Part shown: positions 1 to 45,832 of the stretch, piece by piece
How positions within the stretch are numbered: position 1 is the stretch's first letter
Layout of the letters: every line of letters starts with the position of its first letter
Assembly: GCA_020049575.1 (NCBI GenBank)
Contig: JAIFKM010000036.1
Span: forward strand, 1-45,832
Source of the DNA: Desulfobulbaceae bacterium
GTDB lineage: Bacteria; Desulfobacterota; Desulfobulbia; Desulfobulbales; Desulfocapsaceae
Reading direction: 5' to 3'
Length of the DNA: 45,832 nt
Notes under the pieces: generated by a model
What the model was told of the DNA's origin: nothing
Seen by the model: the letters and a program-made list of their open reading frames with translations, nothing else
Databases searched by the model: none
Translations under genes and position numbers: made by a program

Positions 1-229
1 GATGGTCTCCAGGCACATAGAGATATATCGGCGCAGCCTTGGCCGAGGCGGCGTTTAGCTCGATGACCACCGGCTGCTCGTACACCAGCCAGGGGTCAGG
101 TACCGCCTTGATATCGACCTCGCCGTAATACTCCGGCGGCCCCTCAATGACAATACCCACTTCAGCGGCAATCACAGCCGACGAAACACAACAGGTCAGA
201 ACTGCGGCGAACAGCACAGGAAATTTCAT
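1..229 (-). CDS. Small secreted protein of unknown function, 3' end outside window
   Basis: Only the first 76 or so codons are inside the window; the gene runs off the left edge. The start is ATG at 229, preceded by a strong GGAGGA ribosome binding site about six bases upstream. The N-terminus is a typical Sec signal peptide (MKFPVLFAAVLTCCVSSAVIAA), with cleavage likely after residue 22. The mature part contains the pattern YYGEVDI...PWLVYEQPVVIE...APIYLYVPGDH. From memory this resembles a family of small periplasmic proteins in Proteobacteria with a YYGxIDI...PIYLxVPxGH layout and no known function. No role can be assigned. It is co-directional with the aminotransferase upstream (73-base gap) but need not be in one operon. 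Confidence 0.7.
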   Translation of the reverse strand, partial: MKFPVLFAAVLTCCVSSAVIAAEVGIVIEGPPEYYGEVDIKAVPDPWLVYEQPVVIELNAASAKAAPIYLYVPGDH

Positions 230-302
230 GGAGCGTCCTCCTCTCTTGTTCATCATCTTCGAAGGTAAAATTGCATCCCGGCCAGCCATTTCATGAAAAA
301 GA

Positions 303-1700
303 TCATTTGCCCCGCAAAGCGACGATCTCAGCCATACAACTGTCCCAGACAGCGACGAGCCGGTCAATATCATCATCAGTAGTCATGGGCGGCACCAGCA
401 TCATATTATGGAACGGCGTGATCAGCACATCCCGGTTGGCCAGATAGAGATGGGTGTAATAGATCAGCTGCCAGTCGAACTGCGCTTTGGCCTCCGAACC
501 GTTGACCGGCAGATGCGGCATGAACTGCATCTCGCAGCGGGCCCCGCAGCGGGTGACGCTCCACGGCAGATCATGGCGCTTCAGGGCCACATCAAGACCA
601 TCCGAAATGCGCTCCTGGCCTGCGATCATCCGGGCAAATGCCCCCTCCGTCGCCACCTTCTCGAGGGTTGCCCGCATGGCCGCGATGGCAAAGGCGTTGC
701 CGGAAAGTGTGCCGCCTATGCCCATCGGGTCGGCCACGCTCTTATGCCCGAAAGAGAGGTTGATCCTGTCGGCCATCTCGGCAGTGAAGCCGTACACCGC
801 GACAGGGATACCGCCGGCGATCGATTTCCCGAGGGTGATGAAATCCGGCTGCAGGCCATGCATTGCGGTGTAGCCGCCCGGTCCGCTCGAGAAGGTGTGG
901 GTTTCGTCGATAATCAGCAATGTCCCGTAACGGTTGCAGAGTTGCCGCATAGCCTCGAGATATCCCGGGGCCGGCAAAACCATACCACAGTTGGTCATCA
1001 CCGGTTCAGCCAGGACACAGGCCACATCCCGGTGAGCCAGTTCTCGCTCCAATGCGTCCGGGTCGTTGAACTCGACCACCCTGGTCAGGGCGTCTTTGGG
1101 CAAGCCCGGGTTGATATCAAAGGGCGAGCGGAGTTCAAGCCTGCCGTCCTCTCCGATATGCGGCAGGGTTTCATCGACACTGCCGTGATAGCATTCGTTC
1201 ATCACCAAGGTTTTCGGGCGGCCGGTCAGGGTGCGGCAGATCCTGATGACATAACGGTTGGCCTCAGTCGCCGTCATGGCCACCTGCCAGAAGGGCAGCC
1301 CGAAACGCCGGGCAAGATCCCGGCCTATCCACAGAGAATCCTCGGTCGGCAGCATAGTGGTGATGCCACGCCGTACCTGCCGGCAGACCGCCTCGGCCGT
1401 TGGTTCCGGCGAATGACCGAACATGGCACCGGTATCACCGAGACAAAAATCGATATAACAGTTGCCGTCAATATCGGTAATGCGATTGCCGGAAGCCGAA
1501 TCGACAAAGAGAGGATGTGAGGTGCCCCAGTCGCCCATCCACGGCATCGGCACCCCGTTGAGCAGCATCTCCTGGGCGCTGGCAAAGGTCGCTCGCGACT
1601 TCGGTGTCCGCCGCAGGTAAAGTTCATCCTCACGGGCCCGCAGAACAGCGAGCTGTTCGTCCGTCACCCCGCGGTAGCTGGATTTCATATCGGTTATCAT
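303..1700 (-). CDS. Class III PLP-dependent aminotransferase (glutamate-1-semialdehyde / beta-amino-acid type)
   Basis: A 465-residue fold-type I aminotransferase of class III, the usual length for the family. Visible marks are the cofactor-stacking YHG at 171-173, the PLP-nitrogen aspartate in IIDETHTF (Asp265) and the Schiff-base lysine in FITLGKSIAGG (Lys292). TEANRYVIRICR (about 145-156) replaces the usual GSEA..A helix start. The overall look is closest to glutamate-1-semialdehyde mutase-like enzymes that act on beta-amino acids such as beta-phenylalanine, rather than to HemL itself, but the substrate cannot be read from the sequence. The start is supported by TAGGAG upstream of ATG at 1700. 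It is monocistronic or leads into the small secreted gene at 229; the neighbours give no pathway. A possible -35 (TTGACA, complement of 1798-1803) lies upstream. Confidence 0.88.
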   Translation of the reverse strand: MITDMKSSYRGVTDEQLAVLRAREDELYLRRTPKSRATFASAQEMLLNGVPMPWMGDWGTSHPLFVDSASGNRITDIDGNCYIDFCLGDTGAMFGHSPEPTAEAVCRQVRRGITTMLPTEDSLWIGRDLARRFGLPFWQVAMTATEANRYVIRICRTLTGRPKTLVMNECYHGSVDETLPHIGEDGRLELRSPFDINPGLPKDALTRVVEFNDPDALERELAHRDVACVLAEPVMTNCGMVLPAPGYLEAMRQLCNRYGTLLIIDETHTFSSGPGGYTAMHGLQPDFITLGKSIAGGIPVAVYGFTAEMADRINLSFGHKSVADPMGIGGTLSGNAFAIAAMRATLEKVATEGAFARMIAGQERISDGLDVALKRHDLPWSVTRCGARCEMQFMPHLPVNGSEAKAQFDWQLIYYTHLYLANRDVLITPFHNMMLVPPMTTDDDIDRLVAVWDSCMAEIVALRGK

Positions 1701-1851
1701 TACGGTCTCCTACCGGGAACCTTGGGCAATTGTGCCTCCGCCACTCCCGCCTGCGCGGCCATGACGAGAGTATTCAAGATTCCCTACAGATTGATTTTGT
1801 CAAAAGAATTGTGAAACACCAAACACAGCGTATGGCAAATGATATTCCTGT

Positions 1852-1868
1852 TTTGAAACTTTTTCAAA
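1852..1868. promoter_or_regulatory. Perfect 7-3-7 inverted repeat upstream of the aminotransferase
   Basis: TTTGAAA-CTT-TTTCAAA is a perfect palindrome with a three-base spacer, in the 250-base gap between the aminotransferase start (1700) and the end of the MFS gene (1951). It could be an operator for the aminotransferase or a weak AT-rich terminator for the MFS gene. No factor is identified. Confidence 0.3.
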
Positions 1869-1950
1869 TTATCCTGATGCGTTTCTATTATTCACGCGAA
1901 TCCCCATCCAGTTTTCCTCCCGGAAAGGTTTGCAACGCAGTCTGCGGACT

Positions 1951-3114
1951 TCAGGGTAGACGCAGGCGAACCAATCGGGTGAGCAGGAACCATGCACAAA
2001 TTGTGAAGGTGGAGGCAGCCACGCCCAGCCAGCCAAGTGTGTTGATCTTGTCCGGCCAGTCGAGCGAAATCGCCCACATTGCAGCGGCTCCAGTAATAAA
2101 GAAGATAAAGACCATGAAGGCCGAGGCAGCGCCGACATCCGTATCAACCTGTTCCAGTATCAGGTTATTGCCGGGGGGGCGAGTGAAGGAGAAACTGAAG
2201 GTGAAGAGCCACATGGGCAGCGCTATTCGCCACGGAAGCGGCAGCCAGTGCGTGGTCATCAACGTGGCCGAGCAGATCATACCGAGATAACCGATCGGCA
2301 GCAGCCGCATCAGCGGAACATGCTTGACACTCCGGGAAAATGCTATCGGCGCCACCATGAAGGCGAAGGAATTCAGGGCAAAAAAATAGCCGTACTGCCG
2401 TTCGCTGTAGCCGAGCTGGGTGATATAAATGTCGGCGGAGGCCGCGATAAAAGCAAAAAACGGGATGCCCATAACGGCATAGGTCAGGGCCAGGAGAATA
2501 TAACGCGAATTCCGAAACAGACGGAGATAACCGAAAACCGCCCGGGACAGGGGTTCGCTTGAAGGACTCGGCAGCGACTCCTCCATGCGCAGGACACCAA
2601 CCAGGGTTACAGCGCCCATCAAGGCCTGAACCAGAAAAACCAGGCGCCAGGAAGACAGCTCGATGATCCAGCCGCCAATGACTGGCGCAAGCATCGGGGC
2701 TGCCGCCACGATTATACCGATCTGGATAAAAATCCGTTGCCTGAGCTGACCGTCAAAACGATCTTTACAGATGGCCAGGGCAATGGCGGAGGCCGAAGCA
2801 GCCCCCGCGCCCTGCAGGGTCCGGGCCAGGATCATCACCTCGACACTGCCAGCCAGTGCACAGAAAAGGCTGGCAAGCACGTAGAGGCTTATCCCTGCCA
2901 AGAGCGGCGGGCGTCTTCCAAAGCGGTCCGACAATGGCCCGTAGATCAGCAGGAAACAGCAATACGTGAAAAAGAAACAGACCAGGGTCAGGTTGACAGT
3001 CGCCAGAGGCTCATGCCATTGTTCGACCAGCAGGGGAATGGCTGCCAGATACATGTCAGTCGACAGTGGCGGGAAAGCCGAAAGCAGGGCCAGGAGCCCG
3101 ATCAATTTTTTCAT
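1951..3114 (-). CDS. Bcr/CflA-family multidrug MFS transporter
   Basis: A 387-residue hydrophobic protein with about twelve membrane segments. The N-terminus (KKLIGLLALLSAFPPLSTDMYLAAIPL) carries the STDMYLPA-like signature of the Bcr/CflA drug:proton antiporters. The loop between helices 2 and 3 has MFS motif A (LIYGPLSDRFGRRPPLLAG). Helix 5 has the antiporter motif C-like stretch AAAPMLAPVIGGWI. Length is normal. By family it would be an inner-membrane exporter for small drugs, dipeptides or amino acids. The ribosome binding site at 3114 is weak (GGTGTGAA). The gene stands alone: the aminotransferase downstream is 250 bases away. Confidence 0.88.
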   Translation of the reverse strand: MKKLIGLLALLSAFPPLSTDMYLAAIPLLVEQWHEPLATVNLTLVCFFFTYCCFLLIYGPLSDRFGRRPPLLAGISLYVLASLFCALAGSVEVMILARTLQGAGAASASAIALAICKDRFDGQLRQRIFIQIGIIVAAAPMLAPVIGGWIIELSSWRLVFLVQALMGAVTLVGVLRMEESLPSPSSEPLSRAVFGYLRLFRNSRYILLALTYAVMGIPFFAFIAASADIYITQLGYSERQYGYFFALNSFAFMVAPIAFSRSVKHVPLMRLLPIGYLGMICSATLMTTHWLPLPWRIALPMWLFTFSFSFTRPPGNNLILEQVDTDVGAASAFMVFIFFITGAAAMWAISLDWPDKINTLGWLGVAASTFTICAWFLLTRLVRLRLP

Positions 3115-3183
3115 TTCACACCGTCCGGAACAGGCCTGTCAGAGCCCTGACCAGACACTCGCATTTTCAGCTTCTCTTTTCGC

Positions 3184-3558
3184 TCAATGCCCCTGGCCGA
3201 TCGAATGCTGCAGCAGTTCTTCAAGCGTTGCATACTCAAGAGAGGCCTCATGGGTCGCCATGAGATCCACGGCAGGGGCCATGCCATTTTCGAGAGCCTC
3301 CTTCCAGCGGGGCGCACACAGGCACCACCTGTCTCCAGGCTCCAGGCCGGGAAAACCATACATCGGCATCGGCGTGGAAAGATCGTTCCCCCTGCTCTTT
3401 GAAAATTCGAGGAATTCTTCAGATACGACGACACAGACACCATGAACGCCGACATCACCCTCAATGACTTCGCAGCTGCCGTCGCGCGTAAAGCCCGTCA
3501 ACGGCTCCATACTACAGATTTCCAGAGGAGTTCCAAGTACATTCTTATGTTCAGTCAT
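3184..3558 (-). CDS. DUF2237 family protein
   Basis: A 124-residue protein that matches the DUF2237 family closely: NVLGTPLEICSMEPLTGF near the N-terminus, then GDVGVHGVCVVVSEEFLEFS, GNDLSTPMPMYGFPGLEPGD, and RWCLCAPRWKEAL. ATHEASLEYATLEELLQH closes it. These cysteines and the GDRWCLCA block are the family hallmark. The biochemical function is unknown. Two in-frame ATGs exist at 3564 and 3558; the GGTGG upstream is only one base from the first but seven from the second, so 3558 is preferred. It is 69 bases upstream of the MFS gene, possibly co-transcribed. Confidence 0.88.
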   Translation of the reverse strand: MTEHKNVLGTPLEICSMEPLTGFTRDGSCEVIEGDVGVHGVCVVVSEEFLEFSKSRGNDLSTPMPMYGFPGLEPGDRWCLCAPRWKEALENGMAPAVDLMATHEASLEYATLEELLQHSIGQGH

Positions 3559-3826
3559 AACCATGCCACCACTGTATATTGAAAAACTTCCCGAGCTCCA
3601 GCATACTTTTTCTCAAAGCCGCTGCAACGCATCTTTTTGCAGGAAAAATATGATAATTTCTCTCATAGATATCCGGTTTCCTCACGGCTAACAAGCTCTT
3701 TCAGGAGCGAACCGGCTTTCAGAAATGCCGGCAAGCAACATAAAACACCTTCTCCGGGCCTCAGGGACAAAAAACGCTATTTTTAGATAATATCTATAAA
3801 TTCATAAAGTTAGATGAGAAAAAAGA

Positions 3827-3857
3827 CCCGACATGAACCCGACATGGCTTGGACATG
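3827..3857. promoter_or_regulatory. Three GACATG repeats phased at exactly 11 bp
   Basis: GACATG occurs at 3830, 3841 and 3852, so the repeats fall on the same DNA face at 11-bp steps; the first two share the longer unit CCCGACATG. They lie about 120 bases before the start of the glycine-zipper gene. Direct repeats with 11-bp period are the known layout of PhoB/OmpR-type winged-helix response regulator boxes, so this is a candidate activator site for the two secreted-protein genes that follow. An AGATA-A-TATCT palindrome at 3785-3795 lies just upstream. The rest of 3565-3974 shows no gene. Confidence 0.4.
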
Positions 3858-3974
3858 TGGCCATTTGCAACCCTATCCCTCCTGATGTCCTCTATTTTTC
3901 CATCGAGTTGGGTTGTACAAAAAAGAACAAGGACGCAGTTCACGTTTAATCTTCACCACCTTGGAGGATCACAG

Positions 3975-4382
3975 ATGAAAGCACTGAGAATGGCTCTTGT
4001 AACCTTAATGCTCACAGGATTATTTTCAACACAGGCCAGGGCCAATGACCACGCTGTCAATGGTCTGCTCATCGGCACAGCTGTCGGCGGCATGATGGGA
4101 TATATTGTCGGCAACGAGATGGACAGAGGCCACTATGACAGAAGACCAATCCATCACCAGCCTGTTGTCTATATCCCTCCTCCGCCGCCGCCCCGATATA
4201 TTCCCGACCGAGGATATTCCCGGCACGCCTACCGCTCCGATGAAGTCTGCCGCAAGACGGTAGTCGTCAGAGAACGGCATGGCCGATACCGTGAAACAGT
4301 CCGCACAGTATGCGAAGATAGAGACAACTGGCACCGCCCCCACTATCGGGGTGACAGATATAGAGATTATGACCGTTGGTAA
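3975..4382 (+). CDS. Secreted glycine-zipper protein
   Basis: A 135-residue exported protein. The start at 3975 is chosen because GGAGG lies seven bases upstream and it gives a clean signal peptide (MKALRMALVTLMLTGLFSTQ.., cleavage after ARA, about residue 23); a longer in-frame reading back to 3849 has neither. Residues 30-46 (NGLLIGTAVGGMMGYIVG) are a glycine-zipper membrane hairpin as in Rcp/17-kDa-like envelope proteins. It is followed by a Pro-rich stretch (YIPPPPPPRYIP) and a basic Tyr/Arg-rich tail with two cysteines (EVC.., RTVC..) that could form a disulfide. Likely an envelope-associated structural protein. The following gene starts 24 bases later and shares the RDYDRW-type composition, so the two are probably one operon. 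Confidence 0.75.
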   Translation: MKALRMALVTLMLTGLFSTQARANDHAVNGLLIGTAVGGMMGYIVGNEMDRGHYDRRPIHHQPVVYIPPPPPPRYIPDRGYSRHAYRSDEVCRKTVVVRERHGRYRETVRTVCEDRDNWHRPHYRGDRYRDYDRW

Positions 4383-4406
4383 ATAGATTCTCCAAGGTGA
4401 AATGAA

Positions 4407-4820
4407 ATGAAAAACTCACTACAGAAGGCCTTCGTTCTGGTGTGCATGACCCTTTGCTCCTGCGCCCCTGCAATTGCTGATGACTACTCTGCCGCATGGG
4501 ATCGCCACAGAGAGCAGGGATACACTAGAGATTACAGGGAAAACGCCCATTATTCAGGAGACGACCGATGGTCATATGGTGACAACCGATGGCATGATCG
4601 TTATGAACGGAGGAATGGCCGATATGAACACAGGCAAGATCGGCGGGAAGACTCCCGCGACCGGCGCGATGACCGCCGGAACAATCGACATGATCAGCGC
4701 GACAGATATCAAGCCAATTCACGGGACTGCACAGGCTGGGATTATACCTTCAATCGTCCATGCGCCCCGGGGACAATAAATCGAGACTGCCGCAATGGCT
4801 GCGATGGCAGGATGTATTGA
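4407..4820 (+). CDS. Secreted Arg/Asp-rich repeat protein
   Basis: A 137-residue exported protein with a signal peptide (MKNSLQKAFVLVCMTLCSCAPAIA, cleavage before DDYS). The middle, about residues 50-105, is an extremely charged low-complexity tract of Arg, Asp, Tyr, Asn and His (DRYERRNGRYEHRQDRREDS is one part), likely unstructured. The tail has four cysteines (RDCTGWDY, NRPCAPGT, NRDCRNGCDGRMY), suggesting a small disulfide-stabilised end. AAGGTG precedes the ATG. No family assignment is possible. It directly follows the glycine-zipper gene and probably shares its promoter. It is not convincing as a lipoprotein despite cysteines in the signal, because the sequence continues through a normal AIA cleavage site. 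Confidence 0.65.
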   Translation: MKNSLQKAFVLVCMTLCSCAPAIADDYSAAWDRHREQGYTRDYRENAHYSGDDRWSYGDNRWHDRYERRNGRYEHRQDRREDSRDRRDDRRNNRHDQRDRYQANSRDCTGWDYTFNRPCAPGTINRDCRNGCDGRMY

Positions 4821-4860
4821 GTGGCATGCTTTTGGAGGGCAGTCGGCCGGAGCACCCTGA

Positions 4861-4904
4861 AAAAGATACAACCCTGCAGATAATTTTCTCTGCAGGGTTG
4901 TATC
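4861..4904 (-). terminator. Rho-independent terminator of the DUF1456 gene
   Basis: A perfect 15-bp inverted repeat (GATACAACCCTGCAG at 4865-4879, its complement at 4890-4904) with a ten-base loop. On the minus strand the stem is followed by a run of Ts, so it ends transcripts of the gene at 4922-5431. It may also stop the convergent secreted-protein operon, though there is no T run on that side. Confidence 0.85.
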
Positions 4905-4921
4905 CCGAGACAGATATTGAC

Positions 4922-5431
4922 TCAACTTCGAATTGGCACTTTCTTCCATACCGAGGCCGATATTTCCGGGTTTTCGGGTCGAAATTTGAGCTGCAGACCT
5001 TTGAGGAAATTCCGCAATATCTGGTCCTTGCATGGCCTGTAGTGTTTATGCCCGGGTTTACGGAAGAAAGCGCTTAACTCATGCTGGCTCACCGGCAGAT
5101 CGGCACGTCCCATGATCTCAAGGATCTCCTCGCTTTTCAGGTCCAAGGCAATTTTCAATTTCCGGAATACTATATTGTTAGTCAGACGCTTTTCCGGTTC
5201 CGGCTGCGGTCCCGCCTGTCGCCCCCGCCGCTGGTTAATCAGGCCATTGAGGAAAATGGCCAGCTGGCTGTCGCTGCAGTGCTGGCAGGCCGGGTCATCA
5301 TCTTTTTTCAGCCAATCGCTTATCTGGCTGCGCGTCACCGGATAGTCCGCCGCGCCAAAAACCGCGATCATCTGGGTATCACTCAGGTCAAAACAGTAGC
5401 GGATACTGCGTAATATATCGTTATTATTCAA
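4922..5431 (-). CDS. yehS: DUF1456 family protein (YehS-like)
   Basis: A 169-residue protein built of two similar helical halves. The first begins NNNDILRSIRYCFDLSDTQM and runs to about residue 70 (LNGLINQRRG). The second begins NNIVFRKLKIALDLKSEEI at about 86 and ends at RNFLKGLQLKFRPE. This duplicated arrangement, with the YPVTRSQISDWLKK and LPVSQHELSAFFRKPG motifs, is typical of DUF1456 (E. coli YehS). The function is unknown. The start is TTG at 5431, supported by AGGAAA upstream; no ATG is available nearby. It ends just before a strong terminator. Confidence 0.85.
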   Translation of the reverse strand: MNNNDILRSIRYCFDLSDTQMIAVFGAADYPVTRSQISDWLKKDDDPACQHCSDSQLAIFLNGLINQRRGRQAGPQPEPEKRLTNNIVFRKLKIALDLKSEEILEIMGRADLPVSQHELSAFFRKPGHKHYRPCKDQILRNFLKGLQLKFRPENPEISASVWKKVPIRS

Positions 5432-5467
5432 TGGAATTTCCTGGCACGATGCTTTCCGAAAAGAGCA

Positions 5468-5935
5468 CTACTGGCGTATTTCCGCAAAGACTGCCTGCGT
5501 AAGGCGCTGCAAGTCATCAGGACTCAGTTCTATTTCCAGCCCTCTCCTGCCGGCGCTGACATACACAGTTGGAAACTCCCGGGCGGAAGAGTCGATGATG
5601 GTCCGAAGTCGCTTCTTCTGCCCCAGAGGACTGACACCTCCCAACACATAGCCGGTGGAACGCTCGACATCAGCGGCAGCCGCCATGCCCGCTTTTTTAG
5701 CGCCGACAGCCTTGGCAATGAGTTTCATGCTCAGCATCGATGCAACCGGGACAATGCCGACCGCCATTTCCTTGTTCTCGAGACTCACGACCAAGGTCTT
5801 AAAGACCCTTGCCGCTGGCACTCCCAATTTATCAGCTGCCTCCAGACCATACGATTCACTCGCAGGTGAATGCTCATATTCGTGCACCGTATAGACGATT
5901 TTCGCCTTCCGGGCAAGGTGAATACCTGGCGTCAT
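5468..5935 (-). CDS. ybaK: YbaK/EbsC-type Cys-tRNA(Pro) deacylase
   Basis: A protein of about 155 residues in the YbaK/EbsC editing family, which hydrolyses misacylated Cys-tRNA(Pro) in the cytoplasm. Visible family features are YTVHEYEH near the N-terminus, ESYGLEAADKLGVPAARVFKTLVV, a lysine-rich central region (AKAVGAKKAG), and GYVLGGVSPLGQKKRLRTII with the GGVSPLGQK signature. ATG at 5935 (MTPGIHLARK) is preferred over the longer reading from 5977 because it has GAGAG upstream and matches the family length. It is a single gene, separated by 36 bases from the DUF1456 gene. Confidence 0.88.
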   Translation of the reverse strand: MTPGIHLARKAKIVYTVHEYEHSPASESYGLEAADKLGVPAARVFKTLVVSLENKEMAVGIVPVASMLSMKLIAKAVGAKKAGMAAAADVERSTGYVLGGVSPLGQKKRLRTIIDSSAREFPTVYVSAGRRGLEIELSPDDLQRLTQAVFAEIRQ

Positions 5936-5996
5936 ATGCTCTCTCGTGTTTCCAATGCCGTTTCCGGCAGCAGACAATTACGCTTGGGCAAACAAT

Positions 5997-6031
5997 CATG
6001 AGGGACACGGTCATGGACCCTGTCCCTCATG
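5997..6031. terminator. Long hairpin after the PPOX-fold gene
   Basis: An 11-bp perfect stem (CATGAGGGACA and its complement), then one C-C mismatch and a further GGTC/GACC stem around an ATG loop. It sits ten bases after the stop of the PPOX-fold gene and upstream of ybaK. There is no real T run on either strand, so it may be a Rho-independent terminator of weak type, an RNA-stability hairpin or a palindromic repeat element. Confidence 0.5.
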
Positions 6032-6040
6032 CGGCGGTGT

Positions 6041-6418
6041 TTAGAACGTGTCGCCGAGCAGCGGAAGTTCCTTTTCCAAGGAAAAATACACCAGAAATAC
6101 AGGATCATCATTTCCTTCATTGTATTTCCGGCGTTTAATCTTCTGAATCAGCTCGGGGTTATTCTCCTCCCGAACCTTCTGCAAAAACAGCCGCCGTCCT
6201 TTAGACACCCCTCCTTCCTCAATAAAAAGAAATGTGGCGGAAGGATTGGATTGCAGGTTGTGGTGGGTCAGGCGATCACGCATGATAAACGCCATTGTCC
6301 CTTCCTCGAGAAAATGCGGCCGGGAATAAACTGCGGCATCGACTTTCCCTTTACTATCAGCTGTAGCCAGCACCCCAACCCCTTTGGTATGCTCAAAATA
6401 TTCTTTCAGTTTTTCCAT
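6041..6418 (-). CDS. Pyridoxamine 5'-phosphate oxidase-fold protein
   Basis: A 125-residue split-beta-barrel protein of the FMN-binding PPOX superfamily. The opening KGVGVLATADSKGKVDAAVYS, then FLEEGTMAFIMRDRLTHHNL and NPSATFLFIEE, are typical of the small flavin- or haem-binding members; the C-terminal half (GRRLFLQKVREENN..) is shorter than in PdxH. By family it may bind FMN and reduce small molecules, but the substrate is unknown. ATG at 6418 is chosen for the AAAGGAG seven bases upstream, over the longer reading from 6448. Close to a flavodoxin gene on the same strand, which hints at a shared redox theme but not necessarily an operon (180-base gap). Confidence 0.82.
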   Translation of the reverse strand: MEKLKEYFEHTKGVGVLATADSKGKVDAAVYSRPHFLEEGTMAFIMRDRLTHHNLQSNPSATFLFIEEGGVSKGRRLFLQKVREENNPELIQKIKRRKYNEGNDDPVFLVYFSLEKELPLLGDTF

Positions 6419-6595
6419 TTCGTTCTCCTTTCTGGTGTGAGTCTTCACTCTGGCTCAACTATAGTAACCTCCCGGCAAAAGTAAAGTTTAGCCATCGACG
6501 CCCCAGGGAGAAAAGAGCTATATTATGCAGAAAGGGAGGGGGATCGAAATAATCCAGCAACTCACTACAACCATTACTGGCCATACTACTATCTT

Positions 6596-7030
6596 TCAAG
6601 CGACCTTGGCAGCAAGTTCCTTGCCGTAGGCTTGAGCAACCTTGATACCCCCATCGACCGAACTGGATTTCAACATCAGCGGTGTGCTGACCATATCCAT
6701 ATTGTAGATGTTTTTCATCGTATTGAAAATCCGCTCAGCTGCCTCACCGCTCCAGCCAAAGGAACCGAACGATCCACCGATCTTATTATTCAACTCGGCT
6801 CTTTCTGCAAGGAACAGAAAGGTCTTCATCCTGTCCATCATTGTGCCATGATAGGTGGAAGAGCCGAAAACATAGATATCAAAACCGGCAAGTTCAGTTT
6901 CACGCTTGATTTCTGCGGCATCTTTCAAGGTCACCTGCACTGCAGCAAATCGCAATCCCTCGGCGATAAGCTCGGCGATGTTTCTGGTTTCACCTGTACG
7001 GGTCGAGTAGACAATGAGTGCTTGAGACAT
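6596..7030 (-). CDS. Flavodoxin
   Basis: A 144-residue short-chain flavodoxin. The FMN phosphate loop is STRTGETRNIAE at 9-20. DIYVFGSSTYHG (about 51-62) is the loop that stacks on one face of the isoalloxazine ring, and GSFGSFGWSGEAAERI (about 86-101) is the second flavin-binding loop. Length is standard. It acts as a cytoplasmic one- or two-electron carrier; the partner is unknown. AAGGAG lies eight bases upstream of the ATG. A TGATCAC palindrome about 100 bases upstream may control it. Confidence 0.92.
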   Translation of the reverse strand: MSQALIVYSTRTGETRNIAELIAEGLRFAAVQVTLKDAAEIKRETELAGFDIYVFGSSTYHGTMMDRMKTFLFLAERAELNNKIGGSFGSFGWSGEAAERIFNTMKNIYNMDMVSTPLMLKSSSVDGGIKVAQAYGKELAAKVA

Positions 7031-7129
7031 TTGAAATTCTCCTTGAGTGAAATTTTTCTCAACACGTCAAATAGTTGCGGCGTTTCATTACAGTAGTACA
7101 CGAAAAAAAAGCCGATCCGCATTTCAACA

Positions 7130-7146
7130 TGATCACACCGTGATCA
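7130..7146. promoter_or_regulatory. TGATCAC-ACC-GTGATCA palindrome upstream of flavodoxin
   Basis: A perfect 7-3-7 inverted repeat, 100 bases before the flavodoxin start. It overlaps loosely with CRP/FNR-type half-sites (TGATC..GATCA) but does not fit the TTGAT-N4-ATCAA spacing, so the regulator is unassigned. A second TTTTGATCA occurs at 7191-7199. Confidence 0.35.
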
Positions 7147-7279
7147 ACTGTAAAAAGTCAGATCTGGTCTGACAAGTGATGTTTTTGAGTTTTGATCATT
7201 TCTGACAGACTCAAGCCCTACGCATTCCTTTTTATTCTACTTCCACGACACTCGGAGCCTGAAATACTGTTCCATGTAT

Positions 7280-7700
7280 CAATATTTCATAAATCACCTC
7301 CGACGTAACCGATACAAACGATAGCATCAGTTCCAGCCAGATAAGTTGAACTGAAAGGCCACCCAATCCCTTAGAATGTTTTGCCAAAGTCTTCCGGGCC
7401 GGCGTACTGCGCCGCAGGCAGTATGGTCTGCCGTTTCAGTGTCACCGCTTGGCTCGCCGCACCTTGGCCCTTGGCGCGGTCAACCATACCGCTATTGAGA
7501 TTGGCATCTTTTAGCCATATCAACTTCATTGCATTGTCATGGACAGAATCGATATCTTCTCTGAAACGAGGTTCTTTCCAAGGCAAACCGGACTGGCCAG
7601 ACCATATACGATGTCGTCACCTGTCCACATTTACACACCATATCCTGTGACGAAGGTAAAAAGATAGCCTGACAGCAATGGAAAAACGTATGAGTTGGGT
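7280..7700 (-). pseudogene. Decayed DUF1566 (Lcl C-terminal-like) gene remnant
   Basis: Reading the minus strand in shifting frames gives a chain of DUF1566-like pieces. First comes HRIWCVNVDR, then GQVTTSYMVWPVR (compare the usual domain end ..YYVWPVR). Then GLPWKEPRFREDIDSVHDN followed by AMKLIWLKDANL (compare ..GTVTDNLTGLMWLKDAN at a domain start), and finally GWPFSSTYLAGTDAIVC. The order suggests the end of one domain followed by a second domain with a large internal deletion. Frameshifts at about 7626, 7590 and 7368 break it. The longest open stretch is only 71 codons. The assignment rests on remembered family motifs. Confidence 0.45.
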
Positions 7701-7722
7701 TTTTCCTGGGGACTGCACATGG

Positions 7723-8604
7723 TTACTCCTCTCTTTGAGCAGAGACATCCACCACTACCGAGAGTTCATGGATCCCCCCACCCATGACCACTCCTTTGAC
7801 CGGTGACACATCACCATAGTCTCGCCCCCAGGCGACAGTTATATATGTTTCATTTGCCATAAGGTTGTTTGTCGGATCCAGATCCACCCAGCCAAAGTCG
7901 GGCACAAACACAGAAATCCAGGCATGTGATGCATCCGAGCCAACCAATTTTGGTTTTCCCGGTGGGGGAAGCGTTTCAAGATAGCCACTGACGTACCGTG
8001 CAGCTAGTCCAAGCGATCTCAAGCAACTGATAGCCACCAGGGCAAAATCCTGACAGACTCCCTTCCGGCTCATCAAAACATGCTCGACGGTCGTCTCAAC
8101 ATTGCTGGCTGATTTGTCATAGGCAAACTCTGTGTAGATTCGTCTCACCAGGTCTGCTGCTCCAGTGAGAACAGGAACGCCAAGGGGGAAGGACGGGGAT
8201 GCATACTTGAGTGCTTCAGAAGAAAGGGAAACCAGAGGGCTTGCAAAAACAAACTGCTGCGCCTCAAGGTCCTGTGGTTCAGGGTGCGATGCCAGATGTT
8301 CAATCACCTTTTCCCAAGGCATTGTTGCCTCCGGAGAAGGAGTCAGCGGCCTTTTTGTCTTGACCAGGCTGCTTACCCTGATTGCGAGCTCATTGTGAGG
8401 ATGCTGCACCATGAAAACATGGGCAATATTGCCAAAATAATCGGTTCGACTGTGGAGATATTGCGGCGTGGGTGTGATCACCAATTGACGTTCCAGTACT
8501 TCCTGAAAAGGAGTATCACGCGGATAGAGAAAGAGTTCATTCTGGGAAAGAGATGCCGGCAAAGAGTATTTATAACCGGTTCTGTGTGTGACACGGTAGA
8601 TCAT
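7723..8604 (-). CDS. Transglutaminase-like protein (third in amidoligase operon)
   Basis: A 293-residue protein of the bacterial transglutaminase-like cysteine peptidase group (COG1305). Residues 1-80 are the beta-rich N-terminal domain (YRVTHRTGYKYSLPASLSQN). The catalytic domain carries Cys184 in SRKGVCQDFALVAI, His228 in ASHAWISVF and Asp243 in WVDLDPTNN, so the papain-like triad is intact. GLAARYVSGYLE lies between them. Such proteins are thought to cleave or transfer amide bonds. The first codon overlaps the last four bases (ATGA) of the upstream ATP-grasp/alpha-E fusion, so translation is coupled. Last gene of the operon; a weak GGAAAAAC/GTTTTTCC hairpin at about 7680-7710 may terminate it. 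Confidence 0.9.
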   Translation of the reverse strand: MIYRVTHRTGYKYSLPASLSQNELFLYPRDTPFQEVLERQLVITPTPQYLHSRTDYFGNIAHVFMVQHPHNELAIRVSSLVKTKRPLTPSPEATMPWEKVIEHLASHPEPQDLEAQQFVFASPLVSLSSEALKYASPSFPLGVPVLTGAADLVRRIYTEFAYDKSASNVETTVEHVLMSRKGVCQDFALVAISCLRSLGLAARYVSGYLETLPPPGKPKLVGSDASHAWISVFVPDFGWVDLDPTNNLMANETYITVAWGRDYGDVSPVKGVVMGGGIHELSVVVDVSAQREE

Positions 8605-11117
8605 AAGGAGTGATTGCCGGCTATTGCATAATGTGGTGTGGAAGGCACTCGAGTCAAGAAATGGGCACTCACCTGTTCCGCAAAGTTTTTGAGCTGGGTC
8701 TCAATGGTCGTGAGAAAAGATGTGAGTGATTCAATGCCCGAAATCTCTTCTCCACACTGAATTGCCGATAAATCGAACAGGCGAACTGCAGTTTGCATTT
8801 CCAGAACCGTGCGTTCCTCTTTGCTTGCAAATCTCCGCTCATCCTGATGGGGAAGTTGCTCGACATGCCCAGCCAGTTGATTGAATTGAAAGGCGAGAGA
8901 CTTCGGATTGCCTTCATCGGCAAGCAACAGGTCGAGAACAGGTGCCAGTTGAAACGATGACCTGTATCTCCCTCTATAGGTCATCAGGCTGTCGGAAACC
9001 TCGAGCAGGGCCTGGAGGGTATTATGGGAATCACTGCAGACCAGTGGAAGACCAACACGAATGAGCATGGCCTGATTCAAGGCTCGCTCGATCCTCCGGC
9101 CCATATCCATGAAATTCCATCCCAGGCCACGGGTCATGCTTTCCATCGCTAGTCCACTGAAAGAGCTGAGGGTGAATAACGTCTGATCCAGGAGATCCAG
9201 AGGCTCAACCCCCGCAGCTTCCCTGAAATTCTCCAGGCGATTGATTACTCGAATGGAGTCGATGGAAAGGCGGTCGCGAACATTGCGAGCAGTTTGTTGC
9301 ACTCGCCGCAAAATGGAGACGATACTCTCTGCTCTGTCTTTACGATACAGGGTGTTTTGGAGATGTTTGTGCACTTCCAGAGAAAAGGAGATTCCAGTAG
9401 CACTCAGTTTTGGAATCATATTTTTTGCTTGCAGAATATTGAGTAAAAACTGCAATTCAGGCACTTCCTCCGGCTTTTCCTCCCCCGACAAACGTTTAAA
9501 AACAGGACGTAAAAGGCGTATCAATCCTTCTGCTCGTTCCAGATAGCGTCCCAGCCAGAGCAGATTGTCGGCAACTCGGTTTGGCAGGTCGCTGCTACGT
9601 TTAAATGCTGGAATGTCGGTAAGTCCAGCCATCATGCTGAATGGCTCAACCGGCTCGTCGGACAAGACCCATATATCTTTGCTCTGCTGCTTTTCTGGAC
9701 AATCCGTCAGCAATATTGTTGTATCGGACGCTGTAATTGCCAGTCCACCCGGCATCACCGAAAAACCGTTTTCCGTAGCACAGGCAAAGATACGGATGAT
9801 GGCGCTGCTCGCTGAGACCTCTTTGCCGTTCCAAGCTGGGATAGCAGCGGGTTCAATAGGATCGGATGCAAGATACTTTGCTGACGATGCGGCGAGTGCT
9901 GCATGCAGATCAAGGGTCTGATCGACACGGTCATGGCGGTTCATGGCTGAAGAAATATGCAATATATTCATATTGTTCAGTATATACTGAAGTCCTTCAG
10001 GGTGGCCTCCCCACCATGTTTGACGGTTCCCCAGCAGCAATTCTTCTCCCAGCAGTTCTCTGCACAAATCCGGCAGAAATGTACACAGGGCTGGTGTTTC
10101 TATGAATCCACTGCCAAGTGGATTCACTACGTCAATATTCTGCTCGCGACATACCTGAATGAGGCCGGCAACCCCGGATGAAGTTGCTCTCCGCAGAGCA
10201 AAAGGGTCACACTCATAATCACCTACCTGTCGAAAGATCGCTTCAACAGGTTCAAGGCCAGCCAGCTTTTTCAAAAACACCTTACCGTTACGGACCGTGA
10301 GATCCTGTCCTTCGACAAGAGGGTAGCCTAAATAACGCGAGAGGAGCGCATGTTCAAAATAGATTGGACTGTCCGGACCGGGGGTGAACAATACAATTCC
10401 GGCCTCGTCTTTGCGCAACGATGATCGCTTGATGAGTGCGTTGTGAAATGTTTGGAAAAAGGGTGCAAGGCGACGAATTTGGGTTTTCTGATAAAGTTCG
10501 GAAAAGAGACGGGACATGACAATCCTGTTCTCGAGAGCATAGCCTAATCCAGCAGGATTTGCCCCATGATCGGCCAGAACTTGAAACCGACCGTCTGAAC
10601 TGCGATACATATCTACAGCATAAAAAGTGAGATAACGATTGCCCGGCGGAAGTATCCCATGACAGGAGTGGAGGAAGTTGGGATTGGCAAAAATGAGTTC
10701 AGAAGCTATCTTCCCCCCTTTCAGCAGGTTCTGAGGTCCGTAGGTGTCGGCAAGAATTTTTTCGAGCAAACTCGCCCGCTGTTTCACCGCGACCTCAATC
10801 CCGGCCCACTCCCGGGCGGAAACAGGAAGCGGGATCATATCGAGGGCCCAGGAAGTGGTCTGTTCCGTCAGATCATCAAAAGGATTTATCGTTGCACCAT
10901 CTTCGTGACGCATACGCTTAGCCCGCTCGTGGTCTGACGCAAGAGTTGCCAGACCTCTTTTATCCAAGGTCTCAAGAAGTGATTGCCAGTGGGGGCGAGG
11001 GCAGGCAGGGGCGGAGAAAGGTTCACAGTAGGAACTTTCCGGACATGAAATTGCATCAAAAAGTGAGGGGATCTTCTTTTGAGATGCGATAGAACCGCTC
11101 AGGACATTGTCACTCAT
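8601..11117 (-). CDS. Circularly permuted ATP-grasp / alpha-E fusion protein
   Basis: An 838-residue fusion of a circularly permuted ATP-grasp module (DUF404/DUF407, about 1-505) with an alpha-E helical domain (DUF403, from about 515: LPNRVADNLLWLGRYLERAE). Fusions of this size are a known family form. The ATP-grasp half keeps FTPGPDSPIYFEHALLSRYL, VEGQDLTVRNGKVFLKK and NPLGSGFIETPALCTFLP. The later nucleotide-binding part is unusual: where the neighbouring paralogue has VKAANESGGYGM, this one reads NMNILHISSAMN. The usual GGGSKDTWVL is QQSKDIWVLS and GGLTRVA is GGLAITA. It may therefore be a catalytically impaired or non-canonical ligase. No strong ribosome binding site is seen at 11117. It overlaps the next gene by four bases. 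Confidence 0.9.
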   Translation of the reverse strand: MSDNVLSGSIASQKKIPSLFDAISCPESSYCEPFSAPACPRPHWQSLLETLDKRGLATLASDHERAKRMRHEDGATINPFDDLTEQTTSWALDMIPLPVSAREWAGIEVAVKQRASLLEKILADTYGPQNLLKGGKIASELIFANPNFLHSCHGILPPGNRYLTFYAVDMYRSSDGRFQVLADHGANPAGLGYALENRIVMSRLFSELYQKTQIRRLAPFFQTFHNALIKRSSLRKDEAGIVLFTPGPDSPIYFEHALLSRYLGYPLVEGQDLTVRNGKVFLKKLAGLEPVEAIFRQVGDYECDPFALRRATSSGVAGLIQVCREQNIDVVNPLGSGFIETPALCTFLPDLCRELLGEELLLGNRQTWWGGHPEGLQYILNNMNILHISSAMNRHDRVDQTLDLHAALAASSAKYLASDPIEPAAIPAWNGKEVSASSAIIRIFACATENGFSVMPGGLAITASDTTILLTDCPEKQQSKDIWVLSDEPVEPFSMMAGLTDIPAFKRSSDLPNRVADNLLWLGRYLERAEGLIRLLRPVFKRLSGEEKPEEVPELQFLLNILQAKNMIPKLSATGISFSLEVHKHLQNTLYRKDRAESIVSILRRVQQTARNVRDRLSIDSIRVINRLENFREAAGVEPLDLLDQTLFTLSSFSGLAMESMTRGLGWNFMDMGRRIERALNQAMLIRVGLPLVCSDSHNTLQALLEVSDSLMTYRGRYRSSFQLAPVLDLLLADEGNPKSLAFQFNQLAGHVEQLPHQDERRFASKEERTVLEMQTAVRLFDLSAIQCGEEISGIESLTSFLTTIETQLKNFAEQVSAHFLTRVPSTPHYAIAGNHSL

Positions 11118-11189
11118 ACATACTTGCCGATCAACTTTCCAGGCTATGGCAAAGGCGTGATTGCCTCCGCTGACGCCTGTTTACTTGGT

Positions 11190-14100
11190 TCATTTTCGCA
11201 AATCAAGGGTATACGGGAAAAATCGGTTATTCTCCTGCACGGTTACTGCCACCTGCTTATCCGGGGTGTGTCCGCCGGGAATAAACCTGGAATTGCGACG
11301 ACCTTCAGCCTCGTAGGAATTTACCGGAAAGATTTCATAACTCCGTCCACCGGGATGGCCGACATAATAGGTACAGCCGCCAACAGCCCTGCTCGACCAG
11401 GTGTCAAAGAGATCGATCACCAGCGGAGCGTGGATACCAATAGTGGGATGCAGGCAGGATGGCGGCTGCCAGGCCCGATAACGGACCCCGGCCACAAAGA
11501 CACCCTCTTCAAGTGTCGGTTTCAGCGGCACACGCCGACCATTGCAGTTCACTGTATATCGCTCTCCCGTCATTCCTGAGACTTTCACCTGCAGTCTTTC
11601 AACGGAAGAATCGACATAGCGGGCAGTCCCGCCACTTCCCGCCTCTTCACCCAAAACGTGCCAGGGCTCGAGGGCCTGACGCAGTTCAATTTCCATTCCC
11701 TGATACTGAACCTTACCATAAATCGGGAAACGAAATTCAAAATGCGGGTGGAAGAATTCCATCGAAAAGGGGTAACCGGCACGGTTCAGAATCTTCAGGA
11801 CATCGACAAAATCATCTTTCACTATCTGGGGAAGCATGAAACGGTCATGCAGACTGCTGCCCCAGCGCACCAGTTCCTGGCGATAAGGGGTCTGCCAAAA
11901 CCAGCTCACAAATGTTCGCAGAAGCAGCTGCTGGGCAAGACTCATGCGAGCATGCGGCGGCATTTCAAAAGCTCTGAATTCCAGCAGACCTAGGCGCCCG
12001 CTGGAGCTGTCCGGCGAATAGAGTTTGTCGATGCAGAATTCGGCGCGATGGGTGTTGCCGGAAACATCGACAAGCAGGTGGCGATAGAGTCTGTCGACGA
12101 GCCACGGCGGGCAGGGGATGTTTGCACCGGTCTGCCGGTCTTGTTCCGCAAAAGCGATCTCAAGCTCGTAGAGGCTGTCGTGTCGTGCCTCATCAATTCG
12201 CGGCTGTTGACTGGTCGGGCCCATAAAGAGGCCGGAAAAAAGAAACGACAGCGAGGGGTGGTTGTTCCAGAAGGTGATAAAACTGCGAAGCAGATCAGGA
12301 CGACGCAAGAACGGGCTGTCTGCAGGTGTTGCTCCGCCAATGACAATATGATTGCCACCTCCCGTGCCGGTATGACGACCATCGAGCATGAATTTTTCAG
12401 TACCAAGCCGGGTTTCCCGGGCGAGGCGGTAAAGGGTGGTTGTGCACTCCACCATCTGTCGCCAGCTGTGCATCGGTTGGATATTGACCTCGATGACCCC
12501 GGGGTCCGGGGTCACCTTGAGACACTCCAATCGATAGTCGGAGGGCGGCGTGTACCCTTCAATAACGACAGGAAATCCAGTTTTCATGGCTGTACGTTCG
12601 ATGCAGTGAACCAGCTCCAGATACCCCTCCAGGGAGGTGATCGGCGGCATGAAAACATAGAGACGTCCGTCACGGGGTTGCACACACAGGGCGGTCCGGA
12701 TCAGCCAGGCGGCAGACTGCCCCATCACCGGCTCCGGATCATCTGCCGGCACGGGCTGCGGTTGAAGGGTGTCTCCGGTTTTTCCTGGAGTATCTGCATC
12801 AGAACGAGAGGAAACACTTTGCCGTTCATGCAGTTCCGGCAACTCCTCCCGGAACGCCATGGGGTCCATGGAATACTCCACATGCAGATCTTCCTCGGCC
12901 ACCCATGGCAGGGAATCCAGGGGCAAGCGCAGTCCGGCCGGAGAATCGCCTGGCAGCAGATACATATGTTCGCTCTTGAATGTCCAGGGGCCACTTTTCC
13001 AGGAGCCGTACTGCAGAGGAAGGACATACCCGACAACAGCTCCGAGACCACGCTGGAAGGCGCGGACCATGCGCTGTCTTTCCTCTGGATCGTTCAGCTT
13101 CGGATCCGCAGGATTGATGTTGATGGGCAGTCTCTGCTCTTTCAGCAAATTGTGGAGAATATCCTCATAACTTTCCCGGATATACTCTTTGTTGACACCA
13201 AGGATATCGGTCAGCGACGTGATGAACTTTTCTGCCTCCTGGATACCAAAGCCGTAGTCCTTGGAAATATCAGCCAGCCATTGGGCATCGTTCCAGACCG
13301 GTTTGCCGTCTTTACGCCAGTAGCAGCCCAAAGCCCACCTGGGAAGTGACTCGCCGGGGTACCATTTTCCCTGACCGTAATGGAGGAACCCGCCAGGCCC
13401 CCATTCCTTCCACAATTTGACAATGAGTGCTTCGGCAAGGGTTAGTTTTTCCTCACCGAGTGCTTCAGTGTTCCACTGCGCACCCTCCATGTCATCAATG
13501 GAGACAAAGGTGGGTTCCCCGCCCATGCTGAGCCGCACATCCCCTGCTGCCAGTTCTTCATCAACCCTGTCGCCAAGTGTGACGATTTCCTGCCAGATCG
13601 GCTCAGGATACGGTCGGGTTGACCTCGGTGCCTCAAGAATACGCGTAACAGACATAACATGGCCAAACTCCACTTCACACGCATCAAGAGCCCCGGTAAT
13701 AGGTGCCGCACTCTGCGGTTCAGGGGAACAGGCAAGGGGAATGTGACCTTCACCGGCAAAAAGACCGGAGGTCGGGTCCATTCCGATCCAGCCGGCCCCG
13801 GGAATATACACTTCTGTCCAGGCATGAAGATCGGTGAAATCCGCTTCCGGTCCGGATGGTCCGTCCAGGGATTTGACATCCTGCTTCAGTTGCACCAGGT
13901 AACCGGAGACAAATCGGGCAGCCAGTCCGAACGAGCGGAGGATATTGACCAGCAGCCAGGCGGAATCCCTACATGAGCCACTTTTAAGGGTGAGAGTCTG
14001 GTCACATGTCTGAACATTGGGCTCCAACCGAATAAGATAACTGATGTCCCTACTCAGTTTCATGTTCAACTCGACCAGGAAGTCGATGGTGCGTCTTGGC

Positions 14101-14510
14101 GTACAATTAACTTCAGTGACATATTGATTGAATGTCTTCCCCAGTCTTCGTTTGCTCAGGTAGGGGCGAAGCTCGTGCCGCAGTCTGCTCTCATAGGTAA
14201 AGGGAAATTTCTCGGCATGAGGTTCCAAGAAATAATCAAAAGGGTTGATGATGATCATGTCTGCGACCAGATCAACCTCGACATGGAACTCACGGGTTTT
14301 TTCCGGAAAAACGAGCCTGCCGAGGTAGTTGCTGAATGGATCCTGCTGCCAGTTGATGAAATGTTCAGCCGGAATCACCTGCATCGAGTAACTCAAAATG
14401 GGCGTCCTGCAATGGGGCGCTGGGCGTAAACGAACGATATGAGGGGCAAGATGTATTAACCGGTCGTACGTGTATGAGGTTTTATGGTGCAGCGCTATAT
14501 GGATTCCCAC
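11190..14510 (-). CDS. Transglutaminase-DUF2126 fusion protein
   Basis: An 1106-residue two-part protein. Residues 1-290 form a transglutaminase-like unit: the N-terminal beta domain (IHIALHHKTSYTYDRLIHLA), Cys180 in LKSGSCRDSAWLLVN, His229 in DLHAWTEVY and Asp245 in GMDPTSG. The rest is the long DUF2126 region, with ALGEEKLTLAEALIVKLW, GGFLHYGQGKWYPGESLPRW, the GTGGGNHIVIGG block and YSPDSSSGRLGLLEFRAFEM. DUF2126 has been related to carboxylate-amine ligase folds, but its activity is unproven. A GTG start at 14510 is preferred (TAAGGA seven bases upstream; yields MGIHIALHHK); a TTG two codons earlier is too close to that site. It lies mid-operon, with gaps of 101 bases upstream and 72 downstream. 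Confidence 0.9.
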   Translation of the reverse strand: MGIHIALHHKTSYTYDRLIHLAPHIVRLRPAPHCRTPILSYSMQVIPAEHFINWQQDPFSNYLGRLVFPEKTREFHVEVDLVADMIIINPFDYFLEPHAEKFPFTYESRLRHELRPYLSKRRLGKTFNQYVTEVNCTPRRTIDFLVELNMKLSRDISYLIRLEPNVQTCDQTLTLKSGSCRDSAWLLVNILRSFGLAARFVSGYLVQLKQDVKSLDGPSGPEADFTDLHAWTEVYIPGAGWIGMDPTSGLFAGEGHIPLACSPEPQSAAPITGALDACEVEFGHVMSVTRILEAPRSTRPYPEPIWQEIVTLGDRVDEELAAGDVRLSMGGEPTFVSIDDMEGAQWNTEALGEEKLTLAEALIVKLWKEWGPGGFLHYGQGKWYPGESLPRWALGCYWRKDGKPVWNDAQWLADISKDYGFGIQEAEKFITSLTDILGVNKEYIRESYEDILHNLLKEQRLPININPADPKLNDPEERQRMVRAFQRGLGAVVGYVLPLQYGSWKSGPWTFKSEHMYLLPGDSPAGLRLPLDSLPWVAEEDLHVEYSMDPMAFREELPELHERQSVSSRSDADTPGKTGDTLQPQPVPADDPEPVMGQSAAWLIRTALCVQPRDGRLYVFMPPITSLEGYLELVHCIERTAMKTGFPVVIEGYTPPSDYRLECLKVTPDPGVIEVNIQPMHSWRQMVECTTTLYRLARETRLGTEKFMLDGRHTGTGGGNHIVIGGATPADSPFLRRPDLLRSFITFWNNHPSLSFLFSGLFMGPTSQQPRIDEARHDSLYELEIAFAEQDRQTGANIPCPPWLVDRLYRHLLVDVSGNTHRAEFCIDKLYSPDSSSGRLGLLEFRAFEMPPHARMSLAQQLLLRTFVSWFWQTPYRQELVRWGSSLHDRFMLPQIVKDDFVDVLKILNRAGYPFSMEFFHPHFEFRFPIYGKVQYQGMEIELRQALEPWHVLGEEAGSGGTARYVDSSVERLQVKVSGMTGERYTVNCNGRRVPLKPTLEEGVFVAGVRYRAWQPPSCLHPTIGIHAPLVIDLFDTWSSRAVGGCTYYVGHPGGRSYEIFPVNSYEAEGRRNSRFIPGGHTPDKQVAVTVQENNRFFPYTLDLRK

Positions 14511-14611
14511 GGGCAAGTCCTTAGTGAAATGATGCCATTATAACCTACTCGATGGCTTGGCCACTCTTCATCCTGGAATGGTGATCGTTCTGTCCATTGC
14601 CGAGAGAGTCC

Positions 14612-15586
14612 TTACTGCTCACTGAGAGTTGAACTCTTCAGAGGCCGAATGTTAAAAAACGTGGTGCCGATTTCACCGCCCAACTGATTGAGCTTGGTTT
14701 GCAAATCATCAAGAAACTCATGCAGACCCGCCTCGATTACTTCCTCAATATCGGTATATTCAAGATCTGCCATAAGGCGCCCCAGTCTCTTTTCGGCAGG
14801 ATTAGTCGAAGCACCATTTGTAGAGCCGGTTATGCGATGCAGGCAGTCCTGGGCCTTTGAGAGGCAATGGTAAATAGACCTGGGGAAGAGTTTGTTGAAA
14901 ATGAGAAAATTCGCAACATTTGTAGGGGTTATGCGGTGGAATTCTTTCCTGTACATTTCAAAGGCACTGGCCGATTTCAGCACCGATATCCACTGGATAT
15001 TATCAATCGGGGTATTTACTAAATTCGCTTCCGGGAGCAGCATGAAATATTTAACATCGAGAATTCGCGATGTCTTGTCAGTGCGCTCGATCATCATCCC
15101 TATCCTGGCAAAATTCCAGGCTTCCCCATGGCTCATTGTAGAATCGAGCAAACCGGTAAAGAGGTGACTGCGCATCTTGACAATTTTAAAGAAACGATTC
15201 GGTTCCTGAATCGCCATTTTGATTGCTTCCTCCTTGATGAGCTCGAGATAAAAATTGTTCAAATGTTCCCACATTTCTGATGAGATTATTTCGCGAATGG
15301 AGCGGGCATTCTCTCTCGCCGCTGACACACAACTCAGGATAGAGTTGGAATATCCTCTATCAAAGGTAAGAAACCAGATGACATCTTCTTGGGTGTAAGC
15401 CTGTTCTTTTTTTTCATACAGTGCCTGATCACCTGTCGTCATAATAAGCGGCGACCACTGTTTGCTTTCCTCTGCCGGCATGTCCAGCAAGAGGTTGAGA
15501 TTAACATCAATAAACCTGGCAACGTTTTCTGCCCGTTCAATATAACGACACATCCAGTAGATTGAGTTTGCGACACGGCTAAGCAT
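14612..15586 (-). CDS. Alpha-E domain protein (DUF403)
   Basis: A 324-residue, mostly helical protein of the alpha-E family (COG2307). The opening MLSRVANSIYWMCRYIERAE is the family signature, with the ExxxN-type helices continuing through FIDVNLNLLLDMP and ARENARSIREIISSEMWEHL. The start at 15586 has GAGGAG upstream and lies one base from the end of the ATP-grasp gene, so the two are translationally coupled; a longer reading from 15643 would sit inside that gene. In this family the alpha-E protein always accompanies the circularly permuted ATP-grasp and is thought to assist the ligase reaction. Standard length. Confidence 0.92.
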   Translation of the reverse strand: MLSRVANSIYWMCRYIERAENVARFIDVNLNLLLDMPAEESKQWSPLIMTTGDQALYEKKEQAYTQEDVIWFLTFDRGYSNSILSCVSAARENARSIREIISSEMWEHLNNFYLELIKEEAIKMAIQEPNRFFKIVKMRSHLFTGLLDSTMSHGEAWNFARIGMMIERTDKTSRILDVKYFMLLPEANLVNTPIDNIQWISVLKSASAFEMYRKEFHRITPTNVANFLIFNKLFPRSIYHCLSKAQDCLHRITGSTNGASTNPAEKRLGRLMADLEYTDIEEVIEAGLHEFLDDLQTKLNQLGGEIGTTFFNIRPLKSSTLSEQ

Positions 15587-15587
15587 T

Positions 15588-17042
15588 TCAATTCTCCTCA
15601 CTCTGATCTGGTGACAATACCCACGTATCTTTGCTTCCCCCACCTTGTGATGAGTTGACGACGAGTGATCCTTTTTTCAGGGCTACCCGTGTTAATCCGC
15701 CAGGCTGCACATAGATATCTTCGCCAAATATCACGTAAGGTCTCAGGTCAACGTGGCGTCCTTCAAGATGGTCACCGACAATAGTGGGAACTCGAGAGAG
15801 CGAAATGGTTGGCTGTGCGATATAATTGCGGGGGTCAGCCGAGATTTTCTCGGCAAAAATCTTCCGCTCAGATTCGGTAGCGTGCGGGCCAATAAGCATG
15901 CCATAGCCGCCGGATTCGTTTGCCGCTTTCACTACGAGTTCATGCAGATGCTCAAGGACATACTTCCTGTCCGTTTCGTCCTGACAAATATAGGTGGGGA
16001 CATTTGGCAGGATCGGGTCTTCACCGGTATAATACTTTATAATCTTTGGCACGTATGCGTAGACCACTTTATCATCGGCAATTCCGGTTCCCGGTGCATT
16101 GGCCAAGGCAAGTTTTCCAGCTTTGTATACCTCAATAAGTCCTTTCACTCCAAGGAGAGAATCGGGACGAAAAACCGCAGGATCAATAAAGTCGTCATCG
16201 ATTCGTCGATAGAGTACGTCAACCCTCTTGAGTCCTTTTGTCGTGAGCATATGAACGTGTCCATCCGCGACGATAAGGTCTCGTCCTTCAACCAGCTCAA
16301 CGCCCATCTGTTGCGATAGAAAGGAATGTTCAAAGTACGCACTGTTGTAAATGCCCGGGGTCAGCACTCCAATGGTTGGAGATTGCACCCCCTCCGGGGC
16401 GAGATATGCAAGCATATCCAACAGTTTAGCTGGATATTCATCCACTGCTCGAACTCTCGATTTCTCAAAAACATAGGGAAACGTGCGCTTGAGAACCTGC
16501 CTGTTCTCAAGAACATAGGATACACCTGAAGGGCAGCGCAAATTGTCTTCAAGTACGTAAAAACAGCCATCAGCCCCTCGAATAAGATCCGTGCCGGTCA
16601 CGTGGCACCAGATCCTTTTAGGAGGAGTAAAACCCTCACACTGTTTTCGATAGGTTTTACTGCTAAGAATGAGATTTTCCGGCACTATCTTGTCTTTAAG
16701 AATCTTTTTACCATTATAGATGTCCTGCAGAAACTCATTGAGGGCAAAGATGCGCTGCTTGAGACCAGCTTCAATATGCTGCCAGTCTTTATTGGCAATA
16801 ATTCGGGGAATCAGGTCGAAAGGAAATATTTTTTCTGTACCCTCATCTTGTCCGTAGACATTAAAGGTGATACCCATTTTCAAGAGAAGGGCTTCTGCTT
16901 CATTCTGGCGGAGCCTGAGATTTCCTTTCGGCAATGACTCGATTTTATCCACCAGCAACTGTACCCCCGGACGAGGAACGCCTTTCTCGTCGACCAGTTC
17001 GTCATAAAATCCTTCCGGGTCATAGGTTGTAAACGTTTCCAT
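15588..17042 (-). CDS. Circularly permuted type 2 ATP-grasp protein (DUF404/DUF407)
   Basis: A 484-residue protein of COG2308. Conserved blocks include VLTPGIYNSAYFEHSFLSQQM, VEGRDLIVADGHVHML, NAPGTGIADDKVVYAYVP, VKAANESGGYGMLIGP (predicted ATP-binding lysine and glycine loop), GRHVDLRPYVIFG and PGGLTRVALKKGSLVVNSSQ followed by GGGSKDTWVL. All the nucleotide and metal-binding motifs look intact, so this is the likely active peptide or amide ligase of the operon. ATG at 17042 is preferred: AAGGTGAGG lies just upstream, and this stretch contains the alternative GTG at 17051. The stop is one base before the alpha-E start. Confidence 0.92.
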   Translation of the reverse strand: METFTTYDPEGFYDELVDEKGVPRPGVQLLVDKIESLPKGNLRLRQNEAEALLLKMGITFNVYGQDEGTEKIFPFDLIPRIIANKDWQHIEAGLKQRIFALNEFLQDIYNGKKILKDKIVPENLILSSKTYRKQCEGFTPPKRIWCHVTGTDLIRGADGCFYVLEDNLRCPSGVSYVLENRQVLKRTFPYVFEKSRVRAVDEYPAKLLDMLAYLAPEGVQSPTIGVLTPGIYNSAYFEHSFLSQQMGVELVEGRDLIVADGHVHMLTTKGLKRVDVLYRRIDDDFIDPAVFRPDSLLGVKGLIEVYKAGKLALANAPGTGIADDKVVYAYVPKIIKYYTGEDPILPNVPTYICQDETDRKYVLEHLHELVVKAANESGGYGMLIGPHATESERKIFAEKISADPRNYIAQPTISLSRVPTIVGDHLEGRHVDLRPYVIFGEDIYVQPGGLTRVALKKGSLVVNSSQGGGSKDTWVLSPDQSEEN

Positions 17043-17180
17043 CAGCCTCACCTTTGTCTTTCTTGGAAGTATTTGTAATATTTTTCAACAAACTTACAAA
17101 AATGTCATTTTCTGGCCTGCATGCTTTGAAAAGCCGGTTTTCCTCCTGATGCTCTGCATCACTCCTTCAGAATGACAGTA

Positions 17181-17984
17181 TCAGGTTTGCCGGGTCTCAT
17201 CCTCAAGATTTTCAACGATAACTCTTTTGCTAGTGGGATAAACAGCTGGCCCAAACTGGTTGTAAACGGCCACATCCGCCGCATCCCGTCCATATCCCAA
17301 CACCACATATCCTCCTCTTAGCTCAGTCTGGGTCGGATCGAAGGTATACCAACGACCAGCCACATAGGCCTCGAACCAGGCATGCATCTCCATGGGATAC
17401 AGCCCATGGAGATAGCCAACAACCATGCGGGCCGGGATACTCAAACTGCGACAAAGAGTGATGCCAAGATGGGCGAGATCACGGCAGACGCCCCACTGTC
17501 TGGAATTCACCTCACTCGCTGAAACCGGGGCTTCGCTGCCACTCAACGCAAAACGGATGTTTGCCCTTACCCACGCTTCAATTGCCGCCACCTGATCATA
17601 GCCCCAGAGCTGCCCTGCTGTGATTTCTGCGGCCATCTGGCCAAAATGTTCCGATTCACAGTACCTGCTGGGGAGCAGATAACAGAGTACGGAGGAAGGC
17701 AGATTCTGTACCTCGATAAATGGACCTGCAGGTGCTCTGACCGTACTGTCCGGGACAGTCACGATGGCCCTGGTATGGACGGAAAAACTGCCCTCAGGCG
17801 CCACCATGCGTTGACATAAATTCCCAAAACTATCAGTAAACTCTGAGGGATGAATACAAGGCGAGAGTGAATACTCTTCGCTGGATACCCACTGCTGAGC
17901 ACCACTCCGAGGTCGCAACATGAAAACAAAAGGTGTCGGCATCGTGATATCAAAAGTTAGATCACAACTCGTATGTAATTGCAT
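17181..17984 (-). CDS. Transglutaminase-like protein, first gene of amidoligase operon
   Basis: A 267-residue transglutaminase-like protein of the compact form that often heads ATP-grasp/alpha-E operons. The N-terminal beta domain (CDLTFDITMPTPFVFMLRPR) is followed by a catalytic part with Cys167 in RQWGVCRDLAHLGI, His201 in PMEMHAWFEAY and Asp216 in WYTFDPTQ. GYVVLGYGRDAADVA precedes the C-terminus. The triad is complete. It is cytoplasmic, since there is no signal peptide. It is the first gene of the six-gene set, with a 138-base gap to the ATP-grasp gene. No clear ribosome binding site or promoter could be defined upstream; the A/T-rich stretch 17995-18020 is a candidate promoter region. 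Confidence 0.9.
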   Translation of the reverse strand: MQLHTSCDLTFDITMPTPFVFMLRPRSGAQQWVSSEEYSLSPCIHPSEFTDSFGNLCQRMVAPEGSFSVHTRAIVTVPDSTVRAPAGPFIEVQNLPSSVLCYLLPSRYCESEHFGQMAAEITAGQLWGYDQVAAIEAWVRANIRFALSGSEAPVSASEVNSRQWGVCRDLAHLGITLCRSLSIPARMVVGYLHGLYPMEMHAWFEAYVAGRWYTFDPTQTELRGGYVVLGYGRDAADVAVYNQFGPAVYPTSKRVIVENLEDETRQT

Positions 17985-18122
17985 AAGATCAGGAAACTTA
18001 AATAATTTTTTTAAAATATGAACGTGTCGGCTGGGCGTGCCACTCCTTAAAACCGAGCAATATTCATGTTGCGAAATTCATGCCAATAAACAAAACAATG
18101 AAGCAACAGGAGGGCATCTCAA

Positions 18123-18333
18123 TTAAGCGTACTTTTCAAACTTTTGCCGCAGAACCTGGATGGCTTTGGTAGACCACCACGGTAATAAAGAGATGCCCTT
18201 CGGCGCGGTCTTCCTTTTGATAATAAACAGGCCGTAAGCCCAGTTCCAATTTCAGGCTGCGGAAGACCGCCTCCAGATCTGTGAGCATGGTATAGCTCTG
18301 CCACAGGATAGCTTCATCCCAGGTCAGACCGGT
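18123..18333 (-). pseudogene. IS4/IS1634-like transposase C-terminal remnant
   Basis: On the minus strand the sequence reads TGLTWDEAILWQSYTMLTDL, EAVFRSLKLELGLRPVYYQK and EDRAEGHLFITVVVYQ. A one-base frameshift near 18160 then leads into AIQVLRQKFEKYA and a stop. The LTDLEAVFRSLK..LGLRPVY..K..RAEGHLFITV block is the C-terminal catalytic end (DDE glutamate helix) of IS1634/IS4-type transposases. The rest of the element is missing and no terminal repeats are seen, so it is a scar, not an active element. Confidence 0.75.
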
Positions 18334-18765
18334 ATTTTTTCACTGATTGCCTCCGGAATCAGGTCGATGCAGTAGTTCAAGAGAAAGCCAATACCCTGAA
18401 TAAATACTATGGTACTACAAAACGTTTCCTAACAAATTGTCATGAAATCATTGGATTATTTAATGACAAATGGAGCCAAATGAAGTGCTTAGTTGTCAGG
18501 ATTGTTAAACTTGGACCAAAACACCACAGGCCATGGTCTTTCCTTTTTTGCAGAACTTTTTGCACACTAGCCCGAAGACTGCCAAAGAAAATCTTTCTGT
18601 TGAAAATCAAGTCGAAAAGTTGAGCCAAAATTTAAGGAAAAAAACGCAGGGTAGAATTGATATATTAAATCAAATTATTGTATACCTAAATACATCATTT
18701 ATTCTTTTGATGATATCACTTGATACGAAGGTTACTTACGCTGGTTATTTAAGGGCCTCAATTAT
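18334..18765. other. AT-rich spacer without recognisable gene
   Basis: This gap between the transposase scar and the diguanylate cyclase gene is AT-rich and lacks a credible coding frame; short open stretches on both strands have no ribosome binding site or recognisable motif. It presumably holds the promoter of the downstream sensor gene. Confidence 0.5.
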
Positions 18766-21735
18766 ATGCCGTGTTTGAGCAATATACGTATGCACAGGAC
18801 TATGTCGCCGGCAAATCTTCTGGTCTGTTTGTGTTGCATTTTAACAATGGTAACGGCCCTCTCGGTCCCCTCCGGGTGGACTTCTGGTCTGGAACCAAGG
18901 GGGATGACAAAGTCGCTGACCCAGTACAAGGTGGACATTTGGCAGACCGAGCAGGGGCTACCGATTGATCTGGTGCATGCACTGTTGCAAACCCGGGACG
19001 GCTACCTTTGGGTTGGAACGGCGAGAGGACTGGCCCGGTTCGATGGAAAGCGCTTTACCACCTTTGAGGAGTCTGAGGTGCCGGAGGTGGCTACTCTGTC
19101 AATTTTTGGCTTCATGGAAGACACAGAGCAGACCCTCTGGATTGGCCACAGCAAAGGTGCAGTAGTATATCGCAATGGCGTTTTTAAGACGGCATTCGCA
19201 AGCGAAGTGACGGCCGGACAGCGGGTCTACGCGTTCGCCCAAGCTCCCGACGGGTCGGTCTGGGCGGCTACCGAGAATGGTCTGGTGCACTGGGACAAGG
19301 GCGTCATCAAGCTGTATCAGCAGACCGATGGCCTGCCCACCAATCGCCTGCGATCGCTAACCTTTGATCGTGCTGGCGTGCTGTGGATCGCCACTTCTGG
19401 CGGCGGGTTGGTGTCCTTTGCGGCGGGTCGGTTCCAGGTTCTGAACCCGGCGAACGGATTCCCTCACTTGCAAGTACGCTCTGTCCTTGCCGACCCGGAC
19501 GGGAGTGTCTGGGCGGCCACTGCCGGAGGCGGTCTGGTCCATGTCAACCAGGGCCAGATCACAACCTATACCGTGGCAGACGGTCTTCCCACAGACCAAC
19601 TCACGTCTCTGACGCTCGACACCCAAGGCTCGCTGTGGATCGGCACCTGGGGGGCAGGCGTCAGCCGGATGCACGGGGGAAAGTTCAGCTCCATCTCTAC
19701 GGCAGGAGGGCTCACCGGAGACCAGATTTGGACAATCCTGAGTGATCGTGAGGGCAGTGTCTGGATCGGCACGTGGGTAGGTGGCCTGAACCGGATGAGC
19801 AATCGGAATTTCGAGGCTTTGGGTACTCCTGAGGGACTTTCCCACGACAACGTCCGAACCGTTCTCCATGCCCGCAACGGAGTGACCTGGGTGGCAACGG
19901 CGGGTGGCGGACTCAACCGCATTGAAGAGGGGCGCATCACCACTCTTACTCGCAAAGACGGCTTGCCGAGTGACGAAGTGTCCAGTCTGCTTGAGGATCG
20001 TGATGGTTCGTTGTGGGTCGGCAGCTACATCGGGGGAATCGCACGACTGCACCAGGGACAGATGCAAATCTTCGGTGTGGCTCAAGGACTCCCGACACCA
20101 GATATCCGCGTGATGTTCCAGGATAGCAAGGGAACAGTGTGGGCGGGCACCCAGTCGGGTCTCGCCAGGTTTAACGGACAAGGTTTCAGCGCCATACGCG
20201 ATGCGGGTGCACCGCAAGATGTCACATCCATCATTCTGGAAGATCACAGCGGCACACTGTGGTTTGGCACCTCGGGCCAGGGCTTGTTCCGTTATCGCGA
20301 CGGGGCTTTTTCGAAGCTGACCATAGCCGATGGTCTGGTGTCAAACTGGATCATGGCGCTCCATGAAGACGCCGACGACAACCTGTGGATCGGCACCAAT
20401 GGCGAGGGCATGAACCGCCTGCGCAACGGCCGACTGGTGAGCATCCGCCCGGACGACGGGTTGTGGGATGGCATCGTCCAAACCATCCTGGAGGACAGTA
20501 CCGGGCACTTCTGGATTACCTGTAACAGGGGCTTTTACCGGGTGGCGCGTGCTGACCTTATAGCTTTTACAGAGCAGCGGCTGGACAAGGTCAGTTCAAC
20601 GACGTTTGGTCAAGGCGATGCACTGCGCAGCACCCTGTTTGCCGGAGGTGTCAAGCCTGCTGGGGCCATTGACCGTTCAGGGAAGATCTGGCTGCCCTCC
20701 AATAAAGGACTGGTCATCGTTGATCCCTTGCACCTGCCCAGCACAAGCAAACCGCCGATGGCTCGTCTGGAGAGTGTGTTGATCAATGGCAAAAGCAGCC
20801 CCGCAGGCACCGAAGTGCTGCTGCCACCGGGCTCGGTGCCTTTGACCATCCGCTACACAGCGATGACGCTGCTCCATGCGGATCTCGTCCGGTTCCGCTA
20901 CCAGTTGGTCGGCATCACGCCGGAATGGGTTGACGCGGGTTCGAACCGGGAAATCTCTTTTCCTACCCTGCCCCATGGCAACTATCGTTTCCGGATCGCC
21001 GCATCCTTGAATGGCCAGCACTGGAGCGAGGCAGACGAAGGGCTGGTGATCTCCGTCCAGCCCCACTTTTATCAAACCCTGTGGTTTATGGTCATGGCAT
21101 TTCTCATGACCGTGGTGGCTGTGGCAGCCCTGTTCAAGCTGCGTACCCGCGGTCTTCGGGTTCGGCAAGCCGAGATGGCGCAGTTGGTAGCGCAACGGAC
21201 CGAAGAGTTACGGTTAGCCAATGAGAATCTCTCCCGACTGTCGTTCATGGATGCACTGACCGGGTTAGCCAACCGGCGCAGATTCAATGACGCACTGGAC
21301 GAGGAGTGGCGTCGTGCCTGCCGCAACCAGACCGACCTTGCCTTGGTGATGGCCGATATTGATAATTTCAAGCTCTACAACGATACTCTGGGCCACCAGG
21401 AAGGCGACCACTGTCTGGCTGCGGTTGCCGGTGTGTTCCTTCAGGCGTCGGGGAGGGCGGGCGATCTTGCCGCCCGTTATGGCGGCGAGGAGATAGTATT
21501 TCTGATGCCAGGGGCAGACCACGCCGCGGCCGTTACCATGGCCGAAAGGTTACGCGCCGCTTGTGAGGCGCTGGCAATAACTCATCCCACTTCACCTGTC
21601 AGCCCGGTGGTGACCATCAGCCTGGGAGTAGCGTCCTGCATTCCTTCAGTTAAATCATCTGCCGAATTCCTGGTGGCACAAGCCGATTCAGCTCTCTACC
21701 GGGCAAAGGCGGCGGGCCGCAACCGGGTGTGCTGA
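18766..21735 (+). CDS. Periplasmic two-component-propeller sensor / diguanylate cyclase
   Basis: A 989-residue membrane sensor that should make cyclic di-GMP. After an N-terminal signal or anchor (about 14-37) come about a dozen two-component-regulator propeller repeats (recurring DGSLWVGS, GTLWFGTSGQGLFRY, GLPTDQLTSL-type units) forming one or two seven-bladed beta-propellers in the periplasm. A Y_Y_Y domain follows (VPLTIRYTAMTLLHADLVRF.., about 690-760), then one membrane helix (FMVMAFLMTVVAVAALFKL), a short coil, and a GGDEF domain. The active site is GGEEI, with DPLT-like MDALTGLANRRRF. RAGD, five residues before GGEEI, is an intact RxxD feedback-inhibition site. The start is uncertain: ATGs at 18790 and 18802 are alternatives, and the last has AGGA nearby. 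Monocistronic. Confidence 0.9.
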   Translation: MPCLSNIRMHRTMSPANLLVCLCCILTMVTALSVPSGWTSGLEPRGMTKSLTQYKVDIWQTEQGLPIDLVHALLQTRDGYLWVGTARGLARFDGKRFTTFEESEVPEVATLSIFGFMEDTEQTLWIGHSKGAVVYRNGVFKTAFASEVTAGQRVYAFAQAPDGSVWAATENGLVHWDKGVIKLYQQTDGLPTNRLRSLTFDRAGVLWIATSGGGLVSFAAGRFQVLNPANGFPHLQVRSVLADPDGSVWAATAGGGLVHVNQGQITTYTVADGLPTDQLTSLTLDTQGSLWIGTWGAGVSRMHGGKFSSISTAGGLTGDQIWTILSDREGSVWIGTWVGGLNRMSNRNFEALGTPEGLSHDNVRTVLHARNGVTWVATAGGGLNRIEEGRITTLTRKDGLPSDEVSSLLEDRDGSLWVGSYIGGIARLHQGQMQIFGVAQGLPTPDIRVMFQDSKGTVWAGTQSGLARFNGQGFSAIRDAGAPQDVTSIILEDHSGTLWFGTSGQGLFRYRDGAFSKLTIADGLVSNWIMALHEDADDNLWIGTNGEGMNRLRNGRLVSIRPDDGLWDGIVQTILEDSTGHFWITCNRGFYRVARADLIAFTEQRLDKVSSTTFGQGDALRSTLFAGGVKPAGAIDRSGKIWLPSNKGLVIVDPLHLPSTSKPPMARLESVLINGKSSPAGTEVLLPPGSVPLTIRYTAMTLLHADLVRFRYQLVGITPEWVDAGSNREISFPTLPHGNYRFRIAASLNGQHWSEADEGLVISVQPHFYQTLWFMVMAFLMTVVAVAALFKLRTRGLRVRQAEMAQLVAQRTEELRLANENLSRLSFMDALTGLANRRRFNDALDEEWRRACRNQTDLALVMADIDNFKLYNDTLGHQEGDHCLAAVAGVFLQASGRAGDLAARYGGEEIVFLMPGADHAAAVTMAERLRAACEALAITHPTSPVSPVVTISLGVASCIPSVKSSAEFLVAQADSALYRAKAAGRNRVC

Positions 21736-22313
21736 TGGCTTCATCATAACAGTGGCTTAACTGCGTGTCCATTTTTTGGGGCAGGATCAAGCAAAGCATT
21801 TGCCTGACAAGACTCTTTAATCAGTTATGTATGGTATGTATAAGGATAGTTGATGATCTTTATATGACTCATAAGATAAACCTGCTTGTATTAACACGTC
21901 CAAATTTTTCTTTTCAAGATTTCCCTTCAACATGACGCTGTTTGGTCTTATTGTAAGGCGAGTACGTTTTCAATCGCCGTTTCACCTGTCGCGAAAATAG
22001 GGGCAACTAGGTGCTGAGACACTATTTTTTTCCTGTTGCCTTGTGATGGCAAAGAGTAGTTATATACTGCCCAAGTGGATGAGTTCTTTTCCGCCCGCTC
22101 TCAATGAAACAATGGGAATGATGGAATCGGCAATTCCCGCCCATTACAAGGAGGATGTTGCTGTTTTTGGGAGATATATGAAACTGTCAATCATTCCTCG
22201 ATTGAAGCCTTTCCCTTCCAGTACCAGTTCCCGAATGCATCATAATGGTCGAAAAAGGTCATTGCCGGGTGAGGTAGAAAATATAACCGGGTTTTTCCAA
22301 GGATACATTTTAG
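21736..22313 (+). other. Intergenic region upstream of RND efflux operon
   Basis: About 580 bases with no recognised gene. An open frame from 22043 that runs into the adaptor gene has no family resemblance and overlaps it by 100 bases, so it is not accepted. The region likely contains the efflux-operon promoter; no repressor gene lies next to it. Confidence 0.4.
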
Positions 22314-23444
22314 ATGAAGAAAGCTATTTTTCTCAGCATTTCAGGAGTTTTAATCGTCGTTGGCGTCTTGGCCGGCATCAAGTTCCTGCAGATAAGAGCG
22401 ATGATCGATCAAGGTAAGCAATTTGTTCCCCCACCGGAAGTCGTGACCGCCGCGCAGGTTACTGCCAGTTCCTGGGAGACGCTGCTCACCTCGGTCGGTT
22501 CTCTTGAAGCGGTGCAGGGAGTGACGATCACCAGCGAGATCACCGGCAAGGTGGCGGAGATCGCCTTTACCGCCGGCGATCAGGTCAATACCGGCAACCT
22601 GCTGGTCCAACAGGATATTGCTGTTGAACAGGCACAGCTCCGTGCTGCCGAGTCTGAAGCTGAACTGGCCCGTCTCGAGTATAACCGTGAAAACAAGCTG
22701 ATTGGCAAGAGCATCATCCCCCAGGCCGACCTCGACAGAGCCCAGGCCAAACTCACCCAGGCCAAAGCCCAGGCAGACAACATCCGGGCGGTAATAGGAC
22801 GAAAAACCATTCGTGCCCCCTTTGCCGGCCGCCTGGGAATCCGGCAGATAAACCTCGGCCAGGTGATCAACGACGGTCAGCCTATTGTCACCCTGCAGGC
22901 GCTCGATCCCATCTATGTCAACTTTTTTCTACCGCAGCAGGATCTGGCCAGGATCAGCACCGGGCTTCCGGTGCGGGTGACGACCGATGCCCTGCCTGAT
23001 CAGATTTTCACCTGCGCCATTACCGCCATCAGCCCAGAGGTCGAGGCCGCCACCCGTAACGTCCGAGTGCAGGCGACGCTGGCCAATCCGGAAGAGAAGC
23101 TGCGTGGCGGAATGTATGTCAACGTAGCGGTTGTCCTGCCAGCTCAAAAAGAGGTGCAGACCATTCCTGCCACCGCCGTGCTCTATGCGCCATACAGCGA
23201 CTCAGTCTTTGTTATCGAAGACAAGAAAGCGGAAAATGGTTCGCCAGCGGGACAGGTGGTTCGCCAGCAGTTCGTCAGGCTTGGCGAAAAGCGCGGTGAT
23301 TTCGTGGCTGTGCTCTCCGGCTTGGAAGGCAGGGAAACAGTAGTCAGTACCGGGGCCTTCAAGCTTCGCAACGGCCAGGAGGTCAAGATCGACAACACCA
23401 TTGCTCCAGAGTTTAAGCTGGCCCCGAAACCTGACGAGAATTGA
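22314..23444 (+). CDS. RND efflux periplasmic adaptor (HlyD/AcrA family)
   Basis: A 376-residue membrane-fusion protein linking an inner-membrane RND pump to an outer-membrane channel. Residues 4-24 are an uncleaved membrane anchor; no lipobox is present, unlike AcrA. The first lipoyl half is SVGSLEAVQGVTITSEITGK; a helical hairpin of about 60 residues (IAVEQAQLRAAESEAELARL..KLTQAKAQADN) follows, then the second lipoyl half with TIRAPFAGRLGIRQINLGQ. The beta-barrel (DPIYVNFFLPQQDL) and membrane-proximal domain (PATAVLYAPYSDSVFVI) complete it. The hairpin is of the short MexH/MdtA-like type. AAGGA ten bases upstream supports this ATG. The pump gene starts two bases after the stop. Confidence 0.92.
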   Translation: MKKAIFLSISGVLIVVGVLAGIKFLQIRAMIDQGKQFVPPPEVVTAAQVTASSWETLLTSVGSLEAVQGVTITSEITGKVAEIAFTAGDQVNTGNLLVQQDIAVEQAQLRAAESEAELARLEYNRENKLIGKSIIPQADLDRAQAKLTQAKAQADNIRAVIGRKTIRAPFAGRLGIRQINLGQVINDGQPIVTLQALDPIYVNFFLPQQDLARISTGLPVRVTTDALPDQIFTCAITAISPEVEAATRNVRVQATLANPEEKLRGGMYVNVAVVLPAQKEVQTIPATAVLYAPYSDSVFVIEDKKAENGSPAGQVVRQQFVRLGEKRGDFVAVLSGLEGRETVVSTGAFKLRNGQEVKIDNTIAPEFKLAPKPDEN

Positions 23445-23446
23445 AT

Positions 23447-26400
23447 ATGAAATTCACCGATATTTTCATCCGCCGTCCGGTCCTGGCTCTGGTCATCAGT
23501 TTCCTGATCATCATCGCCGGCCTGCAGGCCATAGGTTCTCTCAACGTCCGCCAGTTCCCGCGCAGCGATAATGCGGTTGTCACCGTCACGACCGCCTACG
23601 TGGGCGCCAGCGCTCAACTGGTGCGGGGCTTTATCACGACTCCGATGGAACGGGTTATCTCCGCAGCCGACGGCATCGAGTATCTGGAATCCGAGTCTAA
23701 ACAGGGGCTTTCCACTATCCAGGCGCGACTGAAAATCAATTACGACCCGATCAAGGCCCTTTCGGAAATCAGCTCGAAGGTCGATCAGGTGCGCGGCGAC
23801 CTGCCGCCGGAAGCCGAGGTGCCGATCATCAACGTCGAATCGGCCGACAGCCAGTTTGCCTCTGCCTATCTCAGTTTCACGTCCGATATTCTCAAGCAGA
23901 ACGAAATCACCGATTATCTGGTACGGGTGGTCCAGCCGCGGCTCTCCGCCCTCGAGGGTGTGCAGCGGGCGGATATTCTTGGGGCACGGACTTTTGCCAT
24001 GCGCATCTGGCTCAAGCCAGATCGGATGGCCGCCTTCAACATCAGCCCGGTGCTGGTGCGTGAGGCCCTTGCCGCCAATAATTTTCTGGCTGCGGTGGGC
24101 AGCACCAAGGGATCGTTGATTCAGGTCAATCTGACCGCCAACACCGATCTGCAATCGGTTGAAGAGTTCAGAAAACTGGTGATCCTGGAAAAAGACGGGG
24201 CTGTCATACGCTTGGATGATATAGCCAACGTGGTCCTGGGTGCCGAGAATTATGAGGCAGAGGTGCGGTTTTCCGGGAAGACGGCGGTATTCATGGGCAT
24301 CTGGCCCCTGCCGAATGCCAACTCTCTGGATGTCATCAAGCGGGTGCGGGTTGAGATGGATGCCATCGATGCGCAACTCCCCGAGGGGCTTACCGGCCGG
24401 ATCGCGTACGATGGAACCGCCTATATCGATAACGCCATCAAGGAGGTGATCAAGACCCTCAGCGAAACGCTGCTGATCGTTATCATCATTATCTTCCTGT
24501 TCCTCGGATCGATGAGGGCGGCGATCATTCCGGTCGTGGTGATTCCCCTGTCACTGATCGGCGCGGTGTTCCTCATGCAGGTGTTTGGCTTTACCATCAA
24601 TCTGCTCACCCTGCTGGCCGTGGTGCTCTCGGTGGGTCTGGTGGTTGACGATGCCATCGTGGTCGTGGAGAATGTCGAGCGCCATCTCGGTGAAGGGCAA
24701 TCGCCCATGCAGGCCGCCATCCTCGGCGCCAGGGAACTCGTGAGCCCGCTGATCTCCATGACCATCACCCTGGCAGCCGTCTATGCGCCGATCGGTCTGC
24801 AGGGTGGACTGACCGGATCGCTGTTTCGGGAATTTGCCTTCACCTTGGCCGGTGCGGTGGTCATTTCGGGCATCGTTGCCATGACCCTCTCACCAATGAT
24901 GGCCTCCCGACTGCTGAAATCCGGCATGACAGAACGAGGCTTTGCCGGAAAAATCGAAAGGGATTTCAAGAAAATACGAAGCCTCTACGGCAGGATGCTT
25001 AACGCAACCCTCAACGCCCGGCCGGCGGTCTATCTGGTCTGGCTGCTGATTACCCTCTGCACCGTGCCCATGTTTACCATGTCGGCAAAAGAGTTGGCGC
25101 CGGCCGAGGACCAGGGCGTGATTTTCGGCATCCTCGACGCCGCAGCCAACTCGACCCTGGATCAGACCAGCAAGTATGCCAACGCCGTCAACGACGTCTT
25201 TCTCAGCGTGGAGGAAACGGAATTTGTCTTTCAGGTATCTTTTCCATCCTCCGGTTTTAGCGGCATGGTGGTCAAACCCTGGAATGAACGGGAGCGCAGC
25301 ATTTTCCAGATCATGCCGGAGGTGCAGCAGAAACTCCATGGCATCACTGGGATCAGCATGTTCCCGGTTACGCCTCCTGCTCTGCCGGGTGGCGGGCAGT
25401 TCCCTGTGGAGTTCGTGCTGGCCTCCACCGCCGAGCCGGAACAAATTCTCAGCTTCGCCAAGCAGATCCAGTTTGCCGCGATGAAAAGCGGCATGTTTGC
25501 CTTCCCGCCACTGATAGATGTCAAGATCGATCAGCCTCAGTCCGAACTGGTCATTGACCGGGACAAGGTCGCCGATCTCGGACTCAATCTGCAGCAGGTG
25601 GGGGCTGACCTCGCTTCCATGGTGGGCGGCAATTATGTCAACCGCTTCAACATAGGTGGCCGCAGCTACAAGGTCATTCCGCAGATCCAGCGGATGGACC
25701 GGCTCAATCCCGACCAGCTGCGCAACATCTATGTCACCGGCGGCAGAGGCCAACTGGTGCCGCTCAGCACCATTGCCACGATCAAGGACAGTACCGTGCC
25801 GCGTTCGCTCAACCGATTTCAGCAGCTCAATGCGGTGAAGATCAGCGGGGTGGCGGTGCGCCCGCTGGATGAGGCCCTGCGCTTTCTCGAAGGCGAGGCG
25901 GCGAAGATTCTTCCAAAAGGATATGTTCTTGACTATACGGGAGAATCGCGCCAGCTGCGCACGGAGGGCAATGCCTTTGTCCAGGCCTTCGGTCTGGCGG
26001 TGATCCTCATCTTCCTGGTGTTGGCTGCCCAGTTCAACAGCTTTCGCGATCCCTTCGTCATTCTCGCCGGCTCGGTGCCGCTTGCGATGTTTGGCGCGAT
26101 GATCTTCACTTTCCTGAAAATACCCGATCCCAATGTGCCTTTTTGGACCAACGGCTGGACCACCACCATGAACATCTATTCGCAGGTGGGTCTTGTCACC
26201 CTGGTGGGGCTGGTTGCAAAGAATGGCATACTTATTGTCGAGTTTGCCAACACCCTGCAGAGACAGGGACTGGCCAAGCGAGAGGCGGTATACCAGGCTG
26301 CGATTACCAGGCTGCGGCCAGTCATGATGACCACCGGCGCAACGATCGCCGGCCATTTCCCTCTTACCCTGGTTACCGGAGCTGGAGCGGCGGCCCGGAA

Positions 26401-26569
26401 CTCCATCGGCCTGGTACTCGTCGGCGGCATGGCCATCGGCACCCTGTTTACCCTGTTTGTAATCCCGTCCATCTATATGCTGATTGCCAAAAATCATGCT
26501 CTGGACCGGACAACTGAGGAAGACTCTGCACCATTGCCAACAGCCGGCCGGTCTGAACCGACTATCTGA
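23447..26569 (+). CDS. RND multidrug efflux permease (HAE1 family)
   Basis: A 1040-residue inner-membrane proton antiporter of the AcrB/MexF type. The N-terminus FTDIFIRRPVLALVISFLII is standard. Twelve membrane helices are arranged as one plus five, twice, around two large periplasmic loops. The proton-relay pair is Asp401-Asp402 in VGLVVDDAIVVVENVERHL; the matching second-half helix (GLVAKNGILIVEFAN) supplies the conserved lysine. ATG at 23447 is taken as the start, since the TTG two codons earlier lies across the adaptor stop codon. Adaptor and pump are translationally close; no outer-membrane TolC-type gene follows, so a channel must come from elsewhere. A terminator lies at 26841. Confidence 0.94.
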   Translation: MKFTDIFIRRPVLALVISFLIIIAGLQAIGSLNVRQFPRSDNAVVTVTTAYVGASAQLVRGFITTPMERVISAADGIEYLESESKQGLSTIQARLKINYDPIKALSEISSKVDQVRGDLPPEAEVPIINVESADSQFASAYLSFTSDILKQNEITDYLVRVVQPRLSALEGVQRADILGARTFAMRIWLKPDRMAAFNISPVLVREALAANNFLAAVGSTKGSLIQVNLTANTDLQSVEEFRKLVILEKDGAVIRLDDIANVVLGAENYEAEVRFSGKTAVFMGIWPLPNANSLDVIKRVRVEMDAIDAQLPEGLTGRIAYDGTAYIDNAIKEVIKTLSETLLIVIIIIFLFLGSMRAAIIPVVVIPLSLIGAVFLMQVFGFTINLLTLLAVVLSVGLVVDDAIVVVENVERHLGEGQSPMQAAILGARELVSPLISMTITLAAVYAPIGLQGGLTGSLFREFAFTLAGAVVISGIVAMTLSPMMASRLLKSGMTERGFAGKIERDFKKIRSLYGRMLNATLNARPAVYLVWLLITLCTVPMFTMSAKELAPAEDQGVIFGILDAAANSTLDQTSKYANAVNDVFLSVEETEFVFQVSFPSSGFSGMVVKPWNERERSIFQIMPEVQQKLHGITGISMFPVTPPALPGGGQFPVEFVLASTAEPEQILSFAKQIQFAAMKSGMFAFPPLIDVKIDQPQSELVIDRDKVADLGLNLQQVGADLASMVGGNYVNRFNIGGRSYKVIPQIQRMDRLNPDQLRNIYVTGGRGQLVPLSTIATIKDSTVPRSLNRFQQLNAVKISGVAVRPLDEALRFLEGEAAKILPKGYVLDYTGESRQLRTEGNAFVQAFGLAVILIFLVLAAQFNSFRDPFVILAGSVPLAMFGAMIFTFLKIPDPNVPFWTNGWTTTMNIYSQVGLVTLVGLVAKNGILIVEFANTLQRQGLAKREAVYQAAITRLRPVMMTTGATIAGHFPLTLVTGAGAAARNSIGLVLVGGMAIGTLFTLFVIPSIYMLIAKNHALDRTTEEDSAPLPTAGRSEPTI

Positions 26570-26583
26570 ACCTGCGGAATAGA

Positions 26584-26770
26584 GTATGACGCTTCGCTAT
26601 TTTCCAAGATTCTGTTACTGCCGCTCAGCAGCCTGCTGCTCTTGCTGCTGGTGGCCTAGCTGTGCCGCAAGCGGATGCCGAAGCGTGCGACCGAAAGTTT
26701 TCTGGGCGTTGTTTTCTGGTTGTTGCTGATCAAGGCATTGAGGCCGATTTCTATCAACGAATATTGATCT
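26584..26770 (+). pseudogene. Possible N-terminal remnant of a YdcF/ElyC-like (DUF218) membrane protein
   Basis: In one frame the DNA reads ASLFSKILLLPLSSLLLLLL VA then a stop, followed in the same frame by LCRKRMPKRATESFLGVVFW and LLLIKALRPISINEY and another stop. Two hydrophobic helices separated by a basic loop resemble the N-terminus of DUF218 proteins such as ElyC. No catalytic DUF218 domain follows. It lies between the pump gene and its terminator, and may be a cargo gene lost from the operon. The family assignment is tentative. Confidence 0.3.
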
Positions 26771-26840
26771 GCAAACGCCGTGATTGTATGGCGCGGGAAA
26801 ATGTCGCCACAGGGCGCTAGATTGAAACACCATGATATCA

Positions 26841-26882
26841 GGCACCACCCTCAGTTGTTTCTCGTGGGTGGCGCCTTTTTTT
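26841..26882 (+). terminator. Rho-independent terminator of RND operon
   Basis: A ten-base-pair GC-rich stem (GGCACCACCC / GGGTGGCGCC, one A-C mismatch) with a 15-base loop, followed by seven Ts. It ends transcription of the adaptor-pump operon. Confidence 0.85.
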
Positions 26883-26925
26883 CCTCCATGGATGGGTTAT
26901 GTTGTCGGCGTCCGAGGACTTGCCA

Positions 26926-27297
26926 TCATTGCATCGAATGCAAACCGATCATGTTTCCGTCCAGGTCGGCTACCAGGGCGATAAAGCCGTATTCACCGAT
27001 GGAGAATTTTTCCTTGAAAATTTGGCCGCCCTGTTCCTTGGCTCGTGCCGCTTCAATTGCGCAGTCGTCGCAGGCGAAATAGACCAGGGTGCTGTTACCG
27101 CCGGAAGGGCAGCCTTCCATCTTCACCAGGGCACCCATTGCACCTGGGCCATTATCGAGCATGGGGAAAGTCCACATCTCCATGCCTTCGCTCGGCAACT
27201 CTACCAATTGCAGGTCCAGCATTTTTTCGTAAAAAGTTTTTGCTCGTGCCATATCCTGCACATAGATTTCAAACCAGACAACGGGATTGGTCTTCAT
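26926..27297 (-). CDS. VOC (glyoxalase/bleomycin resistance) superfamily protein
   Basis: A 123-residue vicinal-oxygen-chelate protein. Two beta-alpha-beta-beta-beta halves are visible: VVWFEIYVQDMARAKTFYEK in the first and STLVYFACDDCAIEAARAKE in the second, ending FIALVADLDGNMIGLHSM. The family binds a metal and small substrates, or acts as a binding protein; the substrate cannot be told. ATG at 27297 has AAAGGAG seven bases upstream; the longer reading from 27345 does not. It lies 116 bases downstream of the WYL regulator on the same strand, and so is probably co-transcribed with or controlled by it. Confidence 0.85.
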   Translation of the reverse strand: MKTNPVVWFEIYVQDMARAKTFYEKMLDLQLVELPSEGMEMWTFPMLDNGPGAMGALVKMEGCPSGGNSTLVYFACDDCAIEAARAKEQGGQIFKEKFSIGEYGFIALVADLDGNMIGLHSMQ

Positions 27298-27413
27298 TGC
27301 TTGCTCCTTTTCTGAGAATGATCTCGCAGCAGCTCTACAAACCACTGCACTTCGGCTTCGGTCCTTCCGAACCCCTTTTCAGGATAATAGCCATGGCCGA
27401 TGACAGCAGTATG

Positions 27414-28343
27414 TCAAGTTCCGTAAAGATTTTTCATGCCGGCGAGATTTTCTTTCACCGCCTGGCGCCAGCTGGCCGGTGCAAGGATTTCCGCATCAGC
27501 GCCGAAGCCCAGGATAAAGGCGAAGATCCAGGGATCGTCGGGCAGTTCGAGGCGGGCGGTGATAAAGCCGTCCTCACCATACATGAGTTCGGCACCTGGA
27601 AAGGAATCTTCCACCTTAGTGCGCACCGTTGGCGAAAAGCGCAGGATAACAGGTTGCGAAGGGAGGCAATCGAATTGGAAAAAGCGATGAATGTCGCCGG
27701 AGTCGCGGCGGAGGAAGGAACCGTCCGCAAGGCGCGAGGCGGAGATGCGAGAGAGACGGAAAATTCTGAAATCACTTCGTAATCGGCAATAGGCGAGGAG
27801 ATACCAGGCGTAACCTTTATAAATCAGGGTGTGGGGTTCAACCGTGCGACTGGTGCTCCTGCCGGAGGCATCGTTGTAACTGAAAGATAACAGACGTGCA
27901 TCGTCCACCGCTCGCTGCACAACCTGCAGTGTCTGATTCGGTGTTTCCGCTGGCCCCCAGGGGGTGAGGTCGACCACGAAAGAACGGTGACGGCTGGAGA
28001 TCCGCACTTCGTCGTCTTTCGGCAAGAGGCTGACGAGCATTTCGATGATCCGCTGCAGATCCTTATGGCCCATGGCCTGATTGACACCCTGCAACGTAGA
28101 GATCATTGACTCCAGGTCGCGCGGGGTGAGGAGTTGCCGGCTCAGTTTGAAGCTTTCTGGGATGGCGAGACCACCTTCATGCCCCTGGCTGGAGATTATC
28201 GGGATGCCGGCTCCGTTCAAGGAGGCAATGTCACGGTAGATGGTGCGGATCGACACCTCGAACCGCTCCGCCAGCTCCTTGGCGGTAATTCTCCGGCGAT
28301 TGAGGAGGAGGACGATGATCGCCAGCAATCGTTCAATCTTCAC
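27414..28343 (-). CDS. HTH-WYL transcriptional regulator (YafY family)
   Basis: A 309-residue regulator with an N-terminal winged helix-turn-helix (about 1-55, KIERLLAIIVLLLNRRRITA KELAERFEVSIRTIYRDI). A WYL sensor domain follows (about 135-225) with LLSFSYNDASGRST, TVEPHTLIYKGYAWYLLAYC and DFRIFRLSRI. A C-terminal WCX extension (about 230-300) follows. Many such proteins sense small molecules or nucleotides and control the genes beside them; the VOC gene is the likely target. No strong Shine-Dalgarno is visible at 28343. A TTTCCA/TGGAAA inverted repeat at 28405-28431, just upstream, is a candidate operator. Confidence 0.88.
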   Translation of the reverse strand: MKIERLLAIIVLLLNRRRITAKELAERFEVSIRTIYRDIASLNGAGIPIISSQGHEGGLAIPESFKLSRQLLTPRDLESMISTLQGVNQAMGHKDLQRIIEMLVSLLPKDDEVRISSRHRSFVVDLTPWGPAETPNQTLQVVQRAVDDARLLSFSYNDASGRSTSRTVEPHTLIYKGYAWYLLAYCRLRSDFRIFRLSRISASRLADGSFLRRDSGDIHRFFQFDCLPSQPVILRFSPTVRTKVEDSFPGAELMYGEDGFITARLELPDDPWIFAFILGFGADAEILAPASWRQAVKENLAGMKNLYGT

Positions 28344-28404
28344 ACGGGCACCGTTCTATGAAAAAAAGAAGAGGAAAGTGAATGGTTTTTGCATTCGATA
28401 AGGT

Positions 28405-28431
28405 TTTCCATATAATCCATAATAGTGGAAA
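28405..28431. promoter_or_regulatory. TTTCCA..TGGAAA inverted repeat between WYL regulator and histidine kinase
   Basis: TTTCCA at 28405-28410 pairs with TGGAAA at 28426-28431 across an AT-rich TATAAT-containing spacer. It lies 62 bases upstream of the WYL gene in the divergent intergenic region, so it could be the site where that regulator binds its own promoter. A longer hairpin, AATTCAGC/GCTGAATT, with an inner CCAG/CTGG stem, is at 28520-28561. Confidence 0.3.
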
Positions 28432-28651
28432 TTTCATCGGTATGTAGAGTACGCGAGGAAAGACAAAACTGGAACGGTTGAGAACGCTTGAAATCAAAAG
28501 AAACCCTGATGAGCATCAAAATTCAGCCAGTTTGAGCTGGCGCTGCGGGACAAGCTGAATTCGTAAAGTTTCTTGTGTGTGGCTTTTTTATAATGCCTGA
28601 AAAAATCGACTTCTTAACACCTCACCGGCCGTCATGCCACCCTGGAGGGGT

Positions 28652-30283
28652 ATGAAAATTCTTTACAAACTGTTGCTCGCATTTATGTCTCTGGTTGGTT
28701 TCATTTGTATGTTTGGCTATTACGCCCATCAACAAAACCACATGATAGCTTCCAAACTGCGGTTTATCCAGGAAGGATCGACAAAAGAAGTTCTTGCGGC
28801 GGCCAACCTGGCCATCGCCTTGCATGTATCTTACAGCGGTGCTCAGGAATTGGTTGAAGAATCCCTGCGTCTCAAACACTTTGCCGATAAGGGATATACC
28901 GATGATGATGAGATCGAGCATGCCCGAGACAAGATTCACACGGGACTGGAAGAGGTGCTCCAACAGATCGATTCGACCAGGAATGCCACGACGAAGTCCA
29001 TTGAGCTGGCCAAGCACCTTGATGACAAGGAATTGGAAGGCGAAGAGCTAGAGGAACTCCACCGCTGGCATACAAGCATCACGGAAGCCTTTTCAGTCTA
29101 CCGCCGGTCTCTGCTTGAGTTGATCACCATTACCGACTCCGGGGACCTGTTTCGGGCAGCCGAGATGCTGGAAGATGAGATCGAAATCGGTTTTCGCCAA
29201 AAGCTGCTGCCCCTGGTTACCTCTTTTCAAAAAGACAGCCGCGATGAGTTGGAGGAAGAGACTCAGGCAGTCTTGAACTCAATCCAGGACGTTCAGTGGA
29301 CCATGGGTTGGGGTGGCATCCTACTTGGAATTTTTGCTTTTTTGTTGAGTGTGGTTTTGGCAAAGCGGATATCCTCACCGCTTGAACGACTCAGCGATGC
29401 CGCAACCCAAATCCAAGCCGGCCATGCCGTGGCACCCTTCAAATCGGATACACGCGACGAGGTTGGGTATCTGACCACGGTTTTTTTCGAGATGGTCTCT
29501 ACCGAACTGGCCCAGCGCCGCGAGATTGAAAAGACACAGAACGAACTCGAAAATCAGAACAAACGTCTGGAAGACACCGTGGCCGATCGTACGGCTGTTC
29601 TGAAAGCCACCAATGTCGAACTTAGCCGAAAAATTGATGAGCACCAGGCTGCTGAAAAACTGTTGGCGCAATCTCTGGTTGAAAAAGAGACCATGCTCAA
29701 GGAAATCCATCATCGGGTGAAAAACAACATGCAGATCATCTCCAGTCTGCTGAACATGCAGAAGGAGAAGATTCAAGACCCGACAAACCGATTCCTGATG
29801 CTTGAAAGCGAGTCCCGAATCCGCTCCATGTCCCTTGTCCACGAAAAGCTTTACCAGTCGGAGAGCCTGGCCTTCATCGATCTGGGCGATTACATAGATT
29901 CGTTGGGCCACTATTTGCTGCAAACCTACAGCAAGGTTAAAGTCAATTTGCAATTGCACCTCGAGCCCCTGATGATTTCCCTGGATAAGGCCATTCCCTG
30001 CGGCCTGATCCTCAACGAGGTGATCACCAACACCCTCAAACATGGGTTCGAGCCTGGTCAAAGCGGGCAAATCCACATCACCCTGAAAGAGAATGAGCCA
30101 GGCTCATGCAGGCTGCGGATCGCCGACAACGGCAAGGGGCTGCCAGCTGGCTTTGACTGGACCCGGACTAACACCTTGGGCATGCAACTGATTGTCGGTC
30201 TGGCCAAACAGATCGATGCACGGGTTACTGTGGTCTCAGAGAGCGGCACGGTCGTTGAATTGACACTAGTCTTGGATAAATAG
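28652..30283 (+). CDS. Membrane sensor histidine kinase (HisKA_2 type)
   Basis: A 543-residue kinase. A first membrane helix (about 5-25) is followed by a roughly 190-residue helical periplasmic sensor with no recognised ligand motif. The second helix is WGGILLGIFAFLLSVVLA (about 220-237). A HAMP-like segment (RISSPLERLSDAATQIQAGH) and coiled coil follow. The HHRVKNN box at 353-359 marks a HisKA_2/HWE-like dimerisation domain. The C-terminal ATPase domain shows ILNEVITNTLKHGF, LRIADNGKGLP and NTLGMQLIVGL. ATG at 28652 has GGAGG upstream; the frame extends 18 bases further but without support. It is 12 bases before a REC-containing hybrid kinase, so the two form one signalling unit. Confidence 0.9.
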   Translation: MKILYKLLLAFMSLVGFICMFGYYAHQQNHMIASKLRFIQEGSTKEVLAAANLAIALHVSYSGAQELVEESLRLKHFADKGYTDDDEIEHARDKIHTGLEEVLQQIDSTRNATTKSIELAKHLDDKELEGEELEELHRWHTSITEAFSVYRRSLLELITITDSGDLFRAAEMLEDEIEIGFRQKLLPLVTSFQKDSRDELEEETQAVLNSIQDVQWTMGWGGILLGIFAFLLSVVLAKRISSPLERLSDAATQIQAGHAVAPFKSDTRDEVGYLTTVFFEMVSTELAQRREIEKTQNELENQNKRLEDTVADRTAVLKATNVELSRKIDEHQAAEKLLAQSLVEKETMLKEIHHRVKNNMQIISSLLNMQKEKIQDPTNRFLMLESESRIRSMSLVHEKLYQSESLAFIDLGDYIDSLGHYLLQTYSKVKVNLQLHLEPLMISLDKAIPCGLILNEVITNTLKHGFEPGQSGQIHITLKENEPGSCRLRIADNGKGLPAGFDWTRTNTLGMQLIVGLAKQIDARVTVVSESGTVVELTLVLDK

Positions 30284-30295
30284 AAGGCGACAGCT

Positions 30296-31888
30296 ATGGA
30301 AAATGCGCGAATTATGATTGTGGAAGATGAGGCCGTGGTGGCCCTGGACCTTACAATGCGCCTCTCGAATTTGGGGTATGCGATCACCGGCACAGCGGAA
30401 TCTTGTACCCGCGCTATCGAACTGGCCATCGCCGACCCACCTGACCTGATTCTCATGGATATCAACATCAAAGGAGAGATCAACGGCATCGAAACGGCCC
30501 GGCGTATCATTGAACAGCAGTCCGTGCCTGTCGTTTTTTTAACCGCCCATTCCGATCAAAAAACCCTGTCTCAGGCTAAGGCGGTTAATCCCTATGGCTT
30601 CCTAGTCAAGCCCTTTGATGAGAAAAGTCTGCAAACGACCATCGAGATGGCGGTATACAAACACCGCATGGAGTGTCAGCTCCAGCGAGAAGAACAAAAG
30701 CTGCGTGCTTCCGAGGCCGAGGAGGAGCGCTTGCAGGTCCAATTGATGATCCAAGCCCAGAAAATGGAAGCTGTCGGTCAGCTTGCTGGAGGTGTGGCTC
30801 ACGAATATAATAACATGCTGGGTGTAATACTGGGGCATGCGGAAATGGCGATGGAGCAGATAGATCCCCAGCACCCAATTTCTGCAGATTTGCAAGAAAT
30901 TCAGAAAGCGGCCCTACGTTCTGCTGAAATTACCCAGCAACTGCTTGCTTTTGCTCGGAAACAAGCCGTTTCCCCCAGAGTGCTCGACCTGAACGAGACC
31001 ATCGAAGGGATGCTTAAGAAGTTGCGACGACTCATCGGTGAGAACATTGACCTCACCTGGCTGCCTGGGGCTGGCTTGTGGCCTGTTAAAGTCGATCCAT
31101 CACAGATCGACCAGATCCTGGTCAATCTGTTTATCAATGCTCGGACGGCTATCACCGGTGTCGGTAAAATGACAGTCGAGACAGGCAACAGCACCTTCAA
31201 TGAAGAATACTGCGACGCCCATGCAGACTGTGTGTCTGGTGAATTTGTGCGAATAGTCGTGAGTGATAGCGGTAGCGGCATGGATTCTGAGACGCTGGCC
31301 CACATCTTCGAACCGTTTTTCACCACCAAGGGAGTAGGTGAAGGTACCGGCCTTGGATTGGCCACGGTATACGGCGCCATAAAGCAAAACAACGGCTTCA
31401 TCAATGTTTATAGCGAACTTGGTAAAGGCACAACATTTACAATCTACTTGCCCCGCCATTTCGGCAAGGAAACTCTTGTGTCGACTATAGATTCGGCGGT
31501 ACCTGCCAAGAGTGGAACCGAGATAATACTTCTAGTGGATGACGAACTGGCAATTCTTGAGATGACCAAAAGAATGCTGCAATTTCTCGGCTACACAGTG
31601 TTGACAGCCGGGACTCCGCGTGAAGCAATCAAAATGGCAGGTGAGTTTGGGCAAGAAATACACCTCCTCGTAACAGATATTGTCATGTCCGAAACAAATG
31701 GTCTGGATTTAGCCAGCACCCTTTTACCCAAATATCCCCATCTCAAATGTCTATTCATGTCGGGATACACCTCTGACATTATTGCTAAGCGCGGCATTTT
31801 GGTTGATGGGATTCAGTTTATCCAGAAACCATTCTCAATAAAGGAATTAGCAGACAAAACAAGAAAGGTGCTTGGAAAGAGTTTGTAG
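30296..31888 (+). CDS. REC-histidine kinase-REC hybrid
   Basis: A 530-residue cytoplasmic hybrid. The N-terminal receiver (about 5-120) has acidic E10-D11 and phosphoacceptor Asp55 in LILMDINIKG, plus Thr83 and Lys105. A coiled linker leads to a HisKA domain with His169 in GGVAHEYNNMLGVILGH, then an ATPase domain with LVNLFINARTAI, VSDSGSGMD, FEPFFTTKGVGEGTGLGLAT. A second receiver (about 409-528) has DD at 415-416 and Asp461 in LLVTDIVMSETNG. There is no DNA-binding output domain. The upstream kinase probably phosphorylates Asp55, and the signal may flow through His169 to Asp461. The ATG follows AAGGCGACAGCT. Confidence 0.9.
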   Translation: MENARIMIVEDEAVVALDLTMRLSNLGYAITGTAESCTRAIELAIADPPDLILMDINIKGEINGIETARRIIEQQSVPVVFLTAHSDQKTLSQAKAVNPYGFLVKPFDEKSLQTTIEMAVYKHRMECQLQREEQKLRASEAEEERLQVQLMIQAQKMEAVGQLAGGVAHEYNNMLGVILGHAEMAMEQIDPQHPISADLQEIQKAALRSAEITQQLLAFARKQAVSPRVLDLNETIEGMLKKLRRLIGENIDLTWLPGAGLWPVKVDPSQIDQILVNLFINARTAITGVGKMTVETGNSTFNEEYCDAHADCVSGEFVRIVVSDSGSGMDSETLAHIFEPFFTTKGVGEGTGLGLATVYGAIKQNNGFINVYSELGKGTTFTIYLPRHFGKETLVSTIDSAVPAKSGTEIILLVDDELAILEMTKRMLQFLGYTVLTAGTPREAIKMAGEFGQEIHLLVTDIVMSETNGLDLASTLLPKYPHLKCLFMSGYTSDIIAKRGILVDGIQFIQKPFSIKELADKTRKVLGKSL

Positions 31889-32103
31889 AATATTCACCTA
31901 TCTGTTTGAGAAAACAAAAATAAATTCAAAGAAAAAAACTTCCTGCCAGCAACGCGGGTTACATATTGGCAGATCGAATCTTTGCCGTTTGGCGTTGACC
32001 GCAAGCTTGGACGTGCTTCTGAACCTATCGTTGACCAATCCACAATTATATTCACACACTGCAACTGTGTTCTCCGCAGTTTCTGAAGCTTTTTCGCGCC
32101 GGG

Positions 32104-33126
32104 TCAGCGCGGGGGCGGCACGAGGATGCTGCGGTCAAACTCGGCCTGCCAGCGGTTTTCACGATGGTTGAAGGTGCGCACCTGAACCCGATCCGGATAC
32201 AGGTAGAGGGAGTTGCTCCAGATCGTGTCGCCCTTCATGCTATTATTGTGAATATTGATGATCCGATCAGCGTAGATGTTGATGAAGGATGCATAACTGG
32301 CTTCAGTGGGCGGGGTATGGGTATGACCGGACACCCAGAGAAAGACCTGGGGATTGGTGATCAGGAGCGTGTGCATCCAGGCCTCCGGCTGGATGACGGC
32401 ATTGGGACGATTGACATAGTGCCTGAATCTGGTCTGGGTCCCTTGAAGCGGAGGGTGGGCGAAGATGATGGTCGGTTGGTTGCGGTGCCGGAGGAGCTGA
32501 TTGCGGAGCCATGTCAGTTGCGCTTCGCCGATGCCGGTGCCAAAACGATCATGATCGGTGGAGAGAAAAAGGAGAAGGTAACCGCAGATTTCCAGCTTGT
32601 AGTAGTGCTGCTCAAGGCCGAAGGTTTGCCGGAATTTGGCCAGCTTCGCCTGCTGAAAAACAAAGGGGGCACGGATATACCCCCTGGCCGCAAGTGGACA
32701 AGGTGTTTGGAAGTAATAGTCGTGGTTGCCGACAATCGGGGCCAGGGGGTGGCGCAGGTTGCGGAAATAGGTGGTGGCGGCGGCATATTCCCTCTCGGTG
32801 CCGTACCTTTCGGTAAGGTCGCCGACGGCAACAACCAGGGTGACATCCCACCAGGTATTGATCCGCTCCAGCACCGCCTGCTTGGCGGCCAGATTGTTAC
32901 CGGGCAGATGAGGATCGCCGAGAACAACCAGGTGGGCGGGTGCACCGCTGCCAGCAAGGGGATGCCCGGCTCCGCATCCGGAGAGGACGATGAGGGCGAG
33001 CAGAACTGTGACGACTAGCGGCGCAACCGGTCGACCACCGCTGTCAGTGGCGGTCCAACACCAGCCGGTTCTCAACGCCTCAAACACCGTTGCTGCACCG
33101 TTGGCTATCAAATTCAGGGGATACAT
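32104..33126 (-). CDS. Metallophosphoesterase lipoprotein
   Basis: A 340-residue calcineurin-like phosphoesterase. The metal-binding motifs are in order: GDPHLPGNN (D-x-H), VVAVGDLTERY, PIVGNHDYYF, IIFAHPPLQG and VSGHTHTPP, a complete set. A hydrophobic stretch ending LALIVLSGC (lipobox at 48-51, Cys51) suggests lipidation and anchoring in the envelope. The signal is preceded by an unusually long leader of about 36 residues from the only in-frame ATG; the ribosome binding site is poor, so a later GTG or TTG start is possible. It may hydrolyse phosphodiesters or nucleotides; the substrate is unknown. It stands alone, convergent with the hybrid kinase gene. Confidence 0.85.
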   Translation of the reverse strand: MYPLNLIANGAATVFEALRTGWCWTATDSGGRPVAPLVVTVLLALIVLSGCGAGHPLAGSGAPAHLVVLGDPHLPGNNLAAKQAVLERINTWWDVTLVVAVGDLTERYGTEREYAAATTYFRNLRHPLAPIVGNHDYYFQTPCPLAARGYIRAPFVFQQAKLAKFRQTFGLEQHYYKLEICGYLLLFLSTDHDRFGTGIGEAQLTWLRNQLLRHRNQPTIIFAHPPLQGTQTRFRHYVNRPNAVIQPEAWMHTLLITNPQVFLWVSGHTHTPPTEASYASFINIYADRIINIHNNSMKGDTIWSNSLYLYPDRVQVRTFNHRENRWQAEFDRSILVPPPR

Positions 33127-33459
33127 ACTAAACCCATTGTGTCATAAACCCATAAGGTGGCAAGCATGGAATGATGGTCGCAACCCAAGCCCGGGTCTGA
33201 ACGGAGGGCAAGGGTGGTGGCGCGATCGCCGATCTCGATGTCCGGGATTGAACACTTACTGGAGTTATACACTTTTTTCGCTTTTTCTGCCGCTTGGCTG
33301 CTTCGTTCAAACAAGTCTTACCAGTGGACGCGAATAAGCTCGTTACCACTTGCAAGAGCAGCTTCCTTGAAAATTGCCTCAGGTTTATATTGCTTCTTCC
33401 CCAAGCCTGGCCATATCTCTCAGCAATTTGTTTTTTCAGAAGATTCGGGCTTAAGGGAT
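33127..33459. other. Intergenic region with a short coding-like fragment
   Basis: No full gene is seen. On the minus strand, ending near 33326, the frame reads WPGLGKKQYKPEAIFKEAAL then ASGNELIRVHW and a stop. That looks like the end of a real protein, but a stop lies immediately upstream, so it is at best a remnant of unknown origin. Confidence 0.25.
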
Positions 33460-33736
33460 AAGCTTAACTTGCGGTTTTACTTAAATGGTTGAGATTGCCA
33501 GTACCATCCTCTTAAAATTTTTTCTGCAAAAAACAACTCTGCAGAAAAAGGAATTTTCCGGAAAAGACCTTCATGAGTTGATATTGACCTCGTTACTGAA
33601 TGACCACCGGTTGGTCCAACGCCGGCTATTGGTTTCAGCGCAGAATAATTGCGTAAGCTGTAGGAAAAATGTAGTATTGACGCGTTGAATGGGATGGCCC
33701 TTCGTTGGAAAGGGCTTTTTTGTGAAGCCCGAAGAA
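33460..33736 (+). repeat. Imperfect dispersed direct repeat, copy 1
   Basis: This segment is by eye about three quarters identical to 40357-40637, in the same orientation and nearly collinear (offset 6,897 to 6,900 bases). The longest identical runs include GTTGATATTGACCTCGTT at 33577-33594, against 40477-40494. A partial third copy is at 35587-35662. Copy 1 ends just before the amidohydrolase gene. Its end can fold as a terminator. On the minus strand both long copies share a peptide reading, LKPI.G..PTGGHS.TRSIST. Confidence 0.8.
33697..33721 (+). terminator. Terminator-like hairpin at end of repeat copy 1
   Basis: GCCCTT and AAGGGC enclose a seven-base loop and are followed by six Ts. No plus-strand gene lies upstream, so it would stop read-through or end a short RNA transcribed from the repeat itself. 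An overlapping alternative hairpin GGGCTT/AAGCCC is conserved in copy 2. Confidence 0.5.
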
Positions 33737-33775
33737 AGTAATGATTTATCTCCAAAAAATATCAAGAGAGTGAAT

Positions 33776-35272
33776 ATGAAACTGAACCTATTGGTGCTGC
33801 TCATTGCCGGATCTGCATCACTTATTATCGGATCTGCACCACTCTTTGCCCAGGAGAAAAGTGAGGCCGTGATTAAAGCGGTTCTATCTGTTCAGCCTAT
33901 CATCGAAACCTCATCGGATAAACTCTGGAAACTCGCCGAAGTCTCCCAGCAGGAGGTGAAATCTGCCGATTTCCTGGCGACCCTTCTCAAAGAGCAGGGA
34001 TTTAAAATCATCAGCACCGGAACCGCAGGAATTCCAACGGCGTTCGTGGCGGAGTGGGGTTCGGGAACACCAAAGCTGGGATTCCTCCTTGAATACGATG
34101 CCCTTCCAGGACTGGGAAATGAACCGGTAAGCAGCAAGCTGGCAAGAAAAGACGGCGTTACCAGTGGCCACGGTTGCGGCCATAACTTCATCGGCTCCAG
34201 CTCACTGGGCGCGGCTCTCGCCCTGAAAAAGGTGATGACGGAACAGAAAATCCCCGGAACAATCCGCATCTACGGATGTGCTTCCGAAGAGAATCAGGGG
34301 GCGAAAGTCTTTATGGCTCGCGAAAAACTGTTCAACGATCTGGATTGCGTTCTTCACTGCCATCCCATTGATCAGGCCGTTGTCGGTAATCTTCGTACCG
34401 CCGCCAACAATGGACTTCGTGTCGAGTTCAAGGGAACTACAGCCCACGCCGGTGTTTCACCCTGGCTTGGACGCAGTGCTGTAGATGCGGCGGAGATTTT
34501 CACCCACAGTGTCAACATGATGCGTGAACACCTTGAACCGACGGCTCGTGTACACTATGTGTTTGAACAGGCGGGGGTTGCACCGAATGTGGTTCCTGAC
34601 TATTCAAAGGTGTGGATCGTTATTCGGGATAAAAATCGGAAAAATGTCAATAAAACAACTGAATGGGTGAAACAGGCTGCCGAAGGGGCGGCGCTGGCAA
34701 CGCAGACGAAGGCCGAGTCCATGATCTATTTTGGTGTTCACGACCTGCTTCCCAATACGCCGCTCGCTGAAAATATGCAGACCCACCTTGAAAAAATCGG
34801 TGTTCCTCAATGGAGTGCTGAAGAGCAGCAATTTGCGAAAGATCTTCAGAAATCATTCAATGTAGATCAGAAGGGGATGGCTACAAAAGTAGCACCGCTT
34901 CAGAAGGAACCTACCCTGGGTGGCGGAACCGATGTAGGCGATGTGAGCTGGAATGTTCCTACTATGGGGATCACCATGCCGTCGATTCCCGTCGGTCTGG
35001 GACTTCATACCTGGGCGGCCACGGCTTCACACGGTATGTCCATTGGTAAAAAGGCGGCAGTGAATATGGCAAAGGTCATGGCGGCAACAGGTTATGATAT
35101 TATGACCAACCAGAAACTGCGTGAAGCGGCAAAGGCTGATTTTGATCGCAGAACGGAAGGTAAGCCCTATCTTTCACCAATCCCCGACGAGATCAAACAG
35201 CCCTACGGGCTCCCCGACTTTCTTGTCAAAGACGGCGGCGATGAGATCTTTACGGGGTTGAATAAAAAGTAA
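33776..35272 (+). CDS. Exported M20-family amidohydrolase (AbgB-like)
   Basis: A 498-residue M20 metallopeptidase with an N-terminal signal peptide (MKLNLLVLLIAGSASLIIGS.., cleavage after LFA, about residue 24). Core motifs are LLEYDALPGLG, GHGCGHNFIGSSSLGAALAL (zinc-binding histidines), YGCASEENQGAKVFM (catalytic and bridging glutamates), LHCHPIDQ, GTTAHAGVSPWLGRSA and LHTWAATASHGMSIG. This resembles the AbgB-type subgroup that hydrolyses p-aminobenzoyl-glutamate and other N-acyl amino acids; the periplasmic export is less usual. ATG at 33776 (AAGAGAG upstream) is preferred over the reading from 33689. It is the only gene between repeat copies 1 and 3. The substrate is not determinable. Confidence 0.9.
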   Translation: MKLNLLVLLIAGSASLIIGSAPLFAQEKSEAVIKAVLSVQPIIETSSDKLWKLAEVSQQEVKSADFLATLLKEQGFKIISTGTAGIPTAFVAEWGSGTPKLGFLLEYDALPGLGNEPVSSKLARKDGVTSGHGCGHNFIGSSSLGAALALKKVMTEQKIPGTIRIYGCASEENQGAKVFMAREKLFNDLDCVLHCHPIDQAVVGNLRTAANNGLRVEFKGTTAHAGVSPWLGRSAVDAAEIFTHSVNMMREHLEPTARVHYVFEQAGVAPNVVPDYSKVWIVIRDKNRKNVNKTTEWVKQAAEGAALATQTKAESMIYFGVHDLLPNTPLAENMQTHLEKIGVPQWSAEEQQFAKDLQKSFNVDQKGMATKVAPLQKEPTLGGGTDVGDVSWNVPTMGITMPSIPVGLGLHTWAATASHGMSIGKKAAVNMAKVMAATGYDIMTNQKLREAAKADFDRRTEGKPYLSPIPDEIKQPYGLPDFLVKDGGDEIFTGLNKK

Positions 35273-35468
35273 CTTTTATCCTCGGGGTACTTTCTTCACA
35301 GCCGCCGTTCTACAATACTGGAGAGTGCTGCAGACACTCCAACCTGCCGAGATACCAAGCGGTTACTTCGTCAATCTCAGCGTCTTGATGAGTCTGGTCT
35401 TTGCTGCACTTGGTGCCGCCTTGTCCGCTTATCTCTTTTTCGGGGAGTGTTTCCCTCTTTTTGGGTGA
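35271..35468 (+). pseudogene. C-terminal fragment of a membrane protein
   Basis: Directly after the amidohydrolase stop, in another frame, the DNA reads GTFFTAAVLQYWRVLQTLQP then AEIPSGYFVNLSVLMSLVFA and ALGAALSAYLFFGECFPLFG before a stop. It looks like the last membrane helix or two of a permease, with no start codon or ribosome binding site. It may be what remains of a transporter paired with the amidohydrolase. The family is not recognised. Confidence 0.4.
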
Positions 35469-35586
35469 AAGAACATTGCATTGATTGATGAGATATGGTG
35501 ACGCAATTGTCAGATTTCGGTGATTAGTATTGTAATTTTGCAGAAAAATTTGGGAACCTTTGGCAAAGGCCTAGTGTTGTTTTTTG

Positions 35587-35662
35587 TGTAAAAATAATTG
35601 CTAAGGTTGCCTTTAAAATGTAGTTTTATAGTAATTGATCGGATGGTCCCTTCGTTGAAAAA
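35587..35662 (+). repeat. Partial third copy of the dispersed repeat
   Basis: GTAAAAATAATTGCTAAGG..AATGTAGTTTTAT..GATCGGATGGTCCCTTCGTTG aligns with the last third of copies 1 and 2 (compare ATGGCCCTTCGTTGG in copy 1). The left two thirds and the terminator-like end are absent. It lies between the amidohydrolase fragment and the ABC transporter. Confidence 0.5.
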
Positions 35663-35665
35663 GAA

Positions 35666-35987
35666 GTGTTAACTCACCACCTCATCGTTTTGGTGATGTA
35701 CACTAACAACGAGAACTGCACCATCCAACTAAAGACCAAGGTATTCGGACTTATCAAAGGCAAGGGCATCCTGCTGCACATCGATGTGGCCCAGTCTGTT
35801 AGCAAAATCGTCGCCGGTTTTGGTGCACTGAGCGTCGCCCCACAAGCTATGCACGACTGTCGCAAAAAAGGATTTTCTCGACCTTGCTAAGCATCCAGAT
35901 CAACGGCCACCGCCCTCAGCGGCTGCAGTTGAGCGCATGGAGTATTTCTTTGAAAAGGCTGGGGGTATGCAACTCAGGCAACGATGA
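35666..35987 (+). pseudogene. Possible frameshifted ORF of unknown function
   Basis: The frame reads NCTIQLKTKVFGLIKGKGIL LHIDVAQSVSKIVAGFGALS, then a shift of one base near 35868 continues as KKDFLDLAKHPDQRPPPSAA AVERMEYFFEKAGGM and a stop. Both halves look coding-like, but no family is recognised and no ribosome binding site is seen, so this could be a broken gene or chance. 35988-36274 holds no gene; it presumably carries the ABC operon promoter. Confidence 0.25.
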
Positions 35988-36274
35988 TTTCCAGCGAGGC
36001 TGGCGTCAGACAAAGCTTTGACCACTGATGGTATTTATATCAGGCTTTTACAATAACTGTTATCGGAGGAGGTATACTCGGGCATTCTGGTCATGTGCTC
36101 CATACATCAACTCATCCAATCACAAGGAGGAATCAAGAAGGCAGGAGCCCTCGATAAACAGCCTGCTTTACTCCCAAATCAAGTTCGTGCTAAACCCTGG
36201 TTCTGCAGTCTGCAGGTACGTCAAGATTTCTTTCATATGTTCCACTACCGCCACCCATTAGAAAGGAGAATCGT

Positions 36275-37435
36275 ATGCGTATCCCCGAATCAAACTTCGC
36301 CCTCACCGTCCTGATCTCAAGCGCTCTCACCCTCTCTGTTCTGCTGCAACCAGCCCAGGCAGCTGATCCGACCGGCGAAGGTACACTCTCCATCGTTGCC
36401 TGGCCAGGCTATATCGAGCGTGGCGAAACTGACAAAGCATATGACTGGGTGACCGAGTTTGAAGGGGCCACAGGTTGCAAGGTCACGGTCAAGACGGCCG
36501 GTACCTCAGATGAAATGGTGTCGCTGATGAATCAGGGCAGCTACGATTTGGTCACCGCCTCCGGCGACGCCTCGTTGCGGCTTATTGCCGGTAAGAAGGT
36601 CCAGTCAATTGACATTGCCAAAATCCCCAGTTGGAAACGGCTCGATGAACGTCTGCAGAACGCCCCCTGGCATACCGTCAACGGTGTCCATTATGGTGTG
36701 CCCTTTGTATGGGGCCCCAATGTACTGATGTACAACTCCGCCGTGTTCCCGACAGCACCTACCTCTTGGGCCGTGGTCTTCGAGCCGCAGAATCTGCCAG
36801 ACGGTAAGGCGAATAAAGGTCGCGTTCAGGCCTATGACGGAGCGATCTACATGGCTGACGCTGCTCTCTACCTGATGACCGCAAAACCTGAACTGGGTAT
36901 CAAAGACCCCTACGAACTGAACGAATCGCAGTACCAGGCAGTGCTCGATATTCTGCGTAAACAGCAGCCGATGATCCATCGCTATTGGCACGACTACAAC
37001 GTACAGATGTCCGACTTCAAGAACGAAGGCGTCGTCGTTTCGGGCGCTTGGCCGTTCCAGGTCAACATGCTGCAGGCAGAGAAGCAGCCGATCGCCTCCG
37101 TCGTTCCTCAAGAAGGCGCAACCGGCTGGGCAGATACGACTATGATGGGAGCATCGGCGAAAAACCCAACGTGCGCTTACAAATGGCTGGAGTGGTCACT
37201 GAGCGACAAGGTCCAAGCCCCAGTTTCCGAGTGGTTCGGCGCCAATCCTGGCGTACCTGAGGCGTGTAAGGCAAAAGCTCCGGGAGGATCCGACTTCTGC
37301 ACCAGTAACGGGTTTAACAACTTTTCTCAGATCAAATTCTGGAAGACCCCCCAAGCAACCTGTGCCACGCATGGAACCTGCGTGCCTTACAGCCGCTGGA
37401 CCCAGGACTACATCGCGATAATGGGCGGCCGCTGA
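36275..37435 (+). CDS. ABC transporter solute-binding protein, PotD/YdcS-like
   Basis: A 386-residue periplasmic binding protein. The signal peptide ends at QPAQA (about residue 29). GTLSIVAWPGYIERGE starts the mature domain, with the class II binding-protein core (TGCKVTVKTAGTSDEMVSLM, YGVPFVWGPNVLMYN, GVVVSGAWPFQVNML). The best match is the putrescine/spermidine PotD group, particularly YdcS-type proteins next to YdcTUV. The C-terminus has several cysteines (EACKAKAP.., FCTSNGF.., ATCATHGTC) that may form disulfides. AAAGGAG lies six bases upstream of the ATG. It heads a four-gene transporter operon and likely binds a polyamine or a similar cationic ligand. Confidence 0.9.
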   Translation: MRIPESNFALTVLISSALTLSVLLQPAQAADPTGEGTLSIVAWPGYIERGETDKAYDWVTEFEGATGCKVTVKTAGTSDEMVSLMNQGSYDLVTASGDASLRLIAGKKVQSIDIAKIPSWKRLDERLQNAPWHTVNGVHYGVPFVWGPNVLMYNSAVFPTAPTSWAVVFEPQNLPDGKANKGRVQAYDGAIYMADAALYLMTAKPELGIKDPYELNESQYQAVLDILRKQQPMIHRYWHDYNVQMSDFKNEGVVVSGAWPFQVNMLQAEKQPIASVVPQEGATGWADTTMMGASAKNPTCAYKWLEWSLSDKVQAPVSEWFGANPGVPEACKAKAPGGSDFCTSNGFNNFSQIKFWKTPQATCATHGTCVPYSRWTQDYIAIMGGR

Positions 37436-37571
37436 TTGGTCTCTGCCGGCCTGGCCCCGAAGATCGGTTCAGGTCGTTGCAGGTTTTTGGCGACTAATGA
37501 TTCTGAAGCTCAGATGAATTCGCGCCTTGGCCAAAGGCATTTTCAACTCCAACTCATCCAGGATTTTCGGT

Positions 37572-38591
37572 ATGCCCTTTGCTGTCGAACTTTTAAATGT
37601 TTCTCGTTCTTACGGCAAGGTCCGTGCGCTTGACCATGTCACCGTCGCCATCAAAGAAGGCGAATTTTTTTCGATGCTTGGCCCGTCCGGTTCGGGCAAA
37701 ACGACATGCCTGCGGCTGATTGCTGGTTTCGATCAACCATCCACCGGTACTGTCCTGATCCAGGGACACGACGCAACGGGCCAGCCGCCTTACGAACGAG
37801 ACGTCAACACCGTTTTTCAAGATTATGCACTCTTCCCGCATATGACCATTTTGGAGAACATCGGCTATGGACTGAAGGTCAAGAAAGTTCCTCGGCAGGA
37901 AGTACGGGAGAGGGCGCTACAGGCCCTGGAGATGGTCGCCCTCCCCGATTTCGGCCACCGCAAACCGTCGCAGCTCTCAGGTGGCCAGCGACAACGCATC
38001 GCCCTGGCGCGAGCCCTGGTGAACCGCCCAAAAGTTCTCCTACTCGATGAACCACTGGGTGCCCTCGATCTCAAACTGCGCGAACAGATGCAGATTGAGT
38101 TGAAGCGACTTCAGCGGCAGCTTGGCATCACTTTTATCTATGTCACCCACGATCAGGGCGAGGCCCTGTCGATGTCGGACAGAGTTGCGGTATTCAATGC
38201 GGGAAAGCTCGAACAGGTCGACACACCTCAGAATCTCTACCGACGACCGACAACGATATTCGTTGCTGGATTTGTCGGCACGGCCAACGTAGTTAGGAGT
38301 GAAACCTCCCGATTGATCACCGAGAGGGACACGCCTTTCTCGATTAGACCGGAGCACATCACTCTCATTTTGGAGGGAAGCAAACCGCGGGATATCCAGA
38401 TACTCGGCCGGTTGATTGATATCCAGTACTACGGAGCCCACAGTCGTTATGAAGTCGAAGTGGAGGCCGGCCAGCTGTTCTCCGTCCAGGTGGCCAGCGA
38501 CCAACTGGATGCGACAGTGCTACCGAGTGTCGGCGCCCAGGTGATGATCGGCTGGGACCGTTCATCGATGATCTCTCTCGATGAATGTTAG
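37572..38591 (+). CDS. ABC transporter ATPase, PotA/YdcT-like
   Basis: A 339-residue ATPase. Walker A is GPSGSGKTT at 37-45, Q-loop [12 protein letters not shown], signature [15 protein letters not shown], Walker [12 protein letters not shown], and H-loop [12 protein letters not shown]-terminal TOBE-like regulatory domain (about 235-330) closes it, as in spermidine/iron/sulfate importers. ATG at 37572 ([10 protein letters not shown]) is chosen; CAGGA lies nine bases upstream, and the extension back to 37527 is not family-like. It energises the transporter built from the flanking genes. The permease starts nine bases after the stop. Confidence 0.93.
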
Positions 38592-38600
38592 GGGGCGACC

Positions 38601-39533
38601 ATGACCCATGCAACTGCCGATACAAACCTTCCGCGCCATTTCTCCACCTACCTTTACAGGCACGGCACCCTGTATCTGCTTCTCCTGTTGACCCCTCCGT
38701 TGCTCTGGTTCGGCATTGTATACCTCGGGTCCCTGTTCGCCCTGCTAATCCAGAGCTTCTATACCTTTGACGATTTCTCAATGACGGTTCTGCCCCGGTT
38801 CACCCTGAAGAACTACCAGGGGCTATTTGCGGCCGCCAACCTCGACATTGTCCTCCGCACATTTTCCATGGCGGCATCAGTCTCAGTCTTCTGCGCCTGT
38901 CTCGGTTTTCCCATCGCCTACTATATGGCACGCTACGCCACCGGTTGGCAAAGAGGCTTTTTCTATATCGCCGTCCTGCTGCCGATGTGGGCCAGCTACA
39001 TCGTCAAGGCCTACTCCTGGACCGTCATCCTGGCAAAAGGTGGTATCGTCTACTGGTTCATCGACAAAGCTGGCCTGACTCCCCTCATCGAGGCCCTGCT
39101 TGACATCCCCTTTCTCGGCGGCAACACCCTGTCCACATCACATCTCGGCCGTTTCCTGGTCTTCTCCTATATCTGGCTACCGTTTATGATCCTGCCGATA
39201 CAGGCCTCCATCGAGCGGATCAACCCAAACCTGTTGGCTGCCTCGGCCGATCTCGGGGCCCGACCGTCCCAGACCTTCACAACGGTTTTACTCCCCCTGG
39301 CCACCCCCGGGGTCATCGCCGGCTCGATCTTCACCTTCTGCCTGACCTTCGGCGATTTCATCATCCCAACATTAGTCGGCCCTTCCGGCCTGTTCATTGG
39401 CACCATGGTCTACACCCAGCAGGGAGCCATCGGTAACATCCCGATGGCAGCCGCCTTCACGGTCGTCCCCATCATAGTGATCGGCCTCTACCTGATATTC
39501 GCCAAACGCATGGGGGCATTCGATGCACTCTGA
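38601..39533 (+). CDS. ABC transporter permease, PotB/YdcU-like
   Basis: A 310-residue inner-membrane protein with about six helices. A long N-terminal helix ([33 protein letters not shown]) is followed by the BPD_transp_1 core, with [20 protein letters not shown] as the cytoplasmic EAA loop that contacts the ATPase. It matches the first permease of polyamine importers. Translation begins nine bases after the ATPase stop, with GGGGGCGACC before the ATG. Its last 11 bases overlap the start of the second permease. Confidence 0.93.
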
Positions 39534-40332
39534 CAGAAAAAGTCCACTCTTGCTCAGGATCGTCGCCTTCGGTGGAATCATCTTCCTGCACTTCCCGATC
39601 GCGGTAATTATCATGTACGCCTTCAACACCGAAGAGAGCGCTTTCAGCTTTCCGCTGCAGGGGTTTACTTTCAGGTGGTTTGCAGCGGCCTTTGAGCGCC
39701 GTGACATCGTCGATGCGATTATCCTCTCACTGAAGGTGGCAACCATGGCGACCACTATCGCCATGGTTTTGGGAACCATGGCGGCCGCAGCACTCTACCG
39801 GAAAAAATTCTTCGGCAGAGAAACAATCACCCTGATGTTCATCCTTCCCATCGCCCTGCCAGGCATCATCACTGGTGTCGCCCTGCTCTCGGCCTTCAGG
39901 ATGGCAGGCTGGGAACTCAATTACTGGACTATCGTCGCCGGCCATGCCACATTCTGCGTAGTTGTCATCTACAACAACGTTATTGCCCGTTTCCGCCGGA
40001 CCTCCCAGAATCTGATCGAGGCATCAATGGATCTCGGAGCCGATGGTATCCAGACCTTCTTCCACATCATCCTGCCGAACATCGCTACCTCCCTGCTGGC
40101 CGGCGGCGTACTGGCCTTTGCCCTCTCCTTTGATGAGATCATCGTCACCACCTTCACAGCCGGTCCCGAGCGCACGCTACCGATTTGGCTGCTCAACCAG
40201 TTAACTCGCCCACGTGACGTGCCGATCACCAACGTGGTGGCGGTGATGGTGATGGCGGCGACCATGATTCCAATCCTCGCGGCCTACTACCTGACCCAAG
40301 GAACCGAATCGATTGAGGGCAGTAGTAAATAA
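39523..40332 (+). CDS. ABC transporter permease, PotC/YdcV-like
   Basis: A 269-residue second permease. About six helices are predicted ([20 protein letters not shown] at the start), with the EAA loop [20 protein letters not shown]. It pairs with the first permease to form the channel. The start overlaps the end of that gene by 11 bases, typical of translational coupling. Last gene of the operon; it ends 25 bases before repeat copy 2, and no clear intrinsic terminator is seen. Confidence 0.93.
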
Positions 40333-40356
40333 TGCCATGCCCTGCTACTCAGGAAG

Positions 40357-40637
40357 AGTCTTAGCTTGCAGCTTTGCTTAAATGGTTAAGATTGGCAGCA
40401 ACATCCTCTTTAATTTTTTCTACAAGACTTAACCACTCTGAAGAAAAAGGAATTTATCGAAAAAGACATTCATGGGTTGATATTGACCTCGTTGTTGAAT
40501 GACCGCCGGTTGGTCTAATGCCGGTTATTGGTTTCAGAGTAAAAATATTTGCGGAAGTTGTCGGGGAAAGGTAGCTTTGATGCATACGATCGAATGAGCA
40601 TTCGTTGGAAGGGGCTTTTTGGGGAAGCCCGAAGAAG
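40357..40637 (+). repeat. Imperfect dispersed direct repeat, copy 2
   Basis: Collinear with copy 1 at 33460-33736. It begins TTAGCTTGCAGCTTTGC, continues through the identical core GTTGATATTGACCTCGTT at 40477, and ends in GGGGCTTTTTGGGGAAGCCC. The terminator hairpin seen in copy 1 is mutated, but the GGGCTT/AAGCCC alternative stem persists. Together with copies 1 and 3 it frames the amidohydrolase and ABC operon. The remaining 40638-40791 lies before the NfeD-SPFH fusion and shows no gene. Confidence 0.8.
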
Positions 40638-40791
40638 GCGACCTTATCACCTATCATCCCATCATCCACCCCAGCACTCCTCTTCGCGTCCCGACGGTAT
40701 ATTGCCTGATGACGATTTTTGAGCTTATGCTGGATTTGCTTGGCCGGACATTGATGTCAGTGAGTTCACACCAACCATTTCGGAGAATCGC

Positions 40792-41544
40792 ATGGACGTG
40801 CAATACTGGCATTGGCTCGTTTTTGGATTGATCCTCATCATTGCTGAGGTCTTCATCCCAAGCTTCACCATTTTCTGGTTCGGTCTCGGAGCGTTGGCCG
40901 TAGGCGGCATTCTCTGGATTTCGCCCATGGAACTGACTGCGCAACTCCTGCTCTGGGCATTTTTTTCCGCCCTCCTTACCGCGTTCTGGTTCGTGGTCAT
41001 GAAGCCGCGCATGCTCGACAAGACCCTGGTTCAGACGTCGTTGCGATCCATCATCGGCGAAATGGATCTTGACGACGCCCTGTCCTCTCGAGACAGAATC
41101 AAAGCCAGACTGAAGGAAACCATCTCCGACGACATTTCGGACTGGGGTATTACACTCAAGACCGTGGAGATTCAGGACATCAACCCATCCGACACCATGC
41201 AGCACGCAATGGAGGAGCAGGCCGCTGCCGAACGGGCCCGCCGGGCTACGGTGACCCGGGCCGAAGGCGACAAGACTGCGGCCATCCTGCAGGCCGACGG
41301 TCGCCTGGAAGCTTCCCGCCGCGACGCCGAGGCCAAGGTCGTGCTGGCAGAAGCCGATCAGGCAGCCATCAACAAGGTTTCCGAAGCCAGCAAGAGCGGA
41401 GAATTGCCCCTGGTTTTCCTGCTCGGCCAGCGTTACGTGGACGCAATGCGCTCCATGGCAGAGGCGAACAACGCCAAGATCGTGGTCCTTCCGGCCGATC
41501 TGCCGGCAGCCGTGCGTGGGATCATGGGCACGCTGGGGAAATAG
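40792..41544 (+). CDS. NfeD-SPFH (stomatin) fusion protein, apparent deletion product
   Basis: A 250-residue hybrid. Residues 1-77 are a short NfeD membrane module: HWLVFGLILIIAEVFIPSFT, then IFWFGLGALAVGGILW and LLLWAFFSALLTAFWFVVMK, ending in KPRMLDKT. From about residue 79 it becomes the second half of an SPFH/stomatin protein: LVQTSLRSIIGEMDLDDALS, WGITLKTVEIQDINP, and the Ala/Glu-rich coiled coil ERARRATVTRAEGDKTAAIL. The NfeD soluble domain and the SPFH N-terminal anchor with the first half of the band-7 domain are missing. In most genomes nfeD and the stomatin gene are adjacent and separate, so this probably arose by an in-frame deletion. GGAG precedes the ATG. It may still act in membrane microdomains. 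Confidence 0.85.
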   Translation: MDVQYWHWLVFGLILIIAEVFIPSFTIFWFGLGALAVGGILWISPMELTAQLLLWAFFSALLTAFWFVVMKPRMLDKTLVQTSLRSIIGEMDLDDALSSRDRIKARLKETISDDISDWGITLKTVEIQDINPSDTMQHAMEEQAAAERARRATVTRAEGDKTAAILQADGRLEASRRDAEAKVVLAEADQAAINKVSEASKSGELPLVFLLGQRYVDAMRSMAEANNAKIVVLPADLPAAVRGIMGTLGK

Positions 41545-41667
41545 CGCAGACAACCTTACGCCTCCCCTTGTCTGAAAAGAGCGTTTCGCTGTTTCATGCC
41601 AAGGTCTCAGTTTCGATATCGAGGGCTGAAGCTGAGGAAGAACCGGCAGTAGAGGAGACCAAGTCCA

Positions 41668-42612
41668 TTGATTCAACTAAATGTCGATCTTCTCCCAGCC
41701 CGTATCGTGCAGCGGGGGTCTCTCGTCCTGGCAAGCCTGGCTGTCTTCTTCGGAGCAAGCTTCACTATTCTGCCAATAGCTGCCCTCTTCAAGGCTGTGG
41801 CCGAAGAAGGATGGAGTCATGATGCCGCGCAGGCCGTTTTCTGGTTTCTCATTCCCTGCACCTTGTTCCTTGCCATTCTGCTCTGGGGGCTCAACCAGTT
41901 TGTTTTCCAGTTAACTATTCTCCTTGATGCGCAGAGAGTTCGTTGGCAAAAACGGACACTACTCGGTACAACCGAGGTCGTCGAGCCACTCGCTGGTTTT
42001 CTGGGTATTTGCGGACAGACTCGCCACGACAGTGATGAAGGGACTTTCTATGAATTGCTGCTGCAGCATCGAGAAGCCGGAAAAAACGTCCTTCTTTATC
42101 AGGCCGATGAACCGGAACAATTGCATGACCTCTGGAAGCGCTACTGTCGAGTCTTCAAGGTGAAACCCGTTGAGTTTCTGGCGCCCACTGAGCCTTTCTC
42201 CCGTGAAATTGAAGATCTGGGCCGTTCTCTCATCTCCCTCATTCAAGAAGGCAGGCTGGTCCTTCCGAATCCGGGGCAACCTCCACCAAATATAATGGTG
42301 GAGCAAACTGCTGAACATGCCCTTATCCACATTGCCAAAAAGAAGTCTTTGCTGGTAAGCAAAGAAGAGCTGCGCCTCGGCTTAGACGGCGGGATCTCAA
42401 TTCCGGTTGATACGGTCGATAGCATCACTATTGAGCCCTCACGACCGCTTTCTACCAAGCCTTGGTTGAAGCTCGTTTTCAGCAAAAAGATATCAACAGA
42501 AACGTTGGATCCCGTAACATTTTCACTCTCTATGCCTCTAGTGGAAGGATTGTCTCTTGAGTCGCTACAGTGGCTACAACGGTTTGTTCTGCGCAGTCTT
42601 GCAGGGGTTTAA
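41668..42612 (+). CDS. Uncharacterised two-helix membrane protein
   Basis: A 314-residue protein with two N-terminal membrane helices (LVLASLAVFFGASFTILPIA at about 19-38; AVFWFLIPCTLFLAILLWGL at about 56-75) and a large cytoplasmic domain. The latter has beta-rich segments (FVFQLTILLDAQRVRWQKRT, GISIPVDTVDSITIEPS). The layout suggests a PH-like or DUF-type domain, but no family is recognised. TTG at 41668 is the start: AGAGGAG lies ten bases upstream and no ATG exists nearby. It follows the NfeD-SPFH fusion by 123 bases and may be in its operon, consistent with a membrane-associated role. Confidence 0.65.
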   Translation: MIQLNVDLLPARIVQRGSLVLASLAVFFGASFTILPIAALFKAVAEEGWSHDAAQAVFWFLIPCTLFLAILLWGLNQFVFQLTILLDAQRVRWQKRTLLGTTEVVEPLAGFLGICGQTRHDSDEGTFYELLLQHREAGKNVLLYQADEPEQLHDLWKRYCRVFKVKPVEFLAPTEPFSREIEDLGRSLISLIQEGRLVLPNPGQPPPNIMVEQTAEHALIHIAKKKSLLVSKEELRLGLDGGISIPVDTVDSITIEPSRPLSTKPWLKLVFSKKISTETLDPVTFSLSMPLVEGLSLESLQWLQRFVLRSLAGV

Positions 42613-42636
42613 GTCAAGCTCTTAGTGGATAGCAGG

Positions 42637-42720
42637 ATGACAGATCAACCGCCGGTACCAGCCGAAGTAAAACCTCCCGTGAATAGATTTTCCCCTATGT
42701 TTCCAAGTGAAAGCAGGTGA
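42637..42720 (+). CDS. Short ORF or truncated gene start
   Basis: A 27-residue frame, MTDQPPVPAEVKPPVNRFSP followed by MFPSESR, begins 24 bases after the membrane protein gene. Its Pro-rich start resembles the cytosolic N-terminus of a membrane protein, so it could be what is left of a gene interrupted before the CorA insertion. There is no strong ribosome binding site. 42721-42930 has no other gene. Confidence 0.25.
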   Translation: MTDQPPVPAEVKPPVNRFSPMFPSESR

Positions 42721-42930
42721 TGCCTCTTACCTATACTCTTCAAATATCAGATAAAAAGGGATGATGGCATCAGGAACAATCAAGGATTATAAATGCTTCA
42801 TCAAACGCAAGTTTTCTTGAAATATTGTTTGATTTTCTGAAGTTCAAAATGCTCCATTTCTGGGGTGATTTTTGGTTCTTCTCAAAGACAAAATAATCAG
42901 GAAGCATATTCATCTGAACAGGAGTCAAAA

Positions 42931-43929
42931 TTGACTGTAGAAGAGACCAATACCAAGCCCTCGATGATTGTGAATAGCGTTGCATATCGGGATGGCAAAC
43001 GCATCGGTGAGGTGACGATCGAAGCGATCAGCGAGGTGGTAAAGGAGCCGCATACCTTTGTATGGGTTGGACTGCACGATGCCGATCCGTCGCTGCTCCT
43101 GAAGATTCAAGAGGAATTCGATCTGCACGAGCTGGCGATCGAAGATGCGTTGAACGCACATCAGCGGCCCAAACTTGAGACCTATGGCGCTTCGCTCTTC
43201 ATCGTCGTGAAATCAGCGCAGATGCTTGATGGGCGTGTGTCGTTTGGCGAGACGCATTTCTTCGTCGGCGCCAATTTTCTGGTATCGGTACGCCACGGTT
43301 GCACACAGAGCTATGCGCAGTTGCGCGTGCGCAGCGAGCAAATGCCGCACATGCTGGCGAAGGGTCCGGCGTATGCGCTGTATGTGCTCCTCGATTTCAT
43401 CGTCGATAATTATCAGCCCGTGATGACGCATTTCGAGCAGGAGTTTGAGTGTCTCGAGGCCGATATTTTCAAAGGTCAGTTTCAAAGTGAGGCGATCGAA
43501 CGTCTTTACGATTTGAAAACGCAATTGCACGAACTGCGCAATGCGGTGACGCCGATCGAAGATATAGCGCTGCAACTAACGCGCTTGCACGCCGATTTGA
43601 TTCCCAAGGAAATGAATCCGTATTTCCGCGATGTGCACGACCACGTCTCGCGCATCATCGCGACACTCGACGGCCTGCGCGAAATGCTGATCACTGCGAT
43701 GCAAGTCAATCTTGCACTGGTTGCGGTGAAACAAAATGAAGTGGTGAAAGCACTCGCCGGGTGGGGAGCGGTGCTCGCCGTACCCACTGTCGTGTTCAGT
43801 CTCTATGGCATGAATTTTCAGGTGATGCCCGAGTTGCAATGGTACTTTGGTTATCCACTTGTGGTCACGGGCACGGCTATCGGTTGTCTGCTGCTGTACA
43901 GAAAGCTTAAGCGCTCGGGTTGGCTCTAA
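42931..43929 (+). CDS. CorA-family magnesium/metal transporter
   Basis: A 332-residue CorA protein. The cytoplasmic N-terminal domain (HTFVWVGLHDADPSLLLKIQ EEFDLHELAIEDALNAHQRP) leads to long stalk helices, then two C-terminal membrane helices with the signature YGMNF between them (VLAVPTVVFSLYGMNFQVMP), and a basic tail RKLKRSGWL. It forms a pentameric Mg2+ or Co2+ channel. TTG at 42931 (GGAG six bases upstream) is chosen over GTG at 42865. Codon use is noticeably different from neighbours: GCG, CGC, TTG and GTG are favoured, GCC is rare. That suggests recent acquisition from a betaproteobacterium-like donor. Confidence 0.9.
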   Translation: MTVEETNTKPSMIVNSVAYRDGKRIGEVTIEAISEVVKEPHTFVWVGLHDADPSLLLKIQEEFDLHELAIEDALNAHQRPKLETYGASLFIVVKSAQMLDGRVSFGETHFFVGANFLVSVRHGCTQSYAQLRVRSEQMPHMLAKGPAYALYVLLDFIVDNYQPVMTHFEQEFECLEADIFKGQFQSEAIERLYDLKTQLHELRNAVTPIEDIALQLTRLHADLIPKEMNPYFRDVHDHVSRIIATLDGLREMLITAMQVNLALVAVKQNEVVKALAGWGAVLAVPTVVFSLYGMNFQVMPELQWYFGYPLVVTGTAIGCLLLYRKLKRSGWL

Positions 43930-44556
43930 ATTCAATCGATCCTGCTGGAATAACGGGGATATCCTAACGCATTTCGTGCTTGCCGATTACCATCACCGGT
44001 AATAAGGGACACCGTCGAAAAGGCTGCGAACAAGATTCGCAGCCATGGGCGTGCTGACCGAGCATGAGGATTGGATTCGTTTCACGCATTACTTGAGTTT
44101 TCTTTGATGCGAGTACTCGATTCGTAGGCAAAGGTAAATTGCTGTTGCCTTTGCCAAGAGCCTTTTTTGCCGTAGCATCAAGCCATGTGGGTATCAGGCA
44201 GTGGAGATCAAATGTAGTAGCCGTCGCCGCATCCGTTTCCAAGGAGCAATCTTGAGGTATGCCGACAGAATTTAATCTGCCGGCATACCTTTTTTCCACC
44301 TCTTCGCAAATCCCATGACATCCGGTCCACCCGAGCAAAAGCAGCAAAATACCCCCGCCATCGCCGGATTAATCACACCCATACGGAACACGCATTGCCA
44401 AGTGTGAAATCAATCAATACAGGTCATTCTCAGGGCTCGTTTTCACTGGGACATTTCACATAAAAACGAAAGGGAAGATTTGGGAATATCTGAAAAAGAT
44501 TCGAATCTATTTTTACCCTTTTACTTGCGTTGCATGTTTTGCCAAACTTACAGCCA
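43930..44556. other. Gene-poor region after corA
   Basis: No credible gene is found. A 127-codon minus-strand open frame (43964-44347) spans the strong terminator at 44255 and has no family likeness or ribosome binding site, so it is not accepted. A GCTGCGAA/TTCGCAGC hairpin at 44020-44043 is present. Confidence 0.4.
44255..44295 (+). terminator. Strong Rho-independent terminator downstream of corA
   Basis: AGGTATGCCG-A-CAGA pairs with TCTG-C-CGGCATACCT around an ATTTAA loop (fourteen pairs, one mismatch) and is followed by a run of six Ts. It lies 326 bases after the CorA stop. It ends either that transcript or a small RNA made from the intervening DNA. Confidence 0.8.
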
Positions 44557-45342
44557 TTAACACTTCAAACGCTTCTCTACATAGCTATTGACGAAATCAA
44601 CCGCTTCTCGAAGCAGTGGTGTATCAGGTAGAGATGCGGCGAGTAAACCGATATTGTCTCGCTCCCTTAAAATCTCAAAAGTTGGCCGGAAATTTATGTC
44701 AAACACCCAACTCATCTGCAGTACCTTGAACTCATTGATAGTTTTTAGCTTTGTGTAATTCATGATCTGTCCATCAAGCAACATGTGGTAGACCTCTTCC
44801 CGTACCAGACTGTCTGCCCCCAATCCGAGAGTAATCACAGGATTTCGCAAAGATTCTGGCATTTGGAAGTGCTCGGACATGACCCGTAAGATATCAACCT
44901 TATCGGCATCACGGATGAGTTGGCAATGAAGCAAGGTTTCCGGATCAAGATTTCCTGGGATACGGAGCCGGTTATGAAAGAAAATAGCTCGACTGATGAT
45001 TTGGCGTTCGGGAAAATTCAGCGTGTGGAGGACGTGATGACGATTCAACTCCCAAATCGAAAGTTTGGCATGATTATCCGAATCAGGATCACGAAAGGTT
45101 CGGTATTTTTGATACTGGGGAAACCGACCGATGTCGTGAAATAAGGCTGTCACGTAAGCTATCCGGGTATTGTTTTCCAAAAGACCAATACCTGATGAAA
45201 TCCGTTCAATGGCTTCACAAACACGGAAGGTGTGAGCTTCCTTCAGGTCCAGACATTGTTGATGCAAGGGGTCTACTTCTTGGAAAGTTCGAATATATTG
45301 TTTCGCCCATTCTTTGAAAAAATTGTACTGATCGTCATTCAT
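44557..45342 (-). CDS. HD-domain phosphohydrolase
   Basis: A 261-residue cytoplasmic HD-superfamily protein. Metal ligands are visible as His37 (EAHTFRVC), His69-Asp70 (ALFHDIGRF), probable His91 (DNHAKLS), His123 (IFFHNRL) and Asp145 or Asp147 (LIRDADKVDIL). This matches the HDc domain with its extra histidines, as in metal-dependent nucleotide phosphohydrolases. The C-terminal third (VLQMSWVFDINFRPTFEILR) is a helical extension. The substrate is unknown. It stands alone; no strong ribosome binding site is seen at 45342. Confidence 0.88.
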   Translation of the reverse strand: MNDDQYNFFKEWAKQYIRTFQEVDPLHQQCLDLKEAHTFRVCEAIERISSGIGLLENNTRIAYVTALFHDIGRFPQYQKYRTFRDPDSDNHAKLSIWELNRHHVLHTLNFPERQIISRAIFFHNRLRIPGNLDPETLLHCQLIRDADKVDILRVMSEHFQMPESLRNPVITLGLGADSLVREEVYHMLLDGQIMNYTKLKTINEFKVLQMSWVFDINFRPTFEILRERDNIGLLAASLPDTPLLREAVDFVNSYVEKRLKC

Positions 45343-45638
45343 GGTGAATATTTAACAGATTGGAATATTGAGAGGATTTGACTGCAGAAGGCGAGTTTTG
45401 CAATTTTATCCTCCATCTCTCACGGCAAGAAATAAATGTATCTAAAAACTGAACATATCACACCAATTTCTTTGAATTTATTTTATATTAGAACATGATC
45501 GACGATAGATTATAGAAATCATTTCACATCAACCATAGGAAAAATCACATGACTATCACGAACCAGTAATGTCCAGATAGGATTTTGCAGTACATCCGAC
45601 GTAAATATTTACGCCAAAGGAGTGTTTTTTTCTTGACA

Positions 45639-45665
45639 AAACAATGAGACAGGGTCGCATTGTTT
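45639..45665. promoter_or_regulatory. 27-bp operator-like palindrome with promoter elements
   Basis: AAACAATGAGAC-AGG-GTCGCATTGTTT is an inverted repeat with 11 of 12 arm positions paired. TTGACA lies at 45633-45638, abutting the left arm, and TATAAT at 45677-45682. The size and geometry suit a TetR-type repressor site, but it could equally be the end of an insertion element. The rest of 45343-45638 shows no gene. Confidence 0.45.
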
Positions 45666-45832
45666 CATAATAAACCTATAATTTCAATTAGTTATGAAAA
45701 TGCTGCGATCACGGTATGCCAAGCACAAGCACTCGAGAATCCTTTAACCAAAATCCTGAAAGAAGTTCCGCAACTTGTTTCAAGGGGTAACAGACCTCTG
45801 CAAATGGAATTTAAAGACCAGCCCAGCGCACT
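45660..45832 (+). CDS. Partial ORF at right edge, possible transposase start
   Basis: An open frame runs off the window. From about 45690 it reads NAAITVCQAQALENPLTKIL, then KEVPQLVSRGNRPLQMEFKD. From memory, the LTKILKEVPQLVS.GNRPLQM..KDQ block is like the N-terminus of IS4-type transposases. There is no ATG in this frame; TTG at 45660 is the only candidate start upstream, so the start is doubtful. Confidence 0.35.
   Translation, partial: MFHNKPIISISYENAAITVCQAQALENPLTKILKEVPQLVSRGNRPLQMEFKDQPSA

Follow-up and report, generated by a model that had tools for sequence, protein, structure and literature searches.

A probable loss-of-function NfeD-SPFH chimera left by a microhomology deletion in a putatively transferred operon of a Desulfobulbaceae bacterium

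The 45,832-nucleotide stretch of Desulfobulbaceae bacterium DNA analysed here (the window; contig C189 of a fragmented assembly of 3.06 Mb that is 75.6% complete) carries an ORF at 40792-41544 on the forward strand. Its 250-aa product starts with residues 1 to 77-78 of a short NfeD and continues with residues 114-286 of the QmcA/stomatin-type SPFH protein that is the operon partner of NfeD. With a probability of roughly 0.8, this ORF is a young, pseudogene-like loss-of-function chimera, produced by a microhomology deletion in a transferred operon. The fusion is most likely a one-off, broken protein, reflecting ordinary decay and not a new kind of protein.

The 5' part of the ORF (40792-41022, +) corresponds to NfeD residues 1-77, that is, the membrane helices with the OB domain lost, as judged from Pfam, alignment, and modelled helices. 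The 3' part (41023-41544, +) corresponds to residues 114-286 of a QmcA-like SPFH protein and comprises the second half of Band_7, the helical region, and the C-terminal tail, the membrane anchor and the first half of Band_7 being lost (Pfam, alignment). An earlier sequence-only reading had described NfeD helices joined near residue 78 to the second half of a stomatin-like protein, and Pfam and alignment both agree with it. The NfeD_membrane match at fusion residues 9-67 scores 18.8 bits, under the 26-bit cut-off; the intact NfeD of Desulfoprunum benzoelyticum is likewise weak against this cut-off (19.8 bits). Band_7 is matched at fusion residues 78-161 with an E value of 5.6e-17, covering only positions 93-176 of the 176-position profile. 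In the AlphaFold model, fusion residues 1-70 form confident helices (pLDDT about 75-88) and confidence is low after residue 70, where the intact SPFH protein used as a control is also poor in its SPFH part.

D. benzoelyticum DSM 28570 (G001), a member of the same genus, retains both genes intact. Its nfeD (L038 4188-4640; 150 aa) is separated by 36 nt from its SPFH gene (L038 4677-5537; 286 aa). In this pair, the OB domain PF01957, which Pfam names as partner-binding, occupies NfeD residues 85-146, and Band_7 occupies SPFH residues 26-197 (profile 2-176). A global alignment shows 597 nt of D. benzoelyticum (L038 4417-5013 or the equivalent 597 nt) to be absent from the window, the rest of 40349-41731 being collinear. 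Alignment to L038 places the junction at 41021-41026 (+), in line with the position of about 41026 proposed before, on a 6-bp microhomology: the direct repeat AGACCC has two copies in D. benzoelyticum (L038 4417-4422 and 5014-5019), of which the window has a single one. NfeD residues 79-150, the intergenic gap, and SPFH residues 1-113 are lost, T78 being common to both parts, so that both inner halves are missing as had been suggested. The nucleotide identity of the NfeD membrane-helix part to the intact gene is about 97%. The exact loss of 597 nt between AGACCC repeats is the pattern of a classic microhomology deletion, and a deletion origin is strongly supported by the sequence comparison. 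The sequence-only reading had attributed the fusion to an in-frame deletion within the operon, an idea to which the intact sister locus now gives exact breakpoints. The AGACCC break would be the mark of replication slippage or of microhomology-mediated joining.

The fusion frame stays open because nfeD and the SPFH gene share one frame and the missing 597 nt make up 199 whole codons. Of all 81 exact 6-bp microhomologies that can be paired between intact nfeD and the intact SPFH gene, 46 (57%) would give an in-frame fusion. An open frame is thus the expected outcome and no sign of selection. The frame had been taken earlier to suggest continued expression, a conclusion that this proportion and the failure to find the fusion again do not sustain. 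By eye, a ribosome-binding-site-like GGAG does precede the ATG, here as in D. benzoelyticum.

What the deletion removed bears directly on function. PF01957, present in the intact D. benzoelyticum NfeD, is absent from the fusion (Pfam). The SPFH domain is incomplete, since Band_7 up to SPFH residue 113 is gone, and the hydrophobic segment that forms the protein's own N-terminal membrane anchor has disappeared with residues 1-113. The lost SPFH stretch 27-104 is rich in residues invariant across 19 homologues and, judged by this conservation, the deleted part of Band_7 is the most conserved half of the SPFH domain. Among solved structures, the nearest relatives are QmcA and YbbJ, which form an SPFH-NfeD complex in E. 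coli (PDB 8z5g, 26 chains per protein); each of the two is matched by its counterpart in the intact D. benzoelyticum pair (SPFH, E 4.7e-60; NfeD, E 2.6e-4). QmcA-YbbJ has been described as a cage built of 26 heterodimers (PMC13086221). QmcA-YbbJ, or SPFH1/NfeD1, operons consist of adjacent genes (PMC2636767), as in the intact D. benzoelyticum pair. In contrast, the window has a single ORF containing only NfeD 1-77 and SPFH 114-286. This ORF cannot provide both partners, nor the OB domain, nor the first half of SPFH, and its alignment to QmcA starts no earlier than QmcA residue 110. With the OB domain of NfeD, the membrane anchor of SPFH, and the best-conserved half of the SPFH domain all missing, the fusion is most likely unable to build the NfeD-SPFH cage. 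A gene fusion inside an NfeD/SPFH system also has a parallel in the SPFH5 group, for which an NfeD-protease fusion has been discussed (PMC2636767). However, the window joins the two partner genes themselves, with both inner parts lost.

The operon itself appears to have been acquired, which the sequence-only reading had not noticed. Sequence comparison suggests that the whole block (40349-41731, +), which is inserted after a potC-like gene with its stop at 40332, was laterally transferred, because its nucleotide identity to D. benzoelyticum is 94-95%, non-coding leader included, against mostly 66-82% in the other compared stretches common to the two genomes, because the flanks are unrelated, and because of the clustering in the tree of the SPFH half. 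The block follows a potABC-like cluster ending at 40332 in the window and a carboxylase gene in D. benzoelyticum. The same transporter cluster is found without the block in another genome (G004), where the match covers 36229-40331 only. In the tree, the window and D. benzoelyticum group with loci labelled Desulfovibrionales, Desulfomicrobiaceae, and others (support 96/99), including Desulfovibrionales-labelled MAGs, and stand apart from the copies of several genomes of their own family. That paired NfeD-SPFH genes can move together by lateral transfer is an earlier proposal (PMC2636767). From these comparisons, an ancestor would have gained a QmcA-YbbJ-type operon of a short nfeD and an SPFH gene. 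A 597-nt deletion between the AGACCC repeats, evident against the intact sister locus, then removed the 3' end of nfeD, the intergenic gap, and the beginning of the SPFH gene. The leftover ORF would have retained its start site and frame by chance, and its product would be a membrane-anchored stub with half an SPFH domain and a helical tail.

A recurrent fusion was looked for widely, as had been proposed, and no second case was found. No protein spanning both halves is present among the matches listed in 58 relatives, where it would head the list, or in 395 genomes drawn from the phylum (E 1e-70); samples of the genus, family, order, and phylum amount to about 450 other genomes in all. About 80 loci fetched from species genomes also lack it, and nfeD and the SPFH gene are separate at every fetched locus holding both. 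No recurrent fusion was detected in viral contigs, and plasmids yielded only partial SPFH matches of 60-80% identity and no fusion. In L099, from another genus of the family, a partial copy continues unbroken beyond the breakpoint as far as residue 131, at which the contig stops.

The fusion might instead be expressed and useful, with the NfeD helices anchoring the SPFH helical tail on the former OB-domain side as a minimal scaffold. The retained open frame, ribosome-binding-site-like sequence, and start codon are compatible with this, as are the few non-synonymous changes on the window branch. Polarised against outgroups, that branch carries four synonymous changes and one non-synonymous change, and the D. 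benzoelyticum branch nine and one, with two further changes ambiguous. If all changes on the window branch were neutral after the deletion, the chance of one against four is about 0.016 by a rough hand calculation in which three quarters of random changes are non-synonymous, which would point to a very recent deletion or to a constraint still acting on the fusion. The changes are too few to separate the two, and a recent deletion would require fewer assumptions. Against a useful fusion stand the missing anchor and most conserved SPFH half, the absence of a second case in about 450 related genomes, the in-frame result being the commonest outcome, and a weak scan that found no sigma-70-like promoter 5' of the ORF. 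A useful product is therefore improbable. It is more doubtful still that selection has favoured, in one lineage, a minimal membrane scaffold with NfeD helices tethering the SPFH helical tail in place of the two-protein cage.

A junction artefact, either an amplification chimera or an assembled minority allele in an organism with an intact operon, is also unlikely, if slightly less so than a useful fusion. The assembly is fragmented and incomplete, and amplification chimeras, too, typically show short microhomology. However, a six-base overlap is too short to seed a join by a k-mer assembler, and the deleted 597-nt segment has no match anywhere in the 75.6% complete assembly. The sequence-only reading had pointed to full-length genes elsewhere in the genome, or intact genes at the locus, as evidence to look for. 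No intact pair was found at the locus or elsewhere in the assembly, PF01957 gave no match, and the fusion is the sole match to the NfeD membrane model, with no second NfeD gene; the remaining Band_7 genes are HflK, HflC, and two unnamed. These searches make an intact copy elsewhere improbable within the limits set by the 75.6% completeness and by contig C93, which carries the acetyl-CoA carboxylase gene found ahead of the operon in D. benzoelyticum and stops right there.

As a decayed chimera, the locus would illustrate clearly how a newly transferred operon can decay by microhomology deletion, and would caution against reading selection into an open frame that runs across a gene fusion. If expressed, the fusion would provide a test of how much of the NfeD-SPFH pair membrane scaffolding needs.

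The leader of the block (40349-40636, +; about 290 nt) has no Rfam match. It is about 80% identical to window 33451-33736, which sits 5' of an M20 peptidase gene on the same contig, and parts of it recur in other genera. At the left edge of the block (40349-40400, +) lies a copy of a dispersed intergenic repeat of about 50 nt (about TACTCAGGAAnAnTnTTAACTTGCAGGTTTGCTTAAATGGTTAAGATTGCCA), which occurs at several dozen intergenic places across the family; copies are found at window 33451-33500, L149 18540-18588, L211 1502-1550, and in many family genomes. At two places the repeat lies 5' of a transposase remnant, which we take to be IS91-like from a Zn-ribbon motif and not from a family search. 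An IS91-type element as carrier of the block is unproven, most copies of the repeat being plain intergenic. Adjoining the partial block copy in L099, a region (2740-3291, -) resembles by eye the C-terminal end of a tyrosine recombinase (RPHDLRGYAATYASRSG...HADLSTTQRYPGKV), possibly a trace of the block's movement. Elsewhere in the window, the metallophosphoesterase gene region (32024-33089) is 89-90% identical to G001, G003, and G004, well over the genome background, and may also be transferred or unusually conserved. A 146-nt stretch (44114-44259), a probable recent repeat, has a 98% identical counterpart on a different contig of this genome (G000:C84:4128-4273).
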